DNA from: Gammaproteobacteria bacterium Ga0074134
GTDB taxonomy: Bacteria; Pseudomonadota; Gammaproteobacteria; Ga0077554; Ga007554
Direction of reading: 5' to 3'
Assembly: GCA_001464965.1 (NCBI GenBank)
Contig: LNEJ01000039.1
Coordinates: forward strand, 1-40,439
DNA length: 40,439 nucleotides
How positions within the stretch are numbered: position 1 is the stretch's first letter; each line of letters starts with the position of its first letter. The notes beneath the pieces are model-generated. The model saw only the letters and a list, made by a program, of their open reading frames with translations. It made no database searches and was not told the DNA's origin. A program made the translations under genes and the position numbers. Shown here one piece after another: positions 1 through 40,439 of the stretch.

Positions 1-264
1 GATGAATGAGCCTGTTTAGCTTACTGGCCCCATGAGGCCGTCTAACGAATCAGACCTTCATCCCGCGCAACATCATCATGGCCAGAGCGTAGGCTCACTA
101 ACAGGCCGCATGTAGAGCCGCAGTCTGATTCTCATTCTGAATAAGGGTGCAGTTGCTTGACAGCAGGGGGAGTCCATGTAGCCTAGCTAACCACCTAAGC
201 TCACATAAAAAAGTTGCACTTCAAAGTTGAATCCGCGAAGCCTAATGGCAAACATTACGGTATG
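1..264. other. Non-coding stretch downstream of zipA
   Basis: No convincing reading frame is present on either strand; all short frames are interrupted. In many gammaproteobacteria ligA follows zipA, but no ligA start is visible here. At about 207-236 the sequence starting GTTGCACTTCAAAG resembles, from memory, the terminal inverted repeats of some IS30-family insertion sequences, so this could be mobile-element debris. No transposase piece is visible. I see no tRNA cloverleaf or strong terminator. Confidence 0.45.
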
Positions 265-1005
265 CTAGCCACGCTGATGTTCCGCAATCTCATCCCTCTG
301 CTTTTCCAGTGCCTGCGCTGTCAAGATCGTGCGGCGGGCATCGCAGACTTCCCCACCCAGCGTTGCGGCCAGCTGTGTTGCGATGCTGTACATCCGATCA
401 AATGCAGCGAGACCATCGATAAGGCCGGGCAGACGCAGAAACAGGGTCAGGCCGGGCGTGGTGGTATTTTCCATGGCATTGATGTCGAAGCTGCCGGGAT
501 TAAGTGCGTTGGCAAGACTGAAAAGCGGCGCGCCGTGATACATATAGTGAAAAATCTGCATCTCGCCGAACACCAAGCCTGCATCGTGCGTGGCGTCGAT
601 AATGGCCGCACCGTCAAACAATTGTCCTTGATGCGCCATGACGTTCAGCACCACAATCAAATCTTCGGGCACGTTGCGCGAAGTCCCTGCCGGTGGGGCC
701 GTTGCCGAGGCGATATCGTCAGCCGTCGATATAGAGAGGTTTTCAACTACCTCTTCCCTCAGCCCATGCCTGCCGGAACGAGGGGTGGTGATGGGTATGA
801 TCTCCCAATCTTCTTCTGTATTGAGTGAACCGTGAGCAGCGTTATCGCGATTGAACTGATCCAGGGCACGTTCCTTTTCCGCTGAAACAGAAACATCCGT
901 CCCAATGACACCCTTGTTCTTTTTCTGGCCTGGACGCCACAGCAGCAATACCACCGCAACCGCGCCAGCGCCGCCGAGAATCGTTAATATACTTTCCGGA
1001 TCCAC
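265..1005 (-). CDS. zipA: Cell division protein ZipA
   Basis: ZipA anchors FtsZ to the inner membrane during septum assembly. The 246-residue product begins with a single N-terminal membrane helix (about residues 6-24, ILTILGGAGAVAVVLLLW). A short basic and variable linker follows, then a C-terminal FtsZ-binding domain from about residue 112 (DLIVVLNVMAHQGQLFDG, then GLTLFLRLPG and GGEVCDARR). It is shorter than the E. coli protein because the linker is short. The start is GTG at 1005, preceded by an AGGAGG ribosome site at good spacing. It lies 24 nt downstream of smc on the same strand, the usual smc-zipA order. The ZipA call is firm; the exact start is probable. Confidence 0.9.
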   Translation of the reverse strand: MDPESILTILGGAGAVAVVLLLWRPGQKKNKGVIGTDVSVSAEKERALDQFNRDNAAHGSLNTEEDWEIIPITTPRSGRHGLREEVVENLSISTADDIASATAPPAGTSRNVPEDLIVVLNVMAHQGQLFDGAAIIDATHDAGLVFGEMQIFHYMYHGAPLFSLANALNPGSFDINAMENTTTPGLTLFLRLPGLIDGLAAFDRMYSIATQLAATLGGEVCDARRTILTAQALEKQRDEIAEHQRG

Positions 1006-1029
1006 TTACAAATCCCTCCTTGCTGCGAT

Positions 1030-4000
1030 TTAACCTGTTGCAACCATTTTAACCGCTTCTTCAACATCAACCGCGACCAGGCGCGATACGCCGGGTTCGT
1101 GCATGGTGACGCCTATCAGTTGATTGGCCATTTCCATGGTGGCCTTGTTATGGCTGATATAAATAAATTGCACGCGTTCGGACATTTCCTTCACTAGCTT
1201 GCAGAAACGCCCGACGTTGGCCTCATCGAGTGGCGCATCCACCTCGTCGAGCATACAAAACGGTGCGGGATTCAGCTCAAAGATAGCGAACACCAATGCC
1301 ACCGCAACGAGCGCTTTTTCACCGCCGGATAGAAGATGAATAGTGCTGTTGCGCTTGCCGGGAGGACGCGCCATCACCGTGACCCCGGTATCCAGCAAAT
1401 CTTCCCCGGTCAGTTCAAGATAGGCTTCGCCACCACCAAACAGGCGCGGGAACATGGTTTGCAGGCCAGAGTTGACCTTGTCAAAGGTCTCCTTGAAGCG
1501 GTCGCGGGTTTCGCGGTCGATCTTGCGTATCGCGTTTTCAAGCGTGGTGAGCGCCTCGCTCAGATCGGCATGTTGGGCGTCGAGGTAGGCTTTGCGTTCC
1601 GACTCCTGGGCAAATTCTTCGATCGCCGCCAGATTAATCGCCCCGAGCCGGCTGATCTGTTGAGCCATGCGCTCCACTTGTTCTTGCCAGCCGGCTTCCG
1701 CAGCGCCCTCCGGCATTTCGGCAAGCAACGCCTCCATGGAAAAACCGGATTCACCGATCTGTTCCTGCAGGGTCTCGCGCCGCACCTTGACCTCCTGCCA
1801 GGCCATGCGCAGCTTGTCGAGATCGCTTTGTCCCTGGCGAATCTTTTGTTCAGTCACATTGCGCTGCTCATGCAACTGGCGCACGGCATGATCGCATTCT
1901 TCCACACGGCGGCGCGCCTGCGCCAGTTCCGACTCCACGGCAAGGCGCCGGGCCAGCATCTGTTCAAGTTCGGCAGCCAGGTCTTCCAGAGGCTGGCCGC
2001 CCTCCTCCATTGCCGTGCTCAACTCCTCGCGGCGGAGGGTCAGCTGATGAAGCTGTTCCTGCATGCGGCGCAGCCTTTCCTGGGTGGATGTGATCTGCGC
2101 GCGCACCGTTTGAATGCGCAGCGCAATGCCATGCGCCGCATCGCGGTCAGCACGGGCCTGTGTGCGAATCTGCTCCAGCTGGCGGCGATGCTCGTCACGG
2201 CTGCGTACCAGTGCGTCGCGGCGCTGGGCATGAGCTTCGGCTGCGGCCAATGCATCATGCAATAGCGTGCGCACTTCCTCCATTTCCTTTTCGCCGCCCT
2301 GTTTTTGGGCGAGAATATCCTCCAGCTCGATACGCAGGCGGTTGTTGCGCGCGTGCATCTGCTCCAGCCGCGCCTGCTTGCCGCTCAGTTGCGCCTGCGT
2401 CTCGGCGCGGCGCTGACTGGCGGCGCTCAACGCGGCCTGGCTCTGCTCGCGCGCCGTCTCGAACGACTTTAGATGGACGGCGCTGTCATGCTGCATCTGC
2501 TCGATCTCGCCGATACGCGCGGCCAGCTCCTCCATCTGCGCCGACAGGTTTTTGATCTCCTGTTCGCGAGCCAGCACCCCGGCTTTCTCATCGACGTCAC
2601 GCACCACGCGCAGCCAGTTGGCGCCCAGCCAGACCCCTTCGCGGGTAATCACTGATTCATGCGGCGCAAGATGTGAACGCAGCGCCAATGCCTGGACCAT
2701 GTCATCCGCGGCATAGACGCCCGCCAATAACGCATCCAGCCGCCACGGCGATTGCACCTTGCCAAGTAACGGCGCCGCCAGCGAGCCATGATTCACGGGT
2801 GCCTGGGCCAGCACATCAAACGCCCCCAGACTGCCGCGCTGAAGCGTATCCAGCATGGCGGCAACGCTATCCATGCCTTCCACGCAAACCGATTCCAAAT
2901 GGAGGCCCAGCACATGCTCCACCGCGCGCTGCCATTCCGGTTCAACGGTCAAGCCCTGCGCCAGGCGTTGCTTATCCCCCAGGCCGTGCTGTTTGAGCCA
3001 GGAGGTTACCGCGCCTGCGCCCTTGCCCAAGGCCTGCTGCTGAAGCGCTTCCAGCGAGCTGTGGCGTCCTTTCATGCCCTGTAAACGGCCGCGCTCGGTG
3101 TTCAGTTCGCTGGCAAGACGGTTGTGATCGTCACGCTCCGTGGCAATGCGCGCCTGATGGCTTTGCACCTCCTGCTGCAACCGCTCAACGCGCTCATCGA
3201 GCTCCTCGCGCTGCTCGCTGAGCGCGGCGATTTCCTCTTCCAGCGCCGTGGTTGACAGCCCGCCCCGCTCTTCCTCAAGGCGCACCAGGCGTTGTTCAAG
3301 TTGCCGCTGCTGCTGTTCCAGGTGCTGGATACGCGCGCGCTCCACTTCGGCGGCGCGCACCTGGGCGCTGGCCTGGACGTTGAACTCATCCCATTCTTGC
3401 TGCCAGGCATGTTGCGCGACTTCCGCCTCGGTCAGTGCGGCAGCGGAGATGCCTTCGGATTCCTTGGCTTGTGCAAGAGACAGCTCGTCATCCTGAAGTG
3501 AGTATGTAAGTTCTTCAATGAGTTGTTGATCATTGTTAAGGTGATTTTGCGCCTCGCTCCACGACTGTTCGGTGCGGCCCAGCTCACGCTGTTGCTGCTG
3601 ACGTGTCTCTTTGGCATGGTGCAAGGCCTGCTCCAGGCGCGCAATGTCCGCGCCCACGCTATAAAACTGTGCTTGAATCTGGCTAAAGGCCTCGCTTTGA
3701 TCAACGTGCTGCTCCCGCTGCTGTTCAAGCGCCGCCTCAATCCGTCGCAATTCGGCAAGCTGCGCCTCCAGGGCTGTTTCCTGGGCCTGAATGCGCCGCT
3801 CCTGCTCGTGCAGATCAACATCGAGCACCCGCCAGCGCAACGCCAGCAATTGGGCCTTGAGCAGGCGTTCCTGCTGTTTCAACTCCTTGTACTTTTCGGC
3901 TACATTCGCCTGCCGTTGCAGGGTTTGAAGCCGTTTCTCAAGTTCATCCCTTATGTCATTTATTCTGCTCAAATTTTCTTGGGCATGGCGCATCCGTGTT

Positions 4001-4542
4001 TCGGTCTCGCGGCGGCGTTCCTTGTACTTTGAAATGCCGGCGGCTTCTTCAAGAAAAATGCGCAGCTCGTCCGGTTTGGCCTCGATCAGGCGCGAGATCA
4101 TTCCCTGCTCGATAATCGCATAGCTGCGCGGGCCCAGCCCGGTGCCGAGGAAAATGTCGGTAATGTCACGGCGGCGGCAGCGCGTGCCATTGAGAAAGTA
4201 AACGGACTGCCCATCACGCGATACCTGGCGTTTCACGGCAATCTCGGCATATGCCGCATACTGGCCGCCCAGGCCACCGTCGCTATTATCAAAAATCAGC
4301 TCAATAAAGGCCTGTCCTACCGGCTTGCGGGAGGTGGAGCCATTGAAAATGACATCCGCCATGGAGTCGCCACGCAAATGCTTGGCCGAGCTTTCGCCCA
4401 TCACCCAGCGCACGGCGTCGATGGTGTTCGATTTGCCACAGCCATTCGGCCCAACGATACCGATAAGGTTGCCAGGAAGATGAATTGTGGTGGGATCAAC
4501 GAATGACTTGAAACCGGCGAGTTTGATCTTCTTCAGGCGCAT
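1030..4542 (-). CDS. smc: Chromosome segregation protein SMC
   Basis: SMC is the condensin ATPase that, with ScpA and ScpB, loops and organises the chromosome. The 1170-residue length is normal. The Walker A motif GPNGCGKSN is at residues 31-39. Long coiled coils (about 165-500 and 650-1000) flank a hinge at about 510-640. The C-terminal head carries the ABC signature LSGGEKALVAVALVF and the Walker B PFCMLDEVDAPLD. Presence of SMC implies this lineage does not rely on MukBEF. The gene is transcribed with zipA, and a possible promoter lies just upstream (-10 TATACT at 4574-4579). Identification is certain. Confidence 0.97.
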   Translation of the reverse strand: MRLKKIKLAGFKSFVDPTTIHLPGNLIGIVGPNGCGKSNTIDAVRWVMGESSAKHLRGDSMADVIFNGSTSRKPVGQAFIELIFDNSDGGLGGQYAAYAEIAVKRQVSRDGQSVYFLNGTRCRRRDITDIFLGTGLGPRSYAIIEQGMISRLIEAKPDELRIFLEEAAGISKYKERRRETETRMRHAQENLSRINDIRDELEKRLQTLQRQANVAEKYKELKQQERLLKAQLLALRWRVLDVDLHEQERRIQAQETALEAQLAELRRIEAALEQQREQHVDQSEAFSQIQAQFYSVGADIARLEQALHHAKETRQQQQRELGRTEQSWSEAQNHLNNDQQLIEELTYSLQDDELSLAQAKESEGISAAALTEAEVAQHAWQQEWDEFNVQASAQVRAAEVERARIQHLEQQQRQLEQRLVRLEEERGGLSTTALEEEIAALSEQREELDERVERLQQEVQSHQARIATERDDHNRLASELNTERGRLQGMKGRHSSLEALQQQALGKGAGAVTSWLKQHGLGDKQRLAQGLTVEPEWQRAVEHVLGLHLESVCVEGMDSVAAMLDTLQRGSLGAFDVLAQAPVNHGSLAAPLLGKVQSPWRLDALLAGVYAADDMVQALALRSHLAPHESVITREGVWLGANWLRVVRDVDEKAGVLAREQEIKNLSAQMEELAARIGEIEQMQHDSAVHLKSFETAREQSQAALSAASQRRAETQAQLSGKQARLEQMHARNNRLRIELEDILAQKQGGEKEMEEVRTLLHDALAAAEAHAQRRDALVRSRDEHRRQLEQIRTQARADRDAAHGIALRIQTVRAQITSTQERLRRMQEQLHQLTLRREELSTAMEEGGQPLEDLAAELEQMLARRLAVESELAQARRRVEECDHAVRQLHEQRNVTEQKIRQGQSDLDKLRMAWQEVKVRRETLQEQIGESGFSMEALLAEMPEGAAEAGWQEQVERMAQQISRLGAINLAAIEEFAQESERKAYLDAQHADLSEALTTLENAIRKIDRETRDRFKETFDKVNSGLQTMFPRLFGGGEAYLELTGEDLLDTGVTVMARPPGKRNSTIHLLSGGEKALVAVALVFAIFELNPAPFCMLDEVDAPLDEANVGRFCKLVKEMSERVQFIYISHNKATMEMANQLIGVTMHEPGVSRLVAVDVEEAVKMVATG

Positions 4543-4573
4543 TGAACTTCAGGCATCTCGATATAAAGGGGGT

Positions 4574-4605
4574 AGTATACAAGACAACCCAATGCGGGTG
4601 AAAAT
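4574..4605 (-). promoter_or_regulatory. Possible smc promoter
   Basis: On the minus strand TATACT (4574-4579) is a good -10 hexamer about 30 nt upstream of the smc ATG. The best -35, about 17 nt further upstream (TTCACC), is weak. The placement between the hydrogenase protease stop and smc fits a separate housekeeping promoter. This rests on hexamers alone. Confidence 0.35.
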
Positions 4606-4647
4606 GCCGTGGCAAGAATGACAGCCGTACGGTTGAATATAGCCCGT

Positions 4648-5136
4648 TTACAGCTTTTTTTGGGCGGCGCAACCTGCCATCAAAAGCTCTTTTTTGACCC
4701 TCTCCACCAGCAGGGGCAATGCCCCGGCGGTTTCGGGAGTCAAGGTGCTGCACGGGTCAAGGTTGCACGCCTCCACGCCGTAGAGCACCAGTCTCGCTGG
4801 CAGCATCCCCAGCGTTCTACCCAGCGCCAGGCTTTCGGCCACACCAAAACCATGACTGGAGAGCAACGCCGCCTCCATCTCGATCTCTTCATCCTGCAAG
4901 CGGCGAACCGTTCCGGGCACGGCGCCGCTGCGCATGGCATCAATGAGAATGACGCAGGAGGCCCCCTCCATGAGCATGAGCAATCCGCTGGCCGGCCGGT
5001 CACAAGTTTGCACGCTCACCCGATCTTGCAGAAAATACCCCAGCAACCCCGATGCGCGGATGGCCTCGGCCGCCTCCCAACCAAGCCGATCGTCACCGAA
5101 GGGCGAACCGATGCCGATGATGCGGATCTCTGTCAT
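4648..5136 (-). CDS. [NiFe]-hydrogenase maturation protease (HyaD/HoxW/FrcD type)
   Basis: This endopeptidase removes the C-terminal tail of the hydrogenase large subunit after nickel insertion, letting the active site close. The 162-residue product starts with the family fingerprint IGIGSPFGDDRLGWEAAEAI, which includes the GDD and the conserved acidic metal ligand region. A second Asp is in VILIDAMRSG and a His is in LLSSHGFGV. Its ATG overlaps the stop of hydA (ATGA, 5133-5136), so it is translationally coupled to its substrate. That substrate keeps a cleavable 9-residue tail. It is the last gene of the hydrogenase operon. Confidence 0.9.
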   Translation of the reverse strand: MTEIRIIGIGSPFGDDRLGWEAAEAIRASGLLGYFLQDRVSVQTCDRPASGLLMLMEGASCVILIDAMRSGAVPGTVRRLQDEEIEMEAALLSSHGFGVAESLALGRTLGMLPARLVLYGVEACNLDPCSTLTPETAGALPLLVERVKKELLMAGCAAQKKL

Positions 5137-6431
5137 GGGCGGCTTACGGTGAGCTTTAGAAAATGCGTGGCGCAGGAAATGCAGGGGTCGTAGTTTCTGA
5201 TCACTGTCTCGGCATGCCGCCGCAGGTCTTCATCGCTGTTGGCAAGCCCGAAAGCATCAAGCGACTGGCGCAGATCCTCTTCGATGCGCGCCTGGTTCTG
5301 GCTGGTGGGCGGCACGATGCGCGCGCTTGTGATCAGGCCCTGCTCGTCCGTTTCATAGCGGTGCCAAAGAATGCCGCGCGGCGCCTCGGTGCAACCATAC
5401 CCGACACCCGCGCGCGGCACTATGGGAACATAAGGCGCGGATGGATATTCATAGTCTTCCAGCAAGCGCACTGCCTCGCTCAGGGCATAGTAAACCTCGA
5501 CGGCGCGCGCCACAATGCTGTGGAACATGTTGCGGCTGGGGAAGGCGATACCCGTCGCCTGCAAGGCGCGAGTCACCTGCTCAGGGAGTCTGTCCAGATT
5601 GAGGTTGAGGCGCGCCAGCGGCCCAACCAGATAAGGTTCATCATGCAACACGCTATGCAATGCCGTGGAATGCGGCACCTGGAATTCCCGGAAGTGATCC
5701 TCGTATCCGGCAACCGGAATATCCAGCCCGGCGCTTGAGACGATGCGGCCTTCGTTCATGGGGTATTCATCGGCATGGCGCAGCGCGACGCTGGTAAAAA
5801 TCTGGTCGTCCCGAGGAAGGTTCAGCGAAGCCGTCCAGGCGACCAGCGCCTCGGCATCGGGCAAGGCGGCACGCAGTTTGTCCAGTAACGCATGCACGTC
5901 TTGTTGATCCGGAGCTCGGTAAAATCCGCCTATGCGTACACCCACGGGATGCACCGAACGCCCGCCAAACAGGCGGATAATGGCGTTACCCAGCCCTTGC
6001 AGGCGCAGGCCGCGGCGCACTTCATCGGGATAATCGCGCGCCATGGCGATGGCGTTGTCATAGCCCAGAAAATCCGGCGCGGCCAGCAGGTGAATGTGCA
6101 GGCTGTGGCTTTCCATCCATTCGCCGCAATACAACACCCGGCGCATGGCGCGTATCCAAGGGCTGGCCTGAACACCGAAAATGCCCTCCAGGGCATGCAC
6201 CGCACTCATCTGGTAGGCCACCGGGCAGATGCCGCAAATGCGCGCCACCATGTCCGGCACCTCATTGTAATCGCGTCCTTCCAGAAACTTCTCGAACAAT
6301 CGCGGCGGCTCGTAGATACGCAGTTTCAAATCGGCGATATGACCGTTGCGGATTGCAATATCAAGCGCGCCCTCGCCTTCCACCCGCGCCAGCACCGGCA
6401 CATGGATATTGATTTCACGGCTTTCCGCCAT
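5133..6431 (-). CDS. hydA: Group 3b [NiFe]-hydrogenase large (alpha) subunit
   Basis: This catalytic subunit holds the Ni-Fe(CN)2CO site that interconverts H2 with protons and electrons. Both nickel-binding motifs are intact: RICGICP (residues 64-70, Cys66 and Cys69) and DPCISCATH (415-423, Cys417 and Cys420). Nine residues after His423 form the tail removed by the protease encoded next door. I chose the ATG at 6431 (MAESREINIHVP) because GGGAGAGG precedes it; an upstream start at 6482 would add 17 unlikely residues. It overlaps the end of the small-subunit gene. Length (432) and neighbours HydB, HydG and HydD place it in the cytoplasmic NAD(P)-linked sulfhydrogenase-like group 3b. Confidence 0.93.
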   Translation of the reverse strand: MAESREINIHVPVLARVEGEGALDIAIRNGHIADLKLRIYEPPRLFEKFLEGRDYNEVPDMVARICGICPVAYQMSAVHALEGIFGVQASPWIRAMRRVLYCGEWMESHSLHIHLLAAPDFLGYDNAIAMARDYPDEVRRGLRLQGLGNAIIRLFGGRSVHPVGVRIGGFYRAPDQQDVHALLDKLRAALPDAEALVAWTASLNLPRDDQIFTSVALRHADEYPMNEGRIVSSAGLDIPVAGYEDHFREFQVPHSTALHSVLHDEPYLVGPLARLNLNLDRLPEQVTRALQATGIAFPSRNMFHSIVARAVEVYYALSEAVRLLEDYEYPSAPYVPIVPRAGVGYGCTEAPRGILWHRYETDEQGLITSARIVPPTSQNQARIEEDLRQSLDAFGLANSDEDLRRHAETVIRNYDPCISCATHFLKLTVSRP

Positions 6432-7209
6432 GCACCTCTCCCTTGGCCCGCAACCCCGCTTCATTGAAAACGGGCGCGGCATTGTTGATAAACAAAAAGC
6501 GCCTGGCGATATCGTCCGGCGCCAGCCCCAAGCCCTTCAGACGATGCGCAAGGCCCGCCGTGTTGGGATTCTCCGCTGGGCCGTAACAGGCATAGCAATC
6601 CCTTCCGAAGGCTGGACACAGCGCACCGCAGCCGGTGCGCGTCACTGGCCCCATACAGGGGATGCCCTGGGTGACCATCACGCACACCGTCTGATTGCGT
6701 TTGCACTCCATGCACACCTTATCCTGTTCCTCCGCCGGCACCACGCCGAAGAGCAATGCCCGCAATGCGCCCAGTACCTGGCGGCTGCTGACTGGACAGC
6801 CCCATAGCTCCAGATCGACTTTGACGTGGCTGGCGATGGGCGTCACCGTGGCCAGGCTGTGGATGTATTCAGGCTGGGCGTATACAGCCGCGATCCACTG
6901 CCCGCCGTCCGCCAGATTACGCAACGCCTGCACACCGCCCGCTGTCGCACACGCGCCCAAAGTCACGACAAAACGGCTGTTCGCACGCACCTGCTGAATG
7001 CGTTCCCTCTCTTCTGACGTGGAGATACTGCCTTCCACGAAGGCGATATCCACTTTGGCCTGTGTTTCTATTGGACCGGCTTCGGCAAAATGCACGAAAT
7101 CGACCCGCTCCGCCACACGCAGAAGATCCTCGCCAAGATTCAAAAACGCGAGCTGGCAGCCATCACAAGAGCTGAATTTATGAACCGCAACCCTGGGTTT
7201 CCCGCTCAT
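6415..7209 (-). CDS. hydD: Group 3b [NiFe]-hydrogenase small (delta) subunit
   Basis: This electron-transfer subunit carries Fe-S clusters between the catalytic subunit and the flavin module. The proximal-cluster start KFSSCDGCQLAFLN (Cys15, Cys18) is followed by GACATAGGVQALRN. The last third is cysteine-rich: CMECKRNQTVC, GIPCMGPVTRTGCGALCPAF and CYACYGPAE. These supply further [4Fe-4S] clusters. No Tat signal is present, so the enzyme is cytoplasmic. It lies one base downstream of hydG and overlaps hydA, whose ribosome site is inside its 3' end. The 264-residue length fits the family. Confidence 0.93.
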   Translation of the reverse strand: MSGKPRVAVHKFSSCDGCQLAFLNLGEDLLRVAERVDFVHFAEAGPIETQAKVDIAFVEGSISTSEERERIQQVRANSRFVVTLGACATAGGVQALRNLADGGQWIAAVYAQPEYIHSLATVTPIASHVKVDLELWGCPVSSRQVLGALRALLFGVVPAEEQDKVCMECKRNQTVCVMVTQGIPCMGPVTRTGCGALCPAFGRDCYACYGPAENPNTAGLAHRLKGLGLAPDDIARRFLFINNAAPVFNEAGLRAKGEVHGGKP

Positions 7210-7210
7210 C

Positions 7211-8041
7211 TCAAAAGCCTCTTACACCCAGCAGCTCTTTAATCTGGAAATAGGCAAACACCGGCCCCTGCCGGCAGACAAAACTCGCGCCAAACTGGCA
7301 ATGCCCGCATTGGCCTATGGCGCATTGCATATTGCGCTCCATGCTCAGATAAATGCTGTCCTCGGCAAGGCCGCGCTCCGTCAGGTTACGCACCGCCGCG
7401 CGCATCATGCCTTCCGGCCCGCACATCATCGCCACGGTGCGCTCCGGCGCAATCTCCATTTGATCGAATACCTCTGTCACCAAACCAACATGCCACGGCC
7501 AAAGCGGACCGCCATGATCGGCGGCGAGCAGCACCTGGGTATCGGGCAGGGTATTCCAATAGGCGTAACGTTCACGCCAGATCAGCTCCTCGGCATGCTT
7601 CACCCCTTGAATCACCGTGAGCCTGCCAAACCGCTCACGGCGCATGATGATGTAATTAATCACACCCACCACCGGCGCGCAGCCCAAACCACCCGTGACG
7701 ACCACAATGTCCTTACCTTCTGCCTCCGCCAGCGGCCAACCGCGCCCGTATGGCCCGCGCAGACCCAGCCGTTCACCCACGCCGAGGCGGGAAAGCCCCT
7801 CCGTCACCCGCCCTACGGCACGGATGGTGTGCCCGAGCAGGCTTGTATCCTGCGGATCGGACGCAATGGAAATCGGCACTTCGCCCACCCCATACAGATA
7901 CACCATATTGAACTGGCCCGGCGCAAAGCGATAAGTCTTGCGTGCTTCTTCATCAACAATGCGCAGGCGCAAAGTAAAAATCGTGGGAGATTCCTGAATG
8001 CGCTCGACGACTTCCGCCTCCCAGGGCAAATGGGGATTCAT
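7211..8041 (-). CDS. hydG: Group 3b hydrogenase gamma subunit, FAD/NAD(P)-binding reductase
   Basis: This subunit passes electrons between the Fe-S chain and NAD(P). It has the ferredoxin-reductase layout: an FAD-binding beta-barrel (about 1-100, with FAPGQFNMVYLYGVGEVPIS and GPYGRGWPL), then a nucleotide-binding fold (VVVTGGLGCAPVVGVI and MMCGPEGMM). A C-terminal [2Fe-2S] site of PyrK type uses Cys240, Cys245, Cys248 and Cys256 (QCAIGQCGHCQFG). I chose ATG 8041 (MNPHLPWEAEVV) because it forms an ATGA overlap with hydB and matches the domain start. The longer reading from 8182 is out-of-frame hydB sequence. The product is 276 residues. Confidence 0.92.
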   Translation of the reverse strand: MNPHLPWEAEVVERIQESPTIFTLRLRIVDEEARKTYRFAPGQFNMVYLYGVGEVPISIASDPQDTSLLGHTIRAVGRVTEGLSRLGVGERLGLRGPYGRGWPLAEAEGKDIVVVTGGLGCAPVVGVINYIIMRRERFGRLTVIQGVKHAEELIWRERYAYWNTLPDTQVLLAADHGGPLWPWHVGLVTEVFDQMEIAPERTVAMMCGPEGMMRAAVRNLTERGLAEDSIYLSMERNMQCAIGQCGHCQFGASFVCRQGPVFAYFQIKELLGVRGF

Positions 8042-9174
8042 AGCATCGCCTCGCCGCAAATGGCGGTTGTTTCCTCGGTAATATCTATACCCGTCGGGCA
8101 CCAGGTGACACAACGCCCGCACCCCACACAGCCGCTGCGTCCATACTGCTCGTGCCAACTGCCGAGCTTGTGGGTCAGCCACTGGCGATAGCGCGTGCGG
8201 GTATCACTGCGCACCACGGCGCCATGAATATAACTGTGTCCACGGGTAAAGCAGGAATCCCACTCGCGCGAATGTTCTGCATGGCTGGCATCGAGACTGG
8301 GTTGCTCAGAAGCGCTGGCGGAAGTGCTGGAACAAAAACAGGTGGGACACACCGAGGTGCAATTGCCGCATGACAGACAGCGTTCCGCCACTTCTTCCCA
8401 GCGCGGGTGTTCAAGATTGGCAAATAAGGCATCGCGTAAATTACGCCCTGGCAAGCGGCGGGATTGCGAGCGGGCGGCATGGGCAATCTCATCCTCCGCC
8501 TGCGCAATCTGCTCCGCTGCCGCCGTCGAACACCCAAGTGCATCGAGCAACACCTTGCCGCGCACACTCCCCGCCTCCGCGACAAAACCGTCATCAAGCT
8601 CAGAAAGTGCAATATCAAAACCGTGCGTGGCGCGCGGCCCGTCGCCCGTAGAAACGCAAAAGCATGTCGCCGCCGGATGGCTGCAATGAACCGCAACGAT
8701 AAAAAGATTTTCCCGCCGCGCGGCATAGGTGGGGTCAGGATAGGCGCCAGCCAGAAAATGGCTGTCCTGCAAGGCGAGCGCCGCCAAGTCACAGGCACGC
8801 GCGCCGATCACCGCAATCGGTTTGATATCCGGTTGCACTTCACGAAAAGTGAGGCGGCCTTCGGCATCACGCACTACACGCCATAAGGCCTCGCGCGGCG
8901 CAAACAGAAAGGGCTTGAGCGCCTGCGGCCCATTGGCCCAGGCGAACTGGCGAGGGCTCGATACCTGTTCAGTACGATACTCTCCCGGCGCCTGCCGGTC
9001 ATGCACCCCCTGCGGCAGCGTAGCAGTGTCGGCCAAGGGTTCGTAGACGATCACGCCTTCCTTGAGCCGTGGGCCGATACAGAGAAAATCACCGCCGGTC
9101 AGCGCATCAAGCAGACGCTGAAGCACGTCACGCGGTAGAAATGCCCGGCTTACCTCCGGCACGCCCTCCAGCAT
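8038..9174 (-). CDS. hydB: Group 3b hydrogenase beta subunit, 4Fe-4S ferredoxin-type protein
   Basis: HydB is the iron-sulfur partner of the HydG reductase in sulfhydrogenase-type complexes. After a roughly 240-residue N-terminal domain (with IAVIGARACDLAALALQD) come two ferredoxin-type [4Fe-4S] motifs. These are CLSCGNCTSVCPTCFC and CVGCGRCVTWCPTGID. The start chosen is ATG 9174, seven bases after GGGGAGG; an in-frame GTG at 9180 lies too close to that ribosome site. It is the first gene of the operon hydB-hydG-hydD-hydA-protease, divergent from hypA with only 76 bp between the starts. The beta-subunit call rests on the motifs plus the gene order. Confidence 0.9.
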   Translation of the reverse strand: MLEGVPEVSRAFLPRDVLQRLLDALTGGDFLCIGPRLKEGVIVYEPLADTATLPQGVHDRQAPGEYRTEQVSSPRQFAWANGPQALKPFLFAPREALWRVVRDAEGRLTFREVQPDIKPIAVIGARACDLAALALQDSHFLAGAYPDPTYAARRENLFIVAVHCSHPAATCFCVSTGDGPRATHGFDIALSELDDGFVAEAGSVRGKVLLDALGCSTAAAEQIAQAEDEIAHAARSQSRRLPGRNLRDALFANLEHPRWEEVAERCLSCGNCTSVCPTCFCSSTSASASEQPSLDASHAEHSREWDSCFTRGHSYIHGAVVRSDTRTRYRQWLTHKLGSWHEQYGRSGCVGCGRCVTWCPTGIDITEETTAICGEAML

Positions 9175-9250
9175 CGTCACACCTCCCCGGTTACCCTGAT
9201 TCCATATAGGCTATCATACAATTATCCTGACACCACCAAGGAACCCACCC
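9175..9250. promoter_or_regulatory. Divergent hydB/hypA promoter region
   Basis: This 76-bp gap must hold the promoters of both the hydrogenase structural operon (minus) and the hyp operon (plus). AT-rich hexamers are present (TATGAT on minus and TACAAT on plus near 9218-9224), but neither has a convincing -35 at 17 bp. I see no FNR box and no sigma-54 -24/-12 element. Tight back-to-back placement suggests shared control. Confidence 0.45.
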
Positions 9251-9589
9251 ATGCACGAATCCTCGATTTGCCGCAGCCTGCTGCAACAAGCCGAAGCGCT
9301 GGCGCATGAACAAAACGCAGCGTCTATCAAGCGCATCACTGTGAGGCTCGGTCCATTGTCCGGCATCACACCCTGGCAACTCGAAGAAGCCTACAACCAT
9401 ACACGCCAGGGCACCACAGCAGAACGCGCCGAACTCATTATCGAACACGCCCCCATCCGCGTAAAATGCAAGCAATGCAATGCGGAAAGCGAAGTCACCC
9501 TGGATGATTTAAACTGCACCCACTGCGGCGACAGCCAAACGACCTTGATTTCAGGTGAAGAATTGATGCTGACCGGGATTACGGTGTGA
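9251..9589 (+). CDS. hypA: Hydrogenase nickel-incorporation protein HypA
   Basis: HypA delivers nickel to the hydrogenase large subunit, normally together with HypB. The 112-residue protein begins MHESSI, where His2 is the nickel ligand. It carries the zinc site Cys73-X2-Cys76 and Cys89-X2-Cys92 (VKCKQCNAES, LNCTHCG). It is the first gene of hypA-F-C-D-E. Its stop overlaps the hypF start region. No hypB gene is present in this cluster, which makes the nickel pathway here incomplete. Confidence 0.95.
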   Translation: MHESSICRSLLQQAEALAHEQNAASIKRITVRLGPLSGITPWQLEEAYNHTRQGTTAERAELIIEHAPIRVKCKQCNAESEVTLDDLNCTHCGDSQTTLISGEELMLTGITV

Positions 9590-11871
9590 TCATGGAGACG
9601 CAACGCCTGCGCCTGCAATTGTGCGGCGTGGTGCAGGGTGTAGGGTTTCGACCCCTTGCCTATCGTCTGGCGGTGGAATTAGAGCTTGCCGGCTGGGCGG
9701 CCAATACGGCGCGGGGTTTGACTGTCGAGGTGGAAGGCTCCGCAGACGCGATTGACCGCTTTCTAGAACGGCTGGCGCGTGGAAAACCTCCGCACGCGAT
9801 TATTCAGCGGCAGAAAACGACGTTCATCGAGCCTGCCGGCGAGAGCGGCTTCACGCTGCGTGAGAGCCTTGCCGAAAGGAGTGTGGATCATCACACGTTG
9901 ATCTTGCCGGATCTGGCGGCCTGCCCGGATTGCATCAAAGAAATCTTTGATGCTGACAACCGCCGTTACCATTACCCTTTCACCAACTGCACCCAATGCG
10001 GCCCGCGTTACAGCATCATCACGGCACTGCCTTATGACCGCGCCCATACTACCTTACAGCATTTCGCTTTGTGTCCGGCCTGCGTGGCTGAATACAACAA
10101 CCCGCATGACCGGCGCTTTCATGCCCAGCCCATTGCCTGCCCGGACTGCGGCCCCCAGCTTGCGTTGTGGGATAGCGCGGGAACACCGCTGGCATCCGGC
10201 AACAAAGCCCTGCTCAACACCGCCGAGGCGATTCGCGGCGGCGCTACCGTTGCGATGAAGGGTTTAGGTGGTTTTCATCTCGTGGCCGACGCACGCAACG
10301 AGGCCGCCGTGCGCCGCCTGCGTGATCGCAAGCGGCGCAAGAGCAAGCCTTTTGCGATGATGTTTCCAACATTGCAAAGTATCAAGGCGCACTGTGATGT
10401 ATCGGACATTGAAGAGCATCTGCTGCTATCGGCAGCAAGCCCTATCGTGCTGCTGAAACATCAGCGTAACGGAAATATTGCACCTTCCGTTGCGCCAGAG
10501 AATCCTAATCTCGGTGCCATGCTGCCTTACACGCCGTTACATCATCTGCTGCTTGGGGAGCTTGGCTTTCCCGTGGTTGCGACCAGCGGCAACCTTTCCG
10601 GTGAGCCAATCTGCACCGATGAATTCGATGCACTTGACCGGCTGCGCGGTATCGCCGATTTTTTTCTGGTGCATGATCGTCCTATCGCCCGGCCCGTGGA
10701 TGATTCCGTGGTGCGCGTGATGATGGGACGAGCACTGGTATTGCGCCGTGCGCGTGGCTACGCGCCGCTGCCTATTGAGACAGGCACACCTTTACCTGCG
10801 GTTCTCGCCGTGGGCGGCCACTTGAAGAACACGGTGGCGCTCTCCTTAGGCAATAGCATCGTCCTCAGCCAGCCGCTCGGCGACCTGACAACAATGAGGG
10901 CGGCACAGGCGCTGGAAAAAACCGTGGCCGATCTCAATGGATTTTATGCCCCAACACCCTGCGTTGTCGCCTGCGACGCGCATCCCGATTACTATTCCTC
11001 GCAGTTTGCAAGCGGGCTGGGACTGCCGCTGATCGCCGTCCAGCACCATTACGCCCATGTGCTATCCTGCATGGCGGATAACGGATTGGACGAGCCGGTA
11101 CTAGGGGTGGCATGGGACGGCACGGGCCTGGGAACAGACGGCACACTGTGGGGCGGGGAGTTTTTGCGGGTGACGGCAGCAGGCTTTGAGCGGGCAGCTC
11201 ACTTGCGCACATTTATGCTGCCCGGCACGGAGCAGGCCATCCGCCAGCCGTGCCGCGCCGCCCTGGGACTACTTTATGAGATCTTCAGCGATGATCTGTT
11301 TACGATGAATGGACTCGCGCCGCTGGATGTCTTCACACCCTCGGAACAGAGGGTTCTACGGCGCATGATGCAACGGGGCATCAACACTCCCCGCACTTCC
11401 AGCGCCGGGCGCCTGTTCGATGCAGTGAGCGCGTTGCTTGGGCTGTGTCAGGTGAGTGACTTTGAAGGGCAAGCGGCCATGGCGTTGGAGTTCGCAGCAC
11501 AGCCCCATGGTGCGGCAGACGAGGCGTACCCCTTCCGGCTCGAACAGCAGCAATCCCCAATCATAGTGGATTGGGAACCGATGATTCATGGCATCCTTGA
11601 TGATCTGAAAAATGGCCTGGCAACGGGACGAATCGCCGCGAAATTTCACAACACCCTGGCCGATATCATCGCCACGGTTGCCGCAACTCTCGGAGAGACA
11701 CGCGTGGTATTAACCGGCGGCTGCTTTCAAAATAGCTATTTAACGTGTCGCGCGGTAGAGCGATTACGCGACATCGGCTGCACGCCCTACTGGCACAAGC
11801 ATGTGCCGCCTAATGACGGCGGGCTGGCGCTGGGGCAGATTATCGCTGCGGCGCGTATCCTGAAGGAGTGA
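9586..11871 (+). CDS. hypF: Carbamoyltransferase HypF
   Basis: HypF uses carbamoyl phosphate and ATP to carbamoylate HypE, the first step in making the cyanide ligands of the NiFe site. The 761 residues contain, in order, four parts. The acylphosphatase domain has GVVQGVGFRP at 14-23. Two zinc-finger-like units follow (CPDCIKEIFDADNRRYHYPF with NCTQCGPRYS, then CPACVAEY and CPDCGPQ). A YrdC-type domain comes next (about 200-385, MKGLGGFHLVADA), then a Kae1/HSP70-type C-terminal domain (HHYAHVLSCMADN, GVAWDGTGLGTDG, LTGGCFQN). The start may be GTG 9586, overlapping the hypA stop, or ATG 9592. Confidence 0.95.
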   Translation: MIMETQRLRLQLCGVVQGVGFRPLAYRLAVELELAGWAANTARGLTVEVEGSADAIDRFLERLARGKPPHAIIQRQKTTFIEPAGESGFTLRESLAERSVDHHTLILPDLAACPDCIKEIFDADNRRYHYPFTNCTQCGPRYSIITALPYDRAHTTLQHFALCPACVAEYNNPHDRRFHAQPIACPDCGPQLALWDSAGTPLASGNKALLNTAEAIRGGATVAMKGLGGFHLVADARNEAAVRRLRDRKRRKSKPFAMMFPTLQSIKAHCDVSDIEEHLLLSAASPIVLLKHQRNGNIAPSVAPENPNLGAMLPYTPLHHLLLGELGFPVVATSGNLSGEPICTDEFDALDRLRGIADFFLVHDRPIARPVDDSVVRVMMGRALVLRRARGYAPLPIETGTPLPAVLAVGGHLKNTVALSLGNSIVLSQPLGDLTTMRAAQALEKTVADLNGFYAPTPCVVACDAHPDYYSSQFASGLGLPLIAVQHHYAHVLSCMADNGLDEPVLGVAWDGTGLGTDGTLWGGEFLRVTAAGFERAAHLRTFMLPGTEQAIRQPCRAALGLLYEIFSDDLFTMNGLAPLDVFTPSEQRVLRRMMQRGINTPRTSSAGRLFDAVSALLGLCQVSDFEGQAAMALEFAAQPHGAADEAYPFRLEQQQSPIIVDWEPMIHGILDDLKNGLATGRIAAKFHNTLADIIATVAATLGETRVVLTGGCFQNSYLTCRAVERLRDIGCTPYWHKHVPPNDGGLALGQIIAAARILKE

Positions 11872-11874
11872 ACA

Positions 11875-12114
11875 ATGTGCCTGGCTATCCCCGGCAAGAT
11901 CCTCAGCATCACCGATGAAGATGACGCCCTGCTGCGCACCGCGCGAGTAAGCTTCGGAGGCATTGTTAAAGAGATTAGCCTCGCCGGCGTGCCCGAGGCG
12001 AAACTCGATGACCATGTCATCGTCCATGCCGGTTTCGCCCTGGCCCGGCTCGATGAGCAAGAGGCCCAGCGGGTGTTCACCACACTACGGGAAATGGAAG
12101 AACCGTCCCGATGA
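11875..12114 (+). CDS. hypC: Hydrogenase assembly chaperone HypC/HupF
   Basis: HypC carries the Fe(CN)2CO moiety with HypD and escorts it to the large-subunit precursor. The 79-residue protein begins MCLAIPGKI, giving the essential Cys2 after Met removal. It starts three bases after the hypF stop and overlaps hypD by an ATGA, so the genes are coupled. Length and N-terminus are canonical. Confidence 0.95.
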
Positions 12115-13232
12115 AGTTCGTTGACGAATACCGTGACAAAGATGCCGCCACGCGCATGGCGGCCGCCATCGCGCAGGTGACAACACGGCCCTGGACGATC
12201 ATGGAGATATGCGGTGGGCAGACCCATGCCATCGTCAAATACGGCATTGATCAACTATTGCCCGGCGCGATCACCCTGGTACACGGCCCAGGCTGCCCGG
12301 TGTGCGTAACGCCCGTGGAACTGATCGACAAGGCACTCGAAATTGCCGCATTGCCAGACGTGATTTTCTGTTCCTTCGGTGACATGCTACGCGTGCCAGG
12401 CACACATCGCGACCTGCTCGCCGTCAAGGCCAATGGCGGAGATGTGCGCATCGTCTATGCCCCCCTGGACGCCATCAAACTTGCACAGCGTCATCCTGGG
12501 AAACAGATAGTATTCTTCGCCGTCGGCTTCGAGACTACTGCACCTGCCACGGCATTGGCAGTGCTTCAGGCAAGCCAGATGAACATCACGAATTTTTCAC
12601 TGCTGGTTGCACACGTGTGCGTGCCGCCAGCGATGGAAGCGATCCTGGCGGGGCCGCATAATCAGGTACAGGGCTTCCTCGCCGCCGGGCATGTATGCAC
12701 CGTCATGGGCTACACAGAGTATGAAACGCTGGCGCAGTGTTACCAGACACCCATCATCGTCACCGGCTTCGAACCACTGGATATTCTGCACGGGGTATAC
12801 CTGTGCGTGAAACAACTCGAAGAAGGCCGCGCCACCGTGGAAAATCAGTACGCCCGTGCCGTGCGCAGAGCAGGAAGCCGCGATGCGCAACGGCTCATCA
12901 CTGAAGTTTTTGAAGTAACACACCGCCAATGGCGCGGATTGGGTACCATTGCAGACAGCGGCTTGGGGTTACGCGAACGCTATGCGGGGTTCGATGCCGA
13001 ACGGCGTTTCGGTGCAGCCGCCCCTGGTGCAACGACAGCCGCTGAATGCATCAGCGCTCTGGTGCTGCAAGGCATCAAGAAACCACAGGCGTGTCCCGCC
13101 TTCGGCAAACGCTGCACGCCCGAACAACCGCTGGGCGCACCGATGGTTTCGACAGAAGGCGCCTGTGCCGCCTATTACCGTTACCGCCGTCCACCGGATT
13201 CACGCGCCACATTGCAAAAAACGAATCCATGA
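12111..13232 (+). CDS. hypD: Hydrogenase formation protein HypD
   Basis: HypD is the iron-sulfur scaffold on which the Fe(CN)2CO unit is assembled with HypC. The 373-residue protein has the conserved motifs CGGQTHAI (Cys34), [11 protein letters not shown] (Cys62, Cys65) and [13 protein letters not shown]. Cluster-binding cysteines are near the C-terminus ([29 protein letters not shown]). It overlaps hypC at its start and hypE at its end (ATGA at 13229-13232). Confidence 0.96.
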
Positions 13233-14323
13233 AAGACGATATCGACACCATAATCGAGTCAGGGCTCGTGTGCCCTGTAATCGAATCAGCACTGGTTTGC
13301 CCTGCCCCCATCAACCCGCATTCACAGATCCTGTTGGCTCACGGTGGCGGTGGCAGATTGATGCAACAGCTCCTCGATACCGTGTTCCTCCCCGCGTTCG
13401 CCAATCCATTACTCAACGCGCGCCACGATGGTGCAGTGATCGAGTTCGGTACCACGCGACTCGCCTTCACGACGGACTCTTACGTGGTGCAGCCGCTGTT
13501 CTTCCCCGGTGGCGATATCGGCAGTCTGGCGGTCAACGGCACCATCAATGACCTCGCCATGTGCGGCGCGCGGCCATTATTCTTAAGCGCGGGGTTCATC
13601 ATCGAAGAAGGCCTGCCCATGGAAACCCTGCAAAGAGTGGTAGCGTCGATGCGCCACGCCGCCCATGCCGCTGGCGTCACCATCGTCACCGGCGACACAA
13701 AAGTGGTGGACAAGGGCAAAGGCGACGGCCTGTTTATCAACACCGCCGGTATCGGCATCATCGAACACCCCCTGCGCATCGCACCGGATGCCGTACAGCC
13801 CGGTGACGCCATACTATTGAGCGGCGACATCGGGCGCCACGGCATCGCCATCATGGCTATGCGCGAGGGATTAAATTTTGAGAGCACACTCGAAAGCGAT
13901 TGCGCCGCGCTTGCCGCGCCCGTGCTGGAACTCATTCACGCCGGCATCGACATCCATTGCCTGCGCGACCTCACACGCGGTGGCCTGGCCGCCGCGCTCA
14001 TCGAAATAGCCGAAGCCGCACGCCTGCAGATCAACATTGAAGAAAGCCTCATCCCGGTGGTGCAAGAGGTACAAGGCGCCTGCGAACTGCTCGGCTTCGA
14101 TCCACTCCACGTTGCCAATGAAGGGCGCTTCGTCGCTTTTATTCCCGCAGGACAAGTCAACCAGACCCTCGACATTCTCCGCCGCCACCCGGTGGGCCAA
14201 GAGGCCTGTCTGATCGGCCATGCGCAACACGGCACCGCCGGGCGGGTAACATTACAAAGCCGCATCGGCGTACAGCGCATCGTCGACAGACTCAGCGGCG
14301 AACAGTTACCGCGCATTTGTTGA
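13229..14323 (+). CDS. hypE: Carbamoyl dehydratase HypE
   Basis: HypE dehydrates the carbamoyl group on its C-terminal cysteine to thiocyanate, the cyanide donor. The 364-residue product has [18 protein letters not shown] and [19 protein letters not shown]. The ATP-binding segment is [20 protein letters not shown], and the protein ends in the diagnostic LPRIC with its reactive Cys. I chose ATG 13229 ([10 protein letters not shown]), coupled to the hypD stop. The N-terminus is about 25 residues longer than E. coli HypE. It carries an imperfect duplication, ESGLVCP then ESALVCP, that I do not recognise from other HypE proteins. It is the last gene of the operon. Confidence 0.95.
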
Positions 14324-14341
14324 CCAGCCCGCAGGCAGGCT

Positions 14342-15172
14342 CTAATTCTTTACCGCCAACACCCCGTCGCCGCTCAACTCCGCGGCGAAACCCGCTCGCC
14401 GCAAGCGTTTCGCCACTTCATTGGGCACATCGCGGCCGCTGGTCAGCTTGTTCGGGGCACCCGTGTAGTGAAACAGTTTGCCCTTGCGCTTCAACACCCT
14501 GGCCAGCTGGTCATAAAAAACCTGCGAGTAGAGTTCACCGGCGATACCGAAGCGCGGCGGATCGTGCAAAATAGCGTCGACCGAGCCACTGGGCAGCGAC
14601 ACGATCTGCTCACAAATATCCCCCAGCGATAAACTCAAAACATCATCAGCCTTGGGCGACCAGGGGTTCAGGCCACGCAACCAGACCACGTCTGGATTTT
14701 TCTCATAAGAAAGCACCTGTGTGGCCAGGCCCTGCACACACCACGCGGCAAAATAGCCGAGGCCGCCACAGGTATCCAAAATCACCTTGCCGCGCGGTTG
14801 TATCAAAGCAACCTTGCGTTCGGCGTCGGTATAGGGGGAGGTTTGTGCCGTGGGCAGCATCTTGATGCCATCGATCTCGAAGGTCGGCGGCCCCCAATGC
14901 GTCGGCACCAATTTGATCAGCGACGTCGTATAGCGCGACACCGGTTGAAACGTCTCATCAACCCAGCAGTAGATGGTTCTGTCATTACAGGTTTCGAGAT
15001 AGGGAAACAACCGGCCTTGCCAGACCCATCCCTCAACGCCCGCCGCAACGATCTCCGTCGATAGACCCAGATCCAGCGAGCACTCGACATCCCGCACGCC
15101 GGCCTGCACCGCCGCGCGTAATGTCTCGTGTTCTTTCAGCGTTAGCAGCGGCCTCATTAATTCCAATTTCAT
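14342..15172 (-). CDS. Class I SAM-dependent methyltransferase, archaeal-like (COG2521-like)
   Basis: The C-terminal half is a Rossmann methyltransferase. It has KVILDTCGGLGYFAAWCVQG (SAM-binding motif I), an acidic SLGDICEQI, and motif IV as ILHDPPRFG. The ending LKRKGKLFHYTGAPNKLTSG is typical of an archaeal family, COG2521. The N-terminal 120 residues are an unrecognised family-specific domain. The substrate is unknown. I chose ATG 15172 (MKLELMRPLL, about 276 residues); the longer reading from 15241 runs through a palindromic repeat. It is convergent with hypE, 18 bp apart, with no sign of a role in hydrogenase maturation. Confidence 0.75.
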   Translation of the reverse strand: MKLELMRPLLTLKEHETLRAAVQAGVRDVECSLDLGLSTEIVAAGVEGWVWQGRLFPYLETCNDRTIYCWVDETFQPVSRYTTSLIKLVPTHWGPPTFEIDGIKMLPTAQTSPYTDAERKVALIQPRGKVILDTCGGLGYFAAWCVQGLATQVLSYEKNPDVVWLRGLNPWSPKADDVLSLSLGDICEQIVSLPSGSVDAILHDPPRFGIAGELYSQVFYDQLARVLKRKGKLFHYTGAPNKLTSGRDVPNEVAKRLRRAGFAAELSGDGVLAVKN

Positions 15173-15193
15173 CTCAATCCGGAAATCAATGAT

Positions 15194-15221
15194 CCCCTCG
15201 CCCCGCTTGCGGGCAGAGGGG
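15194..15221. repeat. REP-like palindrome
   Basis: The arms CCCCTC-g-CCCCGC and GCGGG-ca-GAGGGG form a short GC-rich imperfect hairpin of the kind scattered between genes in many proteobacteria. In the longer version of the neighbouring methyltransferase frame it would encode SARKRGEG, a common artefact of translating such repeats. It may also act as an mRNA-end structure. Confidence 0.6.
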
Positions 15222-15283
15222 GTGTGGATTGACACGAACATCCATGAAGCAAGCCTTCACAACAAACCTTTAAACCTAAAAAC

Positions 15284-15703
15284 TCAACCCTTTTTCTTCT
15301 GGCACTCGGCACATACACCATAGATATATAGAGAGTGGTCGGTCATCACATAACCGGCCTTTTTGGCGATGGCGCGTTGCCGCTGTTCAATGGTTTCATC
15401 GCTAAATTCATCGACCTTGCCGCAACTGATGCACAAGATATGATCGTGGTGTTCGCCCTGATTCAACTCGAATACTGACTGTCCGCCCTCGAAGTGATGG
15501 CGCGCCACCAGTCCCGCCGCCTCAAATTGCGTCAATACCCGGTACACCGTCGCCAACCCGACATCTTCCCCTGTTTCCAGTAATGCCTTGTACATATCCT
15601 CGGCGCTCATATGCCGCAACGCATTACTCTCCAGGATTTCCAGGATTTTAACGCGCGGCAAGGTTGCCTTGAGTCCCGCTTTTTTAAGATTCGGGTTTTC
15701 CAT
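15284..15703 (-). CDS. fur: Ferric uptake regulator Fur
   Basis: Fur is the Fe(II)-sensing repressor of iron uptake genes. The 139-residue protein has the N-terminal winged helix (LKATLPRVKILEIL and GLATVYRVLTQFE). The metal-binding segment is GEHHDHILCISCGKVDEF, and a second cysteine pair CAECQKKKG is at the C-terminus. With CISC this gives the structural zinc site. It is divergent from bamE, a conserved arrangement. The start is an ATG preceded by GGGAG. Confidence 0.96.
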   Translation of the reverse strand: MENPNLKKAGLKATLPRVKILEILESNALRHMSAEDMYKALLETGEDVGLATVYRVLTQFEAAGLVARHHFEGGQSVFELNQGEHHDHILCISCGKVDEFSDETIEQRQRAIAKKAGYVMTDHSLYIYGVCAECQKKKG

Positions 15704-15731
15704 TAGTCACTCCCTCAGGTCGGAACCATGT

Positions 15732-15760
15732 TATTATTTTTACCCGGCTCTGGCTGTCAG
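15732..15760 (-). promoter_or_regulatory. Likely fur promoter
   Basis: On the minus strand CTGACA (15755-15760) and ATAATA (15732-15737) are separated by exactly 17 bp. They lie about 30 nt upstream of the fur start, so this fits a sigma-70 promoter. No clear Fur box overlaps it. Confidence 0.5.
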
Positions 15761-15766
15761 TTCCGG

Positions 15767-15795
15767 TTGTTACGGGAACAATACCCGAGTAAATT
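15767..15795 (+). promoter_or_regulatory. Possible bamE promoter
   Basis: TTGTTA (15767-15772) and TAAATT (15790-15795) are spaced by 17 bp on the plus strand. The predicted transcript would begin almost at the first bamE ATG (15804). It would therefore favour the second in-frame ATG at 15816 as the real start. Confidence 0.4.
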
Positions 15796-15803
15796 ATTAA
15801 GCA

Positions 15804-16160
15804 ATGCCGCCCAGAATGCAAAAGATTCTCATTATTGTACTGTGCGCTGCCAGTCTGGTTTTATCAGCGTGCAGTATCCACAAAATCGACGTCCAGCAAG
15901 GCAATGTCATCACGCCGGAGATGCGCGAGCAGATCAAGGAGGGCATGAGCAAGCGTCAGGTGGGCTTTATCCTTGGCACGCCGCTGCTTGTCGACCCATT
16001 TCACCGTGACCGCTGGGATTACATTTACAGTCTACAGGTGGGCAAAAACAAGCCTGAAGTGAAGCGCATGACACTCATTTTCGAAGATGACAAACTGGTC
16101 CGGATAGAGGGCTGGCCAGCCGCTGAGTCCAGCCCTGGGACACAAGGCGCAACACCATAG
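15804..16160 (+). CDS. bamE: Outer-membrane assembly lipoprotein BamE (SmpA/OmlA)
   Basis: BamE is a lipoprotein of the BAM complex that inserts beta-barrel proteins into the outer membrane. The 118-residue product has a lipoprotein signal ending in LVLSAC, with lipidated Cys at about residue 23. The SmpA/OmlA core follows: ITPEMREQIKEGMSKRQV, then LGTPLLVDPFHRDRWDYIYS. An internal ATG at 15816 (MQKILIIVL) would give a more standard signal peptide. Its stop lies three bases from the convergent ratB stop. Confidence 0.93.
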   Translation: MPPRMQKILIIVLCAASLVLSACSIHKIDVQQGNVITPEMREQIKEGMSKRQVGFILGTPLLVDPFHRDRWDYIYSLQVGKNKPEVKRMTLIFEDDKLVRIEGWPAAESSPGTQGATP

Positions 16161-16163
16161 CGC

Positions 16164-16514
16164 CTAACCTTCAGCGGGGGAATCGGCAGTATCAAGCTCA
16201 CCCCCGCCTTTCTTCATCTTCTTGCCTTGAGCGGCGCGCTGTTTGCGCACCTCTTTAGGATCGGCCAGCAAGGGGCGGTAAATCTCCACGCGGTCGCCCG
16301 CGCGCAAGTTGGCGCTCAACTTTCCAAGCTTGCCGAAAATGCCCACCTTGTTCACGCCCAGATCAATCTCAGGAAAACGTTCCAAAATACCCGAGTGCCT
16401 GATTGTCTCTTCCAGTGTCGCCCCGGCATGGATTTCGAGCGGAATGATGACCTGCTCATCAGGACGGGCATAAGCCACCTCGACATGTATCGTCTCAGCG
16501 CTGCCCATAGACAT
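16164..16514 (-). CDS. ratB: RnfH/RatB family ubiquitin-like protein
   Basis: This is a 116-residue member of the RnfH/YfjF (UPF0125) family, a beta-grasp fold usually encoded beside ratA. The core is HVEVAYARPDEQVIIPLEIH, then SGILERFPEIDLGVNKVGIFGK and GDRVEIYRPLLADPKEVRKQRA, all characteristic. A basic, disordered tail (GKKMKKGGGEL) follows. The start overlaps ratA by 20 bp. The biochemical role is not established; the name follows the operon partner. Confidence 0.88.
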   Translation of the reverse strand: MSMGSAETIHVEVAYARPDEQVIIPLEIHAGATLEETIRHSGILERFPEIDLGVNKVGIFGKLGKLSANLRAGDRVEIYRPLLADPKEVRKQRAAQGKKMKKGGGELDTADSPAEG

Positions 16515-16932
16515 CTACTGCCCGCGCGCAGAAGGCATCCACGAGGCTATTGACGATCTGGTTGAATACCGGGCCTATCGCCATGCCAACCAGCTTGTTG
16601 GAGAACTCAAAATCCATGTCCAGCGACACCTTGCATGCCCTCTCGCCCAGGGCATCAAAACGCCAAAAACCCTCCAGATGGCGAAACGGACCTTCCACCA
16701 GGCGCATCTCGATCATCTTGTTGTGTTGCAGCCGGTTACAGGTGGTGAACGATTTTTGTATGCCGCCACGCGCCAGCTCGATCGAGGCCCGCACTTCGTC
16801 TTCGTCACGGCTCAATATCGTAGCGGTCTTACACCACGGTAAAAAATCCGGATAGGTCTTGATATCATCAACGAGCGCATACATCTCGCTCGCGGCATAC
16901 GCGACCAGCGCGCTTCTGCTCACTATTGTCAT
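16495..16932 (-). CDS. ratA: RatA/Coq10 START-like protein
   Basis: The product is a 145-residue START-like protein with [22 protein letters not shown] followed by [10 protein letters not shown], then [19 protein letters not shown] and [10 protein letters not shown]. In E. coli RatA has been reported to block 70S ribosome association. The family is also linked to coenzyme Q binding (Coq10), so the role here is not settled by sequence. Its ATG overlaps the queC stop (ATGA), making it part of the long Tol-que operon. The usual neighbour smpB is absent. Confidence 0.9.
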
Positions 16933-17636
16933 TCGATGAACCTGATGCTTGTAGTTATGTAAACCGTAGGGTCTGCCACCCCCGCCGCTTCAAAACCCGC
17001 GGCACGCAGCCTGCACGAGTCGCACACACCACAGGCGCGGCCCTGGCCATCTGCGCTGTAACAGGATACCGTGAGGGCATAATCCAGCCCCAGACGCACC
17101 CCTTCGCGAATGATCTGCGCCTTGCTTAAAGAAATCAAGGGGGTGCGTATGGCAACGTGCGCTCCCTCAACACCGGCACGTGTTGCCAGGCTGGCAAGCT
17201 GCTCGAAGGCTGCAATGAACTCGGGGCGGCAGTCGGGATAACCGGAGTAATCCACCGCATTCACTCCGATGAAGATATCACGCGCGCCCAGCACTTCCGC
17301 CCATCCCAGCGCCAGTGCCAGAAAGATGGTATTGCGCGCGGGCACGTAGGTGACGGGGATACCTTGGGTGGGCTGGTCCGGCACGGAGATCGACAGGTCA
17401 GTGAGCGCGGAGCCGCCGATACCCCCCAGATCGAGCTTGATGACCTTGTATTCGACGGCTCCCAACGTCTTTGCAACACGCTCCGCAGCGGCAAGCTCGG
17501 AGCGATGGCGCTGGCCGTAATCAAAGCTCAAGGCATGACACATGAAGCCTTGCTCTCTGGCAAGCGCCAAAGTGGTTGCCGAATCGAGGCCGCCGGACAC
17601 CAAGACCACGGCCTTTTTAGAGGGCTCTCCGGTCAC
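16929..17636 (-). CDS. queC: 7-cyano-7-deazaguanine synthase QueC
   Basis: QueC converts 7-carboxy-7-deazaguanine to preQ0 with ATP and ammonia, a step in queuosine tRNA modification. The 235-residue protein has the PP-loop [30 protein letters not shown] and [14 protein letters not shown]. The C-terminal zinc-binding cluster is [21 protein letters not shown]. It directly follows queE with no gap and overlaps ratA at its stop. Confidence 0.96.
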
Positions 17637-18275
17637 TTATTTGCCCCGCGCATCGCCCCACAGGTGTTTATGCAACTGAATCTGCAAACGCACCGGCAGG
17701 CGATCCGCCAATATCCAGTCCGCCACATCGGTGGCAGACAATTGCTGGTGGCTGGGCGAAAACAACACCTCGCAACGGGCAGGCAGATCATGCTGCGCCA
17801 GGACACTCTTTGCCCATTCATAATCAGGCCTGTCGCACAATACGAATTTGACTTGATCCTGTTTATTCAAGTGTTCGATATTGCTGTAGCGATTCTTGTC
17901 CATCTCGCCGGAGCCCGGGGTTTTGAGGTCAAGGACTTTAACCACGCGGGGATCAACCGCAGAGACATCCAGCGCACCGCTGGTTTCCAACGACACCTCG
18001 TAGCCTGCGTCGCATAACGTCGCAAGCAGATCATGGCAAGCCTTTTGCGCCAGAGGCTCACCGCCGGTCACTGTCACATAGCGCGGCTGGTAAGCTGCGA
18101 CTTGCGCGAGAATCTCCGGCAGCGGCATCGCTTGCCCACCCTGAAAGGCATACGCCGTATCACAATACCGGCAACGCAGCGGACAACCGGTAAGGCGCAC
18201 GAATACCGTGGGCAAACCCACCGTGCGCGTCTCGCCTTGCAAGGAATAAAAGATCTCGGTGATGCGCAAACTCAA
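17637..18275 (-). CDS. queE: 7-carboxy-7-deazaguanine synthase QueE
   Basis: QueE is the radical-SAM enzyme that contracts the ring of carboxy-tetrahydropterin to the deazaguanine core. The 212-residue protein carries the cluster motif GCPLRCRYCDTAYAFQGG (C-X3-C-X2-C) and the early segment EIFYSLQGETRTVGLPTVFV. VTGGEPLAQKACHDLL supplies the SAM-binding GGEP. It sits two bases after cpoB and abuts queC, the common pal-cpoB-queE-queC order. Confidence 0.96.
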   Translation of the reverse strand: MSLRITEIFYSLQGETRTVGLPTVFVRLTGCPLRCRYCDTAYAFQGGQAMPLPEILAQVAAYQPRYVTVTGGEPLAQKACHDLLATLCDAGYEVSLETSGALDVSAVDPRVVKVLDLKTPGSGEMDKNRYSNIEHLNKQDQVKFVLCDRPDYEWAKSVLAQHDLPARCEVLFSPSHQQLSATDVADWILADRLPVRLQIQLHKHLWGDARGK

Positions 18276-18277
18276 AG

Positions 18278-19117
18278 CTATCTGCTCTCACTCTTCATCT
18301 TTTGCAAGCGCTCCGTGGCCAGCCGCGCCGCAGCCGCGCCGGGGTAGCGCGTCACCACGTCATTGAGCGTCTTGCGCGCCTGTTCCCGGTCACCCAGTTC
18401 ATAATAGGCAAATCCGAGCTTGAGCATGGCGTCCGCATGTTTGGTACTGGCAGGGTAGTTGTCGATGGCCTTTTTAAAATGCGCCGCGGCTATTTCAAAA
18501 CGGCGCGTTACATAATTGGCCTCGCCCAACCAATATTGCGCATTGGCAGCATATTCACTCTTGGGATAACTGGTAAGAAAGGCCTGAAAATCGCTGATGG
18601 CCTGATCATAACGGCTTGCCTTCAACCCATCGAGTGCGCGCTGATACATCACCTGCTCGCGCGACACATCAGGTTTCGCCGCCGTATCGGGAGGCGTTAT
18701 TGATGCGGCTGGCGGCGCGGCAACGGGTGGCAATGCTTGCGTGGGAGGCGTCTCTGGTGCCACCTTGGCGGCTGCCGCCGCCTGCTCTATCTGGCGCAGG
18801 CGGCGGTCGATATCCTGGGACAAATCGCGCTGGCGCCGTTTAAGGCTTTCAATGTCGTGGCCCTGCACTTCTGCATCGCCATGCAGACGCTGCACTTCCG
18901 CCTGCAGCCGGTCCAGGCGCATCAGCATTTCCTCCAGCGTCTGGCTTTCCAGCAATTGCTCCAGTTTTGTGACGCGCGCCTCCAGGGATGACACAGGAGA
19001 CGGCGCTGAAATAACCGGAGCACTTGCGGCACCCTGCGGTGCCGCAAGTGCGGCTGTGGTCAGGCCAAGACACATTAACCCTACGATATATCCAGGGAGT
19101 ACACGCCGCCGTGTCAC
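18278..19117 (-). CDS. cpoB: Cell division coordinator CpoB (YbgF)
   Basis: CpoB is a periplasmic TPR protein that links the Tol system with peptidoglycan synthesis at the septum. The 279-residue product has a signal peptide (VGLMCLGLTTAALAAPQG). A coiled-coil trimerisation segment follows (about 45-115, VTKLEQLLESQTLEEMLMRL), then a Pro/Ala-rich linker. Three C-terminal TPR repeats are visible (YQRALDGLKASRYDQAISDF, AQYWLGEANYV, ADAMLKLGFAYYELGDREQA). It lies nine bases after pal in the tol operon. Confidence 0.95.
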   Translation of the reverse strand: MTRRRVLPGYIVGLMCLGLTTAALAAPQGAASAPVISAPSPVSSLEARVTKLEQLLESQTLEEMLMRLDRLQAEVQRLHGDAEVQGHDIESLKRRQRDLSQDIDRRLRQIEQAAAAAKVAPETPPTQALPPVAAPPAASITPPDTAAKPDVSREQVMYQRALDGLKASRYDQAISDFQAFLTSYPKSEYAANAQYWLGEANYVTRRFEIAAAHFKKAIDNYPASTKHADAMLKLGFAYYELGDREQARKTLNDVVTRYPGAAAARLATERLQKMKSESR

Positions 19118-19126
19118 AAAAAAGCC

Positions 19127-19696
19127 TTACTTAGGGTATACCAGTTCGACACGGCGATTCTGTGCCCATGCAGCTTCATCATGGCCTAAAGCTACTGGGT
19201 GCTCTTCGCCGAAGCTGACGACATCCAATTGCTTGGAGGACACTCCCTTGATCTGCATGAGCTGCTGCACCGCCTTTGCGCGACGCTCCCCCAATGCCAG
19301 ATTGTATTCACGCGAGCCGCGTTCATCGGCATGGCCTTCGAGAGTGATCGACACTTTGGGGCGCTCCGCCAGATAGGCAGCATGGGCCTCAATGATTGGG
19401 CGCGCATCGTCTTTGATCTCGCTGCTGTCAAATTCAAAAAAGACAACGCGCTTGGAGAGCAGGCTGGCCGGGTCATTGAGCGGATCGCCCTTGAATCCGC
19501 CCTTGTCAGGCGCGGCGAGCACCTCAACACCGGTAGAAGTTGCAGGGGCAGGCGTTGCAGCCGAGGAGGCACTGGCGGGTGCCGCGCGCTCTTCAACAGG
19601 CGCGGACTTTTCCGCCACCTTGGGAGTCGTGGTGCAACCCACAATCAGTACAACAGGCACAATGCTCGCCAACAACTTTGCATACATCTTCATCAT
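19127..19696 (-). CDS. pal: Peptidoglycan-associated lipoprotein Pal
   Basis: Pal anchors the outer membrane to peptidoglycan and interacts with TolB and TolA. The 189-residue protein has a lipoprotein signal ending VVLIVGC (Cys21) and an Ala/Pro linker. The OmpA-like domain is FFEFDSSEIKDDARPIIEAH, then SITLEGHADERGSREYNLAL, GERRAKAVQQLM and ending NRRVELVYPK. A good AGGAG precedes the ATG. It is 32 bp after tolB. Confidence 0.97.
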   Translation of the reverse strand: MMKMYAKLLASIVPVVLIVGCTTTPKVAEKSAPVEERAAPASASSAATPAPATSTGVEVLAAPDKGGFKGDPLNDPASLLSKRVVFFEFDSSEIKDDARPIIEAHAAYLAERPKVSITLEGHADERGSREYNLALGERRAKAVQQLMQIKGVSSKQLDVVSFGEEHPVALGHDEAAWAQNRRVELVYPK

Positions 19697-19728
19697 TCAC
19701 TCCTTTTTTGAGTTTTGTTTATAAAAAA

Positions 19729-21054
19729 CTATGGCTTGATACGGTTGGTCCGGGGACCCCACGCGGGTTCCCTGGCGTTGCCTTCCGTCTGGGTTACACG
19801 TTGACGCACCTTGCCGTCAACCGACACCATCGCCAGCACCCCCCGGTTATTCACCTCGGTAGCATACACAATTATAGCACCGTTCGGCGCAAAGCTCGGT
19901 GACTCGTCCAGTCGGGTGTCGGTCACAATCCGCTGCGCGCCTGTGCTCAAATCTTGCACGGCAATGCGGAACCGGTTGCCCTCTCCCGTCACCATCACCA
20001 AGGAGCGCCCGTCGGGTGAATACACGCCATGTGCATTATAGTCGCCCTCGAAAGTCAGGCGCTGGGGCTTACCGCCATCAGCGGATACACGGTACAACTG
20101 GGGACGCCCTCCCCTATCCGAAGTAAACACCAGGCTGTTGCCATCGGGGGACCAAGCAGGCTCCGTATCAATTGCCGGGCTGTCGGTTACGCGTAGCAGT
20201 GATTTATTTCTCATATTTAGAATGTAAACATCCGGGTTGCCGTCCTTTGAAAGGACAAGCGCCAGGCGAGCGCCATCCGGCGACCAGGCCGGTGCGCTGT
20301 TGATTCCACGGTGCGATGCCACCAGCTCACGGTGGCGGGTCGCTATCTCCTGCACATATACCTCGGGACGGCGCCGCTCAAACGAGACATACGCGAGCCG
20401 CGTGCCGTCCGGTGACCAGGCCGGCGACATGAGCGGTTGTGCTGAGTTCAGAATGGCCACGGGATTGTAGCCATCGGCATCGGCCACCCAAAGTGAATAG
20501 CGGCTCTTGGCGTTGGCGCCGCGCACCTCTGTGATGTAGGCGATGCGCGTCGCAAAGGCGCCGGGCTGGCCAGTGAGTTTTTCGTAAATGATGTCGCTGA
20601 TCTGGTGCGCGGTGCGGCGCAGATCCTGTTCGCTGGTAGGAATACTGTATCCCGCCAGTTGCTCACCCTTGAAGACGTCAAAGAGCTGAAACTGCGCAAC
20701 ATAACCGTTACCGGAGGCACGCAGTTTGCCAATCACCAGATTTGGCACGCCTGCCGCGCGCCAATCAGCAAAGTTGACCTGGGAACCTTCCTGTGGCCTG
20801 GACACCATATTTTTTTCCGGCATGGGGGCAAACTCACCGCTGCGATACAAATCGGCGGAGACAATGCCGGCAAGATCAGCAGGTGGCGCGGCTGGGCCAT
20901 CCCACCCAAAGGGCACAATAGCGATGGGTTGCGCGCCCTCCGCACCGCCGGTGATTTCGATGGTGAGCGCGGCACGGACAGGGGTGGCCAGCACCATGGC
21001 GCATAGACAACTCACTATAAACAGCGGGGTGAACCTGGAAAACACAAAACTCAT
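19729..21054 (-). CDS. tolB: Tol-Pal system beta-propeller protein TolB
   Basis: TolB is the periplasmic propeller that competes for Pal and relays TolA movement. The 441-residue protein has a signal peptide ending in ATPVRAA. The N-terminal TolB domain has IAIVPFGWDG and IVSADLYRSGEFAPM. A C-terminal beta-propeller of repeated SPDG blades follows (LMSPAWSPDGTRLAYVSFE, APAWSPDGARLALVLSKDG, EPAWSPDGNSLVFTSDRGG, GVYSPDGRSLVMVTG). Its ATG overlaps the tolA stop (ATGA). Confidence 0.97.
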   Translation of the reverse strand: MSFVFSRFTPLFIVSCLCAMVLATPVRAALTIEITGGAEGAQPIAIVPFGWDGPAAPPADLAGIVSADLYRSGEFAPMPEKNMVSRPQEGSQVNFADWRAAGVPNLVIGKLRASGNGYVAQFQLFDVFKGEQLAGYSIPTSEQDLRRTAHQISDIIYEKLTGQPGAFATRIAYITEVRGANAKSRYSLWVADADGYNPVAILNSAQPLMSPAWSPDGTRLAYVSFERRRPEVYVQEIATRHRELVASHRGINSAPAWSPDGARLALVLSKDGNPDVYILNMRNKSLLRVTDSPAIDTEPAWSPDGNSLVFTSDRGGRPQLYRVSADGGKPQRLTFEGDYNAHGVYSPDGRSLVMVTGEGNRFRIAVQDLSTGAQRIVTDTRLDESPSFAPNGAIIVYATEVNNRGVLAMVSVDGKVRQRVTQTEGNAREPAWGPRTNRIKP

Positions 21055-21908
21055 CCTTCTGGCCTGAAAACGAAATTGAACTCTCTAAATCTCTCTTCAA
21101 ATAATGACGCATCCTGCGGCACCGGCAAAGGAGACGCCTTGTACACGGCGGCTTCTGCCGAGCGGTCAAACGCCACGTCACCACTGCTTTGCGTTACCCG
21201 CGCCACCAACACTTCACCGCTCGGCGCGAGACGCACCAGCACCATACATTTCAGACCGTCGCGCGCATTTTGCGGGCGCAGCCAGTTGCGTTTGACTTTT
21301 TGCTGGATCAGACCCTGGTATTTTCCCTCGGCGGCCTTTGCCTGCCGTTCTTTGTCGGCATTCTGGCGCTGCTGCTCGGCATCAAGCTGCTCCTGCAAGG
21401 CGCGCTCTTCCGTGTCGCGGCGATGTTTTTCTTCTTCCTTTTTCGTTTTAGCGAGCCGGCTGGCTTCTTGCTCTTTTTTCAGCTTTTCAACTTCGAGCTT
21501 TTTCTTGAGGGAAAGTTCATCTGCTTGCTGCTGTTTTTTCAATTTTTCTTGATGCTCAATCTCCAACTTCTTATGTTGGGCAAGCTCCTCGGCTTGCTTT
21601 TGCTCCCGCTCCTTGATCCGCTGCTCTTTCTCACGCTGTTGTTCTACTGCACGCTTTTCTTCGTCCAGGCGTTTTCGGCGATCTTCCTGCTCTTGCCGCT
21701 TGCTCTGCTCCGCCTGCCTGCGCTCTTCATGCGCAGCCTGAAGCTGGCTGGTATCCACCACCGTCGCCTTGATGGTGTCCACCTCGGGCTGCGCCGGCTT
21801 AGGCTTCGGCGTCCAATCAAGACTGACCACCAGCAACGCGATGAGCGCGGCATGGACAAGAGTCGCATACACCACGGCGCGAGGGGTGAAAGCAGTTTTT
21901 TTCAGCAT
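21051..21908 (-). CDS. tolA: Cell envelope integrity protein TolA
   Basis: TolA spans the periplasm and couples TolQR motor energy to TolB and Pal. The 285-residue protein has one N-terminal membrane anchor (VVYATLVHAALIALLVVSLD). A long Lys/Glu/Gln-rich helical domain follows (about 60-195), then a C-terminal TolA/TonB-like domain (YQGLIQQKVKRNWLRPQN, CMVLVRLAPSGEVLVARV, PLPVPQDASLFEERFREFNF). It is shorter than E. coli TolA because domain II is shorter. It is flanked by tolR (37 bp gap) and tolB (overlap). Confidence 0.96.
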   Translation of the reverse strand: MLKKTAFTPRAVVYATLVHAALIALLVVSLDWTPKPKPAQPEVDTIKATVVDTSQLQAAHEERRQAEQSKRQEQEDRRKRLDEEKRAVEQQREKEQRIKEREQKQAEELAQHKKLEIEHQEKLKKQQQADELSLKKKLEVEKLKKEQEASRLAKTKKEEEKHRRDTEERALQEQLDAEQQRQNADKERQAKAAEGKYQGLIQQKVKRNWLRPQNARDGLKCMVLVRLAPSGEVLVARVTQSSGDVAFDRSAEAAVYKASPLPVPQDASLFEERFREFNFVFRPEG

Positions 21909-21945
21909 ATGTAACCGAGCGTTGACTCGTTTAATGCCGCCACGA

Positions 21946-22386
21946 TCATTTTGCAGGCTTATCCACAGGCTCGGTCACCAGCCCTACACTCTCAACCCCG
22001 GCACCTTTCAACAGCACCATGGCATTGACCACCCGTCCATAATTGACGTCTTTGTCGCCACGCACCAGCACCTGTCTTTTGGGCTGGCTGCTCAGCACCT
22101 CAGCCACACGTTGCTGCAACGTGTTTTCATCGATGCTTTTGTTCGTGTTGCCGCCTATATTGAGGTGATACTGCCCCGTGGAATCCACTGTCACTACCAA
22201 CGGCTCCTGATCTCCGCTGTCGACTGCTTCAGCCTCCGCCTTGGGCAGGTCGACCTTGACGCCCTGAGTCAGCAACGGCGCAGTAATCATGAAGATGACC
22301 AGCAACACCAGCATAACGTCTATATAGGGCACCACATTCATCTCTGCCATGGGGCGCTTTCGGTTACGCTGGCGATTGCGGGCCAT
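21946..22386 (-). CDS. tolR: Proton-motive-force component TolR
   Basis: TolR is the ExbD-like half of the TolQR proton channel. The 146-residue protein has the membrane segment EMNVVPYIDVMLVLLVIFMI, whose Asp is the conserved protonatable residue. The periplasmic domain (VKVDLPKAEAE, VLVRGDKDVNYGRVVNAMVL) follows. It begins three bases after tolQ. Confidence 0.96.
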   Translation of the reverse strand: MARNRQRNRKRPMAEMNVVPYIDVMLVLLVIFMITAPLLTQGVKVDLPKAEAEAVDSGDQEPLVVTVDSTGQYHLNIGGNTNKSIDENTLQQRVAEVLSSQPKRQVLVRGDKDVNYGRVVNAMVLLKGAGVESVGLVTEPVDKPAK

Positions 22387-22389
22387 GGT

Positions 22390-23070
22390 TTAGGCCCCTT
22401 GATGCGCATGGCGCTGCAACAGCGTGGAAAATTCCTCAAGGAAGGTTTCGTAGCGGTTGATCAAACGCTCCACGTCGTTGTTGTATCTGTTATAGGCAAC
22501 CACCGCCGGAATCGCGGCGAACAATCCCATGGCGGTGGCGATCAGCGCCTCGGCAATGCCTGGCGCCACCATCGCAAGTGTGGCCTGGTGAACATTCCCC
22601 AGCGCGCGGAAAGAGTTCATGATTCCCCAGACGGTGCCGAACAAACCGATATAGGGACTGGTAGAACCCACCGTAGCGAGAAAGGGTAAATTCATTTCCA
22701 GGGCATCAATCTCGCGATTCAACGCTACCCGCATGGCGCGCTGCGCGCCCTCCAGCACCGCCATCGGCTCGGCGCCACCCTGCTTGCGCAATTGGGCAAA
22801 TTCCTTGAAACCCGCACAGAAGATGCCCTCCATGCCTGCGGCCAGCTCACGCCGCTGGGAGGCCTCTTTATACAGGCTATTGAGATCATTGCCAGACCAA
22901 AAACGTGTTTCAAACGCGTTCGCCATCTGGCGCGCCTCTCTCAGAGCCGCCCATTTGCGGAAGATAAGAGTCCAGGAGACCATTGAGACCACCAGCAACA
23001 GCGCCATCACAAGCTGCACCAGCAGGCTGGCATTTAATACAAGGTGAACAATCGACAAATCAGCCGTCAC
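22390..23070 (-). CDS. tolQ: Proton-motive-force component TolQ
   Basis: TolQ is the ExbB/MotA-like inner-membrane subunit. The 226-residue protein has three membrane helices: LVQLVMALLLVVSMVSWTLI at about 15-35, then FLATVGSTSPYIGLFGTVWG and ALIATAMGLFAAIPAVVAYN. The latter two line the proton path, and the family motif TSPYIGLFGTVWGIMNSF is intact. Its start overlaps the ybgC stop. Confidence 0.97.
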   Translation of the reverse strand: MTADLSIVHLVLNASLLVQLVMALLLVVSMVSWTLIFRKWAALREARQMANAFETRFWSGNDLNSLYKEASQRRELAAGMEGIFCAGFKEFAQLRKQGGAEPMAVLEGAQRAMRVALNREIDALEMNLPFLATVGSTSPYIGLFGTVWGIMNSFRALGNVHQATLAMVAPGIAEALIATAMGLFAAIPAVVAYNRYNNDVERLINRYETFLEEFSTLLQRHAHQGA

Positions 23071-23486
23071 TGAGGATCTCCGCAGGGAATTTTTTCAAGA
23101 ATATAATCAGGGATGGGGCACGGGCGCAATGTGGCGGCGTTGAGGCAGGCGATTTTGATGCTACCGATGCACAGCGGAGATTCACTTTGATCCGCGCGCG
23201 TTATTTTTTGTTCAAAAGTCAGGCTGGCCCGGCCACGCCGTATCACCTTTGCGCTGACGCGCAATAAATCATTGAACCGCCCTGGCTTGAGAAACTCCAG
23301 CTCCGCCGATCGCACAGCAAAAATAACATTATTCCTGGCTATCAGCTCATCTTGCTCCACGCCCAAGGTGCGCAACCATTCGCTGCGTGCGCGCTCCATA
23401 AACTTCAGATAATTGGCGTAATAAACAACCCCGCCGCTGTCGGTATCTTCGTAATAGACACGGACAGGCCACTGAAACTCATTCAC
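23067..23486 (-). CDS. ybgC: Tol-Pal system acyl-CoA thioesterase YbgC
   Basis: YbgC is a hot-dog thioesterase acting on short acyl-CoA or acyl-ACP, classically the first gene of the tol operon. The catalytic signature is WPVRVYYEDTDSGGVVYYAN, with the active Asp. I chose the GTG at 23486 (139 residues), whose product lines up with E. coli YbgC. A GAGGAG lies 12 nt upstream, a rather long spacing. Upstream alternatives at 23525 and 23588 are less likely, and the longest would translate the terminator at 23560-23585. Confidence 0.9.
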   Translation of the reverse strand: MNEFQWPVRVYYEDTDSGGVVYYANYLKFMERARSEWLRTLGVEQDELIARNNVIFAVRSAELEFLKPGRFNDLLRVSAKVIRRGRASLTFEQKITRADQSESPLCIGSIKIACLNAATLRPCPIPDYILEKIPCGDPQ

Positions 23487-23559
23487 AAGCCCACGACGCT
23501 CCTCAAATTTTTGGAATATTACCATGAACAAGCGCGGAGGATGGTGGCTTTTGCTGCAC

Positions 23560-23585
23560 AAAAAAACGCGGCCTCTCAGCCGCGT
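23560..23585 (-). terminator. Rho-independent terminator for the EF-hand transcript
   Basis: On the minus strand a perfect 7-bp stem (ACGCGGC with GCCGCGT) and a 6-nt loop are followed immediately by a run of T. It lies 120 nt downstream of the EF-hand gene stop and just before ybgC. It should therefore separate the EF-hand unit from the Tol operon. Confidence 0.8.
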
Positions 23586-23706
23586 CAAGGGGGGTAAAAC
23601 ACTGTTGCCCGCAGGATGTTATAAGTCCGTTGAAGATTCTGCGTCGCTATTCAATGAATGCGCCCTTAGCTTAAAGGACGCAATGTAGTGCCCGGCATGA
23701 TTCCAA

Positions 23707-23988
23707 TCAACTGCCCGAACTTTGAATTGCCTTCACTGCAGCCTCGAACTCTGAGGCATCAAGCTTTCCATCTGCATTCTTGTCTGCCTGACCAAAGGCC
23801 TCCGGCAGACCTTTCACCTGTTTCGCTTCACTTAAAGTGACAAAGCCATCGGCATCCGTGTCGACCTTGGTGAGCTCCGGAGCGACACTCCCTGCATCGC
23901 CAAGCATTCCTTGGGCAAACGCTGCGCCGGACAAAGCAAGCAGTCCCGCCAGCGCCACATTCAGCAGCATGTTCTCCCTGTTGTACAT
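23707..23988 (-). CDS. Secreted EF-hand calcium-binding protein
   Basis: The 93-residue product has an N-terminal signal peptide (LLNVALAGLLALSGAAFAQG, cleavage probably after AFA). Two canonical 12-residue EF-hand loops follow, DTDADGFVTLSE and DKNADGKLDASE, each with acidic residues at positions 1, 5 and 12. It is thus a small periplasmic or secreted calcium binder whose partner is unknown. I chose ATG 23988 because GGAGG precedes it by 8 nt; the upstream in-frame reading to 24267 is leader. The gene is transcribed in the same direction as glrR and sits behind a strong sigma-54 promoter, with its own terminator. Codon use looks like its neighbours. Confidence 0.85.
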   Translation of the reverse strand: MYNRENMLLNVALAGLLALSGAAFAQGMLGDAGSVAPELTKVDTDADGFVTLSEAKQVKGLPEAFGQADKNADGKLDASEFEAAVKAIQSSGS

Positions 23989-24121
23989 CGATAACGCCTC
24001 CATTGTATTTGACACCTTGATACACCTTGATAACCTTACTGAAAAAACCGTGAAACAACTTTTCCAGCATCTCGTCTCGGCCCGTCCTTGGCCCGTCCCT
24101 GGGAAATACTGCACCCTGCGA
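23989..24121 (-). other. 133-nt leader of the EF-hand transcript
   Basis: This is the untranslated leader predicted from the sigma-54 start site near 24121. It contains GGACGGGCC twice, two bases apart (24087-24107 region). It also has a tandem 10-bp repeat of ACACCTTGAT (plus strand, 24012-24031) and a T6 run near 24045. The repeats could form structures or bind a regulator. In enterobacteria GlrR drives a small RNA (GlmY), so an RNA function here is conceivable. I could not recognise GlmY sequence. Confidence 0.4.
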
Positions 24122-24131
24122 CTAGAGTATA

Positions 24132-24147
24132 GGCAAACACCATGCCA
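24132..24147 (-). promoter_or_regulatory. Sigma-54 promoter of the EF-hand gene
   Basis: The minus strand reads TGGCATG-N4-TTGCC. The GG and GC dinucleotides are separated by the required 10 bp, a near-perfect match to the -24/-12 consensus TGGCACG-N4-TTGCW. The predicted start is about 24121. An IHF consensus and an upstream GlrR-type operator complete the expected architecture. Confidence 0.8.
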
Positions 24148-24177
24148 TACATTAAAAATATAAATATTTATATTTAA

Positions 24178-24190
24178 TATCAATATGTTA
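24178..24190 (+). promoter_or_regulatory. IHF-binding site
   Basis: TATCAATATGTTA matches the IHF consensus WATCAANNNNTTR at every defined position, in a long AT-rich tract. Its centre is about 63 bp upstream of the predicted sigma-54 start. That is where IHF bends DNA to bring an enhancer-bound activator to the polymerase. Confidence 0.65.
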
Positions 24191-24319
24191 AATAACCTTC
24201 CACACATTGAATTAACTTTCACTCCATGCGGCATCCACAAAGGCAGGGACGATGCGTTGTTATACAACTACGGTATTGTCAGAAATCATATAAAGACATT
24301 TATTTTCAATAAGTTAATA

Positions 24320-24337
24320 TGTCTCAGGATGGAGACG
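24320..24337. promoter_or_regulatory. Candidate GlrR operator (enhancer)
   Basis: TGTC-N10-GACG differs at one base from the GlrR operator TGTC-N10-GACA known upstream of glmY in enterobacteria. It contains the dyad GTCTC-N6-GAGAC. It lies about 207 bp upstream of the predicted start. A second, loosely spaced pair of half-sites (TGTC-N14-GACA, 24277-24298) lies between it and the IHF site. Confidence 0.5.
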
Positions 24338-24407
24338 GAAAGCTTCTAATTTAAATAATGTTAATTTATCAAAGGGTTGCAATGATGTTTCAAAACGCCA
24401 ATAGCGC

Positions 24408-24428
24408 GGGGCGCGTGGAACGCACCCC
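24408..24428. repeat. Palindromic GGGGTGCGT repeat
   Basis: GGGGCGCGT and ACGCACCCC are separated by 3 bp, making an imperfect palindrome just after the glrR stop. Read on the minus strand (GTAGGGGTGCGTTCCACG), it matches the start of the larger repeat between acs and the acyltransferase gene at 38237. The two therefore appear to be members of one family. Confidence 0.6.
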
Positions 24429-24487
24429 TACGATGCCCTGCTACTGGAATAAGATACTCTGCTAGCGGGATGGGAGCGCTGCCTGCA

Positions 24488-25888
24488 CTACCGAAGCGTT
24501 GCTTCCGGAAGTTCCGTGGCCGGTACTGCGACAGGCTTGAAAAGCGAGGGGTCAAGATGGTGGCGGTGCAGCAGCTTGTAAAATTCCGTGCGATTGCGCT
24601 TGGCCAGGCGCGCTGCCTGGGTAACACTACCGTTGGTAATTTGCAGCAACTGCGCAAGATATTCGCGCTCAAAACGGCTTTTCGCCTCCACCAGGGAAGG
24701 GATATCGGCCGGCTTGTCCCGGAGTGCTTTCTGCACGAGCTTTGCCGGAATGATCGGCGTGGCGGACAACGCAACAGTTTGTTCCACGACGTTGTAGAGC
24801 TGCCTCACATTGCCCGGCCAAGGTGCAGTAACCAGCAGCTCCATCGCGTCAGGGGCGAATCCATCCAGTTTTTTCTTGTTTTTTTCAGCGAGCTGAGATA
24901 GGAACCGGGTAGCCAGTAAAGGGATATCCTCACGCCGCTGCGCCAGCGTCGGCAAATCCAGGGTGACCACATTCAAGCGATAGTACAAATCCTCACGGAA
25001 ATCGCCCTTCGCCATCTGCTCATCTAGGTTGCGGTGCGAAGCCGAAATGACTCTGACATCCACCTCCACGCCCTGGGTGGCGCCGACGGGACGCACGACT
25101 CTCTCCTGCAACACCCTGAGAAGCTTTGCCTGAAATGCGAGTGGCATGTCTCCTATTTCATCCAGGAACAAAGTCCCTTGATGCGCTGTTTCAAACAAAC
25201 CCTTGTGGTTTTTAACGGCGCCCGAGAACGCGCCTTTGGCGTATCCGAACAGCTCCGACTCCAGCAATGTTTCAGGCATCGCGGCGCAATTGATCGCAAC
25301 AAAAGGCCTGGTGTTACGGGGGCTGGCCTTATGAATCGCCTTGGCCAGCAGTTCCTTTCCCGTACCACTATCCCCATGAATAAATACACTGGCATCACTG
25401 TTTGCCACCAACCATGCCTGGCTCAGCAAGTCCTCCATCAGGGCGCTACGGGTGATGATCTCCGCACGCCAGGCGGTATCGCGATTGTAAGAGGGCTCTG
25501 CATGGGGGTGATCTCCGCTCAGCCTCGATGCGCGCTCAACATGATCAAGCAGGGTTTTGCTGTCATAGGGCTTGGTGAGAAAGCTGTAGGCGCCGCTTTT
25601 CATCGCATCGACCGCATCCGGGATGGAACCATGGGCAGTGAGAATGATAACCGGCAGGGTAGGATCGCGATCATGGAGTTTTTCAAAAAGCTCCATTCCG
25701 CTCATCCCGCCCATACGCAAATCGGTAATGACTACGCCGGGGCGGGACACCGTCATTTTGGCAAGCGCCTGCTCGCCGCTGTCAGCGGTAATCACGTCAT
25801 AGCCCGCCGTTTTAAGGCGAATATCGATCAGCCGCAGTAAACCGGGATCATCATCCACTACCATTACTTTTTTCTTTGCCGTATTCAT
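24488..25888 (-). CDS. glrR: Sigma-54-dependent response regulator GlrR/QseF
   Basis: GlrR is the DNA-binding response regulator partnered with GlrK. The 466-residue product has a receiver domain (1-120) with VVDDDPG and phospho-acceptor Asp56 in ITDLRMGG. The AAA+ sigma-54 activator domain has Walker A GDSGTGKE at 172-179, GAFSGA at 219-224 and Walker B GTLFLDEIGD at 238-247. A Fis-type helix-turn-helix lies at the end (about 410-450, GSVTQAARLAKRNRTEFYKL). The sigma-54 contact loop reads GAFSGA rather than the usual GAFTGA, a conservative change. The gene ends the glrK-qseG-glrR operon, upstream of a sigma-54 promoter it may control. Confidence 0.93.
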   Translation of the reverse strand: MNTAKKKVMVVDDDPGLLRLIDIRLKTAGYDVITADSGEQALAKMTVSRPGVVITDLRMGGMSGMELFEKLHDRDPTLPVIILTAHGSIPDAVDAMKSGAYSFLTKPYDSKTLLDHVERASRLSGDHPHAEPSYNRDTAWRAEIITRSALMEDLLSQAWLVANSDASVFIHGDSGTGKELLAKAIHKASPRNTRPFVAINCAAMPETLLESELFGYAKGAFSGAVKNHKGLFETAHQGTLFLDEIGDMPLAFQAKLLRVLQERVVRPVGATQGVEVDVRVISASHRNLDEQMAKGDFREDLYYRLNVVTLDLPTLAQRREDIPLLATRFLSQLAEKNKKKLDGFAPDAMELLVTAPWPGNVRQLYNVVEQTVALSATPIIPAKLVQKALRDKPADIPSLVEAKSRFEREYLAQLLQITNGSVTQAARLAKRNRTEFYKLLHRHHLDPSLFKPVAVPATELPEATLR

Positions 25889-25899
25889 GATGTACCGTG

Positions 25900-26535
25900 C
25901 TATTTCTTGCGTTTAAGGATGCTCGATTCAATCGCCTTGAGAGTATCAAGCTTATCCTGCAAATTATCCGCGCGCGCAGTCTCCTCGCGCAGCTTGTTTT
26001 CGAGCGCGCTATAGCGCTCTTTCAAACCCCTTTGCTCGGCCTCAAGTGCGCCGTTACGCTCCCTGAGTCCTTTTTTGTCTGCCTCAAGCACATTATTGCG
26101 CTCTCTGATGCCTTTTTGCTCGATAATAATGGTGCGCAAAAAGGCCGCGTAATCCTTGAGCGCCTCGTTAGTTGCCGTATCGTCATTCAGATAACCTTCC
26201 AGCAACCGTTGCGCGCGCGCCTCGTCGCGCTTCTCGTTAAGCCCCGCCAAGCCGAGCAACATGGCCAGATTGATCCGCTCGACAACCCCCTGGCGCTCTT
26301 TAAAATCATTCTCCGCCTGAGCGCACTCCTTAGCAAGCGCATCCGCAGGAAGCCCTGCCGCATAACGAAAATAGGTCAGAAAAGGCGCAACTTCAAGATT
26401 GGCATCTTTTGATACAGTAACGACCGGCTTTACATTATGATCCTGTTTAACTGGCCTCTCCACGATCAACTCACATCCAGCAAGAATAATGCCAACCGTA
26501 AAGGCCATCAACAAAAATAAACCTGTCCTACGCAT
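25900..26535 (-). CDS. qseG: QseG-like outer-membrane lipoprotein of the GlrKR system
   Basis: The 211-residue product sits between glrK and glrR, the position of QseG (YfhG), which modulates GlrK in enterobacteria. It has a lipoprotein signal with lipobox ILAGC (Cys21). A helical middle domain follows, then a C-terminal coiled coil. The coiled coil contains three 14-residue tandem repeats at 141-182 (KGIRERNNVLEADK, KGLRERNGALEAEQ, RGLKERYSALENKL). Overall identity to E. coli QseG cannot be judged by eye, so the name rests on position and architecture. Its ATG overlaps the glrK stop. Confidence 0.75.
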   Translation of the reverse strand: MRRTGLFLLMAFTVGIILAGCELIVERPVKQDHNVKPVVTVSKDANLEVAPFLTYFRYAAGLPADALAKECAQAENDFKERQGVVERINLAMLLGLAGLNEKRDEARAQRLLEGYLNDDTATNEALKDYAAFLRTIIIEQKGIRERNNVLEADKKGLRERNGALEAEQRGLKERYSALENKLREETARADNLQDKLDTLKAIESSILKRKK

Positions 26536-28055
26536 CAGGATGTCCCACCCACCGGCAATGTAACCCGGAAATGCGCCCCCCTAGCAAGTTTGCCACCTTC
26601 AACCAGTTCAATACTGCCCCCATGTGCCATGACATTTTCTTTTGCAATCGACAGCCCCAGCCCAGTGCCCTTGATATAGCCATCATGGGGGATGCTGCCG
26701 CGATAAAATGTTTCGAAGACCTTGTGCTGCTCACTGGGGTTGATACCGGGACCGCTATCCGCCACATCGAGTACCGCAACATCAGCGTCCCCGCCGGCGC
26801 CCAGCTTTACTACTCCCTCATGCGGATGATCTGCCTTGCATTTCTTGCATGCGTTCTGCATTCTCCTCAAGCGTATCGTTATTGCCCCCTGTTGCGGGGT
26901 ATAGTTGACAGCGTTGGACAACAGATTATCGATAATCACCCGCAATTTTTCCTTGTCGCCCGCTACCGTCAACTCAGCGCAATCTTTATCCAGGTGGATG
27001 TTTTTTGCCATGAATGCCGGCCTGTGGTCCTCAATTACTTTATCAATCAGCTCATGCAATTTCACCTGGCTGAATTGAACCTGCGCACTGCGTGCGCTGG
27101 CAATATTGAAATTCAGCAAGCCCTCAATCAAAGTTTGCAACTGGATGCCGTTTTGCCGCAGTATCCGCGCGATTTCACGCTGCTCATCAGTCAGTTTTCC
27201 CACCACCTCATCCACCAGCAATTCACTGCCTTCGCGAATCGCCGCCAGTGGCGTCTTGAGATCATGCGAAATGTTTCTCAAAAATTTGCTTTTCTCCTCC
27301 TCCAGCTCAACCAGGCGTAGCCGCAGCCAATCCAGCCTCTCGCCAAGAGACTCCAGATCGCGCGGTCCCGTCACGGCAATCGCGGTAGAAAATTCGGCAT
27401 TGCCCAGCTGGCGAATCGCCTGATCTATACGATTGATTGGCCTGGTAATAAGCACGGCGAACACCCCGATCAGCCCACCCACCAGAGGCACCAGCGCGAT
27501 GCCCAGCCAGAACAGGGTACGCTGGGCGGTGCCCGCCGTCTCCTGCAGAATCTCCACTTCGCGATCCACTAACCGGCTGCTTTCCGTAAAAAACGCCTGC
27601 GCCATTTCCGAGAGGGTGACAAACTCCATCACCGCTTCCGTCTTGCTTTGCGTGTTGTCGCCAATATGGGTACTTACCTTTGCAAACAAATCTTGCGCTT
27701 TTGCCTCCAATACATCCAACTTTGTCTTGAGCGCCTGATCGAAAGGCAGACGCGACAATCTGGCAGCCGTTAGCAGAAAATCCTGATGGGTGTTGGCATA
27801 CACGCCAAACATGGTATCGTCATCCAATACCAGGAACTGCCTGGCGCTACGCTCCATGGCAGTAACCTGCTCAACCAGCATGCGGCTTCCACTGGTGACT
27901 TGGGCCGTCTGTTGCAGCGCCTGCTGGCTTTGCTTAACCAGCCGGTCAACGTAGGTCCCCGCGATAACAAGAGCAACAACAAGAGGCAGAGAAACGAAGA
28001 CAAACCCTATAAGGATGAGCTTTAAAATCGACGTTGGACGATGAAAACTCATCAT
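26535..28055 (-). CDS. glrK: Sensor histidine kinase GlrK/QseE
   Basis: GlrK is a membrane sensor kinase. It has an N-terminal membrane helix (LKLILIGFVFVSLPLVVALV) and a periplasmic helical sensor domain of about 140 residues. A second helix (RTLFWLGIALVPLVGGLIGV) and HAMP domain follow. The dimerisation box is NISHDLKTPLAAIREGSELL, with the phospho-accepting His. The ATPase has DNLLSNAVNYTPQQG (N box), DSGPGI (G1) and GTGLGLSIA (G2). Between N and G1 boxes an insertion of about 25 residues carries CKKC and HPH, a possible metal-binding loop. I chose ATG 28055; a TTG at 28067 is an alternative. Confidence 0.9.
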   Translation of the reverse strand: MMSFHRPTSILKLILIGFVFVSLPLVVALVIAGTYVDRLVKQSQQALQQTAQVTSGSRMLVEQVTAMERSARQFLVLDDDTMFGVYANTHQDFLLTAARLSRLPFDQALKTKLDVLEAKAQDLFAKVSTHIGDNTQSKTEAVMEFVTLSEMAQAFFTESSRLVDREVEILQETAGTAQRTLFWLGIALVPLVGGLIGVFAVLITRPINRIDQAIRQLGNAEFSTAIAVTGPRDLESLGERLDWLRLRLVELEEEKSKFLRNISHDLKTPLAAIREGSELLVDEVVGKLTDEQREIARILRQNGIQLQTLIEGLLNFNIASARSAQVQFSQVKLHELIDKVIEDHRPAFMAKNIHLDKDCAELTVAGDKEKLRVIIDNLLSNAVNYTPQQGAITIRLRRMQNACKKCKADHPHEGVVKLGAGGDADVAVLDVADSGPGINPSEQHKVFETFYRGSIPHDGYIKGTGLGLSIAKENVMAHGGSIELVEGGKLARGAHFRVTLPVGGTS

Positions 28056-28151
28056 ATTATCCGGCAATCATGGGGTGTTCGGCACAAACGGCCATGGAAG
28101 CGGCATAAAACTCCGCGCCCTTGTTTAACAATACAGCACGCCTATCTCCCT

Positions 28152-29216
28152 TCATTCTTCCACAAGCATGTCCTGCGTCAGCCGGTCATCCCCACACAAG
28201 GCGACGATGTCCCGTTGCGGCGGCGCCAAGCCGAAGTGCAGATAGGCGTTGCGGGTTGCCACCCGCCCACGCGGCGTGCGCATCATAAAGCCTTGCTGGA
28301 TCAGAAAAGGCTCTACAACATCCTCTATCGTACCGCGTTCCTCGCCAATCGCCGCCGCCAGACTGTCAACACCCACCGGTCCGCCATCGAATTTCTGAAG
28401 AATAGCCAGCAACAATCTACGATCCATCGCGTCAAAGCCATTGGCGTCCACCCCGAGCAAATTCAGCGCCCGGTCCGCCACATCGCGGCAAATGGCGCCA
28501 TTTGCCTTAACCTCGGCAAAATCCCGTACCCGGCGCAGTAAACGATTGGCGATACGCGGTGTTCCTCGCGCACGCCGCGCGATTTCATGCGCACCCTCCT
28601 CCTCCAGCGTCACGCCGAGAATGCGGGCGGAGCGCCCCACAATCGAGGCAAGATCAACCGTGGAGTAAAACTCCAGGCGTTGCACAATGCCAAAGCGGTC
28701 ACGCAGGGGGGATGTCAGCAAACCCGCGCGCGTCGTCGCCCCCACTAATGTGAAGGGCTGCAAATCAAGCTTGATGGATCGCGCCGCAGGCCCCTCGCCG
28801 ATCATGATGTCGAGCTGATAATCCTCCATGGCGGGGTACAGCGTCTCTTCGATGAGCGGGCTGAGGCGATGGATCTCATCGATAAACAGCACATCGCGCG
28901 GCTCAAGGTTGGTCAATATCGCAGCCAGATCGCCCGCCCGCTCCAGCACCGGGCCGGACGTGTGCCGGACATTCACACCCATTTCGTTGGCGATGATATT
29001 CGCCAGCGTGGTCTTGCCCAGTCCCGGCGGCCCGAAAATCAACGTATGGTCAAGTGCTTCGCTACGACGCCTAGCTGCGTCGATAAAGATCTCCATCTGT
29101 TCGCGCACAGCAGGCTGACCGGTGTAATCGGCGAGGCGCGCGGGGCGAATGGCCCGGTCAATCACCTCGTCTTCACGAAGATTGGCAGGGGTAATCAGAC
29201 GGTCGGTTTCAATCAT
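28152..29216 (-). CDS. ruvB: Holliday junction branch migration ATPase RuvB
   Basis: RuvB is the hexameric motor that drives branch migration with RuvA. The 354-residue protein has [20 protein letters not shown] and Walker [21 protein letters not shown]. Walker B is [20 protein letters not shown], sensor 1 is [20 protein letters not shown], and there is a C-terminal winged helix. Elsewhere ruvB often lies directly before ybgC-tol. Here glrK, qseG, glrR and the EF-hand gene intervene, and ruvA and ruvC are not adjacent. Confidence 0.97.
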
Positions 29217-29433
29217 CGTGCGGACACTGCCATTGTCCCTTCAAGGGGAGCTCCTTCAGAATATCTGCAATCCTATCACAATATGGCCGGGACGATTAAC
29301 TGCGCCACCCATAAACAGGTTGCAAGCCGCTTGATCTTCCGCAAATGAGTCAGTTACCATTCGGTGCCCATAATTCGCGGCAATACCACGAGTTACTTAA
29401 CGTGAAACTCTACAACATGACTGAGGTTACTAC

Positions 29434-29835
29434 ATGGCCGTAAAGAAAAAGAGCATAACCAAGACAGCAAAAGCCACACCTGCCGCAAAGGCGAAAACCG
29501 CAACGGCACCCTCCAGCCGCACAACCGCTATCCGCGCGCCTTTGACGAAATCCCAGTTGCTGTTGACGATTTCGGAAAACACCGGATTATCCAAGAAACA
29601 AACCACCGCCGTGCTGGATGAATTGTCCTCCCTGATTGCGCGCCACATAAAAAAAGGCGCTGCCGGGGTGTTCACACTGCCGGGGCTGGTGAAGATTAAA
29701 ACTGTCACAAAACCTGCTCGCAAGGCACGCAAGGGCGTCAACCCTTTCACTGGTGAAGAGATGGTATTCAAGGCCAAACCAGCCAGCACGGCGGTCAAGA
29801 TTCTGCCATTGAAGGCATTGAAGGACATGGTCTGA
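29434..29835 (+). CDS. HU-family DNA-binding protein with basic N-terminal tail
   Basis: The 133-residue product has a Lys/Ala/Thr-rich, disordered N-terminal tail (about 1-35) and then a bacterial histone-like fold. LTKSQLLLTISENTGLSKKQ and AVLDELSSLIARHIKKGAAG form the helical part. VFTLPGLVKIKTVTKP and GVNPFTGEEMVFKAKPAS form the DNA-binding arm. It differs from standard HU (about 90 residues) by the tail and likely packages or bends DNA. GAGG precedes the ATG. It is divergent from ruvB. Confidence 0.85.
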   Translation: MAVKKKSITKTAKATPAAKAKTATAPSSRTTAIRAPLTKSQLLLTISENTGLSKKQTTAVLDELSSLIARHIKKGAAGVFTLPGLVKIKTVTKPARKARKGVNPFTGEEMVFKAKPASTAVKILPLKALKDMV

Positions 29836-29844
29836 CATTGCCGC

Positions 29845-29902
29845 ACGCGCTATCCGCCTGCTAACGGGGAGAAATACATCCTCAGGCGGATGGCGTGTTT
29901 TC
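29845..29902 (+). terminator. Possible terminator of the HU-like gene
   Basis: ATCCGCCTG (29852-29860) pairs with CAGGCGGAT (29883-29891), extended by outer ACGC and GCGT. The hairpin is followed by GTTTTCC. The T run is short and the loop is long, so efficiency is uncertain. Confidence 0.5.
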
Positions 29903-29927
29903 CTACGACCGCTGTTCCAACAGAGCC

Positions 29928-30386
29928 TCACCCTGCTTTCTTAGCCCCGCGAATCAACAAAATTGGTATTGGCACGATACGTACCACGCCTTCCGCCACG
30001 CTGCCAAAAATCAGGTGATCAAAACCACGCCGGCCATGGGTACCCATGACGATGACATCGGCGGGCCAGCTTTCGGCCTCTTCCACGATCACTCTGGCAG
30101 TCCGTGCACCATCGGCTTCAAGCAGTTTTGTTTGAGATGTTATCCCGGCCTGCTGGGCCAGTGTTTCAGCCTTGCCCAATATGTTCTTGCCTGCCTCACG
30201 CAAGGCCGCCTGGAGGCTGGTGATATCAAAATACCCTTCGCCGTACCAAAAAACGCGCGCCTCCTCTACGACGTGGACAAAGCGTAGCTGCGTTTGCTGC
30301 TGATCCTGCGCTATTTTGATCGCCTCTTGCACGGCAAGATCCGATGTGCCGCTGCCATCGACAGGAATCAGAATACGGTGGTACAT
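29928..30386 (-). CDS. Universal stress protein, UspA family
   Basis: The 152-residue single-domain Usp begins MYHRILIPVDGSGTSDLAVQ. It ends with the ATP-binding signature VMGTHGRRGFDHLIFGSVAE followed by VVRIVPIPILLIRG. This matches the G-X2-G-X9-G-S pattern of nucleotide-binding Usp proteins. An ideal AAGGAG precedes the start. It lies 110 bp downstream of the PEBP-like gene on the same strand, so it may be co-transcribed with it or have its own promoter. Confidence 0.93.
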   Translation of the reverse strand: MYHRILIPVDGSGTSDLAVQEAIKIAQDQQQTQLRFVHVVEEARVFWYGEGYFDITSLQAALREAGKNILGKAETLAQQAGITSQTKLLEADGARTARVIVEEAESWPADVIVMGTHGRRGFDHLIFGSVAEGVVRIVPIPILLIRGAKKAG

Positions 30387-30496
30387 ACATATCTCCTTGC
30401 AGTAAAAGTTAGTGGCTGGATTTTGGGCTTAATGCTGTGGAACTATGCCAGATAGCCACTTGCGCGCCAACCTGGCCAACGATGTTTGACAAGCTA

Positions 30497-30967
30497 TTAT
30501 CTGCCCCTCTGATACGTTCCCACCAATTCCGCCTTGGCAAGAATACGCCCTTGCATCGCCCTTTCCAGGGCCAACTTGCCTGGATTTCCCAAGGCCGGAA
30601 GAATCACGTCCAATGCATAAAGCTTGTGAAAATAGCGGTGGCGGCCAATAGGTGGGCAGGGGCCACCGTATCTGGTGCGCTTCCAGTCATTGATACCCTG
30701 CAGTGTCCCGGCGGGCAATTCTTTAGGGGAAACCCCTTCAACAAGCCCAGTAACGGCGGGCGGAATGTTATACAGAATCCAGTGCACCCAGGTCATTTTT
30801 GGCGCGGCTGGATCCGGGGCATCGGGATCATCCACTATCAGTACCAGGCTTTGCGTTCCGATGGGAATGCCGGACCAGGCAAGGGGTGGTGAGACATCAT
30901 TGCCATCGCAAGTATATAGCCGCGGGATAGCGCCATTGTGACTGAATGCGGTTGATGTGATTACCAT
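30497..30967 (-). CDS. YbhB/YbcL (PEBP, Raf kinase inhibitor-like) protein
   Basis: The 156-residue product is a bacterial phosphatidylethanolamine-binding-protein homologue. PRLYTCDGNDVSPPLAWSGI, SLVLIVDDPDAPDPAAPKMT and WVHWILYNIPPAVTG form the conserved anion-binding pocket, and the middle motif GGPCPPIGRHRYFHKLYALD is also present. Function in bacteria is not established. It follows the FBPA/P gene by 20 bp and is probably in its operon. Confidence 0.93.
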   Translation of the reverse strand: MVITSTAFSHNGAIPRLYTCDGNDVSPPLAWSGIPIGTQSLVLIVDDPDAPDPAAPKMTWVHWILYNIPPAVTGLVEGVSPKELPAGTLQGINDWKRTRYGGPCPPIGRHRYFHKLYALDVILPALGNPGKLALERAMQGRILAKAELVGTYQRGR

Positions 30968-30987
30968 CTTAGCCTATCCCGAGGCAT

Positions 30988-32091
30988 TCAATCACCACGC
31001 ACCGTAAAACGCGTATCCAACACCTTGAGTTTTTCCATGATGCCGGTGTATTCCAGCTCGGACATCGGCAGCATGGCCGCACCGAAGAAACCTTGGCGGC
31101 GCATCTCTTGCGCCTTATCGGCGACGCGGTCGCGCACCGTGTTCCAGAAGGGATGGGCGAACGCATCCCATGCCTCAGTCAGCTTGCCGTTGTGCTCCGC
31201 AAAGGCCGCGCAGCTCACCAATGGCGGGCCGTCGAAATAACTGGTGCCGGTATTGAGTGCGACGGGCATCAGCGGCATTTGGTGCGAACCGCGCATGCAG
31301 CCGGCGACGAAATGGCCGATGGAATACGGAGCCAGCACTTCGCCGGTGGCAGGGAAATTCATTTGCACGCGCACCAGCATCACCGGATCGTCCTTGCCGG
31401 TGTATTTTCCGGCAATGTTGTGCAGGCGCGAAGTCGCCACTGCCACAGCCTGTTCACCGCTAGCGCGAGACCAGACGGACTCCACGACGTAACGCTCGGC
31501 ATCACGTAACAAAGCGGCGATATCGTAGAGTTCCTCGGGAGCATTCAGCTCTATGACGCGGTCGCCTTCGGTGTTGTTGACATCCATGATCACGAACCGG
31601 AAACCCTTGGACATATTAGGCGAGAGGATCAGGCCCGGTGTGTTCATGACATCGGCGAACGCCAGGTATAGTGGCAGATTAAAGGCGCCGGGATCGGTTT
31701 TGTCAGCGGCGAAAAACAGAAAAGGCTCATTGGGCCGTTCGTCGATCTCCATCTCTGCAACCGCCGGACCCATGCCTTTGACATTCCCCGAAAACGCATC
31801 CTTCAGCAGATCTTGTCCCGCGCCGTAAAGACCCTGTTCCTTGGCAACCCCCGTGCCGGTGATGAAGGCATCCCAAGCCAGCTTGTGGATTTGCTCATTC
31901 CCTGTGCCATGGGTATGCGTCATCAGTATGGCAATGTCATCGCCAGTGTGGCTGACATAATTATCGATTATCAGGCCCCTCCCGTGTTCCCGCACATAAG
32001 CCCGCACGGTTTCAAGCAAACGCTGTGACGGGGCGATGTGCCCGCCGATGGAGCCGATATCCGCCTTGATGACGCTGAGGGTAATTTTCAT
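30988..32091 (-). CDS. Fructose-1,6-bisphosphate aldolase/phosphatase (archaeal type, class V FBPase)
   Basis: This bifunctional gluconeogenic enzyme condenses triose phosphates and dephosphorylates fructose-1,6-bisphosphate to fructose-6-phosphate. The 367-residue protein starts MKITLSVIKADIGSIGGHIA and carries the family metal-binding and active-site segments. These include VSHTGDDIAILMTHTHG, DAFSGNVKGMGPAVAEMEID, ADKTDPGAFNLPLYLAFADV and RYVVESVWSRASGEQAVAVA. It is typical of archaea and deep-branching thermophiles, with scattered cases in chemolithotrophs. AAGGAC precedes the start. A perfect FNR-type box lies upstream at the activating distance. Confidence 0.92.
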   Translation of the reverse strand: MKITLSVIKADIGSIGGHIAPSQRLLETVRAYVREHGRGLIIDNYVSHTGDDIAILMTHTHGTGNEQIHKLAWDAFITGTGVAKEQGLYGAGQDLLKDAFSGNVKGMGPAVAEMEIDERPNEPFLFFAADKTDPGAFNLPLYLAFADVMNTPGLILSPNMSKGFRFVIMDVNNTEGDRVIELNAPEELYDIAALLRDAERYVVESVWSRASGEQAVAVATSRLHNIAGKYTGKDDPVMLVRVQMNFPATGEVLAPYSIGHFVAGCMRGSHQMPLMPVALNTGTSYFDGPPLVSCAAFAEHNGKLTEAWDAFAHPFWNTVRDRVADKAQEMRRQGFFGAAMLPMSELEYTGIMEKLKVLDTRFTVRGD

Positions 32092-32126
32092 GGCCGTGTC
32101 CTTTTTAGAAGCAATCCGATGAACCT

Positions 32127-32132
32127 ATTATT
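32127..32132 (-). promoter_or_regulatory. -10 element of the FBPA/P promoter
   Basis: On the minus strand AATAAT is a good -10 hexamer. It predicts a start near 32120, 29 nt before the FBPA/P ATG. From that start the FNR-type box is centred at -41.5, replacing a -35 element. Confidence 0.55.
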
Positions 32133-32154
32133 ACTGCTTCGCCATGCGCTTTCT

Positions 32155-32168
32155 TTGATATAGATCAA
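32155..32168. promoter_or_regulatory. FNR/ANR-type operator
   Basis: TTGAT-ATAG-ATCAA matches the FNR consensus TTGAT-N4-ATCAA perfectly and is symmetric. It lies in the 135-bp divergent gap between the FBPA/P gene (minus) and polX (plus). Its centre (32161.5) is 41.5 bp upstream of the predicted FBPA/P start, the classical class II activator position. It could also affect polX. Confidence 0.75.
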
Positions 32169-32226
32169 AAGCCACGCAGATTTATTGTGTTATGTTTTTT
32201 TAAACCACGCAAAAAACACCCCAGCC

Positions 32227-33951
32227 ATGCCCATTCACAACGCCGATGTTGCCGCGATTTTCGAGGAGATCGCCAATTTATTGGAGATTCAGGGAGCCAA
32301 TCCCTTCCGCATCCGCGCCTACCGCAATGCTGCCCGCACGGTGGGCGAGCTGGGGCGCGACATCAAGACGCTGCTGGAAAAAGGAGAAGATTTAACGCAA
32401 CTTCCAGGAATTGGCGATGATCTTGCGACCAAGATCCATGAAATTGTCGAAACGGGAAAATGCTCCATGCTCGACAAACTGCACAAGGAGCTGCCACCCG
32501 CAATCACCGGACTGTTGAAAATTTCAGGGCTTGGCCCCAAGCGGGTCAAGGCGCTCTATCACGACCTGGACGTACAAACCCTGGAGCAGCTCTATCGCGC
32601 CGCACATGATGGACGCATCCGACAACTGGCGGGTTTTGGCGCAAAGACCGAACAGCGCATCCTTGAGTCGGTGAAGGCACACGTGACAGAAGCACGACGC
32701 TTTAAGCTGGCCGTTGCAAGCCAGTACGCCGATGCGCTGGCGGCCTACCTGAAAAAGGTCAAAGGTGTCGGACAGGTGGTGGTGGCGGGCAGTTTCAGGC
32801 GTATGAAGGAGACCGTGGGAGATCTGGATATCCTGGTCACCGCTGGCCCCGGCAGCCCCGTCATGGAGCGATTTGCCGCCTACGATGAAGTAAAAACAGT
32901 GCTCTCCAGCGGCGGCACCCGCAGCAGCGTCGTGCTGCGCAGCGGACTCCAGGTGGATCTCCGCCGGGTAAATGAGGAAAGTTACGGCGCCGCATTGCAG
33001 TATTTCACCGGCTCCAAGGCGCACAACATCGCCATCCGCCGCCTGGGGCAGGAGCGAGGCCTGAAAATCAACGAATACGGGGTATTCAAGGGCGAGGAGC
33101 GCATCACCGGGGAAACCGAGGAGGCGGTATACCGGGCGGTTGGGTTACCGTATATCCCGCCGGAGCTGCGTGAAGACCGCGGCGAGATCGAGGCCGCGCG
33201 TGCCGGACGTCTGCCGCATCTGGTTGAGTTACACGATCTGAAAGGCGACTTGCATGCCCATACCAAGGCTACCGATGGTCACAACACAATCAAGGAAATG
33301 GCGCTGGCGGCCAAATCACGGGGGCTTGAATACCTTGCCATTACAGAGCACTCGCGCCGCCTGACCGTGGCGCACGGCCTCGATCCGCAACGATTACTGA
33401 AACAGATCGACGAAATTGACCGCCTGAATTCCGAATTGAAAGGCGTCACGGTACTGAAAGGCATCGAGGTAGACATCCTGGAAGACGGCAGCCTGGATCT
33501 TCCGGATTCAGTGCTGGAGCGGCTGGACCTGGTGGTCGGCGCGGTACACAGCAAATTCGATCTACCCCGCGCCAAACAGACCGAACGCATCCTGCGCGCC
33601 ATGGATCATCCCCACTTCACCTTGCTGGCCCATCCAACGGGGCGGTTGCTCGAACAGCGCGAACCCTATGATGTGGACATGTTGCGCATCATCCGCAAGG
33701 CCAAGAGCCGGGGTTGTTATCTGGAACTGAATGCCCACCCGGAGCGGCTTGACCTGCTGGACACCCAGTGCCAGATGGCCAAGGAGGAAGGGGTGCTGGT
33801 CAGCATCAACTCCGACGCCCACAACACGCTGGATCTGGACAACCTGCGCTTTGGTGTGGGGCAGGCGCGGCGCGGCTGGCTGGAGAAAAAAGACGTACTG
33901 AACACGCGCACGCTTACAGCGTTGCGGGCGCTGCTCAAGCGGACGATGTGA
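32227..33951 (+). CDS. polX: DNA polymerase/3'-5' exonuclease PolX
   Basis: PolX is a family-X repair polymerase fused to a PHP nuclease. The 574-residue protein has N-terminal helix-hairpin-helix units (EDLTQLPGIGDDLATKIHEI, LKISGLGPKRVKALYHDLDV). The nucleotidyl-transferase site is VAGSFRRMKETVGDLDILVT. The C-terminal PHP domain has LKGDLHAHTKATDGHNTIKE, YLAITEHSRRL, HPHFTLLAHPTGRLL and VSINSDAHNTLDLDNLRFGV. I chose ATG 32227 (MPIHNADVAAIFEEI), the family start; an upstream TTG would add 14 residues. The ribosome site is weak. Confidence 0.96.
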   Translation: MPIHNADVAAIFEEIANLLEIQGANPFRIRAYRNAARTVGELGRDIKTLLEKGEDLTQLPGIGDDLATKIHEIVETGKCSMLDKLHKELPPAITGLLKISGLGPKRVKALYHDLDVQTLEQLYRAAHDGRIRQLAGFGAKTEQRILESVKAHVTEARRFKLAVASQYADALAAYLKKVKGVGQVVVAGSFRRMKETVGDLDILVTAGPGSPVMERFAAYDEVKTVLSSGGTRSSVVLRSGLQVDLRRVNEESYGAALQYFTGSKAHNIAIRRLGQERGLKINEYGVFKGEERITGETEEAVYRAVGLPYIPPELREDRGEIEAARAGRLPHLVELHDLKGDLHAHTKATDGHNTIKEMALAAKSRGLEYLAITEHSRRLTVAHGLDPQRLLKQIDEIDRLNSELKGVTVLKGIEVDILEDGSLDLPDSVLERLDLVVGAVHSKFDLPRAKQTERILRAMDHPHFTLLAHPTGRLLEQREPYDVDMLRIIRKAKSRGCYLELNAHPERLDLLDTQCQMAKEEGVLVSINSDAHNTLDLDNLRFGVGQARRGWLEKKDVLNTRTLTALRALLKRTM

Positions 33952-34166
33952 TTCAGTCTAAAAACGGCGATTCACTGCGGAGCGCTCAGAGAATACAGAA
34001 GAAAAACAAGATCTTGACAAGGTGTGCCGAGCCACCCCCTGGGTAGGTGTACTTATTACGCTAACCCCCTGAATTTCTTTGCGTCCTCTGCGTTCTTCGC
34101 GGTTAATAGCTTTTTTAGATCCAAGCTTCCGAGACGATAGCGGCGCAGAAAAACGTAGAGCGTGCC
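33952..34166. repeat. Intergenic region with two inverted degenerate repeat copies
   Basis: No gene is visible. CACTGCGGAGCGCTCAGAG and the following A-rich run (33973-34010), and on the opposite strand GCTATTAACCGCGAAGAACG with GCAGAGGACGC (34077-34116), are two diverged copies of one element. This repeat type, rich in GCAGAG and GAACGCAGAG phrases, is common between genes in many environmental bacteria. The copies face each other across about 65 bp. I see no T-tract terminator for polX. Confidence 0.45.
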
Positions 34167-34925
34167 TTATAGGCTGTTCAGCAAACCCATATCAACACAC
34201 CTTGCCCCATGGGCATCGCCGGCCAGCACCCTCATTGGCCGATCCAACTCGCCCAGATGATCCACTACCAGTATGGCGCCCGAAAAATCACCGCCCTCAG
34301 TATATTCATTGACCGTGACAATGGTCCGCAATCCCGCGCCCAGCGCGGATTTGAGGCCGTTTTCCGAATCCTCGAAGGCAAGGCATTGCTCTGGCGCAAG
34401 CCCCATCGCCTGCATGGCATAATGATAAATATCCGGTGCGGGCTTTTTGGCGGGCACGACATCACCGGCGGCGATTACCTCGAACCAGGAGGCGCTGTCG
34501 CCACCCAAGGTGTGATCAAGCAGCGCAATAACATTCTCAGGCGAAGTGGTGGTAGATATTGCCAAACGCACCCCCGCCGCACGCGCAGCTTCCAGCAGGC
34601 GCTTCACACCTGGCCGCAAGGGAATCTTGCCGCCGCCCAGCAATTGCGCGTAATGACGGTTTTTAGCCAGATGCAGACCGGCGATAAATCCATCAAGATC
34701 CACACGGACACTCTCCGGCAAGGCGGGGGAATAATTGTCGATATAGTGGCGGATGCGCTCCTTGCCACCTGTAATCGCAAGCAATTCTCCATACAAATCC
34801 ACAGTCCAGTCCCAATCCAAGCCCGCCTCGGCAAAAGCGCAATTAAAGGCGGGCCGGTGGCCGTCGCACTCGGTATCAGCCAGGGTACCATCCACATCAA
34901 AAATCAGCGCAGCAAGTTTCGTCAT
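34167..34925 (-). CDS. cbbY: CbbY-like HAD-family sugar-phosphate phosphatase
   Basis: The 252-residue HAD hydrolase has motif I ALIFDVDGTLADTECDGHRP (Asp nucleophile and acid/base), motif II LAISTTTSPENV, the Lys of motif III in VVPAKKPAPDIYHYAM, and motif IV CLAFEDSENGLKSALGAGLR. The cap domain includes LYGELLAITGGKERIRHYID. CbbY of Calvin-cycle organisms removes xylulose-1,5-bisphosphate, a Rubisco inhibitor, and the WDWTVDLYGELLAITGG cap fits that group. No Rubisco gene is in this window, so the specific substrate is inferred. I chose ATG 34925 over 34934 because AGGA is better spaced. Confidence 0.82.
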   Translation of the reverse strand: MTKLAALIFDVDGTLADTECDGHRPAFNCAFAEAGLDWDWTVDLYGELLAITGGKERIRHYIDNYSPALPESVRVDLDGFIAGLHLAKNRHYAQLLGGGKIPLRPGVKRLLEAARAAGVRLAISTTTSPENVIALLDHTLGGDSASWFEVIAAGDVVPAKKPAPDIYHYAMQAMGLAPEQCLAFEDSENGLKSALGAGLRTIVTVNEYTEGGDFSGAILVVDHLGELDRPMRVLAGDAHGARCVDMGLLNSL

Positions 34926-35043
34926 TGTCAGCATCCTGTCACATGAAAAAGTTAAAGTTGCGAAATAGTATAGGAAAGTAGAATAAATACAATATCATGC
35001 ACCCGTCGCTTGTCGCACTTGAACGCATGGCCCGAGCAGCAGC

Positions 35044-35072
35044 TTGATTAAAAGATGGCGTTCTGGTATATA
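35044..35072 (+). promoter_or_regulatory. dksA promoter
   Basis: TTGATT (35044-35049) and TATATA (35067-35072) are separated by 17 bp. Transcription is predicted near 35079, 31 nt before the dksA ATG. Confidence 0.6.
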
Positions 35073-35109
35073 ACTTTGTTTTAAGTAGTGTTTCGAAGGA
35101 AATTAAGAC

Positions 35110-35562
35110 ATGCCCGCACCAAAGACTAAAACTGCGCAGAGCGCCGCTGAAGGATTCAAAGGATTCACGCCCTATAAGGAAAAAAAGGGCGAGGAATACA
35201 TGAACGAGCATCAGGTCGCGCATTTTCACGCCATTCTGGAGGCATGGAAGCAGGAGCTGATGCAGGAAGTGGATCGCACCATGCACTATATGCAGGATGA
35301 AGCGGCCAACTTCCCAGACCCCAACGACCGCGCCACGCAGGAATCCGACTTCACCATGGAATTGCGCGCACGGGACCGGGAACGCAGGCTCATCAAGAAG
35401 ATCGAGGAAGCCTTGCAGAAACTTGATGCCGGTGAATACGGCTATTGTGACGCCTGCGGCATCGAAATCGGGATTAAACGCCTGGAAGCGCGCCCCACGG
35501 CAACGCTGTGCATCGACTGCAAGACCCTGGATGAGATCCGCGAAAAGCAGATGGCCGGTTAA
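35110..35562 (+). CDS. dksA: RNA polymerase-binding transcription factor DksA
   Basis: DksA binds the secondary channel of RNA polymerase and acts with ppGpp in the stringent response. The 150-residue protein has the coiled-coil segment [20 protein letters not shown]. The conserved tip is [20 protein letters not shown], whose DxxDxA-equivalent acidic tip reads DPNDRA. The C4 zinc finger is [19 protein letters not shown] then LCIDC. AAGGAA precedes the start. A good sigma-70 promoter lies upstream. Confidence 0.96.
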
Positions 35563-35581
35563 AAAGCAGCGTGGCCGGAGG

Positions 35582-35610
35582 TGGGTTGGGAACAGAGCGT
35601 TCCCAACCCA
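35582..35610. repeat. Perfect 12-bp palindrome after dksA
   Basis: TGGGTTGGGAAC and its exact reverse complement are separated by 5 nt (AGAGC). There is no T-tract, so it is not a classical intrinsic terminator. It lies between the convergent dksA and DUF3579 genes and resembles mobile palindromic intergenic repeats. It could protect or end both mRNAs. Confidence 0.6.
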
Positions 35611-35654
35611 TGGATGTTAGAACCTGTGGCGGACTCAGATTACCGCCGTCAATC

Positions 35655-35933
35655 CTATCCCAGCACTTCCTCGTGAACCCTCAAGCGGTTGGCATGAACA
35701 AAGCTCAGGATATAGTCAAACGCCGCCGGATTGCTTTCCTGCAGGGATTTATCCACTACCAGGCATTTTTCGCCGTTGATAACGCGCGGCTGCACGCTCT
35801 CGTCGTAATGCAAGCGGTGATCGGGGCCAAAATTGGCCAACGTTGTTGATATACGCTCAATCCAGTCGCTAGGGCGGAACTTTCGCCCGTCTTCGACGAC
35901 ACTTTCAATAACTAATTTTGCTTGTTTCGACAT
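35655..35933 (-). CDS. DUF3579 family protein
   Basis: The 92-residue product begins MSKQAKLVIESVVEDGRKFR and continues PSDWIERISTTLANFGPDHR, HYDESVQPRVINGEKCLVVD and DKSLQESNPAAFDYILSFVH. This is the conserved layout of DUF3579, a proteobacterial family of unknown function. I chose ATG 35933, preceded by GGGACG. The in-frame reading to 36110 has no supporting similarity. It is convergent with dksA and divergent from acs. Confidence 0.82.
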   Translation of the reverse strand: MSKQAKLVIESVVEDGRKFRPSDWIERISTTLANFGPDHRLHYDESVQPRVINGEKCLVVDKSLQESNPAAFDYILSFVHANRLRVHEEVLG

Positions 35934-36226
35934 TTTCGTCCCATACAAAAAGCTACATCGCGCAGATAACGGGCGCAAACCTTGCCAAATACAGATCCAC
36001 TGAAATAATCTAAACATTATACAGTGAATGACGCGTGATATCCTCAACGCGTGCAATGTTATCGGCCTATACCCGTGGAGTTTTAGCCGGATACATCCAC
36101 TTGCCAGCATATTAGAGTTTTATTTTAAGGTAATGTTCCGGGCGGCTGAGAACCAAAATGACGCCCTATTGCCATTCCTGCACCGGCACATGTCATATTT
36201 ATTAAACCTATCAAGGGACAGCATTC
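35934..36226. other. Non-coding region upstream of acs
   Basis: This divergent gap between the DUF3579 gene and acs holds no gene. ACGCGT occurs twice (36041-36058 region), close together, but I cannot assign a regulator. No FNR box, sigma-54 element or convincing sigma-70 pair stands out. AGGGA at about 36215 serves as the acs ribosome site. Confidence 0.4.
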
Positions 36227-38209
36227 ATGACTGAAGAAACCATGGCCAGCGAAAGCATCGACTCCATCCTGCATGAAGAACGCCTCTTCCAGCCACCTGT
36301 GACATTTGCCACCAAGGCACGCATCAATACCCGCGAGCGGCTCCAAGAGCTGCAACATCAGGCCGAAAATGATTACGAAAATTTCTGGGCCGGACTGGCG
36401 CGCCAGGAAATCACCTGGCAGCGCCCCTTCCAGAGCATACTGGACAGCTCACGAGCACCCCACTTCCGCTGGTTCCATGATGGCCTGCTGAACGTCTCCT
36501 ATAACTGCCTGGATCGCCACCTGGCACAGCATGGCCAAAAGACCGCTATCGTCTTTGAGGGTGAGCAGGGCGACACCCGGCGCATTAGCTACACCGAGCT
36601 ACACCGCGAGGTGTGCCGTTTCGCCAACACTTTGAAAAACATCGGCATTACTCACGGCGACCGGGTGGTAATCTACATGCCCATGATTCCCGATGCGGTG
36701 ATTGCCATGCAGGCCTGCGCCCGCATCGGCGCAATCCACTCCGTGGTGTTCGGCGGATTCTCGGCGGAATCCCTCAAGGATCGCATCGAGGATGCCGGCG
36801 CCAGAATGCTCATTACCGCGGACGGCGGCCACCGTGGCGGAAAAATTGTGGAGCTCAAGGCCGCCGCTGACAAGGCATTGGCCAAGGGCTGCCCAACCAT
36901 CGAACACGTGATTGTCTGCCGCCGTACCGGGCATGACATCGACATGCACGCGGGCCGCGACATCTGGTGGACAGACGCCGTCGCCGATGCCGGGGAAAAA
37001 TGCGAACCCATGTGGGTGGACAGCGAACATCCATTGTTCCTGCTTTACACCTCCGGCTCCACCGGCAAACCCAAGGGCATCCAGCACTCCAGCGGCGGCT
37101 ATCTGCTCGGTGCCATCACCACCATGAAATGGGTATTCGATATCCAGGATAACGACCTTTTCTGGTGTACCGCCGATATTGGCTGGATCACCGGGCACAC
37201 TTACGTTGCCTATGGACCTCTTGCCGTTGGCGCAACCATGCTGATGTATGAAGGGGCCCCTACCGTACCCGATGGCGGACGTTTCTGGGACATTTGCGAA
37301 CGCCACAAGGTAAGCATCTTCTACACCGCACCCACGGCGATTCGTGCTCTGATGAAGCTGGGAGACGCCCTCCCTGCCCGGCATGATCTCTCCAGCCTGC
37401 GCCTGCTGGGCACAGTGGGCGAGCCCATCAATCCCGAGGCCTGGATGTGGTATCACCACGTCATCGGCCAGGAGCGCTGCCCCATTGTCGACACCTGGTG
37501 GCAGACGGAGACTGGCTGCCACATGATCGCCCCCATCCCCGGAGCCATGCCCACCAAACCCGGCTCCTGCACCCTCCCGCTGCCGGGTATCACCGCAGAC
37601 GTGGTGGACGAACAGGGCAACAGCATCACCCAGCCCGACAAGGGTGGCTACCTGGTGATCAAAAAACCCTGGCCCTCCATGCTGCGCACCATTTGGGGTG
37701 ATGATCAGCGCTATATCAGCACGTATTGGGACAAATTCAGCGGCAAATATTACCTCGCCGGTGACAGCGCGCGGCGCGATCAGGACGGCTATTTCTGGAT
37801 CATGGGTCGTGCCGATGACGTGATCAAGGTATCCGGCCATCGCCTGGGCACGATGGAAATCGAATCGGCGCTGGTCGCCCATCCGCGCGTCGCCGAAGCG
37901 GCGGTAGTGGGACGCCCTGACGAGATCAAGGGCGAGGCCATTTTTGCCTACGTAGTTCTCAGGGGCAAACGGCCCGAAGGGGGCATCGACGAGGTCTTGA
38001 CCGGTGATCTGCGCACCTGGGTAGGCGAGCAGATCGGCCCCATCGCCAAACCTGATGACATCCGCTATGCCGACAATCTGCCCAAGACACGTTCCGGCAA
38101 GATCATGCGCCGTCTATTGCGCACCATCGCGCGCGGCGAGGAGATTACCCAGGACACATCGACACTGGAAAACGAGGGCATTCTGTTGCAGCTACAGGGG
38201 AAGGAGTAA
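36227..38209 (+). CDS. acs: Acetyl-CoA synthetase
   Basis: Acs activates acetate to acetyl-CoA via acetyl-AMP. The 660-residue length is canonical. Motifs are YEKFWAGLAR-like [19 protein letters not shown], the P-loop [40 protein letters not shown] and [18 protein letters not shown]. The hinge and C-terminal region is [20 protein letters not shown]. The final motif [16 protein letters not shown] holds the lysine that is acetylated in regulated Acs enzymes. It gives the organism access to acetate as carbon source or recycles it. Confidence 0.97.
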
Positions 38210-38236
38210 TTCTACTTCAAAACGATAATAATCGTA

Positions 38237-38289
38237 TGTAGGGTGCGTCCCACGCACCACAATCATTGGTGCGTGGGACGCACCCTACA
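38237..38289. repeat. Long perfect inverted repeat between acs and plsC-like gene
   Basis: Two perfect 23-bp arms (38237-38259 and 38267-38289) flank a 7-nt loop. Each arm is itself an internal palindrome (GTGCGT-CCC-ACGCAC), so two small hairpins or one long stem can form. There is no T-tract. The element begins TGTAGGGTGCGT, as does the element at 24408-24428 read on the minus strand. It may act as a bidirectional mRNA end between the convergent genes. Confidence 0.75.
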
Positions 38290-38296
38290 ACTATCT

Positions 38297-39055
38297 TTAC
38301 TCTGGTGTTTTTTTCAGCGCGGACAGGATCTGGCTGCGCGTATCCACCGCCAATGCGCGGCGGCCACTCTCGGCGGGCACCGGGGGGCAGAACGTCAGAT
38401 TGACCTCGACTGACGGCTCTTTCAGCAACACCCACAGGTGGCGCAGCAGGTTGTCATCATTGATATAGGGCGCCACTGGATTTACGCCCGCCGGATGAGG
38501 GTAGGAAATCGCCACCGCCTGCACCATCGCCTGGGCGTGAATCGCGGCCTGATACAGGCGGGGATGGAAGTTGCGCACCGTCGCACCGCTGGTCGATGTC
38601 CCTTCCGGAAAAAAGACCACGCTCTTTTTATCCTTCAAATTCCGCGCCATTTGATCCGCCACACCGCTGGCGGCATGTGCGCCGCGCTGGATGAACACCG
38701 TCCCCGCTTGCGCTGCCATGCCCCCCACGACTGGCCACCGCCGCACTTCGTGCTTGGAAACACAAACGGCATCCAGCGCCGCGGTGAGACAGGGAATATC
38801 CAGCCACGAAATATGGTTGGCCACAAAGAGCGTAGGCGTGGTATTCATCACGCCTTCTTTACGGATACGCAAGTTAAGAATGCGGCACGTCTTCGCCATC
38901 CACCAACGGACGATGACCCGCTGGCGGGGGCGTTGAGCATCGCGGCCCATCGTGTTGAGCGGCCATAACACCAGGTAGGAAATGCCCGCCCCCACCATTA
39001 CATGCCACACCAGACGAACCAGCCGCTGGGTACGACGCACATGGATTCTCAGCAT
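38297..39055 (-). CDS. 1-acyl-sn-glycerol-3-phosphate acyltransferase (PlsC family)
   Basis: The 252-residue membrane-associated acyltransferase adds the second acyl chain in phospholipid synthesis, or acts on a related lipid. An N-terminal hydrophobic segment (LVWHVMVGAGISYLVLWPLN) precedes the catalytic motif VANHISWLDIPCL (H-X4-D). The substrate-binding motif VFFPEGTSTSG follows, then VQAVAISYPHPAG. Basic residues at the N-terminus fit a cytoplasmic membrane face. The exact acyl acceptor (PlsC or a lyso-ornithine OlsA-like role) cannot be fixed by sequence alone. Confidence 0.88.
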   Translation of the reverse strand: MLRIHVRRTQRLVRLVWHVMVGAGISYLVLWPLNTMGRDAQRPRQRVIVRWWMAKTCRILNLRIRKEGVMNTTPTLFVANHISWLDIPCLTAALDAVCVSKHEVRRWPVVGGMAAQAGTVFIQRGAHAASGVADQMARNLKDKKSVVFFPEGTSTSGATVRNFHPRLYQAAIHAQAMVQAVAISYPHPAGVNPVAPYINDDNLLRHLWVLLKEPSVEVNLTFCPPVPAESGRRALAVDTRSQILSALKKTPE

Positions 39056-39094
39056 GGCCCGGCGCCATACCGGAAAAAACTCATGGAGAGAAAC

Positions 39095-39568
39095 TTAACG
39101 AGGTGCGCGCGCTTCACTCAGCACATTGATCAAACGATCTTCCAGCTCAATACGATCCGCGAGATTCTCACCCAGATGCGACAAATCAACATCCAGATGT
39201 TCAAGCTGCCCGCTATGCTCAAGGGAATCATACTTGCCATTAAACGCAAGGATGGTTTCGGTGGTATTAAGAATGCGCGGATAAATCTGATCTGCGATCT
39301 TTACCACGCCGGAACGTCGCTCCGTTTTTTCGGCAATGTGCCGGTATAACTGAAAATGACCATCCGCCGTGTAATCGATCAGCGACTCACAAAACTTCTG
39401 TAGCAACTCTGGCGCGCCGGACTCTTTGCGAAAAGGCTTCTGGCGTGCCAGTTCGTTAAAGAGCACCAGGGTTTCGGTGCGCAGGTCCACGAGTTTTTTG
39501 ATCATCTTGAGCGATCGCGCCCTGCGGTCATCCCGCGTTGTTTCATTCATTTCATTCGTGGACAGCAT
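39095..39568 (-). CDS. rsd: Anti-sigma-70 regulator, Rsd/AlgQ family
   Basis: Rsd binds region 4 of RpoD and shifts polymerase toward alternative sigma factors. The 157-residue all-helical product has VDLRTETLVLFNELARQKPF, then LLQKFCESLIDYTADGHFQL (matching FCQSLVDYLSAGHF of E. coli Rsd) and ADRIELEDRLINVLSEAR at the end. A strong GGAGGGGG precedes the start. It lies 39 bp upstream of the acyltransferase gene on the same strand. Confidence 0.88.
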   Translation of the reverse strand: MLSTNEMNETTRDDRRARSLKMIKKLVDLRTETLVLFNELARQKPFRKESGAPELLQKFCESLIDYTADGHFQLYRHIAEKTERRSGVVKIADQIYPRILNTTETILAFNGKYDSLEHSGQLEHLDVDLSHLGENLADRIELEDRLINVLSEARAPR

Positions 39569-39664
39569 TTTCCCCCTCCAGGCAGTAACATCAATAAGTT
39601 AATGTGCAGATCATAAAGCTCACGAGATACCGTCAAAAAAACAGGCTTTTCTAATTTGAAAATA

Positions 39665-39702
39665 GGGCCTGCAAAAATCACGCCTCTTTACACAGCAGGG
39701 CC
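39665..39702 (-). terminator. Weak possible terminator of the SET-domain gene
   Basis: GCAGGGCC and GGGCCTGC (one mismatch) can pair across the stop region of the SET gene. A TATTTTC stretch follows on the minus strand. The stem is imperfect and the loop long, so this is a low-confidence call. Confidence 0.25.
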
Positions 39703-40160
39703 TAATCCCCAAAATATTTCACCTTCAAGTAGGGAAGGAGCCAGGGACGCAAACGTTCCTGAACCGTGCCCGGCAGATGGCGGAAGGAAACCACTTGCCC
39801 CCGGCACGACGGCGCCCCGCATTGACAGGGGAAACCCTCAAAATCGGCCTCATCAATCGCCGTTCCATAATCCCAGGTAATCTCCTCGCCCGGCAGGATG
39901 TCCCGCAACGCCACGAGATGGAGCCCATCATCAAATCCGCCATTGGGTTGACAGGAATGATTCACATAATCGTCCAGATCCGTCGAGGGGCCGAGATATA
40001 AATTCTCGCCAATCTGCAAATGATAGGTGCTGAAATCGGCTTGCGCGGAATTCCACACAGGGCCGCTAAACGTCAATATCCGCTCCCCTTGCGTTATCGG
40101 CTCACACGCAAACACCCCTTTGCCATGCGAAACACTGGTTTTAAGGACAACCTTTCTCAT
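39702..40160 (-). CDS. Small SET-domain protein (putative protein-lysine methyltransferase)
   Basis: The 152-residue product is a stand-alone SET domain with a post-SET cysteine cluster. GKGVFACEPITQGERILTFS is the N-SET strand pair, DDYVNHSCQPNGG contains the catalytic NHSC motif, and LPGEEITWDYGTAIDE supplies the GEEIxxDY motif. FPCQCGAPSCRG carries three zinc-binding cysteines. Its substrate in bacteria is unknown. I chose ATG 40160, preceded by GGAG at 6 nt; the longer reading to 40229 adds 23 unlikely residues. Confidence 0.88.
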   Translation of the reverse strand: MRKVVLKTSVSHGKGVFACEPITQGERILTFSGPVWNSAQADFSTYHLQIGENLYLGPSTDLDDYVNHSCQPNGGFDDGLHLVALRDILPGEEITWDYGTAIDEADFEGFPCQCGAPSCRGQVVSFRHLPGTVQERLRPWLLPYLKVKYFGD

Positions 40161-40273
40161 ACAAAACTCCATTGAGCAATGCGCCCCAGGGCCAGGCGCC
40201 CTGCTCCGCATCCACCAAATTCGCTCCATATACTACCATCAAGCCAAATAAAATAGAGAATGCTTTTCAATAA

Positions 40274-40438
40274 TCAATAAGTGGCGTAAATGTCCGCTTC
40301 GTCATAGAAATCATAGCGGGCTGGAACCCTGGCAGGTGGATCTGTCTCTTGATCACATTTCATCTGAGAGCTATCTTGTAACCCTCTGGGACAAAAGGAG
40401 CGTTCGGTTGCAATGATAGCCAAGGATGAGATGGAATG
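40274..40438 (-). CDS. Possible 3' end of a gene running off the window
   Basis: A minus-strand frame is open from the window edge to a TGA at 40274-40276. It gives about 54 residues ending YDFYDEADIYATY. I do not recognise it, and the stretch is short enough to be open by chance. It could be the C-terminus of an upstream gene co-directional with the SET-domain gene. Confidence 0.25.
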   Translation of the reverse strand, partial: HSISSLAIIATERSFCPRGLQDSSQMKCDQETDPPARVPARYDFYDEADIYATY

Positions 40439-40439
40439 G

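Follow-up and report, generated by a model that had tools for sequence, protein, structure and literature searches.

The 135 bp between the divergent genes for an archaeal-type fructose-1,6-bisphosphate aldolase/phosphatase (FBPA/P) and the DNA polymerase PolX probably harbour a symmetric bidirectional class II promoter, at which FNR would induce FBPA/P (with a PEBP gene and perhaps a Usp gene) on one side and PolX on the other when oxygen is low. This reading is based on one box, the spacing of -10 elements on both of its sides, conservation, the presence of FNR and the association of such boxes with FBPA/P elsewhere.

The FBPA/P gene occupies positions 30988-32091 on the minus strand of the window, i.e. 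of the whole 40,439-nucleotide stretch that was analysed. Its product scores 538 bits with Pfam FBPase_3, passes the NCBIfam equivalog model NF041126 (562 bits, cut-off 520) and matches solved archaeal homologues with E about 1e-101. Since a class I FBPase and RuBisCO are also encoded in the genome (L163, L164), FBPA/P is its second FBPase. The divergent gene (32227-33951, plus strand, with the ATG at 32227) encodes a DNA polymerase/3'-5' exonuclease PolX with a PHP domain, identified by NCBIfam NF006375 (567 bits, cut-off 426) and by the Pfam domains HHH_8, thumb, palm and PHP. Behind FBPA/P, likewise on the minus strand, are located a YbhB/YbcL (PEBP) family protein (30497-30967; PF01161, TIGR00481), separated from it by 20 nt, and a universal stress protein, Usp (29928-30386; PF00582), after a gap of 110 nt. 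The preliminary description considered both genes to be probably co-induced with FBPA/P. For the PEBP gene this remains plausible because of the short gap, and the gene is probably co-transcribed with FBPA/P; it lies behind FBPA/P in the genome studied here (G000) and in G003 and G007. For Usp the proposal is weaker, given the longer gap and the lack of the PEBP gene in this row in G001 and G002. The Usp gene follows in G000-G003, in G001 and G002 at a distance, and may be transcribed by read-through of polymerase starting at the FBPA/P promoter. A separate FNR box for Usp was considered and ruled out, as the window scan gave no match with up to two mismatches.

The FNR/ANR operator TTGATATAGATCAA at 32155-32168, not assigned to either strand and common to both predicted promoters, has no mismatch to the motif, as had been claimed, and no other site in the 40 kb window matches perfectly. 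Matches with up to two mismatches are at chance level there (18 found, 14.5 expected), so the perfection of the box and its position carry the weight. Across the 2.9 Mb genome 18 perfect boxes were found, vs none for the reversed motif used as a control, and the corresponding numbers in four relatives are 15-31 per genome and none. Boxes in the genome precede two Hsp20 genes, a cytochrome c gene followed by a phosphorylase-type gene, and genes for a glycine-zipper protein and a Host_attach family protein. The ANR/DNR regulons of Pseudomonas and other Proteobacteria use an identical box, and their targets include Usp, Hsp20 and cytochrome c types, which are held in common with the present set. 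In the intergenic perfect boxes of G000 the four middle bases are biased to nTAG or CTAn, as for example in TTGATCTAGATCAA and TTGATATAGATCAA; the FNR site used in this genome may accordingly be longer than the textbook motif. Another perfect box, in L010 (1501-1514), has -10-like hexamers 22 nt away on both sides, with Hsp20 on one side and a 2-hydroxyacid dehydrogenase on the other, and is a second candidate for a two-way FNR promoter.

On the minus strand, the -10 element AATAAT of FBPA/P (32132-32127; five of six matches to TATAAT) lies 22 nt from the box, and the predicted start is 7 nt beyond it, at about 32120. With the box centre at 32161.5, this agrees with the earlier claim that a start near 32120 places the box at -41.5. 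On the plus strand, an extended -10 element TGT-TATGTT (32188-32196) is also found 22 nt from the box, and the PolX start that it predicts, at about 32203, likewise centres the box at -41.5. The original reading of the box as a class II FNR site for FBPA/P is well supported, but the same box would also serve PolX through the mirror extended -10, which had been overlooked. Predicted -10 elements are therefore present at activating distance on both strands, as in a bidirectional promoter, and on each of them the class II geometry (centre at about -41.5, -10 element 22 nt off) is predicted. The two -10 elements are 58 bp apart. A promoter scan with a TTGACA-type -35 picked up neither promoter, as expected for promoters lacking a -35. 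Among E. coli FNR-activated promoters with a known start, the site is at -41.5 ± 4 in 19 of 23; contact with polymerase from -41.5 defines class II activators, and the majority of FNR-activated promoters in E. coli belong to this class (PMC3688515). A palindromic site allows such contact in either direction.

The spacing was tested on the 12 perfect boxes of the genome that are intergenic or at gene starts, with all gaps of 5-59 nt to either side included. A hexamer was taken as -10-like if it had A at position 2, T at position 6 and at least four of six matches. Nine such hexamers are located at gap 22, or seven if this locus is excluded, vs a mean of 0.58 at the other gaps. At 16 loci of relatives, which include the FBPA/P-PolX region of G007 on both sides, eight are at gap 22 and four at the next highest gap. 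Chance origin of the TTGATATAGATCAA box is excluded by this pile-up of -10 elements at 22 nt, by the 18 boxes found vs none for the reversed motif, and by the canonical FNR encoded in the genome.

Comparison of eight genomes of the family (and order) revealed FBPA/P and PolX in five, always adjacent and divergent, and neither gene in the remaining three. All 14 positions of the box are invariant in the five genomes holding the pair, vs 50 of the 121 other intergenic columns, so that conservation in relatives, suggested at the outset as a check of the box, is borne out. Within the genus alone 88 of these 121 columns are invariant, and the conservation argument consequently rests mostly on G007, in which the promoter core is kept although the FBPA/P leader has gained 95 nt and the PolX leader has lost 23 nt. 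Apart from the box, the best conserved element is TGTTATnTT of PolX, positioned at gap 22 in all five genomes. This bears on the alternative that the box activates FBPA/P only and that the plus-strand -10 is due to chance or unrelated to FNR. Such an arrangement would be in line with the five-of-six -10 of FBPA/P at gap 22 and with FBPA/P boxes that lack an adjacent PolX in other lineages. However, it leaves the constant spacing of the plus-strand element without a role, and the expected frequency of a -10-like hexamer at any one gap and strand is just about 2-3% (0.58 of 22 flanks); we consider it unlikely.

The -10 of FBPA/P lies at gap 22 as AATAAT, AACAAT (twice) or AATGAT, and G001 has TAAAAT at gap 21; the elements at gap 22 are GTAATAAT, which is that of the window, GTAACAAT (twice) and GTAATGAT. 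This predicted element is less conserved than the -10 of PolX, and drifts yet stays recognisable. Together with a distant PolX described below, the difference in conservation speaks for a box that activates PolX only, with FBPA/P constitutive or driven by something else. Against this are the recognisable -10 of FBPA/P and FNR-type FBPA/P promoters at loci where PolX sits elsewhere, which make activation of PolX alone quite improbable. In G007 the predicted PolX start (L033) is one base before the ATG. Leaderless translation would be needed there, and if the start prediction holds, a leaderless PolX message is suggested for this genome, which counts against the two-way model.

FBPA/P promoters were surveyed in other lineages by combining 80 loci of a genome scan with loci from the class, giving a non-redundant set of 83 upstream regions, each up to 200 nt in length. 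Eight of the 83 carry a box with no more than one mismatch, compared with 0.6 in shuffled regions (maximum 4 in 200) and a mean of 0.5 for permuted half-sites. Two of the eight are from the window's own family, and the other six are still above expectation. At these six loci PolX was not found next to FBPA/P. A hexamer with A at position 2 and T at position 6 is located at gap 22 in seven of the eight regions and at gap 21 in the eighth (L034). In two Betaproteobacteria, L038 and L041, the elements at gap 22 are GTAATCAT and GTAATTAT, nearly identical to GTAATAAT of the window. Their translations indicate that the divergent neighbour of FBPA/P is a glycogen phosphorylase-like gene in L038 and an Hsp70-like gene in L041. 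Putative FNR-type control of FBPA/P is in this way supported independently of PolX, in a minority of lineages. Upstream of FBPA/P in L038, a further FNR-like box in tandem (TTGCGTTAAATCAA, two mismatches) is present at about 3765-3815 with TATGTT 22 nt away, a combination that resembles the PolX-side element of the window.

A box general to FBPA/P was rejected, since 75 of the 83 upstream regions lack one at up to one mismatch. Old FNR control of PolX was mostly rejected as well: among 27 more remote PolX loci, L143 alone has a box and, 22 nt from it, a good -10; the PolX there, of 68% identity, is preceded by TTGACGCGTATCAA with TATAGT at this gap. With the box missing from the majority of FBPA/P homologues and, outside the family, from the majority of PolX homologues, the control would be lineage-specific.

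As a candidate reader of the box, L016 was identified as FNR, with 250.6 bits against the cut-off of 228 of the Fnr subfamily model. Aligned to solved FNR, it has the C-x2-C-x5-C cysteines, the fourth ligand cysteine (VCEIP) and the ETISRLL recognition helix, and the genome thus encodes an FNR with its Fe-S cysteines. Low-oxygen induction would be the probable consequence of control by this FNR. A CRP (L018) was ruled out as a reader of the box, because its ExxGR helix fits TGTGA rather than TTGAT. A second Crp/Fnr-family protein, in L017 (1477-2157, minus strand), has by sequence reading an ExxSR recognition helix but lacks the Fe-S cysteine cluster, and may compete for, or read, FNR boxes. 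The box might therefore be read by another regulator of this family, either the L017 protein, in view of its helix, or a DNR-like NO sensor, as DNR motifs resemble TTGATnnnnATCAA (PMC1274295), and the cue would then be NO or another signal instead of oxygen. However, a canonical FNR is present, and perfect boxes with class II spacing before Hsp20 genes, cytochrome c and others fit a general FNR/ANR regulon, so that another regulator is a poor candidate.

In the mechanism that we propose, an FNR dimer in its reduced, [4Fe-4S]-loaded form would bind the palindrome at 32155-32168. Both predicted starts (32120 on the minus and 32203 on the plus strand) are 41.5 bp from the box centre, so the activating regions of one dimer could reach RNA polymerase in either direction, and neither promoter would require a -35. 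A polymerase on either side would occupy the box region, and only one direction could therefore be served at any moment. Because two polymerases cannot share the region simultaneously, alternation is expected, and both transcripts would use the one activator in turn. FBPA/P (with PEBP, perhaps Usp) and PolX would then rise jointly as oxygen falls.

In synthetic bidirectional promoters of E. coli, an activator favouring one direction represses the other (PMC12825309), and co-induction is for this reason not guaranteed at the present locus. FNR might by polymerase competition repress one gene while activating the other, as is general for bidirectional promoters under one-way activation (PMC12825309). 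In contrast, the activator is symmetric for both directions here and both -10 elements are kept, and we hold opposite regulation of the two genes to be hardly probable. In the passages of that study considered here, no activator is centred for both directions (PMC12825309). These promoters are comparable to the present one in that divergent transcripts contend for one stretch of DNA; as far as they are described there, they differ in that their symmetry comes from the -10 itself and their activators act one way, whereas symmetry of the two separate -10 elements here would come from a central activator site.

The class II FNR promoters of E. coli (narG, dmsA, nirB, nrfA) are alike in a TTGATnnnnATCAA-type site at -41.5 with the -10 located 22 nt downstream (PMC3688515). 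Each of them is listed for one operon, whereas here one box is at the predicted -41.5 for the two divergent genes. In the literature searched, which included few subscription journals, no direct account was found of FBPA/P or PolX being controlled by FNR, or of a single FNR site acting in both directions. The mechanism itself is ordinary and well known; the gene pair appears to be new within this literature, and the exact two-way symmetry appears uncommon.

The full proposition is that a mirror-symmetric class II promoter, at which one FNR dimer alternates between divergent polymerases, ties an enzyme of gluconeogenesis to a repair polymerase when oxygen is low, and that selection has maintained this promoter in a single gammaproteobacterial family; we regard the chances for and against it as evenly balanced. 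If true, an archaeal-type FBPA/P, carried beside class I FBPase and RuBisCO, would be placed under oxygen control. This suggests a role of FBPA/P as the low-oxygen FBPase, in agreement with the boxes before FBPA/P in other Proteobacteria. PolX would likewise be tied to low oxygen, and the locus would offer a natural, exactly symmetric test case of one class II activator shared between two polymerases.
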